A DNA stretch of 64,000 nt from positions 7,502,001-7,566,000 of the forward strand of contig CAUWAG010000003.1 of the NCBI GenBank assembly GCA_963556695.1. The letters are read 5' to 3'. A program made the translations under genes and the position numbers. Below the pieces are notes generated by a model that was not told the DNA's origin, searched no databases, and saw only the letters and a program-made list of their open reading frames with translations. How positions within the stretch are numbered: position 1 is the first letter of the stretch; each line of letters starts with the position of its first letter. Origin of the DNA: Anthostomella pinea. Its lineage: Eukaryota; Ascomycota; Sordariomycetes; Xylariales; Xylariaceae. Positions 1-64,000 of this stretch are shown here, one piece after another.

Positions 1-859
1 CCAGCGCCGCTTCCGAGTCCGTTGGCCGCATCTCCCTCGGGCTTCAGAGGACCCAAGCTGTCGCCATCGCCAGATGAGGCTTCGGCCTGCTGCACCACTG
101 TCGCATCGCCCGGTGCGAACAGGATGCCCACGCTATTGGCGGCATGGGCGTCTATCTCTTCTGGTGTGAGCAGGAGATTGTTGACCGAGTCACAAGACGG
201 GTTGTTTCCGACAAACTCGACCTTGTTGGTGACTGAAATGGGGACATCGAAGATTGTATAGTGCTCCTCGTTGTTGAGACGGAAGTTCTGGCGAATCGAT
301 ATCTGGCGAAGCATTAGCGATCGCGGCCTTGAATGTGCCCAGATTGTATCTTCCTTTACGCACGTTGTACTCCCCATGGTCGCTGTCTTGGCTTGTCGGC
401 TGCCCAACGCCAATCAAGCAGTCTGGCCAAGTCCACTTCACATGCTTGACAGTGCTGCCAGGCTCCGAGGCCATGATGTCGCCCAGGCTGGCATTATTTG
501 TCGAAGCTGTCCCATTCGTGATGGTAAAATTCCGTCCCGTGTCGTAACTATAGAGGAAGATGGTGATGTTGTGGATGAGGCTGGGGCTGTCAGCATCGTA
601 GGGCGGCAGGTTCAGCTTGCCGTTGGCGGAAACATCAAGCGCAACCTCGATGGTGTCTGTACATGCCGTGCATTAGATCTCGACCCGGGTTCCTGGATAT
701 CGAGTACGAACCTCCGCCTAAAGGCGTCCCGGGCTGTGGGGCGTCAAGCACCGCGAAACCGGGTGTGAATATCTGGCCGCCCGCGGTAGTGAAGTTGAGA
801 GCAGATGTCCAGTGGGAACAGATCAAGAGACAAACGATATTAGGCACAAGAGATCTCAT
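1..859 (-). CDS. Secreted protein of unknown function, 3' end cut by the window edge
   Basis: Three exons can be read on the minus strand: 859-712, 656-364 and 302-1. The protein runs off the window. Both introns are canonical: 711-657 (donor GTTCGT, branch CTAATGCAC, acceptor TACAG) and 363-303 (donor GTGCGT, acceptor GCCAG). Removing them keeps one frame. The N-terminus starts MRSLVPNIVCLLICSHWTSA, a typical signal peptide with cleavage near residue 20. After it come a Pro/Gly-rich stretch, several N-glycosylation sequons and regularly spaced Cys (for example the WPDC and NPSCDS motifs). This fits an extracellular glycoprotein of a family seen in many ascomycetes without known function. I recognise the general pattern only and name no activity. 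The start is the Met that begins the hydrophobic leader. An in-frame Met 14 codons earlier precedes it, but that would bury the leader. Confidence 0.7.
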
Positions 860-1928
860 TTTGGCAGTATTTGCCTCAGTGACACGGTCGGCAAAGTACA
901 AGGAAACTGCGCGGGAGAAATTGCGGAAGCACCATCACTCGACGGAAGACGTCGAATATGTAGCCAAAGGAAAGCGGACTATGTACTGTTGTTGGTGATC
1001 GACTCGAGAAGCAAAACAAGGAAGAACGGCACACTGATCCTTTCGTTATGCCACGCGCAGTTGCTTATGCCATATGGCTTGAGATGACAGAACCCATACC
1101 CTGGACAGCAAATAATTTGTGAGAGATCTCTGGAGATTTTACCGGGTTCTCAGAAATCCAGCACGCTTCGAGACACTCCCTGTCGCTACTTGAACTTCAT
1201 TCTATGCTCAGCTCTGGGAGTCGGGATGGGGAAGGATGCACAGAGACGGCGCGGCTGATATCTCCCCCAAGACAAGATAAATATCATCATGCAAAGTCTG
1301 CGAATACTTGGACATCGCGGAGACTTTCAATCTGCAGTGTCATGCCGAGATCGTAAGCTCGCGTTTGGAGACGCAGATGAATCCAGACATACGCAGGCGA
1401 GGTTTCAGAATGACATGCAACATCGAACCAGAAAGGACGGGCCCCGGCAGGGAGAATGAGACGGACCGTGGCCCCTGGAATTGCCCATCCAATGGGTGTT
1501 CCCAGCCAATCAGACCGAGCTCAGGGGAGCCAGACTTGGCCCCGCTGGAAGGGCGCCAGCTACCGTCAACCGGCTGGAGACGGGACCGGGACCTGGACTC
1601 TCGACCTTTCCAATGCGCCTTTCGCTATCGACACCAGTGGACCTTGTTCTTCGAAGGGCTTGCACCAGCATTCCAAACAAGTTGATTGGCTGCACCTGAG
1701 TATATGCCAGGTCTATAAATGCACCGTGCTGTCACTGGTTAGCGATTTGGGGCTAAGGGAGCGCAGTCGATTCACCTTTCACGAATCATTGACAAGCTTG
1801 CCATCGACAGCAACGAATAGGCTCTCCGTGGTGTTCATGCTTCCGGATCTGGCCCGAGTACCCTTGTTTAGGTCATCAGACACGTTCGGTGGAAATCCTT
1901 TGCACCAGGACAGGAGGAAGCGACGGTC
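860..1928. promoter_or_regulatory. Intergenic region between divergent genes
   Basis: This gap of about 1.07 kb lies between two divergently transcribed genes and so must hold both promoters. A TATAAA at 1714-1719 sits about 210 bp before the pseudouridine-enzyme start. CCAAT boxes in either orientation occur near 1504 and 1684. No convincing coding sequence was seen in it. Confidence 0.4.
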
Positions 1929-4633
1929 ATGAAGGCATTACGGACATCATCCGCCCTAGCACGGCAGACGTGTCGCCGTCAGCAGCCTACCGAGAACTGC
2001 GGCCCTTTATCTGCCCGGGCCACTACAAGCAGACCATTCTCAACGTCCAGAAGGCATTTTCAGTCGTCTCCTACCGGCAGCTTGGGAGGCCTGAAAGACA
2101 TCTTGAGAGTGTCCGAGGAAGTCACTGACGCATTGGCTACGAACAAGCCGGTAGTTGCGCTCGAGACAACTATATATACCCATGGAGCACTAGGCCATAG
2201 CCTCCCGTCTGACCTGGAGAGTGTCATCAGGCGCCATGGCGGCGTACCTGCTGCTGTCGGTATCCTCAATGGTGTCCCTACAGTTGGGCTCACTCCTGAG
2301 GAGATCGCCCGCATGGTCGAGGGTGCCCCGAAGAAGGCATCTCGGCGGGATCTGGCCTACCTTGTCGGTATGGTATGTTAACGTGCCTGCAAACTACTCC
2401 TCTGTCCAGAGGCAATCGCTAACGTGATACATGCGTAGGGTATGACGGGGCGAAAGTTCAACGGCGGTACCACTATTGCAGGCACCATGGTACTATCAAG
2501 GCTTGCTGGGATCCGTGTCTTCGGCACTGGCGGTCTCGGTGGTGTCCATCGAGGTGGCCATGAATCATTTGATATCTCCGCCGATCTGACCGAGCTCGGC
2601 AGGACCAGAGTGGCAGTGGTCGCTAGCGGCTGCAAGGGGTTCCTGGACATTCCGCGGACATTGGAGTACCTAGAGACTCAAGGTGTGCTCGTCTCGACCT
2701 TTGCTGATGGCAGAACGAATAACGTGGAATTCCCGGCATTCTGGGCGAGGGACAGCGGCGTCAAGAGCCCCTTTGTGGTCAACGACGAGGACCAGGCCGC
2801 TGCCATGATACTGGCGCAAGAGAGGTTGAATATAGAGACGGGCATGCTATTCGCCAACCCGATCCCGGAGGACTTCTCAATCCCCAGAAGCGAGATGGAC
2901 ACCATCATTGAGCAAGCCGTACTCGAATCAACCCAGCAGGGCGCGCTCGGCAGCGAGAACACACCCTTCATCTTGAAGAGGATCAAAGAGCTCACTGATG
3001 GCAGAAGCGGGCCAGCGAACATAGCTTTGGTACATGCAAACGTAGAACGGGCTACCAATGTGGCCGTTGCGCTTTCCGTGCTTATCTCAGGAGGTCGTCT
3101 AGCTTCTAATAAACCGTGAGCTTTGAGCTCTTCCCGGGTTTCCCTTCTTTGTGCCTAACATGTATGAACTAGGGTGAAGCAGTGGGCTGGCTCTGAACCG
3201 TTGAAAGCCAGGAGCCGTCCCGTATATGAGTCATCGAAGAAGACTGAGGTAAGGAAATCCCCGTTGCTCCTTGCCGACTAAATGTCCGTCTGGTTCGATG
3301 AAAATTGCCCTAAGTCCCTGGCGTTAGCACCCATTGGTCGAGATCTGAGCTGAAAGCTGACCATGAAAGGTCACTTCGCAAGCTGATATCCTTGTTGCTG
3401 GATCGGTTGCTGTGGACTTGAGCTGCGACTACGTTGGTGCAGACTCTTATGAGAATCCGTCGCCTCACCTCCATACGTCAAACCCAGCACACATCGCCCA
3501 GTCTATTGGAGGCGTTGGCCGCAATGTGGCACTCGCAGCTCATAGGGTGAGCCAACACACCAACGTTCGATTATGCAGTATCATCGGCGATGACCTGTGA
3601 GTCCCTGATCTGCAGTGCTGAAGTTGCGTCTACTAACCAGGACAGAGCTGGCTCGACAGTTCTAGCATCCCTGCGGTCGTGCGGGATGGACACTTCATGC
3701 ATACGACAGTTGAGCCACGAGAATTACCCCGGCAGCCGGACCGCGCAATACGTGTCGGTCAACGATGCCAACAAGAACCTGGTACTTGCCATGGCTGATA
3801 TGGCTATACTCACATCCCATGCATCTCCTGCTTACTGGAACTCGGCTCTGGCGGCGTCATCGAAGCCTAAATGGCTTGTTGTCGATGGAAACTGGACTGC
3901 CCGCGACATCCGAACCTGGATGCAAGGGGGTAAGCGGAACCATGCCCAAGTTGCCTTTGAACCAGTGTCAAAGGAAAAATCAACCCGTCTGTTCAGCGCC
4001 GAGAAAGGACTTGCAGGACTCGGGGTCTTCCCCAGCGTCACCGTCGACCTTGCAACACCAAACCAATTTGAGCTGGCAGCTATGCATGCAGCCGCGCAAC
4101 AAAACGAGTACCTCGACGACTCACGGTGGTGGGAGGTCATTGATGCCTTTGGGATGAGGGGAGCGAGGGATCGCTTCGTGAAGCTCACATCCTCTAGCAT
4201 GACCGATGCTGGCATTCCGCAGCAAGCCGTCCGACTTCTGCCTTATATCCCGACAATCGTCACGAAGATGGCAAGCCACGGGGCCCTGTTGACGACTATC
4301 CTGAAGAAAGACGACCCACGCTTACACGACACCGCTTCGAAGCCATTTATTCTCTCAAGATGTGCCAATGATCATGCAGAAATTGGAGGTGTTTATATGA
4401 GACTGTTCCCACCCGTCGAACAAGTCGAAGACGTAGTGTCCGTGAATGGGGTTGGCGACACGTTCTTGGGAGTTCTGATTGCAGGACTTGCTCAGGGGGG
4501 AAAGGTGGAGGATTTGATCGATATTTCCCAGAAAGCTGCGGTCCTGACTCTTCGCAGTCCTCAGTCCGTGGGTGAGAATTTGGGTATACTGGAGAGCGAG
4601 CTTATGGCTGCCGCTGCCGCTCCATCCTTTTAG
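1929..4633 (+). CDS. Bifunctional pseudouridine-metabolising enzyme (PsuG-type glycosidase fused to PfkB kinase)
   Basis: Five exons (1929-2372, 2439-3115, 3173-3248, 3370-3596, 3646-4633) give 803 residues. The N-terminal half is an IndA/PsuG domain, which splits pseudouridine 5'-phosphate into uracil and ribose 5-phosphate. The ALETTIYTHGA segment carries the expected catalytic Glu. The GCKGFLDIPRTLEYLETQGV segment carries the conserved Lys, and FNGGTT and FGTGGLGGVHRGG are family signatures. The C-terminal half is a PfkB sugar kinase expected to phosphorylate pseudouridine. It has GGVGRNVA near its start and VNGVGDTFLG, with the catalytic Asp, near its end. The fusion order matches known fungal bifunctional proteins, while bacteria use two genes. 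Residues 1-55 are rich in Arg, Ser and Thr and lack acids, which suggests mitochondrial import (inference). The last intron is only 49 nt with a TACTAAC branch site. The exon 3 to 4 junction was chosen to keep frame (acceptor AAAG at 3369). Confidence 0.9.
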
Positions 4634-4984
4634 TCATTGTAACTTCTCGTCCTACGACGAATAGGACGAATATTTGGAGCGTGTAATAGAACAGTGATGG
4701 CAGCTACCACAATATTGGGACTCAAAGGTCCCAACTGAGTTCACGAGTTCGAGCTGGTCACGCAGACTTAAGGGGAAGACACAAACTCATTTAGTTGCAT
4801 AAGCGTAATTCCTGCATAATGCATCGTCTGGCTGTAAGGCTGGCTTAGTGGCCCCCACTGGATAACAAAAATAGCGGGGTCTCTGCAAGGCTACAGGCAT
4901 CGAGAAAAAAAGTTCCTGCAGTCGCAATCAGGGTAGTAATTTACATGAACATTTTCATGCCGACTAGGCTTGATAGACCATACG
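4634..4984. other. Short intergenic region
   Basis: This is the 3' flank of the pseudouridine enzyme and 5' flank of UTP18, about 350 bp. No coding sequence, RNA gene or repeat was seen. Confidence 0.5.
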
Positions 4985-6775
4985 ATGGCCCCTAGACGAC
5001 CCGACCTAACAATGGACGGCGACTCCACGTCGTCGTCCAGTCAAGATGAGTCAGAGTATTCCAGCGACGAAGAATCGAAGCAGCAGGCCCGCCAGGCGCA
5101 CACTTACGAGAAGGACTCGGACGAGGAGGAACTTGAACGGTTCGTCCTTGGAGATACTGCCAATTTTCGGGAGAACCTATTCAAGGACGATTCACGAGAT
5201 GACGGCACGGAGTCCGAATTCGGTGGCTTTGGCGACGACGGTAACAACGCACAAGTCACCGGGCTGGAGGACCTGGACGATGCCGACCTCTTCGCCTTCG
5301 ACGTTGGAGGGACACAATCCGACGACCAACGACTTGTGGTAGCCCCAATAGCAAAAACATCTCAAGTTGCCGACGAGTATGCGCCGGCGTGGGAAGACAG
5401 CGACGACGAACGGCTGACCGTTTCCCTTTCGAATGCTACGCAGTTGCGGAAGCTCCGAATCAGTGAGGCAGAGGACGTTGTGACGGGAGCCGAGTATACC
5501 AGACGATTACGGCAACAATACCTGCGACTGAATCCCCTTCCCGAATGGGCACAAGAACCTGCGGAGCGGCCGACAAAACGTAGACGGCGTTCATCTGCTG
5601 CCTCCAACGACTCTGAGACCTCGAGTGACGCTGCTAGCGACGACGACACCGAAGTCTCTGCACTACCTCTGGACAAGTTTCTTCGTGATGCTGGCGCACT
5701 GCAGGGTGGCAAGATCGCGAAGGTCAGGAAACTACGGCCTGAAGTTATCGATATTCAAAGATCTCGTGACATACCCGATACCCATAGAGACGCAGTGACG
5801 TCCATCGCCTTCCACCCTGAACACCCTATTCTTCTTTCCTCCAGCATATCGTCGGTATTACATCTCCACCATATTGCCCCGACTGCGCATCCGACCCCGA
5901 ACCCACTCTTGACATCGGCCCAAGTCAAGCAAGTTCCCGTCCGCAGAGCAGAGTTCTTGAATACGGGAGACAAGATATTTTTCGCCGGCCGGCGCCGCTA
6001 CATCCACTGCTGGGACTTGTCAACAGGGATGGTACAGAAGACCAATAAGATCCAGGGGCATCAGCTAGAGCAGAGAACATGGGAGCGGTTCAAGCTGAGC
6101 CCGTGTGGAAGATACCTGGGGATGATCAGCACTTCGAGAAAGGGGGGTGGTTCCGTCAACATCATCAACGTTACGACCATGCAATGGATAGCAGCCGCGC
6201 GACTCGATAGTAGAGGTGGTATTGCGGAGTTTTGCTGGTGGAGCAACGGAAATGGCCTCACGATTCTGGGCAGGGGCGGCAACGTGGGGGAGTACAGCAT
6301 GGCTACGAGGAGGTTCCTAGCTATCTGGAACGATGAAGGGTCAAACGGTGGCACTGTCCTGGCACTTGGTGGCCGCGGCGGCCCTGTTTTGCTTGGCGGC
6401 GACCGATGGGTGGCGACGGGGTCGAACAGCGGTGTCGTGAACATCTACGACCGCGCCTCCTTGATTCTACCGTCGGCAGAGGACGAGCTCAAGGTCAAGG
6501 AACGGCCGGAGCCAACGCGCACATTCATGCAGCTCACAACACCAGTCAGTGTGATAACCTTCAGCCCCGACGGGCAGCTGCTGGCCTTTGCCAGCAAATA
6601 CGTCAAGGATGCGCTGAAGCTCGCCCACCTTCCCACCTGCACAGTCTACAGGAATTGGCCGACGGAACAGACTCCCCTTGGCAGGATATCGGATGTGGCG
6701 TTTGGTAGGAAAAGTGACATGTTGGCTGTTGGCAACGATGCAGGGAAGATCAGGTTATGGGAGATTCGTAGCTAG
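4985..6775 (+). CDS. UTP18: U3 small nucleolar ribonucleoprotein Utp18 (WD40)
   Basis: This intronless gene encodes 596 residues. Utp18 is a WD-repeat subunit of the UTP-B part of the small-subunit processome and acts in the nucleolus on early 18S pre-rRNA. The N-terminal ~230 residues are acidic and disordered (SDEESKQQ and DSDEEELERF) and contain a basic patch (PTKRRRRSS). The family motif EYTRRLRQQYLRLNPLPEWA is present. WD40 repeats run from about residue 265 to the end and include HRDAVTSIAFHP, GRRRYIHCWDLSTG, FKLSPCGRYLGMIS, VITFSPDGQLLAFAS and a terminal GKIRLWEIRS. Length agrees with other fungal Utp18 proteins. The ATG at 4985 is the first in frame. A second ATG ten codons in (5012) is a possible alternative start. 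It converges with the small gene on the minus strand 117 bp downstream. Confidence 0.93.
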   Translation: MAPRRPDLTMDGDSTSSSSQDESEYSSDEESKQQARQAHTYEKDSDEEELERFVLGDTANFRENLFKDDSRDDGTESEFGGFGDDGNNAQVTGLEDLDDADLFAFDVGGTQSDDQRLVVAPIAKTSQVADEYAPAWEDSDDERLTVSLSNATQLRKLRISEAEDVVTGAEYTRRLRQQYLRLNPLPEWAQEPAERPTKRRRRSSAASNDSETSSDAASDDDTEVSALPLDKFLRDAGALQGGKIAKVRKLRPEVIDIQRSRDIPDTHRDAVTSIAFHPEHPILLSSSISSVLHLHHIAPTAHPTPNPLLTSAQVKQVPVRRAEFLNTGDKIFFAGRRRYIHCWDLSTGMVQKTNKIQGHQLEQRTWERFKLSPCGRYLGMISTSRKGGGSVNIINVTTMQWIAAARLDSRGGIAEFCWWSNGNGLTILGRGGNVGEYSMATRRFLAIWNDEGSNGGTVLALGGRGGPVLLGGDRWVATGSNSGVVNIYDRASLILPSAEDELKVKERPEPTRTFMQLTTPVSVITFSPDGQLLAFASKYVKDALKLAHLPTCTVYRNWPTEQTPLGRISDVAFGRKSDMLAVGNDAGKIRLWEIRS

Positions 6776-6892
6776 ACAACATGGAGATGTAGAGCATCAT
6801 GTTACATACAAGCGATATCTGTCCAACGCTCGGTCCACCACTATGATCGTCTGTCACTCCACCACTGTGATCGTCTGTTCATCTATCTTCCT

Positions 6893-7517
6893 TCACTCTT
6901 CAAGGCTCAATCCCATAAGCCGATTCGTCACAATGTCTACCGGGCCGTCTCTAGCTGACCGGTTCCAGTTAATGCGCGCCATCAGTCGTCGAAGTGGGCT
7001 GCCCTTGGGGATGCCCTTATTCGGGTAGAACTTCCGTTTATTGATGGTGTACTGCGAGAGCTCATGCTCGCTCTTGAAGCGACGAACCGGCTTGTTGTTC
7101 TTCACCGCGTTGAGGAAGTCGTGGATGTTCACCCAAACTCCCTTCAGCGCCTTTTCCCAGTTTCGGTCAGTATTTACTCAATGAAGATCGATATACTGGG
7201 CATATCCCGGGCAAAGGAAAGAAGGATAATGGGGAGGGAGAGAGATGGGTCGGGGATGTGGTGCTGTTGCGGCTCACCTTTCGACACTGGTTGACGCTGG
7301 GAAAGTCCTCCTCGAAACCCAGGTCTCGCATCAGGCGTCGCCAGTCCTCGAGCTCGCCGCGCTTGAAGTACACGTTCCACCGCTCGACGACATCGGGTGC
7401 GGCGACAGCCCCTTTCCCCTGGCCGGGGACGGCGTTCGCGCGTGGGCGGGCGGTGGGGGTTTCGCTGGTGTTGCCGCCACCGCCGCGCTTTCGGTGCTTC
7501 TTGGACTTCTTTCCCAT
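6893..7517 (-). CDS. Small basic conserved protein of unknown function
   Basis: Two exons, 7517-7278 and 7150-6893, give 165 residues. The intron (7277-7151, 127 nt) has donor GTGAGC and acceptor AAAAG, is phase 0, and joins ...VNQCRK to ALKGVWVNIHDFL. The start is the Met of MGKKSKKHRKRGGGG, a strongly basic, probably nuclear or nucleolar leader. After it lies a well-ordered region with WNVYFKRGELEDWRRLMRDLG and a helix-rich C-terminus (NAVKNNKPVRRFKSEHELSQ). The amino-acid pattern and clean splicing argue for a real gene of the kind kept across ascomycetes, but I cannot assign a function. It ends tail-to-tail with UTP18. Confidence 0.75.
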
Positions 7518-8559
7518 GGTCTCGGGAGTAAATATCCTGGTCCGTCCGGGGTCTTTGACTCGAGCTGGTGTTGACGATGGGGTAGAAGAGTGCGTGGTGA
7601 TGTGATCAGAGTCTGTGTGTCTCCATCCGACGAAACAGGGTTTGTGGGAGGAAGAAACTGTCTTGAACAAACCACGTAGAGGCAGAAGTTACCTTTACGG
7701 AAGTATCGCAAACGGTGCTATACGTTGTATGCGCCATGCCTGTTGCCTGGGTGGTCAGCCTGCCCCTTGTCAACAAACGAGGCCATCTGCAAGTATCCCC
7801 TTTAGCGTGAGACACTGCGAACGGCCGCGTCCGAATCTCATGTATCCTTCAAAGCCTACTTTATCTTAGTTGGGATACAGAGAGTCAAAAAGACCTCGAT
7901 CAGAGACAATGATATGCCGTGAAAGACCAGCGATTTTCGCCAGCTTCCCCTGATATACGGCGACACCGGTTCGAACCTCACTATGGCAGGTCCGGATTGT
8001 AAGCAAGCATCCGACTGGGTGAGCTGTCGAGGACAAAGCTTCAATGAACAGGCGTGATCTGAAAAAGCGTTTAGCTTACTTGTGCGTTGCTCACTCAACT
8101 GGTAGCGTAGAAATGGGCATATTACCTAGTGTGAATATTCGCATAGTCAAGCTGGCAGACTGTAAACTTATCGTATACTTACTTCAACTACAAGCACGTA
8201 CCCTGAGGGCTGGGTTTCAGTAAGGAGGCGCAACAACGTTACTCAAGGTCTTCGGGGTGTAGCGAAACGCTTTTGAGTACAGCTCTACAAGGTCAGGGGG
8301 CACTAAACGAAGCATTACGGCAACCAGATATCGGTCTCACAAATAGAACCAGATATTCTTTGGGGGAGTAACCGTCGTACCTGGGATAAATAGCCCAGGA
8401 CGATCGCTTGAGCCTCGGAAAGCTGCGTATAGCACTGCTAATGCCGGACACATCACTTGTCCGGGAATACCGTAGACGAGGATGAGAAAAGACCACATTG
8501 CTGTACCACGATCTCTCGTTATCAAGGCCTCGTCGGCCCTCAGAAGCCGGCATAATGCC
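7518..8559. other. Intergenic region
   Basis: About 1.04 kb between the 5' end of the small basic gene and the 3' end of the hydrolase gene. No supported gene was found. A GGTTCGAACC string at about 7967 resembles a tRNA T-loop but has no matching stems. Confidence 0.5.
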
Positions 8560-9867
8560 TCAAGAAATGTCCTCGAATACCCCAGCTAGCCAGTCCATCG
8601 TAACCTGAGCGAGCTGTGATTCCGCCCCCAGCTGGCAATGCTCTCCAGCACCTAGCGCAGTCTGGAACTCATGATAATAACCCTTGTCGCCCAGGATATC
8701 CGCCACCTCCTTCTCCTGACCGCCCGCCGTATCGTCATCCTGACCCCTGCCAACGAAGACCGGGCAGGTAATGTTCCCCAGAACTTCCTCGTTCAGGCTG
8801 ATCTCCCCGAGCCGCGTGAACCAGTCGTAGGGGCTGTCCGTGTTGAACGTCCACAGGCCTTGCTGGATAAACCACTTGAACTGCGTCGGGGCTTGCGGAC
8901 TGGCCAACACAGCGTTCATGTAGGCGTCGAAGGCTGTCTGGTTGCCGCTCTCGAAGAGCGCTGTCAGGTCTGTCGGGAATTGTGACATCGTTGACTTCTG
9001 CAGACTGTACAGTCCATCGATGGCTAGTACTGCGGCGATGCGGTGTTCTTTGGATGCAGCAAGGGGTGCGAGTGTCCCGCCGAACGAGATGCCTCCCAGT
9101 GCTATACGTTGGTTGTCTACCTCGTCCCTTGTCTCCAGGTAGTCGACCACCGGCGTGACAACGGTCCACCAGTCGTGGATGAACCCAATGCCTTGGTCAC
9201 GGCGGACTGTAGGCTGCCCGGGCCCTTCGTACGTTACGACGTTCCAGCCGCGGTCGAGGATTTCGCGGCCCAGCTCGTGATAGGACTCCTCCTGGGGCGC
9301 GTCGTATCCGTTCCCGAGCAGGATCGTCGGCACGGGCCCATCAGGGGATTGGGGAGACTTCCAGAATATGACGGGAATGTCGAAGCCGTCGCCCTTGACC
9401 ACCACTCTCTCGCCTGGAATAGCGGACAGAGACTGCGCGATATCGAAGTCCGATGTTGCGATGTCCCAGATGTCGAAGAGCCTGGGGTCCGTCTGGTTGC
9501 CGACCAGGAAAAACACCGACGCTCTGTAGTAAGAGGCAGCCCGCAAGTAGGCCTCACGTGCGGATACGGGAAACCGGGTGACATTGATCGACGTGGCGGT
9601 ACTGTGCAAGGAGTCGGCCAGGAACTTGAACTCGGTATAGACGCTTTCGAAGTCACCGGGCGTAATCTGGGCGGCGGCTCGCAGCACTTCGCCTGTTGCC
9701 GCACCACCGCTGGCGGACATGGCGAGCATCTCCTGGAGGAAGAAGGAGAAGAAGTCATCGGTGCTGAGAGGATATATTGCAGGGCTTGTCCCGTTCGTGC
9801 TGTTGGTTTGACCTAGGGCGGCACCACAGTGGGCTCCCAGTAGGAGCAAAGTCTTTGAGAGCTTCAT
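8560..9867 (-). CDS. Secreted alpha/beta hydrolase
   Basis: This intronless gene encodes 435 residues. A signal peptide (MKLSKTLLLLGAHCGAALGQ) is followed by N-glycosylation sequons. The fold is an alpha/beta hydrolase of the esterase/peptidase type, with some likeness to the dihydropseudooxynicotine hydrolase and DUF1100-type group. Visible features are LLGNGYDAPQEE and YEGPGQPTVRRDQG near the oxyanion region, the nucleophile elbow GGISFGG with Ser261, an acidic stretch GRGQDDDTAGG near residue 377 that could supply the acid, and His410 in GAGEHCQLGAE. The triad is therefore plausible. The substrate cannot be read from sequence. The helical N-terminal ~150 residues precede the catalytic core, as in that group. 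There is no gene-cluster context for secondary metabolism. Confidence 0.82.
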   Translation of the reverse strand: MKLSKTLLLLGAHCGAALGQTNSTNGTSPAIYPLSTDDFFSFFLQEMLAMSASGGAATGEVLRAAAQITPGDFESVYTEFKFLADSLHSTATSINVTRFPVSAREAYLRAASYYRASVFFLVGNQTDPRLFDIWDIATSDFDIAQSLSAIPGERVVVKGDGFDIPVIFWKSPQSPDGPVPTILLGNGYDAPQEESYHELGREILDRGWNVVTYEGPGQPTVRRDQGIGFIHDWWTVVTPVVDYLETRDEVDNQRIALGGISFGGTLAPLAASKEHRIAAVLAIDGLYSLQKSTMSQFPTDLTALFESGNQTAFDAYMNAVLASPQAPTQFKWFIQQGLWTFNTDSPYDWFTRLGEISLNEEVLGNITCPVFVGRGQDDDTAGGQEKEVADILGDKGYYHEFQTALGAGEHCQLGAESQLAQVTMDWLAGVFEDIS

Positions 9868-10170
9868 CTTGGGTAGCCCCTTTCGGTGATGAAGTGTAGA
9901 AGACGAGAATGAATGTGTTCGTGTGTTCGATCTGCTGCACAGAGGATGCTGGAAACACCTTGGAGGAGATACTCAGCAGCCTTTAAACACAGACCCATCT
10001 CCCTTTCGTTCAAGACGACGCGCGGTCCGCCTCGCTATGCAGAACGTAGGGAGCAGCATTTCGGTCCTCTCTCTAGTCACCAAACCATATTGAGACTGCT
10101 CATACAGGTACCTAGCTTGTGTGTGATGGTGAACTTCCCAGTCAGAGTCCGGTTGGGGTACTGGGTGAAC

Positions 10171-10209
10171 TCGTTCTCGTTCTCGTTCTCGTTCTCGTTC
10201 TCGTTCTCG
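10171..10209. repeat. (TCGTTC)n microsatellite
   Basis: Six perfect copies of TCGTTC and a partial seventh lie in the shared upstream region of two divergent genes. On the minus strand the tract reads as alternating Glu-Arg or Glu-Asn codons in short non-genic frames. Confidence 0.9.
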
Positions 10210-11150
10210 GTTAGGCCCGTGTCGACTGGGTTCTCCACTATGTATGTAGAGCAACGAATTCGCGGCTTGCAGCGCAAAGAGACGTAAGCTGAATCGACTG
10301 CGCCGCTGATGCTTGCGAAGACTGACTCCGCCCGACACTGCGGTAAGGATAGAAGCCTCGCAACAAGAAGGCGGCTTTGCAGCTTTCTGAAGCGCAGCTC
10401 TCGTTGCAGAATAACCCTCGCATGAGTGAGACTGATCCTTGGATTGCATATTAAAAAAGGTGAGCTGTCATGGGTAGGCAGTGTTGACAATCCGGAATTA
10501 TGTAAGCAATGCGCCTCGTAGCATACATGCAGCTAGCGGCTTGGGCAGCTTGGGGATGCGGAGGATGTGGCACTTTCTACCTAGCAACGGTGGTACGGCG
10601 ACGGTACTCATTAATGTGTCCTGTGTGTATGACTCTGGCGGGAACCGACGCAATACAGAAAGACAGGCAACCCGAGCAGCCCGAGATGGAGTAGACTGGG
10701 CGGCGGGCCATTATCGTGGCTGTCAAGGACCCGAACCATCGGATCCTCATGAGAATCACACCACCCCCTGTGGTCTTAGCACATGCCTGATATCAGTCCA
10801 CCATGGACAACGAGGAATGCTGTCTGAGCTGTCTCTGACTCGCCTCATTGTTACTGCGTCATCATTCATGGACCCGACGGCGGGTCCCGGCTGTCTCGGC
10901 GCGGCACCAGCTCCCAAGATTGGAGAAAGGCGTGAAAGGATTTGAGGAGGAACAAGACGTCGCGACTCGCCGGAGGCTGGATACACGCGCTTATGTCTGT
11001 GTTCAGTGCAATTTGCGGGCCAGTCATCGATGAACATTGCCCATGATTGGACAAAGCACCAAAAAAGCACCAAAACAAGGAAGCCCGTCCACATAAAGGA
11101 AGGTCCGCCATGATCCATCTGCGCCTTGATGCGCCTTGACGGGTCAGAGT

Positions 11151-11186
11151 CTCGGTGGTCAGTGGTCTCAGTGGTCTCAGTGGTCA
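11151..11186. repeat. 9-bp minisatellite (GTGGTCTCA type)
   Basis: About four imperfect copies of a GTGGTCTCA unit occur in tandem, about 260 bp before the downstream start codon. Confidence 0.75.
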
Positions 11187-11446
11187 GCGCAAAACTTGTG
11201 ACGAACGAGCGAACGAGTGAACGACACAACAAATCACCCCATCTGCCCGTCGCATCCGTCTTCGGTCAGCTACGCGTGTTTTTGTCTTTCTCCTGCGTCG
11301 TACTAGAGGATCCTCGAGAAGATAATAATCTCTGATCCGCCATGGCCCATGTCTACTTTTCATCCGTGCTTTCAACCACAAACACTAGGTAGAATTACTA
11401 CCAACTAAGTCCATTTGTCACGTGTTTCACGCCAGGATACCTGAGA

Positions 11447-14400
11447 ATGGTGGGGACCCCAAATAACAGCAACAAACGAAGGTCGGGAATCATCCCTGTC
11501 CGACTCCAAGGCTTTGTCAACGATATGAAGAGCTTCGCCAAGGGCCATCGCCGTGGAGTGAGGAGTGAGCAGGTCACATTGAAGCGAACCAGAACCCCCG
11601 AAACCCCGGGCCTACTCCCCAGCACCTTCAAAGTCCCCAAAACTCAGCCTCAGCCTGCTTCTGACCAAAATCCACTGTTTCGGGATGCGACGCACAAGGC
11701 GAATTTGACTGTCCAGCTCACGCTCAGCTTCGGCGACCCCCTCAACTATTCATATAGCCGTGACTACGAAGGATCACCGGCACTTCGTCCGACAGATGAG
11801 TTATGTGAAGCTCTACTTCGGCGCATCGACCACTGCTCTGAGGAGCTCATCACCAGAAAGGACTCGAGTGCTCTAGAGCGCACATCAGGTGATGGCACAC
11901 CAAAACCCAAGAGATTCGAGATTCACGTGCGGATGGTCCGAGAGAAATCCGAAGTCTGGAGCTCCAGAACTTTTGTGTCTTACCAGCGTCAACCGCTTGG
12001 CGCAGAAGCTGCGAAGGAGTTCATCTTATCAACACATCACATGGTCGGCCTCTTCCTGCGCCGTCATGACGAAGGTTTCGCGTGGAAGGATGGTCCGGTT
12101 CGGGACGACATCTCACAAGAACAGGAGACCTTTCCTTACCGCCCTGGCCGAGTGCAGCCCATGTCGTGCGTCCCTCTGTCATATTTCCTCGAGAAGTCAC
12201 AAAACTTTGAGACAATACCTGGTTGGAGCATCAGGTTGTCCCTCACAAGCCGAAACAATCGCCGCAGACCTCCGGAATGGCACGATACAGCCGAGATCAA
12301 CAGCGGCCAGACAACGCCATTGAATTCGGTGGGAGCCGAACGTCTATTCTTTGATGCCTCTTACGCGATGGAGTCAATTTTCCGGACCGAGAGGCAAGCT
12401 TTCGAAGGAAACCACCATTCTTGCCTTGGTTCCGATGGATGCCGAGACTGCAGACAGCACGAAGGAGAAGGCATGGAACTGAAACTCACCATATCGAACA
12501 ATCTCGGGCCTCATTTCGATCATTTGGAACGCACTATGAACTCTGGGTTCAACATGTTTTCACACCCTCAAGCACAGGACTGCGTTGAGTTTCTCACCAA
12601 GATGAGGAGCGCCCTGGTGCAGGTTCGAGATAGCGCTGATGAGACACTCTCTCGTGTCAACGACATTGAGTTCAGGATCACAGAGCTTCGCGGCCATGGG
12701 TGGGCGCTGAATAGGGATGAGCCGCTTCTGTTTACTCTCGATCCCACAAACTCGTATTCCCGGCGAAGCACTGAAGCATTCTTGGACCGGGTCCAGACGG
12801 GTGTTGCGGACATGTTGAAGGGAAATGCGATTGCGGTTCGGATGACGGCGCATAAACGAGGTCACTTCATACTTGACAAGACTCTTGTGGCAAGGGAACC
12901 CCTTGACACGCCAGGCAAGAAATCGCCACGGAAGTCCAAAGCGTATGTTCTGGACCGTTTAAGACAACGCATCCAGCGGGACATCGATACGATATGTCGA
13001 GATACCTTGTCGATCAATGACCGAAAACCGGAGGCGGCGATGACGAACAAACCAGACGAACCTCTTGGAAATAGCCCAGCTCTTGGAACACCATGCGCCC
13101 GGTCCTCGCCTAAAGGATTGGCTGATACTAGTTCGCGGTCGCCGGACCGCCCATTGACGCCGCAGCAATCGCCACCCACAAGATACAGGGCTGAGGAAAG
13201 GCAGGCTGAGGAAACGTACTCTTCATCCAGCGCCAGGTCACCTACTATGAAGCGCCGGCGGGCTCCTGTCATCTACGATCCCGTCACAGGGGCCCGATCA
13301 TTTCCGCTGGGGAGAGACATAAGAGATCAGAGTAGTAGGAGCAGCAGCAGCTGCTGCAGCAGTTCTGGGGACGATAACGACGAAGGCGAACTGCAACGGC
13401 GGGTATTCAAGCTGCCGATTCGTGAACACGGGATGGCCATGTCCCCACCACGGACCGTCTCGGTTTCCAGCACTGGTATTGGTACTCAGGACACTCAGCC
13501 CAGCGGTCCACCAACTGTCGCTGATGACAAATCCAATCAGGAATCAGACAGGGCCTACGAACCATCGACAGCATCGACAGCACCAAGTCTTGTATTCGGG
13601 GGATCCCCTCGTAGCAGCCTTTTGGCCACCCCAAAGGTGTATGGCTCAGTACCGAGCACCGAGTTGGATTCCTATAGACACGCTGCCACTGATAGCGATG
13701 CCGAGGATGGCAAGGAAACTGAGACCATCGGTGATGATGGCCAGCGGAAATCATCGAGGACTCTTCCCCTCTCTCCACCGACTTTTCGCCTGGCCTCCCG
13801 GAGGCCCGGTTCATCACCGCTACATCAGGATCAGACTGCGCGCGAGCACAGTACTATTGATATCCGAGCTGCCGATACCTCTGGATCAGAAGGCAGCACC
13901 TTAGTAAAGGAGGACCCCGAGCAGAATGCCTTCTCCAGAGTTGAGAAAACAGTCGCCGAAGAGCCAATGCAGCTTGCATCTGGGATCGATTTGGAGGAGG
14001 AGACGCCGCCTGTTTCTCATTCGGTACCAAGCCTTTCAACATATGAGCCCAGTGCCACTGATCAAGTCACGAACGAACATGAAGCCTTCTACCAACTATC
14101 AGATGACGAGATCGCAGGCACCAGCTGTCTCGAGCCATTAGGCTCAATTGTTCCCGAGGTGCGAGATCCAGAACCAGTGGGGTTTTCCCAATCCAAGCTA
14201 GACTTCGCGTTCTCGTCGCCGCCGACGGCCACGCCAGCGGGCAGCTTGGCAGCCGATCGTTCTCCCACTTCGGAGTTCTTTGAGCTGGCGAGTCCAGACC
14301 CGTCCGAAGACTACGATTTCTCAGATTTGTCACAGTCGCCTCGGACTCGATTTGCGCTAATGGCACAACGGAAGTCGTTCGGGAGCGCCGGCTACCTCGG

Positions 14401-14485
14401 ATTCCACGAACCGAGATTCGGCGAGGTTGGCTTGCGGGCGTTGATTCGGTCTCCTCCTAGGTCCGTCGTCGGCGATAGTGAGTAG
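11447..14485 (+). CDS. Large, mostly disordered protein of unknown function
   Basis: A single open frame of 1012 residues has no intron and no domain that I recognise. Residues 1 to about 540 look folded. A basic start (SNKRRSGIIPVRLQGF) precedes segments rich in aromatic and hydrophobic residues, such as LTVQLTLSFGDPLNY, EIHVRMVREKSEVWSSRTFV and EFILSTHHMVGLFLRRHDEG. A CLGSDGCRDCRQHEGE segment holds three Cys and two His nearby. A helical stretch around TKMRSALVQVRDSADETLSR follows. From about residue 540 the protein is low-complexity and Ser/Pro/Asp-rich, with a poly-Ser run, and is probably disordered. A short ordered motif near the C-terminus (ALMAQRKSFGSAGYLGFHEP) could be a binding site (inference). 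It is likely specific to filamentous fungi. Confidence 0.75.
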   Translation: MVGTPNNSNKRRSGIIPVRLQGFVNDMKSFAKGHRRGVRSEQVTLKRTRTPETPGLLPSTFKVPKTQPQPASDQNPLFRDATHKANLTVQLTLSFGDPLNYSYSRDYEGSPALRPTDELCEALLRRIDHCSEELITRKDSSALERTSGDGTPKPKRFEIHVRMVREKSEVWSSRTFVSYQRQPLGAEAAKEFILSTHHMVGLFLRRHDEGFAWKDGPVRDDISQEQETFPYRPGRVQPMSCVPLSYFLEKSQNFETIPGWSIRLSLTSRNNRRRPPEWHDTAEINSGQTTPLNSVGAERLFFDASYAMESIFRTERQAFEGNHHSCLGSDGCRDCRQHEGEGMELKLTISNNLGPHFDHLERTMNSGFNMFSHPQAQDCVEFLTKMRSALVQVRDSADETLSRVNDIEFRITELRGHGWALNRDEPLLFTLDPTNSYSRRSTEAFLDRVQTGVADMLKGNAIAVRMTAHKRGHFILDKTLVAREPLDTPGKKSPRKSKAYVLDRLRQRIQRDIDTICRDTLSINDRKPEAAMTNKPDEPLGNSPALGTPCARSSPKGLADTSSRSPDRPLTPQQSPPTRYRAEERQAEETYSSSSARSPTMKRRRAPVIYDPVTGARSFPLGRDIRDQSSRSSSSCCSSSGDDNDEGELQRRVFKLPIREHGMAMSPPRTVSVSSTGIGTQDTQPSGPPTVADDKSNQESDRAYEPSTASTAPSLVFGGSPRSSLLATPKVYGSVPSTELDSYRHAATDSDAEDGKETETIGDDGQRKSSRTLPLSPPTFRLASRRPGSSPLHQDQTAREHSTIDIRAADTSGSEGSTLVKEDPEQNAFSRVEKTVAEEPMQLASGIDLEEETPPVSHSVPSLSTYEPSATDQVTNEHEAFYQLSDDEIAGTSCLEPLGSIVPEVRDPEPVGFSQSKLDFAFSSPPTATPAGSLAADRSPTSEFFELASPDPSEDYDFSDLSQSPRTRFALMAQRKSFGSAGYLGFHEPRFGEVGLRALIRSPPRSVVGDSE

Positions 14486-14803
14486 GACGAGAAGAGGCCT
14501 GGGACAGCCCCTAACCTCCTCTCTTGATTATGAGATAAGACATCGATGCATTCTTCCTTTTGTATATAGCTGCAATGAAGTGTTTTGGAATTGGGTGGTT
14601 AGGAAAGGACTGGCCTGAGCATACAATAGGGGCAATGCATCCGGATTTGAGGCGTTCATATCTGATGAAGACGTTATATACCAGCTGATCGCAGCGCAGA
14701 TTGCACATTCAGACATGAGACAGAAGATAGAAGACAGAAGATGACTTTGTCAGATGAGGGGCATATTGAAAGTGTATATCTACTATAAGACAACCATAAT
14801 CTA

Positions 14804-15009
14804 CACTGAACCCTCATAAGTCTCCGTACACGACCCTTCCACGGTAAATTCACCAAATCGGAATAAGCACACCGGAATAAGCAGTTAGATCTGTATTAGC
14901 CATCCCTGACGCTTATTCCAGGGTGCTTTATTCCAGTATTTCCAACTATCCCACTGGTTTGCTGGGATATTGCCAACATGGGCGTACGGAGACTTATGAG
15001 GGCTGAGTG
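14804..15009 (+). mobile_element. MITE copy 1, about 206 bp, TA-flanked
   Basis: The ends are inverted repeats of about 26 bp. The left end starts CACTGAACCCTCATAAGTCT and the right end, reverse-complemented, starts CACTCAGCCCTCATAAGTCT. The dinucleotide TA flanks both sides (14802-14803 and 15010-15011), as expected for a Tc1/mariner-type insertion. Inside is a second nested inverted repeat built on GGAATAAGCAC and GCTTATTCC. It has no coding capacity. It aligns along its full length, in opposite orientation, with the element at 38546-38754. Confidence 0.85.
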
Positions 15010-15011
15010 TA

Positions 15012-15725
15012 TCCATTTGCGCTATGTGAACACGACGCATTGCTTTTTTGCAACGGCCCGTGGCTATGAAATTCTGTCTGGTTATTGCCTACGGTAGCTG
15101 TGCCATCAGGACCCCTCTGGTGCAGTTTAGACTAGTGTAGTGCTTTCTAATGCAAAGGCAGAAGTTGCGAGAGGAGGACCTCGTGGTTTAGGTACATTTC
15201 CCAGGACTCCAATCTGACTGCTATTCCCCAGCATACTTCTCGTTTTCGTCAAGAACGTCTTTGGTGCATGGGTATTTTCAGTGAGCACTTGGAAGCACTA
15301 CTGAGCCCAATAAAGCTGTGACTTGCTCACCCAGAATGTTCTGTGTGCTGCAAATTGAAAGGGTCTAGGCTTCCAAAGATGATTGAAGTGGAGAATCAGC
15401 TGGTGACAGCCTGAACTGCCTGACAGGGGGATCGACGTTGTAATCGACAGCCGCAACTGGCCCGAGCTTCATCAAGCGTCCCGAAGAAACCAACCATCAG
15501 CTCCAATGCGCCATCATCCGCCTTGAAGTTGCAACGGTTACCTACCTCAACTTTTGTGCACAACTAAAGTACTACGCCTAAGTTTTGGATCATTGCCCTG
15601 CATACCGTCACTTATTCTCCGCACCGGTGCTCTCTCGCTGCTACACGAATGAGGACCTCACCACAGCATGTGAGAGCGACGTCCAACTCTCCCCGGTGGC
15701 TACTCGCGTCGAATGAGGTGGAGCT
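15012..15725. other. Intergenic region
   Basis: About 0.7 kb between the MITE and the DUF1746 gene, serving as that gene's upstream region. Nothing else was recognised. Confidence 0.45.
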
Positions 15726-16913
15726 ATGAGCGATGATTCCTCCCCTCCTCCCGCGCCTCCGGACCTCCCTCCCTCACCCGACCGTCGACAACACGAGGAT
15801 GATGATGACGACGCCGCCGGCGACGAACCATCCCAGTCCGCAGCCGCCGCGGCAACACCAGAACAACAGCGGCGGCGGCACCGTGGCGGCCGCGCCAATG
15901 GCAGACGACGACGGCAGACCCCCTCGCTCTCTAAGAAGGCCAGGGAGGGACTCACCAAGAAGCTGGAATTCCTGACGCTGATGGCTTTCAACCTGGATGC
16001 TCTGGTGTACGCTGAGCTATGTGTATTATACTACATGGAGTACGCCCACCCCGCTTGCTTATGGACCAGGTCTCCGGGACCATGATAGACTATACGACCC
16101 GTACTGACCGAAGCCTTGTTGTGTAGTTGCTCGTTCGTACGGCTGATGGTGCGCTGGCTTGCGCAGTCGCTCTTCATAAGCCCAAAGACCGAAGACAGCA
16201 TCCTGATAGTACCGAACTACCACGTCTCTGCGATCGTCGGCCCGAACCTCCTGTGCCTCCTGCTGCACCTCTTCAGCCCGGTGCTACAGGCCGGCGAAGC
16301 GACACGCGGCTATCTCCACGGCGGAATCCTCATCGACTTCGTGGGACAGAAGCCGCCCTCGTCGCGGCTCGTGCTGCTCCTGCTGGACATGGTCGTGCTG
16401 GGCCTGCAGTGTTTTATGATGACAGTGAACGTGGAGAAAGAGAAGATCCGCAAGGTCGTGAGGCCGCCTCGACGGAGCGCGGGGGCTGGGATCACGCTCA
16501 ACGACGTGCCTGCTACCAACCAAGACCATGATGCCGAAGAACGTGGGATTCTGAGAGACGCACCCATGATGGACGAGACCAACGATATTGAGATGCAACC
16601 GATGGGGAATAATGAAGGCGATGTCAACGATAATCGACGCGACGGGGGAGAAGCCACAGGGCTATTGAGACCCGCTGCTGCCCAAAGAGGCAGCGAGTTT
16701 GAGGCTCTGGCGGATTCCCTGATTTCAGGAAATGCCGTTCTGGCAAATTTCGATATCCGACAAGCACTACAAACGGCCTGGCAGAACAGGGAGAATACCC
16801 CCGAAGGCGCAGCAGCCTACGCGATACAGAACGTCGGGTATAACGCTACCCTCGCGGCTCTAGCGGCTCAGAGAAGAGCCAGGTTAGCTTCAGCGCAGCG
16901 GAGGGGTTCATGA
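15726..16913 (+). CDS. DUF1746 membrane protein, Dsc4/Vld1-like E3 complex subunit
   Basis: Two exons (15726-16039 and 16127-16913) give 366 residues. The intron has donor GTACGC and acceptor GTGTAG and joins LYYME/D to CSFVRLMVRW. The N-terminus is disordered and rich in Pro, Asp and Arg. Residues ~75-220 carry the DUF1746 pattern: KKLEFLTLMAFNLDALVYAE, a hydrophobic segment ending in CSFVRLMVRWLAQ, then HVSAIVGPNLLCLLLHLF, GYLHGGILIDFVGQKPPSSR and LVLLLLDMVVLGLQCFMM. These suggest about three to four membrane helices. In yeasts this domain belongs to the subunit that targets the Dsc/Tul1 ubiquitin-ligase complex to Golgi, endosome or vacuole membranes. The assignment to that role is by family only. 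The C-terminal ~145 residues are hydrophilic. It converges with RCL1, 50 bp away. Confidence 0.72.
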
Positions 16914-16963
16914 TACATAGTCATGAGGCTTCATTGTACAAATTTCAAAGGATATTATAACAG

Positions 16964-18190
16964 TTACGCGACTTTCCTGCCGACGTTGCCCACACCAGTT
17001 CCCTTCACCGAGACTACGATGTCGTCCGTGTCGTCCTCGTCAACGTCTCTCAAGCCCCAGCTGCTGGCGCCAAATTTCCGAGAATCTCGTGCCAGATTTA
17101 TGACCTCCTCCCTGCCTATTATGTCTCTGCCGAGTCTCACACGTCCCACGTCCTCGGATCCCATGGCCATTAGCGTCAGGATCGTGCCTGTCGCCGCTCC
17201 GCTGACGCATCCTCCTAAGCTGAGTGACTCCAGAAGTTGGTATGCGCACCTCTTGCCGATATCCTCGGGCACCACACCTCCTTTGGGTGGCGCCACCACG
17301 TCCGCCGAATATAGTACACCCGCAGCACTTGACTCTGCGACTAGACTCAAGCCAAAGCCAATACCCATCCTCCGCTTGCCTCCAGCCTTTTCTGTATTGT
17401 CGGCGATTAAAGGTGCTTGGTCGTACTGCGCGGCGACGTGAATGTCCGAGACGAAGGGGTTGAGCACCTCGCGGGCTGCATGTATCATGCGCGCATTATT
17501 CGACGCCGACACGCCCGTCGCGTACGCCACGCCGCGTATGCGTTTTATCTTGCCGGGGCTCCTGTTGAGGTGCAGCGTCTTGGGTAGGCGGACCTGGCTG
17601 GCGAACCGGAGCTCGACCTCGCCGGCGCCGCCGGCGCCCTTGAGCCCCGCGCACGACCGCTGCAGCACCTTGAGCTCGATGCGCGCGGCGGGGATGCCGA
17701 ACAGATCGTACAGCGGCAGGACGGCGGTGCGGAACGAGTCGACCGACAGGTCGCCTGTCTCGGTCGCCGAGGTGATGACGCCCGGCCCCGTGAACCGCAC
17801 GTTCATGTGCGACTTGGAGAAGGGCGCGAGCAGGCAGAGCGGCAGGAGGAAGTAGGTGACGCCGCGCGCGCACGTGGCGGGGAGGCTGTGCTCGACGATG
17901 TCGCCCTCGTCGCCGACGGCGCCGTAGCCCGGGACGGCGCCCGTGATCAGGCCAGGGACGAAGGTTATGGTCGTGCCCGTGTAGGAGATCTGCATGGAGC
18001 TGCCGTTGGTGACGGCCTCGAGCAGCCGCAGGAACGACACCTCGTGCGGGGCCAGGCCCGGGTTGGTGGGGGAGTTGGACCGGATCTTGGAGATGTGCAC
18101 GGGGCGCCCGGTCAGCGTCGAGAGCACCAGGCGCTGCGTGAAGGACTTGTGGCCGGTGAACTTGAGGAACTCGGGTCGCGGGGCCGACAT
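16964..18190 (-). CDS. RCL1: Rcl1, RNA 3'-phosphate cyclase-like 18S rRNA processing factor
   Basis: This intronless gene encodes 408 residues. Rcl1 is a cyclase-fold protein without cyclase activity. It binds Bms1 and acts in the nucleolus at the early A2 cleavage of pre-rRNA. Family marks are FTGHKSFTQRLVLSTLTGRP at the start, APHEVSFLRLLEAVTNGS, TYFLLPLCLLAPFSK (the region that replaces the catalytic part of true cyclases), VKGxVxG-like strands including LKVLQRSCAGLKGAGGAGEV, and KRIRGVAYATGVSASNNARM. The length agrees with yeast and fungal Rcl1 (about 370-410). The coding sequence has high GC at third positions. The promoter is shared with the divergent SEC66 gene. Confidence 0.93.
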   Translation of the reverse strand: MSAPRPEFLKFTGHKSFTQRLVLSTLTGRPVHISKIRSNSPTNPGLAPHEVSFLRLLEAVTNGSSMQISYTGTTITFVPGLITGAVPGYGAVGDEGDIVEHSLPATCARGVTYFLLPLCLLAPFSKSHMNVRFTGPGVITSATETGDLSVDSFRTAVLPLYDLFGIPAARIELKVLQRSCAGLKGAGGAGEVELRFASQVRLPKTLHLNRSPGKIKRIRGVAYATGVSASNNARMIHAAREVLNPFVSDIHVAAQYDQAPLIADNTEKAGGKRRMGIGFGLSLVAESSAAGVLYSADVVAPPKGGVVPEDIGKRCAYQLLESLSLGGCVSGAATGTILTLMAMGSEDVGRVRLGRDIIGREEVINLARDSRKFGASSWGLRDVDEDDTDDIVVSVKGTGVGNVGRKVA

Positions 18191-18592
18191 CGTTGCGACT
18201 GGGTTGTTGTTGAAACTTGTATTGGTGTGCTTCGCACGGCTGGCTGGCTGTCTGTCGCAAATGTCTAATGGAAGAAATTCTGCCGCTACTGGTTACGAAA
18301 ATTAAGGCGGTGAATCTAGCACGGTCGGAGGTATGGGGTGTGGGACCTCCGATGGCCAAATTTAGATTCAATCTGGATTGACCCATTGTGCTGTGGCGGG
18401 CAGCTCCCAGCTGTGGCTTACATCGCTGCAGCGTTTAGTGGGTGCTGCACCCTGTACCTCTTTTGAAAAGTGTCAAGATCTGGCATCGGGTGGTTCCAAA
18501 ACGGGAACACATCGTCAGTCCTTCGCTCTTTGCCATTCTGCACATCTCACTCTCCTTCCCATCTCCCACACAACCACCACTCAACCGGCAAG
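18191..18592. promoter_or_regulatory. Bidirectional promoter between RCL1 and SEC66
   Basis: A region of 402 bp separates two divergent start codons. A pyrimidine-rich stretch lies just before the SEC66 start. No motif could be assigned firmly. Confidence 0.45.
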
Positions 18593-19428
18593 ATGTTCGA
18601 CAACTTATTCGACATAGACTGGAAGAGCCTCGCGCTCCCGTTCGCATACATCACCGTTCTCGGGGTCTCGCTATACACGTTCTCGACCATTTACAGAAAG
18701 CGGAAAGCGTGTACGTATCCCTGGCGATGTCCAGCGGGTGGCAAGTGGAATAGCTGACACAGTTCACAGCGCAAAGCGCCAACCTGGAACCATGGTTCCC
18801 GCCACACCTCCAGCGCAACATCTACCTGTCGCTCCTGCACATGGAACCCGAAGCGGGCCAAGAGAAGGCGCCCAAGATCCCCGATAGCGTCGTCCGAGCC
18901 GCGCTGCTGCGGAGAGCCGTCGAGGACATCCGCCGCATCATCCAGATCCGAACGTCGAAGCAGGCACTCAACACGCTGCTGCTGCGGGGCAGCGTCGGCG
19001 ACGACCTGAACCAGCGGTTCCAGCGCGCCGAGAAGGAGATCGAGGAGGAGTTGCGCGATGTGGTATCCGAGGTGAGTTTCTTTGACAAGAGGCTACAGAC
19101 CGGATGGGGGATCGGCTGCTGATGCGAAGTCTAGGCAAACGCCCTGGCACCCGGCTGGGGAAACTCCATCTTCCAATCGGCGAACGAGATCGCGGCCAAC
19201 CAGGCTCTGCGCACGAAGCTGGATGCCATCGAGGGGCGCTCCGAGTCCGAGAAGCAGTGGTGGGAGAAGCGGCGGGAGACGATCAAGAAGGACTTTATGA
19301 AGGAACTCGACGGCGAGTCGGTCAAGGGGTCTGTCAAGGGCAGCGATGACGACGGTGTGCTGGTCGACTCGGGTACGCCCGCGGCCACGCCCGGCAGTGC
19401 TAAGAAGAAGAAGACGGGCAAGAAATAG
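18593..19428 (+). CDS. SEC66: Sec66/Sec71 subunit of the ER post-translational translocon
   Basis: Three exons (18593-18710, 18770-19071, 19135-19428) give 237 residues. Sec66 joins Sec62, Sec63 and Sec72 in the complex that moves finished precursors through Sec61. A short lumenal start (MFDNLFDIDW) leads into one membrane helix (LALPFAYITVLGVSLYTFST) and then a cytosolic domain. That domain has the family segment SANLEPWFPPHLQRNIYLSL, PDSVVRAALLRRAVEDIRRI and GWGNSIFQSANEIAANQ. Both introns are canonical (donors GTACGT and GTGAGT). The charged C-terminal tail ends in KKKKTGKK. Length and topology agree with filamentous-fungal Sec66. It is divergent from RCL1. Confidence 0.9.
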
Positions 19429-20292
19429 TGGTTTCTCTTTGCGAAGCAAGACTGGCGAGGCTGTACCAAAATGGCTGGCATTTATAGGGGCATGGTTCTA
19501 TGCGTCCGGCGTTCAGGCATGGAGTCATGGCGATGGTGCACTAGACGCTATCAGGTGTATTTCCTGGATGACTCTTGGGCAGTTGTCCGTAATGGTACGT
19601 ACTAAACCCGAACGTGTACTTCCTGGAGCCTACAACCCCGAATGTGTCGCGGCAAGTGAGAGCAGTCTCACAGTTCATACGTGCAAGTGTGTATCGAGAA
19701 AACGCCCAACCACCGTAAAACGCCAGGTTTGGTACTTGACCAGCACCTGATGTATGCCCGATTCTGGCAGACCTCAGAGCTGGGGTGATTATTACGTAGG
19801 TAGAGCAGACGGCGTGGATGTCGGTCTTCGCCCATATCGGATACTTGTTGGTGCCATCTCAGAGGCTCGTGTGATAACGCATGATATCTTCAAGACACAT
19901 GTATATCAAAATTCAGCGAGAGGTTCCAAGTACGTATGTACTAAGGTCACCGAGTTGAAGCCTGCACATTGGATCCAACTTGAACTGGAGGGTATCGTTG
20001 TACCCCCCATCGAGTTACTGGACTTCGGCTGCTAATCGATAAGCCACGACTATACAGTAGTAACGTATCCACCCAGCCGCTACCAACTTGAGAAGTGAGG
20101 CTCTCCCAGGCGCCAGAAGTTGAAATAATAATTGCCATATTCACCTGGACTGAGCAGTCATTCGGAGGCATTTGATGGAATAATCGCGAACTCGCTACTT
20201 ACGCCACTGCACGATTGTCGTCAACGGCCGACCTCAATCAGTACTGCGATCCTTCTCCCAGTCACCATCGATCAGTACACACCACAGCAACC
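19429..20292. other. Intergenic region
   Basis: About 0.86 kb between SEC66 and the CUS2-like gene. It holds the upstream region of the latter and no recognisable gene. Confidence 0.45.
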
Positions 20293-21480
20293 ATGGCGGA
20301 AGAACCAGCGCCAGGTCTCTCCTTCCCAACCGACCCCCGAGACTTCCATACAGACGAGCGCATCTCCTTCTCGAAGCTCGATAACAAACACATCGGCGTT
20401 CTGGACGACGGCACAGAGTTCGAGTGGGACGCCCAGCTGAAGCGATGGATCCCGACGCTCGACGAGGAGCTGCTCGCACAGCAACAGTCTGCTTACGCCG
20501 GCGGCGCAACCTCAGACGACAGCAGCAGCAATAACCAGACGAATAAACGGAAGAACGGCGCATCCTCCGACCGGCCAAGCAAGAAGCAGAAGGCGCCGCC
20601 GCAGCCACGCCAGAACACGGCGATATACGTGACGGGGCTGCCGCTGGACGTCACGGTGGACGAGGTGGCAGAGGCGTTCTCGCGCAAGTGCGGCGTCATC
20701 GCCGAGGAGATCGATAGCGGACGGCCACGGATCAAGCTGTACAACGACGAGCAGGGCAGCTTCAAGGGCGATGCCCTAGTAGTGTTCTTCAAGCCGCAGA
20801 GCGTCGATATGGCCATCATGCTGCTAGACGACACGGATTTCCGCTACACGGCCTCCGGTCTCGCAAGCGGACGCATGCGCGTCCAGGCTGCCGACTCGAG
20901 CTACAAAAAGACGACCTACGAGAAGGAGAACGGCGACAAGGCAGGAGGAGGCGGAGACGAGCGAAACAAGCCCTCCAACGGCGAGAACACGGCGATCACA
21001 GGCGGCGGCGGTGCGGGCGCCCCCAAGCCGGACCGCGCGCGCGCGCAGGACAAGCAGAAGATCATCAAGCGCACGCAGAAGCTGGACGCCAAGCTCGCGG
21101 ACTGGGACGACGACGACCCGTACGGGGGCCAGCTGGAGACGGCGGCGAAGCGCGACCGCATGGTGATCCTGCGGCACATGTTCACGCTGCAGGAGCTCAA
21201 CGAGGACCCGGCGGCCATGCTCGACATCAAGGACGACATCCGCGAGGAGTGCGAGAAGCTCGGGCCCGTGACCAACGTCGTGCTGTACGACCTCGAGGAG
21301 GACGGCGTCGCGAGCGTCAAGTTCAAGACCCCCGAGGCGGCCGAGGCGTGCATAGCGATGATGGACGGGCGGGCGTTTGACGGTCGGACTGTCAGGGCTG
21401 CGATGGCGGTGGGCAAGCAGCGGTTCCGGCGCTCGGATAAGAGTCAGGATGACGCGGAGTTGGATGAGGGCGAGGATTGA
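20293..21480 (+). CDS. CUS2: Cus2/Tat-SF1-type U2 snRNP splicing factor
   Basis: This intronless gene encodes 395 residues. Proteins of this family (yeast Cus2, human HTATSF1) help U2 snRNP fold and bind SF3b during prespliceosome assembly in the nucleus. An N-terminal segment with DDGTEFEWDAQLKRWIPTLD is typical of the family. RRM1 spans about residues 108-195, with TAIYVTGLPLD as RNP2-like and GDALVVFF as RNP1-like. A Gly-rich linker with a DWDDDDPYGG motif follows. The second RRM, about residues 289-375, is a U2AF-homology motif: it has an acidic helix and the GRAFDGRT loop that carries the Arg-x-Phe signature for binding Trp ligands. The ATG follows CAACC and is the first to give the conserved N-terminus. 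Confidence 0.9.
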   Translation: MAEEPAPGLSFPTDPRDFHTDERISFSKLDNKHIGVLDDGTEFEWDAQLKRWIPTLDEELLAQQQSAYAGGATSDDSSSNNQTNKRKNGASSDRPSKKQKAPPQPRQNTAIYVTGLPLDVTVDEVAEAFSRKCGVIAEEIDSGRPRIKLYNDEQGSFKGDALVVFFKPQSVDMAIMLLDDTDFRYTASGLASGRMRVQAADSSYKKTTYEKENGDKAGGGGDERNKPSNGENTAITGGGGAGAPKPDRARAQDKQKIIKRTQKLDAKLADWDDDDPYGGQLETAAKRDRMVILRHMFTLQELNEDPAAMLDIKDDIREECEKLGPVTNVVLYDLEEDGVASVKFKTPEAAEACIAMMDGRAFDGRTVRAAMAVGKQRFRRSDKSQDDAELDEGED

Positions 21481-22649
21481 GGAATGGTCTAATTACCTGG
21501 TTGGCACGACGAATTTGTGGAGAATTTCGCGGAATAGGCACCGAATTACTGCTCATTCCATCGAAGTATCCTCACCTTGTGATGGCATGGACTTGTACTA
21601 TTCTGCGAGGTCGAGTCTGGCCAATGTCTGGTCTGGTGTGCGATGCATTCATTTTACAGCAAAGAGCTTGATGAGCACTTGCTCCAAGACCAGAGCTGGG
21701 AATGATTGGTCACGGCTTCTACGACAAACGGGGAATCATTCAGATGATAAATAGTGCGGCTCGAGACAAATGTAATATCCATGGAATCATGAATGCAGAT
21801 GTTCATTCACACCCGAAGGTCGATGCTGACCGGGACGCAGTGCGTGAGGTATGGCAATAATAAGCAAGATAACAGGGATTGCGATGACCGAGTTTTCGAA
21901 TGATCAGACCTGGGCATGCTGGTCTCGGTCGCTGAGGTTACTGAGCTGGCATTCGTTGTTCTACGGCTGTGATAACATTCCTGCTCTTCATAGTGGGAGC
22001 TGGGAATAACGACTACAAGCGACTTGCTTGCCACCACAGAACTCACATTCCTCTTCTATCTTCCCATTCTCGAGTCTTATCTGGGAGCCAGTTTGTCAAT
22101 TTGTCCTCTACGAGTTGTTCGAAATTATCCATCGGGTTTGACCCCTTGTACACACACATCGTATAAACGAGGTATCTAAATGAGCCATAACGAGGTATCT
22201 GATTGAGCCATCGCACGTTGGGAGAAAAGAGCTTGCTGTCAACAACCCAAGCCAGCAAGCTTACCCAACTCTTCAATGCCACGCCCATAGATCGAAACGC
22301 GCCATTCAACCATTTGGTATTTGCTCGACTCAAGATCCGAAATGACTTCCTTCCTAACGCCAATCGGCTGGCCACCATCAAAGACCCCCTTTCTCAAGAT
22401 CTCAGTATATAGGTGCTCCATTGCTCAAGATCTCAGTATATAGGTGCTCCATTGCTCAAGAACTACAATTCCTCTATCGGTCGCTTAGCACTACCTGGAC
22501 GGGGACTGCTATTGCCATTTAAAGCTTGATCTTGACTGAAACCCAAATCCAAGGGAATGCGCGGCCTAGAAAACTTAAGGAAGGCGCGACTGACCCGCTG
22601 TAGTATAGCTTGATAATTCGCTTCTTCCCCATCAATCACAACCAATTAG
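21481..22649. other. Intergenic region with a small tandem duplication
   Basis: About 1.17 kb between the CUS2-like gene and tRNA-Ile. It contains a 31-bp duplication at 22393-22454. It also has a shorter two-copy repeat of about 22 bp, based on AACGAGGTATCT and GAGCCAT, around 22167-22211. No gene was supported. Confidence 0.5.
22393..22454. repeat. Perfect 31-bp tandem duplication
   Basis: The 31-bp unit starting CTCAAGATCTCAGTATATAG and ending GTGCTCCATTG occurs twice without change, followed by a partial third copy (CTCAAGA). The perfect identity suggests a recent slippage event. Confidence 0.92.
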
Positions 22650-22738
22650 GGTCGCTTAGCTCAGTTGGTTAGAGCGTGGTGCTAATAATCTTGAATTAGT
22701 TAACGCCAAGGCCGCGAGTTCGACCCTCGTAGTGACCA
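22650..22738 (+). tRNA. tRNA-Ile (anticodon AAU) with a 15-nt intron
   Basis: The acceptor stem is GGTCGCT paired with AGTGACC, with one G-T wobble and discriminator A at 22738. The D arm contains TAGCTCAGTTGGTTAGA, an excellent A box. The anticodon stem is TGGTG/CGCCA with mature loop CTAATAA, so the anticodon is AAT (AAU). The T arm has GAGTTCGACCC as B box. The anticodon loop is enlarged by 15 nt at about 22688-22702, one base 3' of the anticodon, the standard place for a nuclear tRNA intron. The mature tRNA would be 74 nt. Confidence 0.95.
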
Positions 22739-22749
22739 ATCACCACACA

Positions 22750-22754
22750 TTTTT
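22750..22754 (+). terminator. RNA polymerase III terminator for tRNA-Ile
   Basis: A run of five T on the sense strand begins 11 bp after the tRNA 3' end, as expected for Pol III termination. Confidence 0.8.
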
Positions 22755-23640
22755 CCTATTCTGGAAATGGAAGGGAGCCTAAAGTTTTGATGGCGATTCT
22801 GGTGGGTGGGTGGCTGCTATGTTAGCTTTCGTCATAGACAGTCTTAGAATCAGCTCGAGGCAAGAAATGTTGAATCCCTTTTTGTCAACTGGACGACACA
22901 CTGCTGTCAGGAGGTAGGGGTCCGAGTGTCCGGTCCCAACCGGGGGAGCCTGGGCTGAAGCGGTGCTGGCGTAACTGAGAAACCGCCGGAAGTTCGTTGG
23001 TTCGTTCGGAGGACGCGGCATATGACCTTTATCGCCACCCTTGAAAATATGGCGGCGGTACATCTCGTACACGCGACGGCCCTGCAAAAGATGCTGGCTT
23101 CAAGAAAAGCTACATCAGTCTCCAACTCCAGACGAGCGTGTCAGGTCACAGGTGATTAACCGTATGGTGTCCAGTATCTCTAGCCACTCCAGCAGTTGCA
23201 ATATCAAGGTAGTCTTCAGAGTCGTCTGATCAAAGAGAGGAATCCTGCTGTAGTCGAAAGAACAGGAATAATAAGTCACAAGGCAGGAAGAAGCCCACCT
23301 GAACCGCAGTTCGAGCCCAGAAATTGTCTTGACGTCAGTGCTTTCAGAGCACCAAGAATGTATGTCCCGTTCATTCATCAGAATCTAATCCTTGCTGTGT
23401 ACATTCCAATACCAGTGTATACCCAACACGCAACGCTTGCTCTGCAATGGTCCATAACACCCATGTCTCGAAACACTAAATCCCCGCGCCAAAGAGTTTG
23501 TGCGCAATCCTAACGAAGCTGTCCAGCCAACGCCTCGAGCGCCAGATCCCATATATATAATAGACCATGCCCAGGTCAGGTCAGGTCCAAGTCCTTGCAT
23601 CAATATATCTACTCTACCCTCCCTTTCCAGCCAAGACAAT
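22755..23640. other. Intergenic region
   Basis: About 0.89 kb between the tRNA and the 3' end of the DUF3405 gene. No gene or repeat was recognised. Confidence 0.45.
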
Positions 23641-26259
23641 CTAGGCCCCTGGATCAGATTCGGGGATCTCTACCACCTCCGGAGCTTGCTCCACCGGTAA
23701 TTCAACATCCTTTACGGGGTGGAGCAGCATAGGGGGTAGGCACATGCGGCCCTCGCCGCCACGCATTTGGTTGACGCTTGTGCCGTTTTTGCTCTCGTCC
23801 TCGACCAGCTCGAACTCCTCGCCACCGTCGTTGTTTACCTTGAGTCCGAGCCATCTTCGGTACATGTTTGGAGCAAAGCCAGAGTTGTAGAACCAAGACA
23901 GACCGACGAGATTATGCTCACGCTGCCCAAAGACTGAGGTTCGAGAGCCACCACTGGCGCCATTCTTGCCATTGTTGAGGGTTTGCGCGAAGACCTCAGT
24001 CGGCCATTCGCGATCGACATAGATCGGGTGTGGTACGAATACAGCTTTGTAACCGTGTTGCAGCGCGACAGTGGCAGGCCACATTTCGGGGAAAGCGTGG
24101 TGCTTCTTGAAAGCTGTCTCGCTGTGCATGGTCATGAGGAGACGGCGCGACATACGTGAGGCCGTGATGATCTGTGCCCGCCGTGGGGGATGACCGTTTC
24201 CATCGGACGTGTTGTAGCCGGTGATATCATCAGATAGGCCCCAGGTAGTGCCCTCAGGATCAAACATTGGGTTGAACGTGATGTAGTCGGCCTGTTCACC
24301 GGCTCCCCACACATACTTGTCCTTTTCGTAAGTCGTCTCAGGCATGGGGTCATTGTCCGGCTCGAACCAGTCGTTGGGATCCTTGGGTCGTTCAGGACCC
24401 CAAATAACCTTGTCACCGCGACCAGACACAGGCTTCCTGCCGTTGGCAGCGACACCCTCCCAGACATTATCGGCTCCCTTGGTACCCATCTCAGCCTGCA
24501 CTCGTGCCATCTGCTTGAAATCATCCCATTCACCATGTACTGAGGGTAGGTAAAATCGAGCATTGCGTTCCCAGAGTCCTTTCCTAGGTTGCTCCTTGGT
24601 CCAGTTCTCGATCTTGGAGAAGAAGTCGTAGTAGTGGCTCGTGTAGCGGATATCCATTTCCCACTGCCAGTAATAATCGTACTCGGGATGTTGATAGGCG
24701 AAGTATTGCATCGCCATCTGCAGTCCACGATACACGCCGTGGACAGGTAGGTCTGGTCCACGCGCAAAGAGGTCGAAAATGCCCTGATAGAGCGCTAACA
24801 TCTGCGTCTCCGTCCACAGAGTGACTAGGCCCCGGAATTCGGCTGGGATTGACTCTTCGATCCGTCGTTGGTAGGTATCAGCATCCGCCCAAATGGGGTG
24901 TGCCGCATCGTTCTTGACTTGGACGAGAAGATGAATATCATAGCGACCACCAGTAGCAAGTGCTAATTCGGAGATGAGAGAACGAAGGTTCATGACGTCC
25001 TCCTCTCTCCAGGTGTACTCGTCCCAACAGCGTATGACGACAGCAGTTCTAGACTTGGGTTTCCCAGTAATCTTTGCCCCTGCGGCTGGTCCTACATTCT
25101 TCTCTTTGACGGTCTCTACCGCGGCAGAAGACTGAAGTGGTTCATTCTTCTCTGTGACGGTCTCTTCCGCGGCCGAAGACTCGAGTGTTTCGTCAAGCAT
25201 CGTATCGCGCGCGTTCAGGTTCATACTGGCAGTCGCATCGTCGATGAAGAATCCGTGTGGCGTTGGTTGCCTGGGGGGTAGGGCCTTGTATCGTGCAGCG
25301 TTTGCCTGGTAGCATCGTCTCTGTATCTCGGCCCAATTGAGGTTCTTCCATTCAACTTGAGGCACCTTACCCCATGTCGACTCGGATCCTTCCTTCTCGC
25401 CATGCTCTCCAGTACCTAGGCCGCCTGCCCTCACGGAATATCCGAAGCCATATGGTCCGTATCTGCCGTAGCGTTCGAAGCAGATATCTTCAGGAAGCCC
25501 AAGAAGCCCATAGGAGCCCAGTATAGCCTCGGGAAAGCCATTCGGGCGACCGTCGTAGTAGCGAATAGGAGGTACTCGTACTTTGTTTTCCTTGTCAATG
25601 AAGCATTCGTTGAACTCTTCTGGGGCGGCCTTGAAGACACTCTGAGGGTATCCAATGAACTCCTTGCTGGCAGGCAAGCCGCGTTTCAGTACTTCGGACT
25701 CCTGGCTGTTTGTGACAAATGCCAGCTTGTCCAAAGGAAGCTCGTCCTCTGCGCGTGGGTACTCAGGGATGTTCTGAGAGAAAGGCACCAAATTCCGGAT
25801 GCCGCCATAATACCTCGTGAGAAAGCTGTAAGATTCCCATATTTGAGGACCAGAGGGTGGTCTCTCTATCTTCCCTTCGGCAATGGCCCTATTCTCGTTG
25901 TGGCTTGCTCGAATCAGAGTGAATATCAACAGAAGCATGAAGGATATCAGGCCGAAGCAGAGATATCTCACGATCTTGTTGGGCAGGCGATAGAATAAGG
26001 GTCGCCCTGGTTTGTGAGGCATAGCGAAGTTCTTCTGCTTCGACATGCTGGGTCTGCCGAGGGCGGCAGAGGAGGTTGATGTGTTGCGGGAGTTGGTTGT
26101 GCTCGGGGAGGATATGGTAGAGTATTCGTCATAGTCGGAGTCGTCGTAAGAGTCGTTCGAGTCGCGCTCCTTGCTTGGAGAGGTGAGCTTCTCGTAGAGT
26201 GGTAACTTGGAGTTCCGGCCCTCGCGCGAGCGCAACGCGTTCCAGGAGAGTGCCCCCAT
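23641..26259 (-). CDS. DUF3405 type II membrane protein (probable glycosyltransferase-like, Golgi/ER)
   Basis: A single exon encodes 872 residues. A cytosolic Ser/Asp-rich N-terminus of about 95 residues is followed by one membrane helix (IVRYLCFGLISFMLLLIFTL, about residues 98-117). A long lumenal region of the fungal DUF3405 family follows. The core holds TAVVIRCWDEYTWREEDVMN, YDIHLLVQVKNDAAHP, YDYYWQWEMDIRYTSHYYDF, RAQIITASRMSRRLLMTMHS and VPHPIYVDREWP. The WQWEMDIRYTSH segment looks like an acidic metal-site motif of a GT-A type transferase, but no activity is established and I assign none. Residues around 345-385 hold a short internal duplication (SSAAEETVTEKNEPL then SSAAVETVKEKN). The topology suggests Golgi or ER retention. 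Confidence 0.85.
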   Translation of the reverse strand: MGALSWNALRSREGRNSKLPLYEKLTSPSKERDSNDSYDDSDYDEYSTISSPSTTNSRNTSTSSAALGRPSMSKQKNFAMPHKPGRPLFYRLPNKIVRYLCFGLISFMLLLIFTLIRASHNENRAIAEGKIERPPSGPQIWESYSFLTRYYGGIRNLVPFSQNIPEYPRAEDELPLDKLAFVTNSQESEVLKRGLPASKEFIGYPQSVFKAAPEEFNECFIDKENKVRVPPIRYYDGRPNGFPEAILGSYGLLGLPEDICFERYGRYGPYGFGYSVRAGGLGTGEHGEKEGSESTWGKVPQVEWKNLNWAEIQRRCYQANAARYKALPPRQPTPHGFFIDDATASMNLNARDTMLDETLESSAAEETVTEKNEPLQSSAAVETVKEKNVGPAAGAKITGKPKSRTAVVIRCWDEYTWREEDVMNLRSLISELALATGGRYDIHLLVQVKNDAAHPIWADADTYQRRIEESIPAEFRGLVTLWTETQMLALYQGIFDLFARGPDLPVHGVYRGLQMAMQYFAYQHPEYDYYWQWEMDIRYTSHYYDFFSKIENWTKEQPRKGLWERNARFYLPSVHGEWDDFKQMARVQAEMGTKGADNVWEGVAANGRKPVSGRGDKVIWGPERPKDPNDWFEPDNDPMPETTYEKDKYVWGAGEQADYITFNPMFDPEGTTWGLSDDITGYNTSDGNGHPPRRAQIITASRMSRRLLMTMHSETAFKKHHAFPEMWPATVALQHGYKAVFVPHPIYVDREWPTEVFAQTLNNGKNGASGGSRTSVFGQREHNLVGLSWFYNSGFAPNMYRRWLGLKVNNDGGEEFELVEDESKNGTSVNQMRGGEGRMCLPPMLLHPVKDVELPVEQAPEVVEIPESDPGA

Positions 26260-28451
26260 TGCTCAGGGGACCGCAGAATGCTATTTGCGGCAAGGTTTAG
26301 TTCATGTGATCGATGCCGTACCGGGAGAAAATGGCATACCGGTTGCTTTGCTTTGAAGATTGTCCACCGACGTCACCGTAGTACTAGCTAGTGCGCAGAA
26401 GCCAGTGGTCTAGGGATCATTGAGCAAATGGATTGCAGCAATTCAACAAGATTCGAGCGGCGGCTATTGGTTAAGGTACAGCGTCGTAGACGGTGGTCCC
26501 GAGAGAATGCGGAAGGGACGTAACGGCGACAATGTGATCTGCTGTGTGTGATCCAAGTGTATCGCGGACAATAGTGTCAAACGACAGAGTGAACGAACTT
26601 GGAAGTGCAGAAGTCGAGCTGGTGGTTGCTTGGCCATAGTCCAGACCCAGGGGGGAAAAGTGGTTGTAATGATCTCTCGGCTCGAAATGGCAATCGCTAC
26701 TGCGGATCCTCTAGCAATCTGGAGTCGCCCCGTTGCTTCGAGTCTGCGGGTCCTGTGGGGCAGTACCCGACCAATGACCCGCCCCATTGCGCTGGATTCC
26801 GTGTCAAACGCCCCTATCGAGGCGCCTGTGCCCCTGTCATCTGTGCTGACTGGATCGGGGGCGGATACCACCCTGGCAGCCTGGATACCAGGGGGCAACG
26901 GGCAATCGCACTCGACATATTATCAACAACAGCGCCGTCTCCGCAGCCACTCACGATGGCGAATTGGCCCGTCCTCCCATTGCCAGGAGCAACCGTGAGA
27001 TCCCACAGAGTTTGTGATGCATCAGCCAGCCAGCCAGCCAGCCAGCCATCAGCAGTGCATGTCAGCTTGCACAGGCACACAGGGTCTCGCTCCCGTCGTC
27101 GAAGGCTTTTGTCGCACAATCCTCGCTGCAGTACCACCTACGGGCATGACCCTACCTTTTCTAGGTTCTCCTATCTTCAATGTTTGTCTGACCCGTCTCG
27201 AACCCGCGATGGCTTCGTGAGTGTAATGTCGTTCACGCTGCGAAGAACCGAACAAACAAAACCCGCACGATGATCTGAATGCCGCCGCGGATGCATCCGA
27301 GGCCAGTGCCACAACGACGATTGCGTAAAGCAGCAGCAATGACGTTTTCCGTGTCTCTTTTGATGGTTGAAGATTTCAGACAACAATGGGTTTGCACGTC
27401 TGCACCAATCACCGGCTGACTGCAGCGGTGTGCTGGTTCCTCCTACGCCTCCTACGCCAGGCGGCCTGCCTATTGGTGTTGGATCGGAGTATAAACTCCT
27501 TTTTGCCCCACACTCCAATACTGAACCTGAGTTCTTCGGTTCTTCGCGCGCATGACGCTAGTCGAAGCAACCAACATGCGGTATACCGACAACGGAGCAC
27601 TACCATATATGGACGATCTATAGTCCTGAGAGGATGGTGATTGGTCTGGCTGGTTTCGCTGCCATCGTCGATCGACGCACCATCTGACATCGTATTACGG
27701 GCACCTTGTGCCTTTCCTGGGCACAATCATGAGGCGGTCAGAACGATGAATAGTCAACGGCGGACGCTTCACTCTGGCAGTCGGGTTTACCTACATATAC
27801 CCCTGAAGCCGGCGTGCACCTCCGGCCGTCAAGTTGGGGCTGTTAGCTGGAGGTGTTTGTACGCCAGGTACAGATGGAGGCATTGGGTGTATGTCACAGG
27901 CACAGCCAACCGAATTGCCGGAGTCGGGATGCTGATCGTTCAATGTTTGATTCAACCGCCTGCCGGTGCTTGCCACGTGCAGCCTCAAGTCCTCCACTTG
28001 CCTACCCGCATGAGTAAGTACGTGTTGGGCGAAGTATGATTCGGCATCACTCTGACGTCGGACGCCGATGCGTCAGTTTGTACCTATCGATGCAAGCGCC
28101 CTACTGAGGGCTATCACTGAACCCATGGAAACACCACGCATTTCTGCTACCTGGGTCTACATGTAGGTCTACGTCTGCGGCTACGCCCAACTGTCCCAAG
28201 ATATGTCACTGGTTATTACCTGACCTTCGCACGGACCAGTCTGGGCAAGAGTAGGACAACCTCCTTTCCTAGACTATAAAGGGCCTCTCACGAACGCACC
28301 TTCTTATGCAAGGCACGAACCTAGTCCCTCAGGTCCAAAACTCGGTTCTTTTCCAACGACGCAACCAAACCCCCTCGCGTCGGGTCTCTCGTTCTGCAAC
28401 CACTTTACCGGCACATGGCATTTTGGCTGACCTCTCTATGAAGAGTAAAAC
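26260..28451. promoter_or_regulatory. Divergent intergenic region
   Basis: About 2.2 kb between two divergent genes. A CAGC tract is listed separately. A TATAAA lies at 28275-28280, about 170 bp before the luciferase-domain gene, and a GTATAAAC is near 27489. No coding sequence was supported. Confidence 0.4.
27023..27047. repeat. (CAGC)6 microsatellite
   Basis: Six uninterrupted copies of CAGC lie in a long intergenic region. Confidence 0.9.
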
Positions 28452-29638
28452 ATGGCCACCCTCTTCACGCAGGCTGACGTGTCTACTCCATCAGTAGGCG
28501 TCGAGCATCAGGCGAGCATCGATGGCGATCCCATGTCGATGAGTGTGACCATCAGACAGGACCCTCTATCTGTCACACTAGACGGCCCTGCCATATTCGG
28601 CCTTTCTCTCTCCCTAATACTGGTTATACACCTCCTGCAACCTAGGGTTGCCGTCTTACTCATCTCCTTGGCCACCGCGGCCTTGTTCATCCACAACGAC
28701 TTCCGCAACTACCTCAAACTCGGTCCGGGAGGCACCCCGCCAACCTTTACCGGTTACCTCAAAATCAACTGGCTCAAGCTCTGGGCGCTACGGAATCCCT
28801 TCGATCCTCTTCCAGCCGACCCAGATGTTCAACCATCAGCCGGCGTCCTTCACAGGAAGCCCCTCCCCTACCGCTGCGGCGCACGCCCAACAGTCGTCGG
28901 CATAGCACCGCAACGCCAGGTCGACCAGCTCGGGTCCCCGGAATGTTACCTGGCCCTCCGCCGCATTCTCGAGAAGCACGGCGAGACGAACCACGACGAG
29001 ATCGGCCTGGGCACTTCCTGCTTCGAGAAGCACGGTCTGGGTATATTCGCCCGCTATCCTTTCAACAACACGTGCCAGGGCGAGATCTGCCACGTCCACG
29101 GCTCGGACCACTCCATGCGTATGTACATTTTCGAGTCTCTTACTTCCCCATATGGCCATGTCCAGGGCGCGAATTTCCTCTTCTAGCCCGTGTCATGCTC
29201 CCGAGACACGCATTACGACTCCATTTTACTCCACAAAACATCTAAAAGAAGTAATTGCTGACTCTAATTTGCTTGACGACCTGAGCCTACACCCGGACGA
29301 CGTGAAGGAAGTGCTCGAGAAGGGCTGGGGACAGCGGTACGTATAAAAACATCCCGTCCCAAGACCCTGAGCCTTGTATTCGGGATCAAGCTTTGTTGTT
29401 CCCTTTCCTTCTTCACCTAGAAAATGGCCGTACGGGTTCAAAGACAGGATGTTAACGTACACACAGTCACCCCCTGACGAGCCAGGGCCTGCTGAAAATG
29501 CCCGTACCGAAGCAGTTCACCATGGTCTACGCACCGCGGACGATGGATGAGCTCAGGGTCGTCTGTCAGATCATCGAGGCGGCTGGGTACTGGGTGATCG
29601 GAAAGGAGATGCGGCTGGATCTGGAGGGCGAGCTATAG
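28452..29638 (+). CDS. Luciferase-domain (DUF5519-like) membrane protein carrying two introner-like introns
   Basis: Best model: exons 28452-29118, 29279-29336 and 29467-29638, giving 298 residues. A hydrophobic segment at about residues 45-78 (IFGLSLSLILVIHLLQ and after) suggests a membrane anchor. The soluble part has RPTVVGIAPQRQVDQLGS, FARYPFNNTCQGEICHVHGS and SDHSM, then LSLHPDDVKEVLEKGWGQR, and finally FTMVYAPRTMDELRVVCQII. This matches the fungal luciferase-like domain family. No light-producing activity is implied and the function is unknown. The second intron is canonical. The first begins with GTATGT, but the expected acceptor before ACCTGAGC reads GACG, not CAG. Restoring one A would give an intron of the same length as its relative in the carbamoyl-phosphate synthase gene. 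An in-frame AAAAG at 29248 is an alternative acceptor and would add ten residues (308 in all). Confidence 0.65.
29119..29278 (+). mobile_element. Introner-like element family A, copy 1
   Basis: The whole of intron 1 of the luciferase-domain gene aligns with the intron at 60785-60945. Shared blocks are GTATGTACATT, GAGTCTCTT, ATGGCCATGTC, GCGAATTT, CTCCCGAGACACGCATTACG, AACATCTAAAAG and CTGACT. The host genes are unrelated and the intron phases differ (phase 1 here, phase 2 there). The 3' limit given assumes a damaged acceptor. Confidence 0.8.
29337..29466 (+). mobile_element. Introner-like element family B, copy 1
   Basis: Intron 2 of the luciferase-domain gene (130 nt, phase 2) aligns end to end with the 131-nt intron of the dehydrogenase gene at 36679-36809, about 80% identical by eye. 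Shared blocks are GTACGTATA, CAAGACCCTGAGCCT, GCTTTGTTGTTCC, TACGGGTT, ACAGGATG and AACGTACAC before the acceptor. The ends GTACGT and ACGTAC are mutually inverted. Confidence 0.85.
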
Positions 29639-30199
29639 AAAGATGAGGGATATAAACAAGAGGGACGCTGTGGAGCGGACAACAAGCCTTACATCACAAG
29701 CTAAGAATTGCCAGCTTGAGAACTCACAGCCTGGCCGATGGCCTCTTCCACATGGACAGTGGTGTTCAACCAGCCGGAAGCGAGCGATTCTGTTGCCAGG
29801 CATCATCTCCGCGTGGCGATCGGTCAAGAAAACACTTTCTAGAAAGCAGGTTACCTAATAATAAGCATACGGTAGCCATCCCAACAAAGACTGGTCTTGG
29901 CAGAATTCATGTGATACTTCACCGATGAAAGACTTCCCATGTGTAATGAGAGGGTTTCAAGCCCGCAGTCACTCGCTTCGGTCAGGCAAATATATCAAGA
30001 AGATCTACGCCTTTTCGAGCCTCAAACTTGCGTAAATGCTGCAGCAGTGTGGCTTGATGTTGAATATGTCACAAGACTCGACGTCGGCTCCCAATGCAAA
30101 GCCTTGGATAGTAAGGTATATACAGAGTCCATCATGCCTCACCAACACAAGCAAGCGACTAAGCAAGCTCAGATACCTGTATCCTTTCTCTTCTCCTGT
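29639..30199. other. Convergent intergenic region
   Basis: About 0.56 kb of 3' flanks of two convergent genes. Nothing was recognised. Confidence 0.45.
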
Positions 30200-31696
30200 C
30201 TAGGCCGGTGCGGTGCCCTTCCAGTACTTGGTAGCCACAAACGGCATCTTAGTGACGACGGCCTTGCGCTTGCGGCCCCGCACCACAACCTCGACCTCGG
30301 TGCCCGCCTTGTGCGACCCATCCTTGACGTAGCCCATGGCGATGTTCTTGCCCAGCGTCGGGCTGGGACACCCGCTGGTGACGACGCCGATCTTGCCGCC
30401 GTCAGCGCCATCAACGATCTCGGCCCCCTCGCGCGCGGGCGCGCCCTCGATGACGAAGCCGACGCGCCGCCGCTCGACGCCCTGACCGCCCTTGCTCTTG
30501 GACTTCAGCTGCGCGAGGATGGCGTCGGCGCCGTGGAACTTGTCGGCCGCGGCCGGGTCGCGGCGGTCCTTGCCGATGATCCAGCTCAGCGCGCCCTCGA
30601 CGGGCGTCGTGGTGTCGTCCAGGTCGTGGCCGTACAGACACATGCCAGCCTCGAGCCTCAGACTGTCCCTGGCGCCCAGACCGGCGAGCTGCAGTCGCTC
30701 CGGGCCCGCGGTCTGCAGCAGCGCCTCGGTGATTGCCACGGTGTCTTCGGGCGCGATCGAGATCTCGAACCCGTCCTCGCCCGTGTAACCGCCGCGGGAG
30801 ACGAGCACGGGGCGCGAGAGCTCGCTGCCGCGCAGCTTGAGCTTCACGAAGCGGCTCTGCCCGAAATACAGCTCGCGCAGCTTCGCCTCCTCCGGCACGA
30901 GCAGCAGCTCCGCGAGGATGTCCTCAGCGAGCGGGCCCTGCAGCGCCACGAGGCCCCAGCCATCGAGGACCTCGTGTCGGACCTCCTTCTCCTTGCCCTC
31001 CGCTGCCTCGTTGCGCCACGCCTCCAGCTGCTCCGCCAGGTACTTGAGGTCCTTGTCGCGACAGGCGGCGTTGGTGACGACGTAGAACAGCTCAGGTCCC
31101 AGGCGCGTGATCACCGTATCGTCGACGATGCCGCCCGAGCCGGGCCACAGCAGCGTGCTGAGCGTGCTCTGGTGCGCAGGCAGCGCTGCGATGCTGCCTG
31201 GCGTCACGCGCTGCAGGAATGCGGCTGCGCCGGGGCCCTCGAACCGGTGCTGCACCATGTGGCCGACGTCGAAGAGCGAGGCCTTCTCGCGCGTGAAGTG
31301 GTGCGAGGCGCTTACGCCGAGCCCGGAGTATTGCACCGGCATCTCGAAGCCGCCGAAGGGCACCATCTTGGCGCCGTGCGCGAGGTGCAGGTCGTAGAGG
31401 GCCGTCTTGCTGAGGGGGCCTGTCGAGAGGCTGTCGGGGGCCGATGCATAGTGTCTGCTTTGGGTGGTTCGTAGAGGAGTGGCGTAGGACGGGAAGGTTC
31501 GGAGGGCGTTGTTTACCCTGTGGGAGGGAAGGAGGAGGCTTTGTCGTTGGGACTGCGAGCTCGTTGGTGCTGGAATGCTGGTCGTGAGCGAAGCTGACGA
31601 TGATGCTGCCCGCGCGAGCAACTGAGTCTGTTGTTTCGACCTGGAAAGGGCAGATGCTTCCTTCCTGGCCCTGCTAAGGGCTTTAGAGGACTTCAT
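30200..31696 (-). CDS. GCV1: Mitochondrial aminomethyltransferase, T protein of the glycine cleavage system
   Basis: This intronless gene encodes 498 residues. The T protein takes the aminomethyl arm of the H protein and, with tetrahydrofolate, releases ammonia and 5,10-methylene-tetrahydrofolate in the mitochondrial matrix. An unusually long leader (about 85 residues, Arg/Ser/Ala-rich, few acids) precedes the start of homology at TALYDLHLAHGAKMVPFGGF. Conserved folate-site and core motifs include MPVQYSGLGVSASHHFTREK, SLFDVGHMVQHRF, LWPGSGGIVDDTVI, SRGGYTGEDGFEI, LGARDSLRLEAGMCLYGHDL and IGVVTSGCPSPTLGKNIAMG. The C-terminal barrel ends with FVATKYWKGTAPA. The sequence is GC-rich at third positions, as for RCL1. 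The Met at 31696 is the only one that leaves a complete targeting leader. Confidence 0.95.
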   Translation of the reverse strand: MKSSKALSRARKEASALSRSKQQTQLLARAASSSASLTTSIPAPTSSQSQRQSLLLPSHRVNNALRTFPSYATPLRTTQSRHYASAPDSLSTGPLSKTALYDLHLAHGAKMVPFGGFEMPVQYSGLGVSASHHFTREKASLFDVGHMVQHRFEGPGAAAFLQRVTPGSIAALPAHQSTLSTLLWPGSGGIVDDTVITRLGPELFYVVTNAACRDKDLKYLAEQLEAWRNEAAEGKEKEVRHEVLDGWGLVALQGPLAEDILAELLLVPEEAKLRELYFGQSRFVKLKLRGSELSRPVLVSRGGYTGEDGFEISIAPEDTVAITEALLQTAGPERLQLAGLGARDSLRLEAGMCLYGHDLDDTTTPVEGALSWIIGKDRRDPAAADKFHGADAILAQLKSKSKGGQGVERRRVGFVIEGAPAREGAEIVDGADGGKIGVVTSGCPSPTLGKNIAMGYVKDGSHKAGTEVEVVVRGRKRKAVVTKMPFVATKYWKGTAPA

Positions 31697-33109
31697 CTTC
31701 GATCAACTGCAGGTGGTCGAGAGTCAATTAAAAACACCCTCCAAGCCGGATCCCAAAGCTATGAAGCTCCCGGGGGGAGGGGAGGAGCTCTGTATTCAAG
31801 AAAGGCGGTACGGTACCCCGTCAATTATGGCACTGCACCCCTCGCACACACAGAAGGAAATCTCAATTGAGTTGGAAATTGCTGCAGCGGACTGATCCTC
31901 GGAACTGTTCATTACTTACAAACGCGAAGTTCAACTGTCCAGCCCTTCATTAGAATTTGGGGATATATTCGCAACTCGATCGTGCAGGTACTACGTGGGA
32001 GGTCACCTTCGGCCAGGACGCCGATCGCGGCAAGAGCGGGGCAGTTATGTAATAAGTCGGTGTGGTCACTTTGGGACCGTTGGTGTTGGCATGAAGACTG
32101 ACCCCCCGAGATAAGAGGTTATCACCAGAAAGTACGTCCAAGTCGACCTATGTGCAGGTAGGGTATCTAGGTACCTATAGGTATATATAAACCCTCAGAT
32201 GACCCGACATCTACTTCAGAGTGCTTTCACTACGTTCAAGCCGGTCATCAATGTCATTCTCGACGATCCTCACGAGCTTGGGATCATGGTCGCGTACATG
32301 AGGTTCGACTTGCCCCTATTATATGAGAATGGCCCAGACGAAGCATGGTCCTCTAGAACTCGTCCCAGCACCATCAGCATAGGGCTCGCAAACATAGCAG
32401 AAATCGTATAACTGACAGGACCTCCAGCTCATCTGAATCGCAATAACATGGTCAAAAAGCTCAACACCGGAACATAGCACACACACACGCTGGCATGCCA
32501 AGCGGTTTGTGGGCGGAAAGTCGAAGCGGAATAAGCAGCAGTTTAGTGGTTATCATCCAGTTGTCCCCGGAATACCTACTCAGTCGAGGTAGGTACGCAA
32601 TTTATCATGTTAACAGCTTGCGAGTGTTCCCGTCGGGACCCGTGCGTAGTGGCATTATAATAGCCACATGAATAGGGAAGAACAAATCTTATTAGGAGTG
32701 AGTACGATGGGAAATGCCTTGAGAGTGAGGTCAGGTCAACGATTGCCCTCCCACGCCCGAACAGACCCGATGCGAGGAAACCTCTCGCACCATATGCCTT
32801 GAACACAACGCAAGAAGATCTCTTTTGCATTCCGTAATGTCAATTCGTACAAGTTCCTCCCAGTACGCCCACACCCCTTTTCTTTCCGAAATCAGCTTTC
32901 TGTGTCAGACCAGAATAGTAGGTGTCGCCCCGAAAAGGGGAGTCACTTTGTAGGCCCACCAGAAGAGAGGATAGGATACCGAGATGACGCGTAATTTATG
33001 GACTATATCGATTGCTCCGGGAAATGACTTGCGAGTTACAACCAGCCCATCACGAATGGGGGGGAGGAGACACTCGGCGCGATTCGGGGCTGTTGCTTTG
33101 TCTATTCCT
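31697..33109. other. Intergenic region
   Basis: About 1.4 kb that includes the GCV1 upstream region. An AATAAGCAGCAGTTTAGTG segment near 32531 resembles sequences near the ATIC-type gene. No gene was supported. Confidence 0.45.
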
Positions 33110-34999
<1,890 letters not shown>

Positions 35000-35719
35000 A
35001 TGTTTTTCTCGACCAAGGCCCTCTTCGTAGCCGGCTTCTTGCAAGCTGTCCTCGGCCACAACATACAGCTCCCTGCCCACGGCCGGGAATGCTTCCACGA
35101 GCAGCTCCACAAGGACGATGTCATGACCGTCACCTTCCAGGTTGGCGACAGAGAGTTTGGCAGTGCCGGTAACCTGGACATCGACTTCTGGGTATGACAG
35201 TCAAGCACCCAACTCAATTCCCTTGACCGAGGCTTACAAGGCCTCGTACAGATCACGAACCCTCAGGGCCAGTACGAAACCTTCCAGAAGGACGTCTCCA
35301 ACGGCGACTACTCCTTCACGGCCAAGCACGACGGAAAGTTCCTCTACTGTTTCGGCAACGAACATTGGGGAGCAAACAGCAAGGAGGTGTCTTTCAATGT
35401 CCACGGCATAGTATACGTCTCAGAAGCCGATGCTCCTCAGGACCCCCTAGAAGCAGAGAGTATGGGAGCCCCTATTCCATGGGTACTTGAGCAGTTGTCT
35501 AACACACTCGTAGTCAAGAAACTCTCCGAACTAGCCAGCCAGGTCAAGGACGAGCAAGGATACATCGTCGTCCGAGAACGCACCCACCGAAACACGGCCG
35601 AGAGCACAAATAGTCGAGTCAAGTGGTGGAATATGTTCGTGATTGGGGTCGTTATTGGCGAATCGCTTTTCCAGGTCTGGTGGCTACGGCGATTCTTTGA
35701 GGTCAAGCGTGTAGTTTAG
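35000..35719 (+). CDS. EMP24: Emp24, p24-family cargo receptor of COPII vesicles
   Basis: Three exons (35000-35191, 35252-35459, 35514-35719) give 201 residues. p24 proteins select cargo such as GPI-anchored proteins and shape vesicles between ER and Golgi. A signal peptide (MFFSTKALFVAGFLQAVLG) leads to the GOLD domain with HNIQLPAHGRECFHEQLHKD, FGSAGNLDIDFW, LYCFGNEHWGANSKEVSFNV and HGIVYVSEADAPQDP. A coiled coil (EIKKLSELASQVKDEQGYIV) follows, then RERTHRNTAES and one membrane helix (MFVIGVVIGESLFQVWWLRR). The short tail FFEVKRVV carries the FF export motif. The second intron is 54 nt, a multiple of three without stop codons, so its retention would insert 18 residues. Splicing it out restores the family sequence. 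Confidence 0.92.
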
Positions 35720-36063
35720 GATTCCTGCGGTTGGCGTCTTCTGCGGCGGGTTGTATCCCATTGTTGGTCTGGGTAGTCTGGCGCATCAAGGACTGGCATG
35801 AGAAGGACTACAAAATCAGGACGGTTACGAAGTGGAGCACCTTGTACATTTTGTTATACTAATGAACACAACAGACTTGTCTCATTCCTCAGTCACGGTG
35901 TCTGTTGCACTTTGAGTCTCATGGCCGAAAACTGTCGAAGAAAGCGCAGAAAACAGGTTCCTATAAGTCTAGGTATGAAGATAAATCCAACATCAATGAT
36001 GCTCTACTTGACTTCAAAGCCATTTCCCACCTCTCAAAATCTACCACAGGGCTCTCAGACAGT
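35720..36063. other. Convergent intergenic region
   Basis: About 340 bp of 3' flanks of EMP24 and the dehydrogenase gene. Nothing was recognised. Confidence 0.45.
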
Positions 36064-37154
36064 TCAAGGGAAGCCGTTCAGACCAAGGATCAACTCCGGC
36101 GTGTTAGCAATCTCATCCTTCCTCTGCTTCAACTCCTCGACATCCCATCCAGCGAACACAAACTTGTTCTTCAAGAACACAGCCTCATCGCTCGCAGCCC
36201 AGACCAGGAACTGAGCCGGGAGATTGACTGCCGCAAACCCATCGTCAGCGGATCCCCTTCGAAACACACCCAAACAAGGTGTTCACCGTGAGCGGAGGGA
36301 AATAGGGGGTGTGTCATCAAACTTACTATCGTCACTCGGCCACTCCATCCCAGACTCCTTGGTCATCTTCCGCCCCATCTCCGACTCGCCCACGATGCCG
36401 GGATGGATGCCCACGACGCGCATCTCAGGGTTCTCGGCCCCGAAGAACTCCATGACTTTGATAGCGGCCAGCTTGCTCGCCGCGTACCCGGACATGGGCA
36501 TGGCCGCGTTGGCCGGGAACAGCACGCCCGCGGTGCCGAGCTGGAGCACGACGGCGTCGACGGCAGCATGCCTGGCCACGGCCCGCGCCAGCACGGCCGC
36601 GCCCTTGACGTTGGCCTCGAAGCCGAGCCACCAGTCCTCGAGGTCGGCCGTGGCGACGGGCGCCAGGCTGGCCATGTGCTGCGTGTACGTTACCATCCTG
36701 TGTTCAAACCCGTATGCCACATTTCCTAGATGAAGAAGAAGAAGGAACAACAAAGCTCGTTCTCGAAACCGAGGCTCAGGGTCTTGTGATGGGATGTTTC
36801 TATACGTACCCCGGTGCAGTTGACCACGACGTCGACGGCGGAACCACCGAGCCGGGCCTTGGCGCTCGCGAAGGCGTCGTCCATGCCGTTCGCGTCGTTG
36901 ACGGCGAAGTCGAGGATCTCGGCCTTGGGATACTGCTTCTTGAGCTCGGACGCCGTGGCGGAGACAACATCGGCGCGGCGCCCGGTCAGGGCGAGGCGCG
37001 CGCAGCCGGCTTGCAGGAAGGCGAGCGCGGTGGCCTTGCCGATGCCCGCGGAGCCGCCCGCGATGAGGACCGTCTTTAAGGCGGCGGAGAGCTGCGGCAG
37101 GGATAGGGAGATGGCCGCATAGGGCTTGTTGTGCTGGATCTTGGTGTAGTTCAT
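36064..37154 (-). CDS. Short-chain dehydrogenase/reductase
   Basis: Three exons (37154-36810, 36678-36327, 36227-36064) give 286 residues, normal for a classical SDR. The Rossmann start is VLIAGGSAGIGKATALAFLQ, a variant of TGxxxGIG. VVNCTG is the NNAG-like motif and GYAASKLAAIKVMEFF holds the catalytic Tyr-x-x-x-Lys. A proline-glycine loop HPGIV follows. The C-terminus is NLPAQFLVWAASDEAVFLKN, then FAGWDVEELKQRKDEI, as in many fungal SDRs of unknown substrate. Cofactor preference and substrate cannot be read with certainty. Intron 1 (36809-36679, phase 0) is a near copy of intron 2 of the luciferase-domain gene. Intron 2 (36326-36228) is ordinary, with donor GTAAGT and acceptor GGCAG. Confidence 0.88.
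36679..36809 (-). mobile_element. Introner-like element family B, copy 2
   Basis: The first intron of the dehydrogenase gene, 131 nt, phase 0, begins GTACGTATAGAAACATCCC and ends AACGTACACGCAG on the minus strand. It aligns along its full length with 29337-29466. The hosts are unrelated and the phases differ, so shared ancestry of the genes cannot explain the likeness. Confidence 0.85.
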
Positions 37155-38543
37155 GGTGACGGTTGGGATCGGTCGTACTTTTGTGAGTGGCAGTTGGTGG
37201 AGAGGTGATGAGGCTAGCGAGGAGCGAGGGGGTCAATGAAGTTGGTATGAAGCGTGTTGAAGACTCTGGTGAGCTAGTACTGCATCATTTAAAGCAGGTG
37301 ATGAATGTCCTGCCTTCATAGACTTCTGGTCGATGCGTCCCAGGGTGCGTCGTCTGTCCATATCTCCATACCACCAGCGGAGGCGCGCGCTTGGTTCCGC
37401 AGTGTCATTACAAAGAGTATTGCTTTCATCAGCCTGTTTCATAGCAATGTGCCAGAGCAATGTCCATTTCTTCGAGCGACACCAGCATCAGGGACGGATC
37501 CTCGATTTACAATCGCGGAATGGATACTGCTGGGTCTGGTGTGGTGGATGTGGCGGTTTGTCATCCCAGAGGTTGGACCGCGGCCGTAGATTGACTTGTA
37601 AGCAGCTGGATTGAACATACCCCTGGACCCACGCACCAATGTGCCTTGCAATGTATGTACTTTCTGCGCATATTACAGTCATATACTCCTTGTGTCGAGC
37701 TGCATTACATCTCGAGCACAAGTTAGGAAGCAGGCATTTTGGGAATTTAGCGAGGATTAGAAAAGAACGAGACAATAGCCCTGGGAGCTAAGTTGAAAAG
37801 TGTTTGGGTTCAGTTTGAGGTGGAAGTACAATAAACGTTCTGTTCCGATGTCCATATTGTTAGCAATGCATTCACCCCGATATTGGGAGTTCTCTTCCTC
37901 CTGGTGATGATCACTTTAACCGCAGTTTTATCTCGGCTGATTCCCAAGCCCTGAAGTGATATAGTGGCAAGACTAGCACCTTGTTCTTGTACAGAGACCC
38001 TACGATCCATTCACGTGCCATATGTGAGCGGGCCATACTGTATTTACTCTTTCAATATGATGTTTAGACCCCTCTGACCCGTTACATGGTCAAATTGCTA
38101 TGCGTGCCACCGTTCGAGCAGTGTCCCAGAGCTACTCCCCCTGGTCACATGGCGGTGACGTATTTCTTTGCCTTAGAATCTTCGTACTAGTTGTACTAGA
38201 TGTGCTCATACTCTAGGAAGAGTCTGCCTCTGAGGGCAAAAGTCTTGCTCAACGTCATGGTCACTAGTCGGGCATCATCTACTATAGGTTAAGGATGGGC
38301 TGTATCACATTGCAGCCTCGGACTCTAGCACCGTGGCATATATGATCAAATACAGTGAGTAGCGTAATGCCGGTATTCTCCCACAAAGCTTACCTGTCTT
38401 GTATCATCCATGAGTTCTAGTGTTGTCCATGGCATGTCTGATATAAGCATAGCTGATGAACGAAGCCATCTGGCGAGCAATGTTTCCGATGGCATCACAC
38501 GCACCGAGGATTGGCGGAGTGACATAGTGACAACGTGTGAAGA
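37155..38543. other. Intergenic region
   Basis: About 1.4 kb upstream of the dehydrogenase gene, up to the MITE. No gene was supported. Confidence 0.45.
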
Positions 38544-38545
38544 TA

Positions 38546-38754
38546 CACTCAGCCCTCATAAATCTCCGTACGCGCATGGTAGCAATATTCCAGCAAACTA
38601 GTGGGATAAATAGAAAAACCGGAATAAGCACCCTAGAATAAGCGTCAGGGATAATAGAGATCTAACTGCTTATTCCGGTGTGCTTATTCCGATTTGATGA
38701 ATTTACCGTGGATTGTTGGAAGGGTCGTGTACGTAGACTTATGAGGGTGCAGTG
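38546..38754 (-). mobile_element. MITE copy 2, about 209 bp, TA-flanked
   Basis: This is the reverse orientation of the 14.8-kb copy, about 85-90% alike by eye over the full length. Left end CACTCAGCCCTCATAAATCT. Right end, reverse-complemented, CACTGCACCCTCATAAGTCT. TA flanks both ends (38544-38545 and 38755-38756). The inner core TCTAACTGCTTATTCCGGTG is shared exactly with copy 1. Confidence 0.87.
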
Positions 38755-38756
38755 TA

Positions 38757-40919
38757 CCTCCCGCACCTACTGCAAGCGAAACTTCAAGGTAGCACTACTC
38801 TAGAGGCCTCCTCAAACTGTCAGAGCCGACAAATGTGTCGAGCCGGCGGAGCTCTCGTGTCAATTTTAGCAAGCTTAGTACCAAGTTCGAGGCAGCACCG
38901 GAAGCTATCTGCTGATATATCCATCCATCCGTCCTTCCACGTCTATACACAAACTTGCAAGCCAAGCTCACATGTGAAGAGGCAACTAAACAAAGTTTTC
39001 CCAGCAGCCACACTACGAAGCCTATCGTCCAGCCCTTCTTATCTACGTGCGTACCAAGAGCGGTACAGGATATATATACGAGTCTATTAGGTTAATTTGG
39101 TAGCCGGTTTGGTACGGCCTAGCGAATAGCGAAGTATTATTTATATATTCTTAGGCACAGCGGTTCGATTCCTCTAGCGGTTGACACATTCCCTTTTTCC
39201 TTTTTCCTTTTCTTTTGGACCCTTGGCAACAGAAAGACAGTTATTACTTGACGAGAACTGGACACTGACAATTTAAACAGCGTCGAGTTCACCTCGGAAT
39301 ATTTTCTACCCTACAGCACCCTGAAACCACACCATTAGCCACCAGATGAACAATACTGGCTTTACTCGTCTCCGCGTTCCTGGTATGAAGGGTGTTTTCA
39401 GGGGCGGGAACAAGAGAAGGCGAAACAAGAAAGCTATAGCCCAATACAACTACATACTCCAGGAAGCCAGTATGATTCTGTCCATATATTCTCCTAGGAA
39501 TAGAAGCGCGGTTGATAATTACATAAAAAACACTACAGCCTACCAGCATTGACGGAAACAGCCAATTCACCCCCTTGAAATCCAAGGTCTTGCTATTTTC
39601 CCTCACCCGATGATCCCGACCCCAGCTCTCCCACGTCCACTCCAGTTCCGCCTAAGTCAATTTCGCCTCCGCCAGCACGGCCTTCGGAGTGTGTAGACGG
39701 TGCGCCACAGCAGCGCAAGTCTCACAAGCTTAAAACCCTGCTGTACATCCTCATCATCATCATCATCATTTCGTACGCCGCATAAGCGACCAGCGTGATC
39801 CCATCATTATCATCACCACATCAAGTCCAACTCCATGAACCTTCGTTCTGCCGGCCGAGCCCATAAAGTTGCTACAAACGGCGACAAGAGACTCCTTAAC
39901 CCGCCCCCAATAAGGTTCAAGGAGAACACGCCGGATTTGCCCTGTGCGTCGAATGAGTGAGTTTTAAAACCTGCTAGAAAGCGACGCCCAAGAACGAAGG
40001 ATCGACTTCCTACGATGCCTTGGAGGAACAACTAGCGAGACCTGGATCCTCCGAGTGGCCTCGCAAGAGCCCTCCAGTGATAAGAGTAAGGTGTGAGAAA
40101 AACAAGATGTGTGACGTACTAGGTACCTGAGCAAGACCAGGAAAGGAAGGCGAAGGGGATGTGTATATACATGCCAATATAGATCAAATATTGTTCCAAA
40201 GTCAGTACTAAGGATCCCTTGAGATATGGCTCGGCGGATTTGATTCAAGACATTGGCCTCGTCATAAATCCCGAACCGTGCATCTGTGCCAACTGGTTAA
40301 AGCATATCAACCCATCCCGTCTTGTATTCTCCCCTGAGACGTGAGGTAAGATCTGGCTCCCTGTCGGTCATGCTACCGCGCGCGACCGCTTCTCGGATAT
40401 CACGTTCGCGTACATAGGGTCTTACCAAGGACTGGCGGCCGAATGGATGATTGTATTTACAGACAGTCCATGGATCATGTCGAAGAAGTGAGGTGGGTGA
40501 CCGAACTGGAGACATCACTTCTACTTACACTTACACCTGCAACCGGCAGCGATATAGCTGTCAAGGATGAAACGCATCGATGGTCCGCGTCCATGAGCCT
40601 GACAGCAATTTGCATCATCACGAACAGGAGACGAGGCAAGAATACAGTCGATGCAGTAGTGAATCAGCTGCAACTTCAACGCCAAGTATACAAAAGCTAC
40701 CAACTGACGCAAGCGAAGCCGCCCAATGCAATGCAATGCAGAGCTGAAAGACACGATGCCAACCCGATGCAGATGGGTATCCAGATGCACCTGCTCGCTA
40801 CATAACGCCAATTGTACCACATACACAGCCCCGACCAGATCTATGAACTTTTCCGTTCCCTTTTCCTCTTCTCAATAGACGACCACGGGGACCGTAGATG
40901 TGTCTGTTGATCCGTTGAA
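38757..40919. other. Long intergenic region
   Basis: About 2.2 kb between the MITE and the 3' end of the SulP transporter gene. It has a pyrimidine tract near 39190 and a TCA microsatellite. A degenerate tRNA-like B box (GGTTCGATTCC) near 39160 lacks good stems. No gene was supported. Confidence 0.45.
39751..39769. repeat. (TCA)6 microsatellite
   Basis: Six copies of TCA lie in the intergenic region, followed by imperfect ATCATC repeats. Confidence 0.85.
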
Positions 40920-43900
40920 TTAATTCCCGACCGCCGAAATGTAGTTTGTCATGGCGTTCATCCGTTCGGTTGTCAACTTGAGTGAAACCCTTAGTAACTC
41001 CTGCGCGACGTCCTTCTCATCGGTCTGAAGTCGCTCCCAGCTGTCCGTGTCCATGACCCAGACCACACAGTTCTTAGCGGCGCGGACTGTTGCTGTACGG
41101 TCTGTCTCAGAGAAGAAGGGCAACTCGCCGCATGTCGTACCTTGAACGATCGGCTCCAATAGTGTACCTTGGGGCGTTTGATACTCAGCGTGGAGCTCGC
41201 CTCGTTCCAAGAGGTAGAAACCATTGGCCGGTTCGCCACGTTGGTACAGTACCGTACCGGCAGCATATTCTTTGCGGGCAAAATATGGCCTGGCACGGAA
41301 CCAAAAGTCCTCGTTTCTCTCGCTCACATCATGAAAGACCTGAAGCATAAGCCGTAGAGGTTCACTAATACTTTGCCACCTGGTGGTGCGTCTGATCTCT
41401 TGTTGTGTTAGAACGGTCCTTGCTGCTTGGTGTAAGTGATGCCTTCGCGGAGACTGAGACAGCATATCCAGGGATTGCGTAAGAGAGTCGCTATTGGGGA
41501 CATCGAGATTGCTTGACGGGGCTGGTCGAGTAACCCTCAGCGCTTCTTGACGCGCATAGAATGTCTTCAGCTGCTCGTTTTCGCAGCTTTCCAGAGCCGA
41601 GTTCAAGTCCGGCATGAACTTGACCTCGATACCATCTGAGCCAAGCCCAACGGCCCTCAGGTCGAGTCCCACCCTACTTTCTGCATCTTTTCCACTGATG
41701 AGAAGACTGACACCTTTGTTGCTCAGAAGGCGACTGATAGTATTGAAGCCCTCAGCCGCTGAGAAGTCGATACCAGTGACATGCCATAGGTCGACAATTA
41801 GATACCTGATGGGGTGTTCCTCAAACCTGTCATCCGATATAAGGGTGCGAATCTGTTCCTCGACACCAACGATAGTTCCGAAAAAAAGGAAGCCGGACAG
41901 CTTGATAACGAAGGTCTGCCCTCCGACTTCGCGGAGGTAGTAATGCTGTGAGGGGTTCCGTCTAACCATTGATCCGACTTGGTTTCCGGTATATGTAGCT
42001 CGGACCGCCGAGACTTGAGATGCGTGAAAAATGGCCGAAACGAATGCAAGGATGATGCCGACGAAGATGCCAACGACAAAGTCGTAAATCCCCATCGTCA
42101 AAACAATTACTACGATCTAGAATGGTATGTTAACGACGTGGGTAATATGACGATTCAGCAAACACTTACCGTCAAGTATTCGACCAGTTTCAATTTCCGT
42201 CTTGGGGCTACTAATGCATCCATTAAGAGCTCGAAGCCGAGGACAAAGATTAGGGTCCCAACCATCATCACGGGAATGAAGCCTATGAGGACAGGCCCAA
42301 TGACCATGACGCCAAATGTCAATGCAGCCAGCAAAACGCCTGCCAAGCGGCTGTCGCCCCCCGACCTGACAAAAAATAACGTATTGGCGAATACCAGGTA
42401 GTTTTGGATACTCCCCGCGATACCGGATAGGAAATTCGAGTACCCGTGCAATTTGAGCTCTCGGTCCAGATCCAGGTTGTCCTCGCCTATATTCTGGGCC
42501 AAGGCAGGAACATTGATGGGAACGTGAAGTATGCTGAAGAAAGTCAGGGCAAACATAGCACCGACAGTCTCCAATATGGCTCCCCAGTGAACCAGGTGAA
42601 ACTCTAAACAGAAGGCCAGTAAGCATTGGACTCAGCTGGAACAGTGGGCACTTACTATAAAGTGTCCAGAAGTACCACCAGGGTTGGCCCGCCTCAGGGG
42701 CCTCGAAGATCCAGCCCGTCTTTCGTAGATTCGCCGGCTCTAGGCTATCCATCGACAGTACAAAGAAGTAGAAGATCATCGGGATACATAGGATATAGAC
42801 TGGCAAGAGGTATCGCGAGCTGACCTTCCTCTGAAGGCCAAAAAGGAAAACGGCGAGAGCGAGTGGGATGAGCCAGAGAGGTAGCGTGTCATTTTGAATC
42901 AGTCGTCGACCAGTCTCCAGGTCGTAGTGAAATTCACCCAGGCGTGCCGAGACTTCGAAACCCGTAGCGATGAGAAACCAGCCCACGCCACCAATGCAGC
43001 CGATCAGAATATGCCGAGGGATGAAACCGACAATGTATCCCAGCCTGAATCGACCCATGAGGTAGAAGACGACCCCGGTAAGCATGGAACTGATGGCGAA
43101 GGATGTTATCGTCGTCGCAATGACGGCGTCTGGGTTGTCTTCTCCAACTGTCGAAGTGATGGTCATTGCCATACTATGGAAGAAGGGGACAACTTCGATC
43201 TGAAAACTGTAAGCTGGATGTCCACCAGTCACCAGGGGCAGCAACTTACAAGTTCAGACCCAACGCCGCCTCGGAATATACTGCCAAATGAAAACGTCAA
43301 CTGGGAGATGATGGTGCTGACGTAGAATATAGAGATGCCGGCAGGCCCAAGATTTGCAAATACTGGGTTACCAAGTGGGAAAAGAATCATGCCTAGAAGG
43401 GAGTCAGCGTCGAGCACCCCAGAGATTGCTTACACCTATGACTTACCGTATGATAGAGCATCTAATATGTTGAGAAGGAGCCCGACTACGACCGCTGGTA
43501 GGCAGCGGATCGGGTCCATAATAACTGTTTCCCATACGGTCTTTCTATCCCATGTTTTCGGGTTCGCGGTAGCCGCAAGTCCACGAACTTTGTCTCCAGC
43601 TTTTTGCCGAAGTGCGGTCCACCCGGTTGTCCTTGGCTTCTGACTTTCAAGGTCATCCAGCGTATCCGACGACTCGGACCTAGGAGACTTCGCGCCTAGA
43701 AGGGGCGTGAACTCGGACAACCCAGTCCGTGCGCCATTCTCGATCGGAGGAGATTCCTGCGGAGGTATAATGTCTGGTATGCGCTGCGAAGAGGAGGACC
43801 GCTCATTGATGGGACTCTCGCCCTCGAGCGATCCGTAGGAGGTCTGGGGCGGCGATCGCCTGAACATACACGTGAGCACGGAGGGTCCGTCGTCGACTGC

Positions 43901-44431
43901 GTCCTCGATCTCATTGTCTAGCGACGATGGTTCCGAAACTTCCGTTATAGTGTCGGCGCTGGAGACCTGTGATTCGTCATATGTTGATGGGTCATTCCGG
44001 AACTTGGGCCGTTCGCGGGATTGATGTGACGAGGAAGACGGTCGTTGGGAGAGAAAAGAAGCTTTTCGCTTGTCTTTCTTGTCGGATAGGACGTAGGATG
44101 CCAGCTCTGCAGTGTCTTCGCGCACACTTCGAGCAAAGCCAGCGCTGTCGACGGGAGCTGGGGATACGTCAGTTGGTGGTCGGATAGCCAAGCCTCGCGT
44201 GAACGTACAGAGATGATCTTGGACAGATCCAGGTATGAAGGACCTGGTGGGGTCTCGGTAGCCTTGGGAACTGACGGAAGACGACAGCAGCCTTGGATCG
44301 GCCGGCATGGGACCGGTTTGCTCGGTTGGACTCATGGCTGGTCCGCGATCGCCATGTGTATAGGTATCTGGGCGCGAGCCCACCGAAGGCGACCTTCGCC
44401 ACCAGGAGAGGCCAAAGGGTAAACTGGACAT
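40920..44431 (-). CDS. SulP-family transporter with STAS and cyclic-nucleotide-binding-like domains (Vsb1/Ygr125w type)
   Basis: Five exons (44431-43447, 43392-43250, 43199-42656, 42603-42170, 42116-40920) give 1100 residues. All introns are 50-54 nt with donor GTAAGT. Residues 1 to about 300 are disordered and Ser/Pro-rich. Membrane segments follow from about residue 310 (IRCLPAVVVGLLLNILDALS, FANLGPAGISIFYVSTIISQ, VPFFHSMAMTI, RFRLGYIVGFIPRHILIGCI) to about 735. A STAS domain lies at about 760-890 (QTFVIKLSGFLFFGTIVGVE, RYLIVDLWHVTGIDFSAAEG). A cNMP-binding fold lies at about 970-1090 (AAGTVLYQRGEPANGFYLLE, GTTCGELPFFSETDRTATVR). This three-part layout is that of yeast Ygr125w/Vsb1, linked to vacuolar basic amino-acid storage. 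The transported substrate here is inferred from family only. Whether the C-terminal fold binds nucleotide is not known. Confidence 0.9.
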
Positions 44432-46642
44432 TGTGGTGGTCGAGCGTCGGCTCTATGAGTGGTAGCTACCTATACACATGAGAAATACACGGTGCGCAAT
44501 CACGTCACCGGCAAGTGGTCGGTCTCGGATGTCGATATAGCACAACTTCTCCCGTAATAAAACAGAGGTAGCAAGAGTAACAGAGTTAAGGCATATTGAC
44601 AGTGAAGAAAATGCCTATGTAGAGGCGGCGAAAAACGGCAAACGGGGAAACGAAGGTGTCATAAAAATTACCTCGGGTCGAGAAGATAGGCGACGATAAC
44701 AAAGTAGGTTTATTATTACCGTTTTGCTCTTAAAAACGCCGTCACTAATAAATTTGCCGGCCCCGCGCTACTGTATGGTAAGTGGTGCTACACGCAATTA
44801 TAGCAGTGTGGCAGAGATTCGGAATCCAGGCCTCGAGCTGTCATTGGGCAATGGCTCCGCGGATGTCAACGTCGAACTGGAGACATGGTGACGAGTCTGT
44901 GAGTCCCCGCCTCAGGCCTGCACGAGGGTGGTGACTCTGCAGGTGGTGAGTTATATCCATTGCCCAGGGCAGCCAGGGTCGGCTCGAATCGTGCATGCCG
45001 CGTGTAGTATTGTGTACGGCATCATAACGCAACCACGGTCCACCTCATCTACCTCGAATACCTCGTAGCTTTTGCTCTGGGACTCGGAGAATGCTGGAGA
45101 TTCGCCATGTGTGTTTGGAGCTAACTGGAAGGTCACGACCCTCCGCTGATTAGTCCATAGCATTAGGATTTCTCGTTGAAAGACTTCAACGCCGTTCGGC
45201 CATAGGAGCCCCTCGTTCCTGGGATTCTGGAACCTGCAGGTGGTCTGCGGCCTGCAGGTTACATGCAGCAGCAGTGCATCAAACCATCCCTGCTCTGCCT
45301 GCGTGCCGCCGACATGCCGACTGCGGAGACCTTTCTCAGGTCTTCCTCAAAGACAAAGACAGTGTGAATTGGATTTGGAACAACCCAGCAACATGAAGCC
45401 TTCATGTTGGAGGCTGAATTGGCTGACTCGTTCTTTAAAAGCAGCGGACCGTCGATAGGTCGAATCGCGACTCAAGCTTTCTCGGAAGACTCCGCGTTGC
45501 AGTTCCGATCTGATAAGAACCCGTCCACCGTCCGCGAGCCATCCTCCACGTCCGGACGGGAGCCCCGTCTTCTGAAGGCTGAAGCTCTAACTACCCACTT
45601 TGGGAAGTGTGCAGAAATTCCTACTCTGATCCCGGATTCTCTTACGTACCAGGAGACTTTGGCATGCATTCGTCAGGCCTTTGGATGGCACGGGGGCACC
45701 ACAACGGGACGGGGCCTCCCAACTCGGTCGCGGTCACTGGTCGGTCCATTTCCCACGCAACCAACCGAGCAGCCCGAGTGGCAGCTTCTTAAAACTTTTC
45801 ATCGTCAGCTGTGTGACCAGACACACCAGAGCCTCCAACTTTTCTCCACCTCCAATTCGCCTATTCGACAATGCTACTGGCAGAGTGAGCCCCGCATCCC
45901 CTCACGCAGGCCTGTGGTCCCTCTGTCCCTGTGATACACTCGATTCGTCGACTATAACACGCTAATATGTTCTGTCCTGCAACATGAACCAGCAAGAGGC
46001 ACAGGTGGGTGAGTATGCCGCAGCTGCAGCTCGTCATGTTGTGAGATCAAGACGTCGTCTTGCCTCGCTCACCAACTGTCGGAATTGGGAGATCGTCATA
46101 TTGTGTGATAAAGACGTCTTGCCTCGCTCACCACCTGACGGAAATTCGCATGTGAGTGACAACTGTATTCTTGCCGATTCTCCAACTCTTTGCTTTTTAA
46201 GTCTATATGCCGTCTTTAGTGGCCAGCCAAAATACCTAGATATGGCTCGATGGTGACTGCTTCTCTTGACGAGGTTACGCAATCATGCTGTTCTCCTCAC
46301 AACCTCACGATAGGGAGGCAAGGGAGGAGGCTGCTTCGTGGATTCACGAGGCAGCCCACCATTTGTCATGTAGCCAGATGTTTTTGGACTCACTCGTATG
46401 AGTGGCTGCAGCTCCGGAATGTCCTCAGTGCCAGTTGCTTCCGCACGCCATGCCCTGATCCTGCTGCGTCATAGCCCATGCTGTTTCTATATCACCATGA
46501 GTCCACATCAGCATATCACCCAAGGGATTCCGATACATGTGACTTGTATTTCTGTCCGAGCCTGATACGATATGCATGCCTTTCGACCATGGACCGGTCC
46601 AGACAACTCGATATGGCAAGCCGTGGAAGCCTTCGAAAGCTC
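44432..46642. other. Long intergenic region
   Basis: About 2.2 kb upstream of the SulP gene and downstream of PSF1. It contains an imperfect direct duplication (listed). The longest open frame (45404-45934, 176 codons) has no recognisable features and was not accepted. Confidence 0.45.
46031..46146. repeat. Imperfect direct duplication of about 55 bp
   Basis: Units 46031-46086 and 46093-46146 share TCGTCATRTTGTG, AAGACGTC, TTGCCTCGCTCACCA and GACGGAAATT-like blocks. They differ by a 3-bp indel and several substitutions. Confidence 0.8.
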
Positions 46643-47406
46643 TCAGCTAAGTTTCTGGAGGTATCCTTGGGCGATCAGGCGTTCCACGTCACCCTGGCGA
46701 ACGTAGAACTGGCTGTTCTTGGTTAAGGTGATGGCCCTTGTCGAAGCGTGAGCAGTGACCACATAAGCGGGTGTTGTGGTGCAATTGGGAGCTTACCCGT
46801 ATTCGGTCTGGATCTCGCCAGCGTCTTTCAGCACCCGCACATCGATGAACAGGTCACGCGGGGGCTCCAAGCTACCCGTCAGATCGATGTCGGTCCACTG
46901 GCCCTTGTACGCAGCGAGCAGGTCGCTGTACTGCCGCATATAGTCTTCCTCCTGCGGACACAAGCTGCCCGTGCCGCCATCGCCGCTGCCGCCGCCGTTC
47001 ATGCCTCCCGAGCCGTCCCTGACTTGCTGCCCGGCCAGGTCAACGACGTCGTAGCTGTTCCACACCAGTTCCTCCAGCCGATCTGTCCGTACCCGGTGGT
47101 AAGCGAGCAGGCATCGCTTGTTCCTCCGCATGGACAGGTGGTTCACCAGCAGCGTGCAGGCCGTGGCCTGGTCGTCGGACGGGTGGAAAGACCCCTGAAA
47201 CGGCTCCAGCAGGTCTGCGACATCTTTGTCCAGGTCGCGCACCTCGCGCGTAATCGTGCGGACCAGTTCGGTCAGGTACGGCGGAAGGTTTGTCAGAGTC
47301 TGAGCTCTTTTGGCTTGCCCGACCTGTTGAGAAGCTTAGCCAGGTGCGTCAAGGGATATATCATATCGCGGCTTCTCACGAGCTTGGCTCCCGCATCGCC
47401 GTACAT
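46643..47406 (-). CDS. PSF1: Psf1 subunit of the GINS replication complex
   Basis: Three exons (47406-47380, 47323-46797, 46736-46643) give 215 residues. GINS (Sld5-Psf1-Psf2-Psf3) joins Cdc45 and Mcm2-7 to form the replicative helicase. The tiny first exon encodes only MYGDAGAKL. The 56-nt intron (donor GTGAGA, acceptor CAACAG) joins it to VGQAKRAQTLTNLPPYLTEL. The core includes REVRDLDKDVADLLEPFQGS, SMRRNKRCLLAYHRVRTDRL, EELVWNSYDVVDLAGQQVRD and LCPQEEDYMRQYSDLLAAYK. The C-terminal B domain is ...EPPRDLFIDVRVLKDAGEIQ joined to AITLTKNSQFYVRQGDVERL and ending LQKLS. A Gly/Ser-rich insert near residue 125 is the only odd part. The short leading exon would be missed by simple gene finding. Confidence 0.94.
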
Positions 47407-48292
47407 CTTGAATGGGATCGGCCGGGTACTGAAATACAACAGGCGCTAAATGTGTCGATAAACACACCGCGAGATCAATTGATAGCGCAGGAGGCGAGGA
47501 TGAGATTGGAGACGTGTGTCATGAATTATGATGTACACTGGAGATCGACCGGTAAGGTAAACCTCTTAACGCGTCGACGCGGTTGCGAAGGGCTGAATCT
47601 TGGTGGGACAATGCTTACCCCAAGGGACCCACTGGCTGGCTTCTGGCAAACGGGGATCTTACGATTTGCTGCCAAAGCCCTGCTTACCTCCTACCTTGAG
47701 AGGGTAACAGCCATGCCCAATACAACATGAAGTATCTAGCAGGGTTGTGTTCACGGTCTGTTACTATTTCCAGCCAGATTATAAAGTTGTCGGGAAAGCT
47801 GTAGGGTTGACATTTAGGTATACAATTCATGGGAGTTTCCTGGTGGTGTGAGTGTTATAACTCCGACCTCATCAATGTTAGGTGAGCCTTGATATTTACT
47901 TATTCACTTTTTCATTCATCTACTATCTCCCAGTAAAGTACAGGCATCATTCTGGTATTTCAGTGGCATAAGCAGCGATTTAGTGATCATTCCGGTACTG
48001 TAGTTTTGCCCTGGACCAATCGCGATATCCATGTGATTATACCAATTATTACGTCAACAGCCTTAAAAGTTTCTTGGTGGGGTGACAGTCCCTCGACTGA
48101 CAATCGACCCCGCCACCCCGCCACCCCGCCATCATCCAAATTTTATTTTGTTTACGGCCATCAGAGCTTGAAGCAGCGGCGTCGAGATTCTGTCATATAC
48201 AAATCGCATCAGGGAGCTCCAAGTGGATCTGCGCTTCTGGTTTCCATTTCGTTGAAGCATCGCAACCATTCATGCCACAGTAGCAGCCCAAA
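47407..48292. promoter_or_regulatory. Divergent region between PSF1 and the ATIC-type gene
   Basis: About 0.89 kb between two divergent genes. It has a CATAAGCAGC motif at 47967-47976 and a short CCCCGCCA repeat close to the ATIC-type start. No gene was supported. Confidence 0.4.
48107..48131. repeat. CCCCGCCA, three tandem copies
   Basis: Three copies of an 8-bp GC-rich unit lie about 160 bp before the ATIC-type start codon. The unit may be a promoter element or simple slippage. Confidence 0.75.
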
Positions 48293-50390
48293 ATGTCTCA
48301 ACGAATCGCCATCCTCTCTGTCTACGACAAGACGGGCCTTCTGGACCTGGCCAAGGGCCTCGTACAGCAGAATGTACGGATTCTGGCCTCAGGAGGCACG
48401 GCTAAGATGATTCGCGAGTCTGGATTCCCCGTCGAGTAAGTCAGGTTCTTTTTCGTACAGCATCGTGTGCGATTCTCTTGTTGGAATTAGCACTGTCCTA
48501 AGCAGCAGTTCGGTGCTTACGAGCTTGTCTTGCTGCTTATCCCTCATGTTGACTACCCCGAAGCAAATAAACCGTGGTTCTGACCTCCGAACAGGGACAT
48601 CTCTGCCATCACCAAAGCCCCTGAGATGCTTTCAGGAAGAGTCAAGACCTTACATCCAGCGGTCCATGCTGGGATACTCGCACGCAACCTCGAGGCCGAT
48701 GAGAAGGACCTAGCCGAGCAGAACATCAGCAAAGTCGACTATGTCATCTGCAACCTTTACCCCTTCAAGGACACCATTGCTAAGCCCAATGTCACTATCC
48801 CCGAAGCGGTAGAAGAGATTGATATCGGAGGCGTGACCTTGATCCGAGCCGCGGCCAAGAATCACTCGCGCGTGACGATCCTTAGCGACCCCAACGACTA
48901 TCCCGAATTCCTGAAAGAGCTCGAGGAGGGAGAGATCAAGGAGTCTAGCCGTCACAGATACTGCGTCAAGGCTTTCGAGCATACAGCAGACTACGATGCC
49001 CACATCTCTGGGTTCTTCCGAGCGCGTTACGCCGAGGGTCAACAGCACATGCCTCTCCGATATGGAGCTAACCCTCACCAGAAGCCAGCTTGCGCATACG
49101 CTCCTTCCGCAAACCTCCCTTTCAAGGTACTGGGCGGTTCTCCTGGATACATCAACCTTCTGGATGCCCTGAACAGCTGGGCACTCGTGAAGGAGCTGAA
49201 GGCGGCCCTTGGCAAGCCAGCTGCTGCTAGCTTCAAGCATGTATCACCTGCTGGTGCCGCCATTGGCGTACCCCTGAGCGCTGAAGAGCGAAAGGTCTAC
49301 TTCGTCGACGACATCCAGGGCATTGAGACCTCAGGGCTTGCTCAAGCCTATGCCCGTGCTCGTGGAGCCGACCGCATGAGCAGCTTTGGGGACATGATTG
49401 CTCTGAGTGACATTGTCGATGTGCCCACTGCTAGCATCATCTCCAAGGAAGTTTCTGACGGCGTCATTGCACCCGGATACGAGGATGCGGCTCTGGAGAT
49501 CCTGAAAAAGAAGAAGGGCGGCAAGTATCTCGTACTCCAGATGGACCCCGACTACCAGCCCGATCCTACCGAAACCAGGACCGTATACGGTGTGACCCTG
49601 AGCCAACACCGCAACGATATCGTGCTCTCTCCGGACTCGTTCAGCCGCACCGTTACGCCGAAAGACTTCAACCTCCCAGAGTCCGCAGCGAGAGATCTGA
49701 CGGTTGCGACCATCGCGCTGAAGTACACCCAGAGCAATTCAGTCTGCTATGCCAAGAATGGACAGGTTGTAGGACTCGGTGCTGGCCAACAGTCACGAAT
49801 CCACTGCACGCGTCTTGCCGGCGACAAGGCCGACATCTTGTGGATGCGCTTCCATCCCCGGGTGCTCGGCCTCAAGTGGAAGAAGGGAACCAAGCGCCCC
49901 GAAAAGAGCAATGCCATCGATTTGCTGGTGAGCGGCGAGCTCCAACCGTCCGGACCTGAGCGTGACGCATTCGAAGCCGTCTTCGAGGAAGTACCTGCCG
50001 CATTCTCCCAAGAAGAACGCAAGGAATGGCTAAACAAGCAAGGCGATGTCGCTGTCTCTAGTGATGCTTTTGTATGTCCCCCGGCTTTCCCTGTTGCACG
50101 TATAAGCAGCTGTGTTGGGTGATTATTCCTGCGTTACGGCCTGTGATAATCATCAACCAGCTGCTTATACGACTTTTTCTTTGTGGTGGTCAATCGTCCA
50201 TTCCCTTGAAACAAGGTCACTGACGCTGAATTAGTTCCCGTTCGTCGACAACATCTACCGTGCAGGTCGATCCGGTGCTAAATACATCGCAGCTCCAGGT
50301 GGAAGTCAGAACGACTCTGCTGTCTATGAAACGGCTGAGAAACTCGGAATCGTGTTTGTGGAGCAGAACATTCGTCTCTTCCATCATTAA
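48293..50390 (+). CDS. ADE17: Bifunctional AICAR transformylase / IMP cyclohydrolase
   Basis: Three exons (48293-48435, 48595-50071, 50235-50390) give 591 residues, the normal length. The enzyme does the last two steps of purine synthesis: formylation of AICAR with 10-formyl-tetrahydrofolate, then ring closure to IMP. The N-terminal MGS-like cyclohydrolase domain has [55 protein letters not shown] and [10 protein letters not shown]. The transformylase domain has [25 protein letters not shown] and FGDMIALSD, then [20 protein letters not shown] and QQSRIHC. It ends with [20 protein letters not shown] and [11 protein letters not shown]. Both introns are long for this window (159 and 163 nt). Each holds a TAAGCAGC-type inverted repeat, and the one in intron 2 is a 26-28 bp hairpin. 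One-carbon supply links it functionally to GCV1. Confidence 0.96.
50099..50171. repeat. Hairpin-forming inverted repeat inside intron 2 of the ATIC-type gene
   Basis: Left arm 50099-50126 starts CGTATAAGCAGCTG. Right arm 50146-50171 ends CAGCTGCTTATACG. The arms pair almost completely apart from a 2-nt bulge and one mismatch, around a 19-nt loop. It could be a tiny fold-back element or an RNA structure in the pre-mRNA. Confidence 0.85.
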
Positions 50391-51237
50391 GCAACGGGCA
50401 CGATCATGGGCATTTATTGGATCGGAGACACAGGATTGTACATCTCTCAGGGGCAGTTTCAGACTGATGGAATAGGCGCTGTCATAAGCAGCAATTGACT
50501 GCTTGTCTGGTGCTTAATTCCAGACGCAGTTATCACCATAGGAAAGGGATAGACCAAAAACTATAAAAAAAGCGAGATACCCAATGTAAGAGCTTGAGGC
50601 CTTCGCAGAGCCTCTAACCCATACCAAATGTGTCTCCAGGTGGTGGCATGAGATTGGAGCTTCAGTCCTAACAAGTAGCCTGGCTACAAAGGTAGGGGTA
50701 CTATTAAACGGATTGATCATGCCCAGCACTGATCATACCAATCACTTAAGTCTGTCATACCCAAGGTAGGTAAGCGTATATATAACTCATGCTTAAGCCA
50801 TTGGAGGAAAGAGCCCCTCGTCGCAGGGATGCAGTACTTGCCATATGGCCAATGCCATGCTTGGTTCCTATGAGCAGAAAGGTTCGACATTAACGATGTG
50901 AGGTTGAGCTTGCCCACTCAGCATCGAGTCATCAGCTTCAAATGAGTTTCGGGCATTTCATAGACTGACTTCGTTGCAAGCGGAACGCAATAAGGAAAGA
51001 GTTCCCAGCACTGTGTGATAGAGACGAGGAATGTTGCAGGAGGAATTCTCCTGGTGGCATCTGGCATTGTTCTCGTGGCCTTCTGGCTTCTATGGAACTA
51101 GTCTCACAAATGGGTTTTGCCCGATATCATCCCGACACCCAAATCTCATCATAATCGTCAACCACGTTCATGGCTCTATATTCGTTCATCATGAATTGAA
51201 TCGAATGCAACGCCACTGTTCACCTCTTGGCACAGTT
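50391..51237. other. Convergent intergenic region
   Basis: About 0.85 kb between two convergent genes. It contains CATAAGCAGC at 50483-50492 near an inverted CTGCTT. No gene was supported. Confidence 0.45.
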
Positions 51238-52434
51238 TTACAGCTTCTGCATGGCAATCTGTAGACTCAGTTAATATTTGGTTGACCAATTTCAAGGAGC
51301 ATGGGTGAACATACAACGTCCGCTGACTGGACGTAGTCCTCGAAGCCTACGATATCCTCCTCAAGCTCCTCGAGGGAGATCTTATCGTCCTCGACAACTA
51401 GCGTGATCTGCATTTTCTTGATACCAAAACCAACAGGGACCAGCTTGGAAAGACCCCAAACCAGACCGTCCTTCTCGATTCCTCGGACCGATTTCTCAAG
51501 GGCAGCCATGTCAGTCTCGTCATCTGGCAGAAATACGGTCAGCATGGTACGTGAGGTAACTGATGTTGGTGTAGTGTGACTCATACCCCAAGGCTTGACG
51601 TCCAAGGTGACAACAGACTTGGCGGTGGTCTTAGGCTTGGCCGCCTTCTTCTCCTTGTACGCAGCCAGGCGCTCCTCACGAATTCGCACGGCCTCGGCGT
51701 CCTCCTCCTCATCGGAGCTGCCAAACAAGTCGACCTCCTCGTCCTCGGCGGCGTCCGGCGCCTTGGCAGGGTTCAGAGTGACCTCGGATTTCTCAGGTCC
51801 GTAGACGGTGTAGGCCTTGGAGCCATCACCGGGTAGGGTCGCGAACTCGTCCTCGAAAGAGGCGATGTGCTTGTACCATCTCGCGGCGTGGGGGAATTTG
51901 GAGGCGTCCGGGGCAGACTTGATGGCCTTGAAGCAGGCGACATCGGCTTGGGAGGGAGAGTAGCTGTTGGATGAGTCAGTGACGGATGTTCCAACTACAA
52001 TTGTCCGACAGGATTGAATGAATCTTGGAGAATCAGAGATGCACAGAGTGCTGGTATATGTCCTCATTGTACAGGGTCTTAATCTGCTCGGAAACACGGA
52101 CCAATTTGCTCATCATGGTAAAGGGAGGTTGGGCAAGCAGGGCGTTTTGCGGTAGGGTACGAGCCATCGCCACTTGGGACGTCGCACTCGAAGAAAACGG
52201 TTGCTGCAAGGGAGAGGTAAATAGTGACTTACGTGGCGATGTACGATCGGGTGGTCAACCAGCTGTTGAGCACTGAGTCATCTTGTTAGCTGGTGGTCGC
52301 CCAGACAGGATGCGTCGACGCCGCAACAGCCAGCGGTTGAATTGGACGTCGAGCTGCGGGGGCTGGAATCGTTGGAGAAGGCGCAAGAACTTACTGGTCA
52401 GACCAGCATCGGAGACGAGATCGGTGAAACCCAT
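51238..52434 (-). CDS. EFB1: Translation elongation factor 1-beta (eEF1B alpha), guanine nucleotide exchange factor
   Basis: Five exons (52434-52395, 52272-52233, 51963-51587, 51523-51315, 51258-51238) give 228 residues. The protein exchanges GDP for GTP on eEF1A. Two 40-nt exons encode [13 protein letters not shown] and [13 protein letters not shown], the start of the GST-like N-domain. The third holds [38 protein letters not shown] and the acidic linker [16 protein letters not shown]. The C-terminal GEF domain has [20 protein letters not shown], then [20 protein letters not shown] and [20 protein letters not shown], ending [14 protein letters not shown]. The last exon is only 21 nt. Intron 2 is 269 nt, the longest in the window, and holds a short ATG-started open frame of 27 codons that is probably chance. 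Many introns are usual for this gene in fungi. Confidence 0.94.
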
Positions 52435-53018
52435 GTTGGCTGTGGAAGAACGAGAATCTGTGCAATGGAATTCGGGGTATCTGGGTGAAAAGGAAGACTT
52501 GAGACAAAGAACACGAAGATTATGAAGATGGTAGGTGGTAGGTGGGGTTTGCTGAGAGTGGTAGGTATTTTGAAATTTTTGCGGTCCGTGTCAAGATTGC
52601 TGCCAAATTCATCCCCACCTTTTAGCCAGCCGCCCGCGTGTGCGGTGAGGCCCTAAGTGGGATAGTGGCATAATCATCAAGGTCGATATCCGCCTTAGAA
52701 GGCTGTCGGCTGTAAGGTTGTCAACACCCGACAGCCTTGGCCCGAGGTTGGAATTGGTGGAAGCCTGGGACAGCTCAACTACGTCAGGGTTATAGATAAG
52801 AGGCGCATACCTTACCAGTCGGGTACCTAGGTAGCTCCATCTGGATATTTCGAGAACGCTCTGGAGCTCTCGGCAGCTTCGAACTTATTACTGTGCCATC
52901 TCTCCTGGCCCAGTTGGAGCGGTTCTTTCTTTTGTGTGATGTGTTTATGATCAAGAGAAGCCTGTATAGACAAACTTCTGACCTTCCCCGTCATTGCGCA
53001 AACCCGACCAAATTCACC
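52435..53018. promoter_or_regulatory. Divergent region between EFB1 and HSP78
   Basis: About 0.58 kb between two divergent start codons. The reading frame of HSP78 stays open upstream to 52893, but the added residues do not look like a targeting leader. No clear heat-shock element was identified by eye. Confidence 0.4.
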
Positions 53019-55409
53019 ATGTTAGCCCCGAGGCAAATCCTCGCGTCTTCGCGCCGAGTCGCGGAAGCGTCCGCAAGAGGAATCGCACGTCTGAACAGAC
53101 AACCTGCCCTGCTATCAAGAGCTGCGGCCCTGAGTTCAGCAGGGGCTGTCTCTCGGATTCCCCCATTCTCGCAAACATCTCGAGCCTATGCGAATGGTCG
53201 ACCTCACCCACCCGGTGGAACTCACCGAATGGACCTGGGCGGCGAGCCCGAGAAACCAGCGCTGGAGCAATACGGTGTCGATCTAACGGCGAAGGCAAAA
53301 GATGGAAAGTTAGATCCAGTCATCGGAAGAGACAGCGAAATACAACGAACTATACAAGTCCTGTCCCGACGAACGAAGAACAACCCAGTCTTGATCGGAA
53401 GCGCTGGAACGGGAAAGACGGCCATTCTGGAAGGTCTGGCCCTTCGGATTGTTCGAGGAGACGTCCCAGAAAGCGTCAAAAACAAGAGAGTGATATCGTT
53501 GGATCTGGGTTCACTCATTGCCGGAGCCAAATTTCGTGGCGACTTTGAGGAACGACTGAAGAAAGTTCTGACCGAATCGGAACAGGCCAAGGGAGAAGTT
53601 ATTCTCTTCATCGATGAGCTGCATACACTTCTCGGACTTGGAAAGGCCGAAGGATCCATCGACGCTTCCAACCTTCTAAAACCTGCTTTGTCCAGAGGTG
53701 AACTACAATGCTGTGGTGCGACTACTCTAGCCGAGTACCGGTTGATCGAGAAGGACGTGGCCTTAGCACGGCGTTTCCAACCAATCCTGGTGAACGAACC
53801 TTCGGTCGAAGACACAATCAGTATACTTCGAGGTATCAAGGACAAGTATGAAGTGCACCATGGTGTGAGAATCACGGATGGCGCTCTTGTGGCAGCCGCC
53901 ACATACTCGAATCGTTACATCACCGACCGTTTCCTTCCGGACAAAGCCATCGATCTCATGGATGAAGCGGCGAGCTCCTTACGCTTGCAGCAAGAGAGCA
54001 AGCCAGAGGACATAATGCGTCTTGACCAGAAGATCATGACGATCCAGATTGAGCTGGAAAGTCTTCGGAAGGAGAAGGATGTGGCGAGTCAAGAACGCCG
54101 GGAAAAGCTCGAAGCGGACCTGAAGATGCTCCAGGAGGAGGAGAAGGCCCTCAGCGACAGATGGGAGAAAGAAAGGAGCGAGATCGACGCGCTCAAAAAA
54201 GTTCAAGGCGAGCTGGACAAGGCCCGTATTGAACTCGATCAAGCTCAACGAGAAGGAAACTTCGGTCGCGCCTCGGAACTGCGGTTCGGTGTGATCCCCA
54301 GCCTTGAGCAAAAACTGCCGAAGGAAGGTGAAACAGGACCTGAAGCACTGGGACCTGACACGTTAATCCACGATTCGGTGACAGCTGACGACATTGCGAC
54401 AGTGGTCTCCAGAGTCACCGGGATACCTGTGACGAAGCTGACCTCGGGGCACATCGAGAAATTGATACACATGGAAGACACCCTCCGCGAGTCGGTCCGC
54501 GGACAGGATGAAGCTCTCAAGGCCGTCGCGGATGCTGTTCGAATGCAACGCGCCGGATTGAGCGGAGACAATCGCCCAACGGCCTCCTTTTTCTTCCTTG
54601 GTCCCACCGGTGTTGGTAAAACGGAGCTCTGCAAGAAGCTTGCTAGTTTCTTGTTTTCGACTGAAACTGCCGTCGTCAGGTTCGACATGAGTGAATTTCA
54701 GGAGAAGCACACAATCTCGCGCCTCATCGGTGCTCCATCCGGATACGTGGGCTACGATGACGCCGGCCAGCTCACCGAAGCAGTGAGGCGGAAGCCGTAT
54801 GCGGTGCTTCTGTTTGACGAATTTGAGAAAGCTCATCGTGACATCTCGGCACTGCTCTTACAGGTGCTCGACGAAGGCTACTTGACCGATGCTCAAGGTC
54901 ACAAGGTCGACTTCAGGAACACCATTATCGTTCTCACATCTAACCTGGGCGCTCAAATTCTTGTTGGCGCCGATCCGGCACACCCCTACACCGAAACGCC
55001 CGACGGCGAGATCAGTCCCGACGTACGCCAGGCCGTGCTCGATGTCGTCGCCAACAGCTATCCGCCAGAGTTCCTAAACCGCATCGACTCCTTCATCGTC
55101 TTCAAGCGCTTGGCACTTGACGCCTTGCGAGACATAGTCGACATCCGCCTGCGGGAGCTGCAGCAGCGTCTTGACGATCGTCGTATCACGCTGCACGTCG
55201 ACGACAAAGTCCGCCAATGGCTCGCTGAGCGTGGGTATGACCCGAAGTTTGGGGCAAGGCCTCTGAACCGGCTCATCACGACCGAGATCGCGAATGGCCT
55301 TGCGGACAAGATCATCAGGGGAGAGCTGAAGAGGGGCGAGAATGCTGGAGTCCGAATCAAGGAGGATGGTTCGGGTCTGGAGGTATTTGCAGAACAACCT
55401 TCATCATGA
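53019..55409 (+). CDS. HSP78: Hsp78, mitochondrial ClpB-type disaggregase
   Basis: This intronless gene encodes 796 residues. Hsp78 is a AAA+ hexamer in the mitochondrial matrix that works with Hsp70 to dissolve aggregates. The ATG at 53019 begins [20 protein letters not shown], an Arg-rich, acid-poor leader. The Clp N-domain is absent, as usual for Hsp78: homology starts at [23 protein letters not shown]1 has Walker A GSAGTGKT (127-134) and a Walker B region [14 protein letters not shown] coiled-coil middle domain covers about residues 320-440. AAA2 has GPTGVGKTE (near 527), [17 protein letters not shown], the pore loop [13 protein letters not shown] and sensor motif [17 protein letters not shown]. 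It ends with the small domain [20 protein letters not shown]. All key motifs are intact. Divergent from EFB1. Confidence 0.95.
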
Positions 55410-55825
55410 TTTACAATATTTTTTGCGGAGTTGGTGTGGACACATGGTTTCAATGGGAAAGCATGGTAGGCGTTTAGGGGGGAAAGATGCGCGGGCTTGC
55501 GGCCTGCTTGTATAAAATTGTATCATGATGTATGTATTTACTACATGAGCCTCCCGACTCAGCCCTACATAATCCTGCATAATCTGACAACACTTTGAAA
55601 CTCATACTGCGACGTTCGTGATTATGTTTACATGTTGACCTCGGTGTCCGAATAGGACCGGAACGACTACCGAGCCAGGCCGTAAGTTTCCAATTATTGA
55701 GACGATCGTGTCGTCGTCTGATAGGGCGGTGCTCTGGACAGGAGCTATGTCTCTCAATTACTTGGTGCTGCTGCGGTGGGATGCCATCATATCGTTGTAT
55801 TAATATATTCGAGAGGCTGACGTTG
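55410..55825. other. Convergent intergenic region
   Basis: About 0.42 kb of 3' flanks of HSP78 and the ECM3-like gene. Nothing was recognised. Confidence 0.45.
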
Positions 55826-57367
55826 CTACCGCGCCGCCTTGGCGGCCTCCAATGCACCAACGACTGCAAAGGATACGAAAGGCGTGATGATGTACGAGAG
55901 CTATCGTATATTAGTCACAATTTAGTCTTGAAGTCGGGAATTACGCACCGTGAGGAACAAAGCGATTGACATTCGAACTTTTTCGCTCGCACCACTGACA
56001 TCCGCCAAGGCAAGTACTTTCATGGCTGTTGGTCCGATGGGCATCATCATCATGGACCACCAGAGTATCGGGTCGTTGGGCAAGATGTTGGTGTGGGCGG
56101 CGAGAGACCAGATCAGGGGTATGCTTATGCTGAAGAGAATGTAAGCGTGCTACACTTCGGATCAGGTTGGTTGGACTTACGCTGGCCAGAGAATGAACCT
56201 GATGAAGATCACGCAGAGTACAGTTCCCAAAGGTACCGTGCCAGATTCCTCGCCCTTTCTCCAGAGTCGCAAGCTCAAACTGAGCTTGACACCAACGACG
56301 ACAACTTGGAGAGACACGAAGAGCTCGCCGACGTTCTTGATACTTGACGTGAGCCAGGCGTTGAAATATCCGCCTTCACTCATGTCATTGAAGAAGATCC
56401 GATGGAGAGGAGGGGTGAGGCCTATGATCGCTCCAATCGCCGCACCGATGAATGGAGGATTGAGAAAGACTCCCAAGGAGGAGAGGAAGACTTGTACAGG
56501 CTTGGGGCTGGCGTCGAAGGAACTGCTGAGCCTTGAGCCGACGCTCTTCTTTGCTCTTCGCTCCCAATGGACGACCCTGTTGGGCAGAAGCGAGGTCCGC
56601 TCATCCGCGCCGCTTGAATCTTCTTCGTCGCCGTTGTCGCCTGACGAGGCACCGTCATGGTCTCCTTCAGAGGATTGAGCCCCATTTCCGTTCCGCTCTT
56701 GGTGGCTCTCAGGGTCCGATGAGTCCTCCTGGTCTTTAGATCGCGGTGTGCCCGTCACCCATCTGTAAGCCCGGATGAAGAGCGAATCCTCGGTCGAGCC
56801 GGTCAGGATTTCGGGACCCAGTCCGAAAGTAATAGTGTTGTTCACCACAGAACAAGCCAAGAAGAACGTCCGGGCCCGGTTGATACCTTCGGATTCCTCA
56901 CCAGCTCCTGTCAAGGTAGCCAACACTCCTGTAGTGCCGAGTGACTGAAGTAGTAGCAGCGGGAGAGATTCGGTGTTGTTGAATGCTATGGCGGGCGCCG
57001 CCCATTTGGGAAGGCGGAAGATAGCTGTCACAACTCGTCCTATGAACAGGGACGTGACGGTGAAAAAGATTGCCCAGACTGGGTAGCTGAGTTAGTCTGA
57101 GCCCCGGGAGCCGTGTTGGGGAAACTGGGGCGGCTTACTGATTATAGGCACGTAAAGTACCGCCGTGTCGAGGTGCAGCTCAGAGCCCAGGTTCACAATC
57201 AACAGGCACGGCAACAAGAGGTTTACGCAAAGTGCGCTGATCTGCTTCGCTGCATCAGTGGTGACTAATCCAAACTGGGCTGCAACAACGCCAAAGAGGA
57301 TGGTCAACAACACCGACAGGGCTGCCTGTACGGCGCCGAGAAACGAAACTAGAATTCCGGACGCCAT
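55826..57367 (-). CDS. ECM3: Auxin-efflux-carrier-family membrane transporter (Ecm3-like)
   Basis: Four exons (57367-57139, 57078-56181, 56129-55949, 55900-55826) give 460 residues. Introns are 48-60 nt and canonical. The protein has about ten membrane helices split by a long hydrophilic loop, the layout of the fungal PIN-like (PILS) carriers such as yeast Ecm3. The N-terminal half has ILVSFLGAVQAALSVLLTIL, then GVVAAQFGLVTTDAAKQISA and LCVNLLLPCLLIVNLGSELH. RLPKWAAPAIAFNNTESLPL with the conserved Asn-Asn-Thr-Glu follows. The loop (about 190-285) is rich in Asp, Ser and Glu. The C-terminal half has GAAIGAIIGLTPPLHRIFF, VSLQVVVVGVKLSLSLR, IFIRFILWPA and SYIITPFVSFAVVGALEAA. The function of fungal members is not well defined; they may sit in the ER. 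The ATG at 57367 gives the family start, and a GTG-led extension upstream is not needed. Confidence 0.88.
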
Positions 57368-57946
57368 AAAGCTGGTGATGATGATGAGGCACACTGCGAG
57401 ATATGTCGAGGTCGGACAAGGCCAGGAGGCACGCGGAATTCACGATGTTTATTAAGGACGGGAGCGGGTCGCCGTTCGGTCCTACCGCCCGTCTGGACCA
57501 AGGAACCGACGTCATACTCATCGGGGCGTCGGCGGCCAACTTCCAAGTGCATCCATCGTGCCTTGCCTAGGCTCGACGGTCCCGTCTACAGTTCCCAGTC
57601 GTGACCTTGATCAACGACCTCAACATACTATTCCTTGCGGTCACACATTTCAACTTATAAAAGTTCTTAACTAGAAGAATCTTGGCGAATCTTGGCAGTA
57701 TACTCAACTGTCCCGCCCTGGGTTCACCAATGCCTATGGCCCCTGACTCGTCACTCCTGAGTGTACCTGCATATGCAGATACCTTACGTGGGCTGAAGAT
57801 TTCTGCGCCGCCTTTACATGCCACTCGGTCTCTCTTCCAAGGTTATTATTATGACGGATTGCTGCGGTGCCATTGAGCTCAATACAGATGGCATCAACGA
57901 GTATCAGTTTCGTGAGCAAGGGCTCTTGAGAGTTGATCATGAACTA
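57368..57946. other. Intergenic region upstream of the ECM3-like gene
   Basis: About 0.58 kb up to the fold-back element. No gene was supported. Confidence 0.4.
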
Positions 57947-58173
57947 CCGCATTTTCCGTGCAAGCTGACTACGTCGGACACGGTCCACCATGCATTATCT
58001 CATCGCCAAGCCAGACAATCCACACCTAATTCCTTATTGTGTTGACGATAGATCGGCATGATCGCAGGCTTTTCCAGGTTCCCTGTATCTTTTAGCCAAT
58101 GAAGACAGGCATGGCGATGAGATAATGCATGGTGGACCGTGTCCGACGTAGCCAGCTTGCACGGAAAATGCGG
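57947..58173. mobile_element. Fold-back element, 227 bp, 66-bp arms, TA-flanked
   Basis: Arms 57947-58012 and 58108-58173 are inverted copies that differ at only two positions of 66, around a 95-bp centre. The outer ends start CCGCATTTTCCGTGCAAGCT on either strand, and TA lies directly outside both ends. Near-perfect arms and TA borders fit a young non-autonomous Tc1/mariner-type element. It is unrelated in sequence to the CACTGAACC MITEs. Confidence 0.87.
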
Positions 58174-58670
58174 TACAGGGGATTCATTGAACAGCCAGAG
58201 AGACTTTTATGAAGTACCAGACTCCCACACAATTGTCGCCGTGGAACGTTGTTCATAACGGTACACGGCGGTTGGACTGCGTGAACCTATTCCTGGGTAG
58301 TAGTATCGTGGAGTTGTACAACACGCGATTGGCTGAATGTTTAGAAGGGTCAACAGGAGTGAGCCCCTCATGCTCCGGAAATCGCAGGCCAGCAGAAAGT
58401 TTTTCTTAGCTGATAGTTGGATTTTTTGCTCCTTATCGGCTTATCTGTCCGCTAACATGGCAGCGCTGTGTGCTGCTATCGGCCGCCGCCAAATTTGAAC
58501 TTATTATTATCACACCTTGCCTTGCCTTGTATGAGTCGACATACCACCAAAGCCTGTCAATCTTCCCGAACAGAGCTCAATTGACTTCAATTGAGAGTTG
58601 GGCACACTTTCTGCCGTCTTGCGAGACGTTGATACTTCAACCTCTCCAGGACACGAGCTCCTAGACCGCC
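58174..58670. promoter_or_regulatory. Upstream region of the carbamoyl-phosphate synthase gene
   Basis: About 0.5 kb between the fold-back element and the start codon. No TGACTCA-type general amino-acid control site was seen. Confidence 0.35.
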
Positions 58671-61600
58671 ATGGCTCTCTCCACCAAGCTTGTAGGCCGC
58701 GCGCCTGCTCTGCTCCGACATGGTCGACGTCTGCCCACCACCCTGCCCCGGAGGCAATTCACGGCCGCCACAGCCCGGGCACCATCACAAGCCCTTGCTT
58801 CAAGTCGAGCCTATGGCTTTGCCCAGAAGCGAACCTTCACTGCGACGGCAGCTTGCGCCAATGCCAACGCCGCCGCCGCCCAGGAGGCCCCTAACCCCAA
58901 GGCCTACTTGGAGAGCGGCGTGATCAAGCCGCGGGATATTGTGGATGTCAAGAAGGTGCTGGTTATTGGAAGCGGTGGCTTAGCCATTGGACAGGCTGGA
59001 GAGTTTGACTACTCAGGTTCGTCACCCGAATGCCGCAGACTGGCAGTTAAGCATGAGTCACAGTACAACTGATCCTATGAACGCTAATACCTCGCGTGTA
59101 AAGGTTCGCAGGCCCTCAAGGCCCTCAAGGAGGCTGGCGTAGCCTCCGTGCTTATAAATCCGAATATTGCTACCATCCAGACCAACCATGTCCTCGCCGA
59201 CGAAATCTACTACTTGCCCGTCACCGCAGAATACGTGACCCACGTTATCGAGAGGGAACGGCCAGATGGCATCTTCCTGTCATTTGGTGGACAGACCGCG
59301 CTGAACCTGGGTGTGCAGATGCAGCGCATGGGCATATTCGAGAGATACGGTGTCAAGGTTCTGGGCACAAGCGTGCACACTTTGGAGTTGAGTGAGGATA
59401 GAGATCTTTTCGCCAAGGCCCTGAACGAGATCGATATCCCAATTGCCAAGTCCATTGCTGTTGGTACAATCGACGAGGCCATTGACGCAGCCTCTAAGAT
59501 CGGATATCCCATTATCGTTCGTGCCGCCTACGCCCTTGGTGGCCTTGGTTCCGGGTTCGCGAACAACGAGGAAGAGCTCCGCAACATGGCTGCTCGATCT
59601 TTGACTCTCTCGCCGCAGATTCTGGTTGAGAAGTCGCTGAAGGGCTGGAAGGAAGTCGAATACGAGGTTGTCCGTGACGCCAACAACAATTGCATTACGG
59701 TGTGCAACATGGAGAACTTCGACCCCCTGGGAACTCATACTGGTGACTCTATTGTCGTCGCGCCCAGTCAGACTTTGAGTGATGAAGAATATCACATGCT
59801 TCGTACCGCTGCCATAAAGATCGTGCGTCATCTAGGCGTGGTCGGCGAATGCAACGTTCAATATGCCCTTCAGCCTGATGGTCTCGACTACAGGGTCATC
59901 GAGGTCAACGCCCGTCTTTCACGATCATCAGCTCTCGCTTCCAAGGCTACTGGATATCCCCTAGCCTACACGGCCGCGAAAATAGGCCTCGGCCATACCC
60001 TGCCTGAGCTGCCCAATGCCGTTACGAAAACGACGACCGCTAACTTCGAACCTTCCCTTGACTACATCGTCACAAAAATCCCTCGCTGGGATCTGGCCAA
60101 ATTCCAACACGTTAAGCGTGACATTGGCAGTGCTATGAAGTCTGTGGGTGAGGTCATGGCTATTGGACGTACCTTTGAGGAGTCTTTCCAGAAGGCGATC
60201 CGGCAAGTTGACCCCAAGTTTGTGGGCTTCCAAGGTGACAAATTCGACGACTTGGACTATGAGCTCTCTCACCCGACAGATCGACGATGGCTGGCTGTTG
60301 GCCAAGCGATGATGCACGAAGGTTACACGGTCGACAGGGTCCACGAGCTCAGCAAAATCGACAAGTGGTTCTTGTACAAGTTGCAAAACCTCGTTGATTG
60401 CACCAAGGAGATGGAAGCTGTCGGCAGCCTAGAGGGTCTCAAAAAGAATCTCGTCCTCAAAGCGAAGAAGATGGGTTTCTCTGACAGGCAGGTCGCCAAT
60501 GCAGTCAAAAGCGACGAGGATTCTGTCCGTGCCCACCGTTTGAGCATGGGCATCCGACCTTGGGTGAAGAAGATCGACACACTCGCGGCTGAATTCCCAG
60601 CGGACACCAACTACCTGTACACCACCTATAATGCCAGTTCTCACGACGTCACTTTCGAGGACAAAGGTACCGTGATCCTCGGTAGCGGTGTGTACAGAAT
60701 CGGTAGCTCGGTCGAATTCGATTGGTGTGCTGTCAGTGCCACTTTGGCTCTGAGAGAAATGGGCCAGAAGACCGTTATGATCAAGTATGTACATTCTAGA
60801 GTCTCTTTCCCTTATGGCCATGTCTTGGGGGCGAATTTACTCTCCTGGACTGTGTCAAGTGTCTTGGCTCCCGAGACACGCATTACGGCACCTTGGCTCT
60901 CGAGAAAACATCTAAAAGGAGCAATTACTGACTGTTTTAACCCAGCTACAATCCCGAGACCTACAGTACAGATTTCGACACTGCTGATAAGCTCTACTTT
61001 GAGGAGCTTAGCTACGAGCGAGTCATGGATATTTATGATCTCGAAAATGCTTCTGGTGTTGTTGTGTCCGTTGGTGGCCAACTCCCGCAGAACATTGCTC
61101 TGCGTCTGCAAGAAACAGGCAAGGCCAATGTCTTGGGCACAGACCCCAAAGACATTGACAAGGCTGAAGACCGACAGAAATTCTCTGAAATTCTGGACAG
61201 CATTGGTGTAGACCAGCCTGCTTGGAAGGAGCTCACCTCCGTTGCTGATGCGGAGAAGTTCGCTCAGGATGTTGGCTACCCTGTCCTCGTCCGCCCCAGC
61301 TATGTCCTCTCAGGTGCTGCGATGACTGTCATCCACAGTCAAGAAGACCTCAAGGATAAACTCGAGGCTGCGAGCAACGTGTCTCCTGATCACCCTGTTG
61401 TGATTACCAAATTCATCGAGGGCGCTCAAGAAATCGATGTTGACGGAGTTGCTTCTCAAGGCAGTCTGATCGTTCATGCTGTCAGCGAACATGTCGAACA
61501 CGCCGGTGTACACTCCGGTGATGCAACCCTAATACTACCTCCAGCCAACCTGGACGAACACATCATGAGCCGCCTCAAGGAGATTGCTGAAAAGGTTGCC

Positions 61601-62486
61601 AAGGCATGGAAGATTACTGGACCTTTTAACATGCAGATTATCAAGGCAGACAACCCTGAAGGTGGAGAACCAGCTCTCAAGGTCATTGAGTGCAACCTGC
61701 GTGCCTCCCGCTCTTTCCCGTTCGTTAGCAAGGTTCTCGGTACCAACTTCATTGACGTGGCTACCAAGGCCCTCGTTGGAAAACAAGTTCCAGATCCTAC
61801 TGATCTCATGGCTGTCAAGCGAGACTACCTCGCTACGAAGGTTCCCCAGTTCTCGTGGACTCGTCTCGCTGGTGCAGACCCCTTCTTGGGTGTTGAGATG
61901 GCTAGCACGGGCGAGATGGCTTGCTTTGGCAAGGACCTCGTTGAAGCCTACTGGACTTCTCTTCAGTCGACCATGAACTTCCGCATGCCAGAGCCGGGCG
62001 AGGGTATCCTCTTTGGTGGCGAAGTCTCCAAGCCGTGGCTCAGCACGATCGCCGACTACCTGGCCCCCCTCGGCTACAAGTTCTACGCGGCTGGCGACGA
62101 CGTCAAGCAGCACCTTGAATCTTCCACCAAGGACAAAGTCAAGGTGGAAGTCATTGAGTTCCCCAAGGAGGACAAGCGTGCGCTTCGCGAAGTCTTCCAG
62201 AAGTACGATATTCGCGGAGTCTTCAACCTGGCCTTGGCCCGTGGTAAGACGGTGATGGACGTCGACTACGTGATGCGACGAAACGCTGTCGACTTCGGCG
62301 TTCCTCTGTTTATGGAGCCCCAGGTAGGCCACATCCCAGCGCCCCTGTTTCTACATCATGTGCTAACATCCCTTCCAGACCGCCATGCTCTTCGCGCAAT
62401 GCATGAGCGAGAAACTGCCCCGGAAAGAGGGCATCCCCACCGAGGTCCGCCGGTGGTCCGAGTTCATCGGTGGCAAGCCCCTGTAG
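58671..62486 (+). CDS. CPA2: Carbamoyl-phosphate synthase, arginine-specific large subunit (mitochondrial)
   Basis: Four exons (58671-59016, 59104-60784, 60946-62323, 62379-62486) give 1170 residues, the usual length for the separate arginine-pathway large chain. It makes carbamoyl phosphate from bicarbonate, ammonia (from the small subunit) and 2 ATP. The first ~75 residues are Arg/Ala/Ser-rich with almost no acids, a matrix-targeting leader as in filamentous fungi. Two homologous halves follow. Half 1 has [44 protein letters not shown] and [13 protein letters not shown]. Half 2 has [43 protein letters not shown] and [20 protein letters not shown]. The C-terminal MGS-like allosteric domain includes [20 protein letters not shown]. 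Intron 2 (60785-60945) is an introner-like copy placed inside the conserved VMI/NYNPET motif. The other introns are ordinary. Confidence 0.96.
60785..60945 (+). mobile_element. Introner-like element family A, copy 2
   Basis: A 161-nt phase-2 intron in the carbamoyl-phosphate synthase gene begins GTATGTACATTCTAGAGTCT. It has a TACTGAC branch site and ends TTTTAACCCAG. It aligns along its length with the intron at 29119-29278 in an unrelated gene. Removing it restores the highly conserved NYNPET segment, so it is spliced as an intron. Confidence 0.85.
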
Positions 62487-62914
62487 ATATGTGGCAAATG
62501 CTTCTTACTTTCAACGTTAAGTTATTATAAGGAAATCTAACGCCGTGACGTCTCGCAATTTCCGACGATATCCATTCATCCCAACCATTCGGGCTGGTTT
62601 GGCTAGGCTAGACCAGGTTTGGCTCTAGCAGGCGTTTGAGTCGGGATTTCATCTACTGGGGCCGGCGATGGGATCTCTGTTTTCTCTATTCATGTAGCTT
62701 GCATTGTTGCAAAAACAAAAAGGAACACAAGAGATGGCGCCTGGCATAATGTCGTCATTCGAATTGCAACGAGAAAAGTAAATACATCGCCACCAGCCTA
62801 CAACGTGTCGTTCCATGCCATGAATGCCAATACCTACTAGAGGATCCGCGTGGCGTGGCGGGACCCTCTTCAGCATCATGTTCGTGACCTGTCGACATTA
62901 ATGTCATATTCGTA
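62487..62914. other. 3' flank of CPA2
   Basis: About 0.43 kb up to the truncated MITE. No gene was recognised. Confidence 0.4.
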
Positions 62915-63063
62915 TAAATAGAATAAGCACCCCGGAACAAACAGATTTGATCCAATTAGCCATATTCCATGCTTATTCCGGAGTGCTTGTTCCATCTATA
63001 ATCAATACACAAGGTTTCCGCTTGCTGGATGAGGGGTGTACGGAGACTTTTGGAGGTTCAGTG
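62915..63063 (-). mobile_element. MITE copy 3, truncated
   Basis: The core (AGAATAAGCACCCCGGAACA and TGCTTATTCCGGAGTGCTTG) and one terminal repeat (GTGTACGGAGACTTTTGGAG, then GTTCAGTG) match the 14.8-kb MITE family. The other terminal repeat is missing and no TA follows the preserved end, so this looks like a decayed copy. Confidence 0.7.
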
Positions 63064-63154
63064 CATGTGGCCTAAGAAGGTGCTTTCTTTAGTACCTGTT
63101 CTATAAACAATGATGACTCTACGTTGCTCTAGGACTATGCTGGACCTTAAAATA

Positions 63155-63765
63155 GTCACCCCTCATAAGTCTCCGTCGGTCATGCTCCTGTTAACTCTTA
63201 AATATTACTACTACATTCGTGTTAATGGAGTAGGCTCCTTGGAATAACCAGGTCTAATGCAATGAGCCATATTTGATGCTTATTCCATATTCAATGCCAC
63301 CTCATTGGTGCCGGCAATATGGCGCTTCCTGTACTCCTTCTCCCAGTCGCTACCAAGGTTCTTCTCATAATCGTCACACGCGTCCTTCGCAGTGACCTAT
63401 AGCTCCCCAGCGTCCTCGAACTCGTCGTATATCGCAGGCCAGCCGAGCCATCGAGTCTTGAAATCCGAGCGTAATGCTTGACGCGTGCGAGCGAGGGTTG
63501 ACATCCCGCCGGGTTCGTCATGATTGACCACTTTCCGATTTTGTTGTGGAAGGTGGTATCAAGATGGATTCATATGTGAAGTATCACAAAACATTGTGAT
63601 GGATATTGATATTTAGTGACGTGTGACCGATCCAGGAGAAATTGAGATGTGTTCGGGATGGAGATATCGTCGAAACACGGGTTGCAAGATTTGGCTTTAT
63701 GCAGCCCAATGAACACAGCTTTCGCTTGGTGAATGAGGCGTGTACTGAGACTTCAAGAGGTTCAG
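63155..63765. mobile_element. MITE-related element, expanded to about 610 bp
   Basis: The left side has CCCCTCATAAGTCTCCGTC and a core GCTTATTCCATATTC. The right side (63712-63765) has TTTCGCTTGGTGAATGAGGC, then GTGTACTGAGACTTC and GGTTCAG followed by TA. The right side matches the end of copy 3. The two ends are separated by about 400 bp of extra sequence that includes a broken coding fragment. The outer limits are approximate. Confidence 0.55.
63280..63504 (-). pseudogene. Possible broken coding fragment inside the expanded MITE
   Basis: On the minus strand one frame runs from an ATG at 63504 to a TAA at 63280 with a single in-frame TAG at 63397-63399. The translation has coding-like composition with Trp and mixed charge: FKTRWLGWPAIYDEFEDAGE, the stop, then VTAKDACDDYEKNLGSDWEK and EYRKRHIAGTNEV. 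I do not recognise the family. The 3' end runs into MITE sequence. It could be a captured or interrupted gene remnant, or a chance frame. Confidence 0.35.
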
Positions 63766-64000
63766 TATCAATAAGCTTGAGGTTATTCATCCCAACCGTC
63801 CTGTACAGTCACGTTGGATATTCAATGACCGACTGAACATTGTGTTTCAGAAAGTAGAAACGATTCGTCATGATGCTGAATTTGGTTTTTATTCATCTCG
63901 CCACCCACTCGATGCCCGAGGGGTGTCAATGACCCGAGTTATCAACAGTATACTCAGGTGGTATATACCCTCTCCCTATGTATAGTAACAATTACCTGCA
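63766..64000. other. Window end, no gene seen
   Basis: The last 235 bp show no supported feature. Confidence 0.4.

What the first reader, a model, noticed from the sequence alone, without database searches (positions are those of the whole stretch)
29337..36809. Same intron in two unrelated genes: introner-like family B
Intron 2 of the luciferase-domain gene (29337-29466, plus strand) and intron 1 of the dehydrogenase gene (36679-36809, minus strand) align end to end at about 80% by eye. The shared part begins with the GT of the donor and ends with the AG of the acceptor. Exons do not align, and the phases differ (2 and 0). The ends GTACGT and ACGTAC are mutually inverted, suggesting a DNA element whose termini act as splice sites. 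Introner-like elements are known in some fungi. Two copies in 7 kb suggest a multi-copy family here.
Basis: partly seen in the sequence, partly recalled or inferred. Interest (0 to 1): 0.88.

Follow-up and report, generated by a model that had tools for sequence, protein, structure and literature searches.

The report
Copy-and-paste introns in pine fungus
Closely similar copies of one 130-base intron sit at more than 90 places in the genome of the fungus Anthostomella pinea, mostly inside predicted genes and in the gene's own direction, and it is likely a mobile intron that would copy itself into active genes at a preferred short DNA motif, which could make the birth of new introns directly testable.

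Summary
29337-29466 (+) and 36679-36809 (-) align end to end (109 of 131 columns) and are bounded by predicted splice sites. The genome is Anthostomella pinea (Xylariaceae). Among 110 fetched loci plus the second window copy, 93 are near-full-length copies; 87 of 93 are called sense in coding sequence; all phases occur; no target duplication was found. This is an introner family. The first 43 nt are shared with a family of at least 20 sister [D1,2] stwintrons in the same genome, the 3' half is not. New: family B prefers YRYG^YR sites (-1 G 64 of 84, never A; RYG 45 of 84, background 7%), while family A and the stwintrons lean to T^A. Papers on other Xylariales report no exonic bias. Side finding: 8 of 21 family A copies, including intron 1 of the same gene (29119-29278), end in CG instead of AG; 11 of 11 aligned orthologues fit that junction. 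RNA evidence is missing. Likely, inferred mechanism: excised, hairpin-folded intron RNA re-inserted into transcribed DNA at preferred sites.

The parts
29337..29466 (+). Family B introner copy 1: intron 2 of the luciferase-domain gene, 130 nt, phase 2, GT-AG
   Evidence: the Pfam Luciferase domain spans the junction; orthologues gapless at GWGQ^RHPL
36679..36809 (-). Family B introner copy 2: intron 1 of the short-chain dehydrogenase gene, 131 nt, phase 0, GT-AG
   Evidence: deposited A. pinea protein P0001 is identical across the junction and 11 orthologues are gapless there; adh_short spans it
29337..29354 (+). 5' arm of the near-terminal inverted repeat, includes donor GTACGT and the motif GTATAAAAAC
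29447..29460 (+). 3' arm of the near-terminal inverted repeat GGATGTTAACGTAC, includes the predicted branch point (TTAAC, A at 29455)
   Evidence: the branch point is predicted from the fungal consensus only
36792..36809 (-). 5' arm of the near-terminal inverted repeat in copy 2
36685..36698 (-). 3' arm of the near-terminal inverted repeat in copy 2 (GGATGGTAACGTAC)
28452..29638 (+). Host gene 1, luciferase-domain protein (298 aa when 29119-29278 and 29337-29466 are removed)
36064..37154 (-). Host gene 2, short-chain dehydrogenase (deposited protein of 286 aa)
   Evidence: start and stop codon read
29119..29278 (+). Family A introner (subfamily A1): intron 1 of host gene 1, predicted GT-CG ends (TTGACG|)
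60785..60945 (+). Second family A copy in the window, GT-AG, inside a frame that reads like carbamoyl-phosphate synthase (name recalled, not searched)

Best explanation
The two introns are copies of one introner family of Anthostomella pinea, with more than 90 near-full-length copies of a predicted GT-AG intron of about 130 nt, which likely spread as excised intron RNA that was re-inserted in sense into transcribed genes at preferred YRYG^YR sites. Shown by calls: the copy number, limits that coincide with predicted splice sites, sense orientation in coding sequence for most copies, all three phases, no target duplication, the site preference, a hairpin fold of the least diverged copies, and a 5' end shared with a sister [D1,2] stwintron family in the same genome. 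Inferred: splicing itself, the RNA intermediate, its protection by the near-terminal stem, reverse splicing or another strand-specific insertion step, and the conversion to DNA.
For: Copies: (93 in all); two further queries, 40 scored of 57 and of 85 candidates, returned only places already held. Introns in genes: stop-free on both sides for at least 15 codons after removal in 92 of 93; frame calls from the two exon sides agree in 68 of 93, shuffles mean 27, maximum 41 of 1000; a Pfam domain spans the junction in both window copies and in 12 of 20 loci taken in order, L002-L021. No duplication. Site preference confined to -4..+2; RYG 47 of 90 against 7.4% of exonic positions, p 2e-29, present in each phase (19/40, 14/27, 14/23). 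Hairpin: z -4.85 for L002, -3.90 for window copy 1. Kinship: first 43 nt against stwintron L111, score 44, shuffle maximum 24 of 500.
Against: No RNA reads or empty sites could be examined. Of 85 joint sense calls only 70 have a positive score, and of the eight antisense calls six stay unexplained. Ten of the first 79 copies do not end in AG at the expected base; 3 of 93 have no GT..AG ends even after a shift. The fold of window copy 2 is weak (z -1.73) and RNAalifold over 90 copies finds essentially no shared structure. The 3' half is not significantly like the stwintron's (14 and 224 of 500 shuffles reach), and the published 3' partner of GTATAAAAAC is in 0 of 90 copies. A definite target motif is not what random break capture predicts, and classic reverse splicing would be expected to favour AG|G-like sites (recalled).
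Confidence: 0.7

Rival explanations
1. Non-autonomous DNA transposon (MITE-like): the inverted ends are recognised by a transposase in trans and happen to hold the splice signals.
For: Near-terminal inverted repeat; a definite short target motif that is roughly palindromic in its core, YG^YR; DNA-transposon introners are common outside ascomycetes (PMC9860276, section 8 and passages read).
Against: No target-site duplication; arms end 6 nt before the acceptor; sense orientation in coding sequence for 87 of 93, while a DNA element should leave many antisense and intergenic copies; no transposase-bearing relative was seen, though none was searched for.
Confidence: 0.13
2. Capture of intron RNA or DNA at random double-strand breaks, as proposed by Fekete et al. 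for Xylariales stwintrons, with no target recognition.
For: Seamless insertion without duplication; same order of fungi; kin stwintrons in this genome.
Against: Strong bias at -4..+2 that differs between families and is not explained by codon phase.
Confidence: 0.12
3. Ordinary old introns made alike by gene conversion or gene duplication.
For: One pair of host genes with long similar flanks carries copies at the same place (L042/L064).
Against: Only that pair of 93 shows long similar flanks, and one other pair a 32-nt match; the copies lie in different genes on many contigs.
Confidence: 0.03

Closest known systems
[quoted passage not shown] PMC12403724)
   Same: Same order of fungi; seamless sense insertion in unrelated genes; symmetric hairpin; consensus 5' end GTACGTATAAAAAC holds the published 5' element GUAUAAAAAC (exact in 27 of 90 copies); a related stwintron family is in this genome.
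   Different: Family B is a single intron, about 130 nt, with over 90 copies (10 type-2 cropped introns were reported in Hypoxylon sp. CO27-5); its 3' half does not match the stwintrons here, the published 3' partner is absent, the branch point lies inside the 3' arm, and its sites are biased whereas the papers report none.
Introner-like elements of Capnodiales (van der Burgt, Collemare et al.; PMC4457414)
   Same: Many similar spliceosomal introns in unrelated genes of an ascomycete, several families per genome.
   Different: PMC8469720 cites an AG/GY site preference for them; family B has AG before the donor in 4 of 90.
DNA-transposon introners (PMC9860276)
   Same: Multi-copy introns with inverted sequence near the ends.
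   Different: No duplication and no co-opted splice site in family B; [quoted passage not shown]

Membership tests
Introner / introner-like element | Many similar copies as introns in unrelated genes | tested here: met
   93 near-full-length copies; flanks unrelated but for one pair
Introner / introner-like element | Similarity begins and ends at splice sites with donor, branch point and acceptor | tested here: met
   90 of 93 with GT..AG, some after a shift of the end; exons unalignable
Introner / introner-like element | Spliced from mRNA | not testable with these tools
   No reads held; only frame continuity, Pfam and orthologue evidence
Introner / introner-like element | Recent gain: absent at orthologous positions in relatives | not testable with these tools
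   The genome search holds no relatives of this genome
Type-2 cropped sister intron | 5' half like the internal intron of a sister stwintron | tested here: met
   43 nt, score 44 against 24
Type-2 cropped sister intron | 3' half like the external intron of a sister stwintron | tested here: not met
   14 and 224 of 500 shuffles reach the score, one stwintron family tested
Type-2 cropped sister intron | Complementary 3' partner of GUAUAAAAAC | tested here: not met
   0 of 90 carry either published sequence in the last 30 nt
Type-2 cropped sister intron | Terminal symmetry, hairpin fold | tested here: met
   In the least diverged copies only: z -4.85 and -3.90; weak in copy 2
[D1,2] stwintron | Internal intron between G and T of an outer donor | tested here: not met
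   Family B frames continue when removed as one GT-AG intron; no inner AG|T..GT seen by reading the alignment
DNA-transposon (MITE-type) introner | Target-site duplication | tested here: not met
   No register above background over 69 copies
DNA-transposon (MITE-type) introner | Terminal inverted repeats | tested here: inconclusive
   Gapped 14 to 18-nt near-terminal repeat, 6 nt short of the 3' end; whole-half comparison reached by 17 of 1000 shuffles

The most novel reading that the evidence does not exclude
Spliceosomal introns here carry family-specific insertion-site recognition without target duplication: family B reads YRYG^YR, family A and the stwintrons read T^A, on the coding strand. 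One spliceosome serves all three, so the intron's own RNA (or a single-stranded DNA copy, as in rolling-circle or peel-and-paste elements that leave no duplication) would choose the target, a mobilisation mode not described for spliceosomal introns; one lineage even spreads with a CG 3' splice site.
Probability: 0.25. Interest if true: 0.92.

Novelty: new variant of a known kind. Interest (0 to 1): 0.65.

Why it matters
How new spliceosomal introns arise is a long-standing open question. For Xylariales the two papers read here describe insertion as seamless and unbiased. A fungus with three co-resident families, best pairs 96-98% alike, and clear but different site preferences gives a handle on the insertion step: the motif can be measured in new insertions, in mutants and in reporters. 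The stwintron kin places the family in an order where intron duplication is reported to continue.

Tried and rejected
Considered and rejected: that family B is a stwintron; that RYG is a codon effect (present in each phase); that it is selection for U1 pairing (A is depleted at -2 and absent at -1); that family A takes its 3' splice site from the target (its last six intron bases fall into a few recurrent types). Noticed but not tested: the target motif resembles B's own 3' end CACGCAG in purine/pyrimidine terms.

Rows dropped before counts: 12 of the first 90 loci and 6 of the next 20 are not near-full-length B copies. Usable ends: 69 of 79, 90 of 93, 84 of 93. The pattern listings show 100 of 115 and 100 of 103 places, so the copy set is incomplete. 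Family A site counts use the window copy and 20 of the next 21 listed matches (one match starting at base 3 was skipped); five further family A copies seen (60785, L031, L041, L042, L082) were not in that count and none reads T^A, which makes 11 of 26.

Full report
What was checked. The exons do not align beyond the G before the donor and, with a gap, CAC after the acceptor. GTACGT and ACGTAC are inverses, but the second lies 6 nt inside the intron end.

Where it comes from. The dehydrogenase protein matches a deposited protein of Anthostomella pinea at 100% over 232 aa on a contig of 8,924,063 bases, the length of contig C2 here. The genome paper (PMC10763133, passages only) gives the same largest contig and N50 and a total of 53.7 Mb. 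NCBI places the species in Xylariaceae, Xylariales.

Copy number. One query returned 40 scored matches of 87 candidates, 85 to 100% alike. The 5'-end pattern has 115 hits against 12 for the reversed pattern, the 3' end 103 against 4. I fetched 110 loci: 30, 60 and 20. A profile built from 26 copies gives 79 near-full-length elements of at least 50 bits in the first 90 loci plus the second window copy (12 of the 90 loci are not members) and 14 of at least 80 bits in the next 20 loci: 93 in all. Two further queries, 40 scored of 57 and of 85 candidates, gave only places already held. Of the first 69 with clean ends 43 are exactly 130 nt. Over 90 copies mean pairwise identity is 80% and the maximum 96%.

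They behave as introns. After removal a sense frame is open for at least 15 codons on both sides in 92 of 93. Codon-usage frame calls from the two exon sides agree in 68 of 93, against a mean of 27 and a maximum of 41 in 1000 shuffles; the joint call is sense in 85 of 93, though only 70 of these 85 have a positive score. Of the other eight, two are sense by Pfam (ATP synthase, PARP) and six have no Pfam match in the sense reading. A Pfam domain spans the junction in both window copies and in 12 of 20 loci taken in order, one of them below the gathering score (L019); two have a match on one side only and six none. The deposited dehydrogenase protein agrees with the predicted splice and 11 orthologues are gapless there. 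A deposited model is itself a prediction, so this is not RNA evidence.

How they sit. No register shows a target-site duplication (largest mean z over an offset 0.7). The exonic flanks are biased from -4 to +2 (84 copies): Y 60, R 67, Y 75, G 64, then Y 56, R 60; A never occurs at -1. RYG precedes 47 of 90 copies or 45 of 84, against 7.4% of exonic positions (p 2e-29), in each phase (19/40, 14/27, 14/23) and in the closer and more diverged halves (25/42, 20/42). Pairing to U1 would favour A at -2 (recalled), yet -2 is A in 3 of 84. The bias is therefore more likely a property of insertion than of splicing.

Structure. The least diverged copies fold into one long imperfect hairpin that pairs the donor GUACGU with ACGUAC: z -4.85 for L002, -3.90 for window copy 1, -2.62 for the consensus, -1.73 for window copy 2. 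Over 90 copies the mean z is -1.1 and the alignment supports no shared structure. A stem present in young copies and decayed in old ones would fit a role in spreading and not in splicing; that reading is an inference.

Kin. Of the 12 non-member loci, four (L043, L055, L080, L086) have their longest open frames when removed as a [D1,2] stwintron (for L080 the margin over a single intron is small). L080 belongs to a family of 20 matches of about 150 to 158 nt. In L080 and eight fetched relatives all nine have an internal AG|TAAGT and a 3' end with TTTTCATAC; six begin GGCATGTATAAAAAC, the others are variants. That is the architecture of the sister stwintrons of Fekete et al. (PMC12403724: outline with abstract, sections 11, 14 and 16, and passages read; PMC8469720: outline with abstract, two of three parts of Results, part one of Discussion and of the legends read), including GTATAAAAAC. 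Family B shares its first 43 nt with them (score 44, maximum 24 of 500 shuffles) but not its 3' half, and 0 of 90 copies carry the published 3' partner. [quoted passage not shown] it works like one.

Other families. Family A includes intron 1 of the same luciferase-domain gene and an intron at 60785-60945; one query gave 40 scored of 98 candidates. In 21 copies the base before the donor is T in 15, the base after the intron A in 14, and T^A in 11, against a background of 2.6% (p 1e-12). Five more, mostly diverged copies seen do not read T^A, so 11 of 26. The nine stwintrons read T^A in 5 (p 1e-6). The families thus differ in site preference although one spliceosome serves all. The 288 stwintrons of 14 other taxa were reported as unbiased; for Capnodiales elements an AG/GY preference is cited in PMC8469720.

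A non-canonical end. Eight of the 21 family A copies end in TTGACG or TTGCCG instead of AG (8 genome matches, 0 in the control). Seven of them are at least 92% alike, but L120, 97% like the window copy, ends in AG. For the window copy, removal of 29119-29278 gives a 298-aa protein whose SMH-LSLHP junction fits 11 of 11 aligned orthologues without a gap, while the deposited model, which uses an internal AG, has 10 extra residues found in none of the 11. In the other seven the internal AG would give a stop in every frame, assuming the same interior. Some junctions read like conserved motifs (nitrilase, sedolisin; recalled, not searched). GT-CG introns are known as rarities, 19 of about 92,000 in Ganoderma lingzhi (PMC11590231, passages). 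An assembly error shared by eight copies is unlikely but not excluded.

Mechanism. Sense orientation in genes, no duplication, exact intron limits and kinship with a propagating stwintron lineage favour an RNA route: excised intron RNA, perhaps protected by the near-terminal stem, inserted into the coding strand of transcribed DNA and copied. The site preference adds a recognition step that random break repair does not predict. Every step after excision is inferred. A DNA or single-stranded-DNA route without duplication remains possible.

Novelty. Searches of the held library for introner with fungi and intron gain, introner-like elements, introners since 2023, stwintron and Anthostomella pinea listed no title or abstract on introns of this species; the genome paper holds no word starting with intron and PMC12403724 does not name Anthostomella. 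Most subscription journals are outside that library. Introners and Xylariales sister introns are known, so this is a new variant of a known kind.

Noticed in passing
window 29119-29278; L119, L121-L126 with L139, L141-L146: Family A subfamily A1: 8 of 21 family A copies end in CG instead of AG; orthologues support the GT-CG excision of the window copy and the deposited gene model there carries 10 spurious-looking residues.
   Followed up: partly
window 60785-60945; L119-L138: Family A is a second introner family (40 scored of 98 candidates) with a T^A lean at its insertion sites (11 of 21; 11 of 26 with five more copies).
   Followed up: partly
L080, L111-L118; L043: Sister [D1,2] stwintron family (20 matches) and a unique stwintron in L043, whose frame reads like a sugar transporter (recalled).
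   Followed up: partly
window 14802-15013 and 38542-38756 (also L022, L050, L070); 62897-63063 with L069: MITE-like repeats with long terminal inverted repeats, seemingly intergenic, not introns.
   Followed up: no
L098, L102: Family B copies without their 5' half that appear to use other donors (GTAAAAAT, GTTCGTTG), in frames reading like aconitase and a GH43 enzyme (recalled).
   Followed up: no
L042 and L064; L093, L095 and L105: Paralogous or repeated host sequences carrying B copies; the L042/L064 flanks are 85% alike, and L093 and L095 are identical over 420 nt.
   Followed up: no
window 38991-39183 (L025); 57945-58012 with 58108-58175; 46028-46143: A dispersed repeat, a 68-bp inverted pair (97%) and a short tandem repeat.
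   Followed up: no
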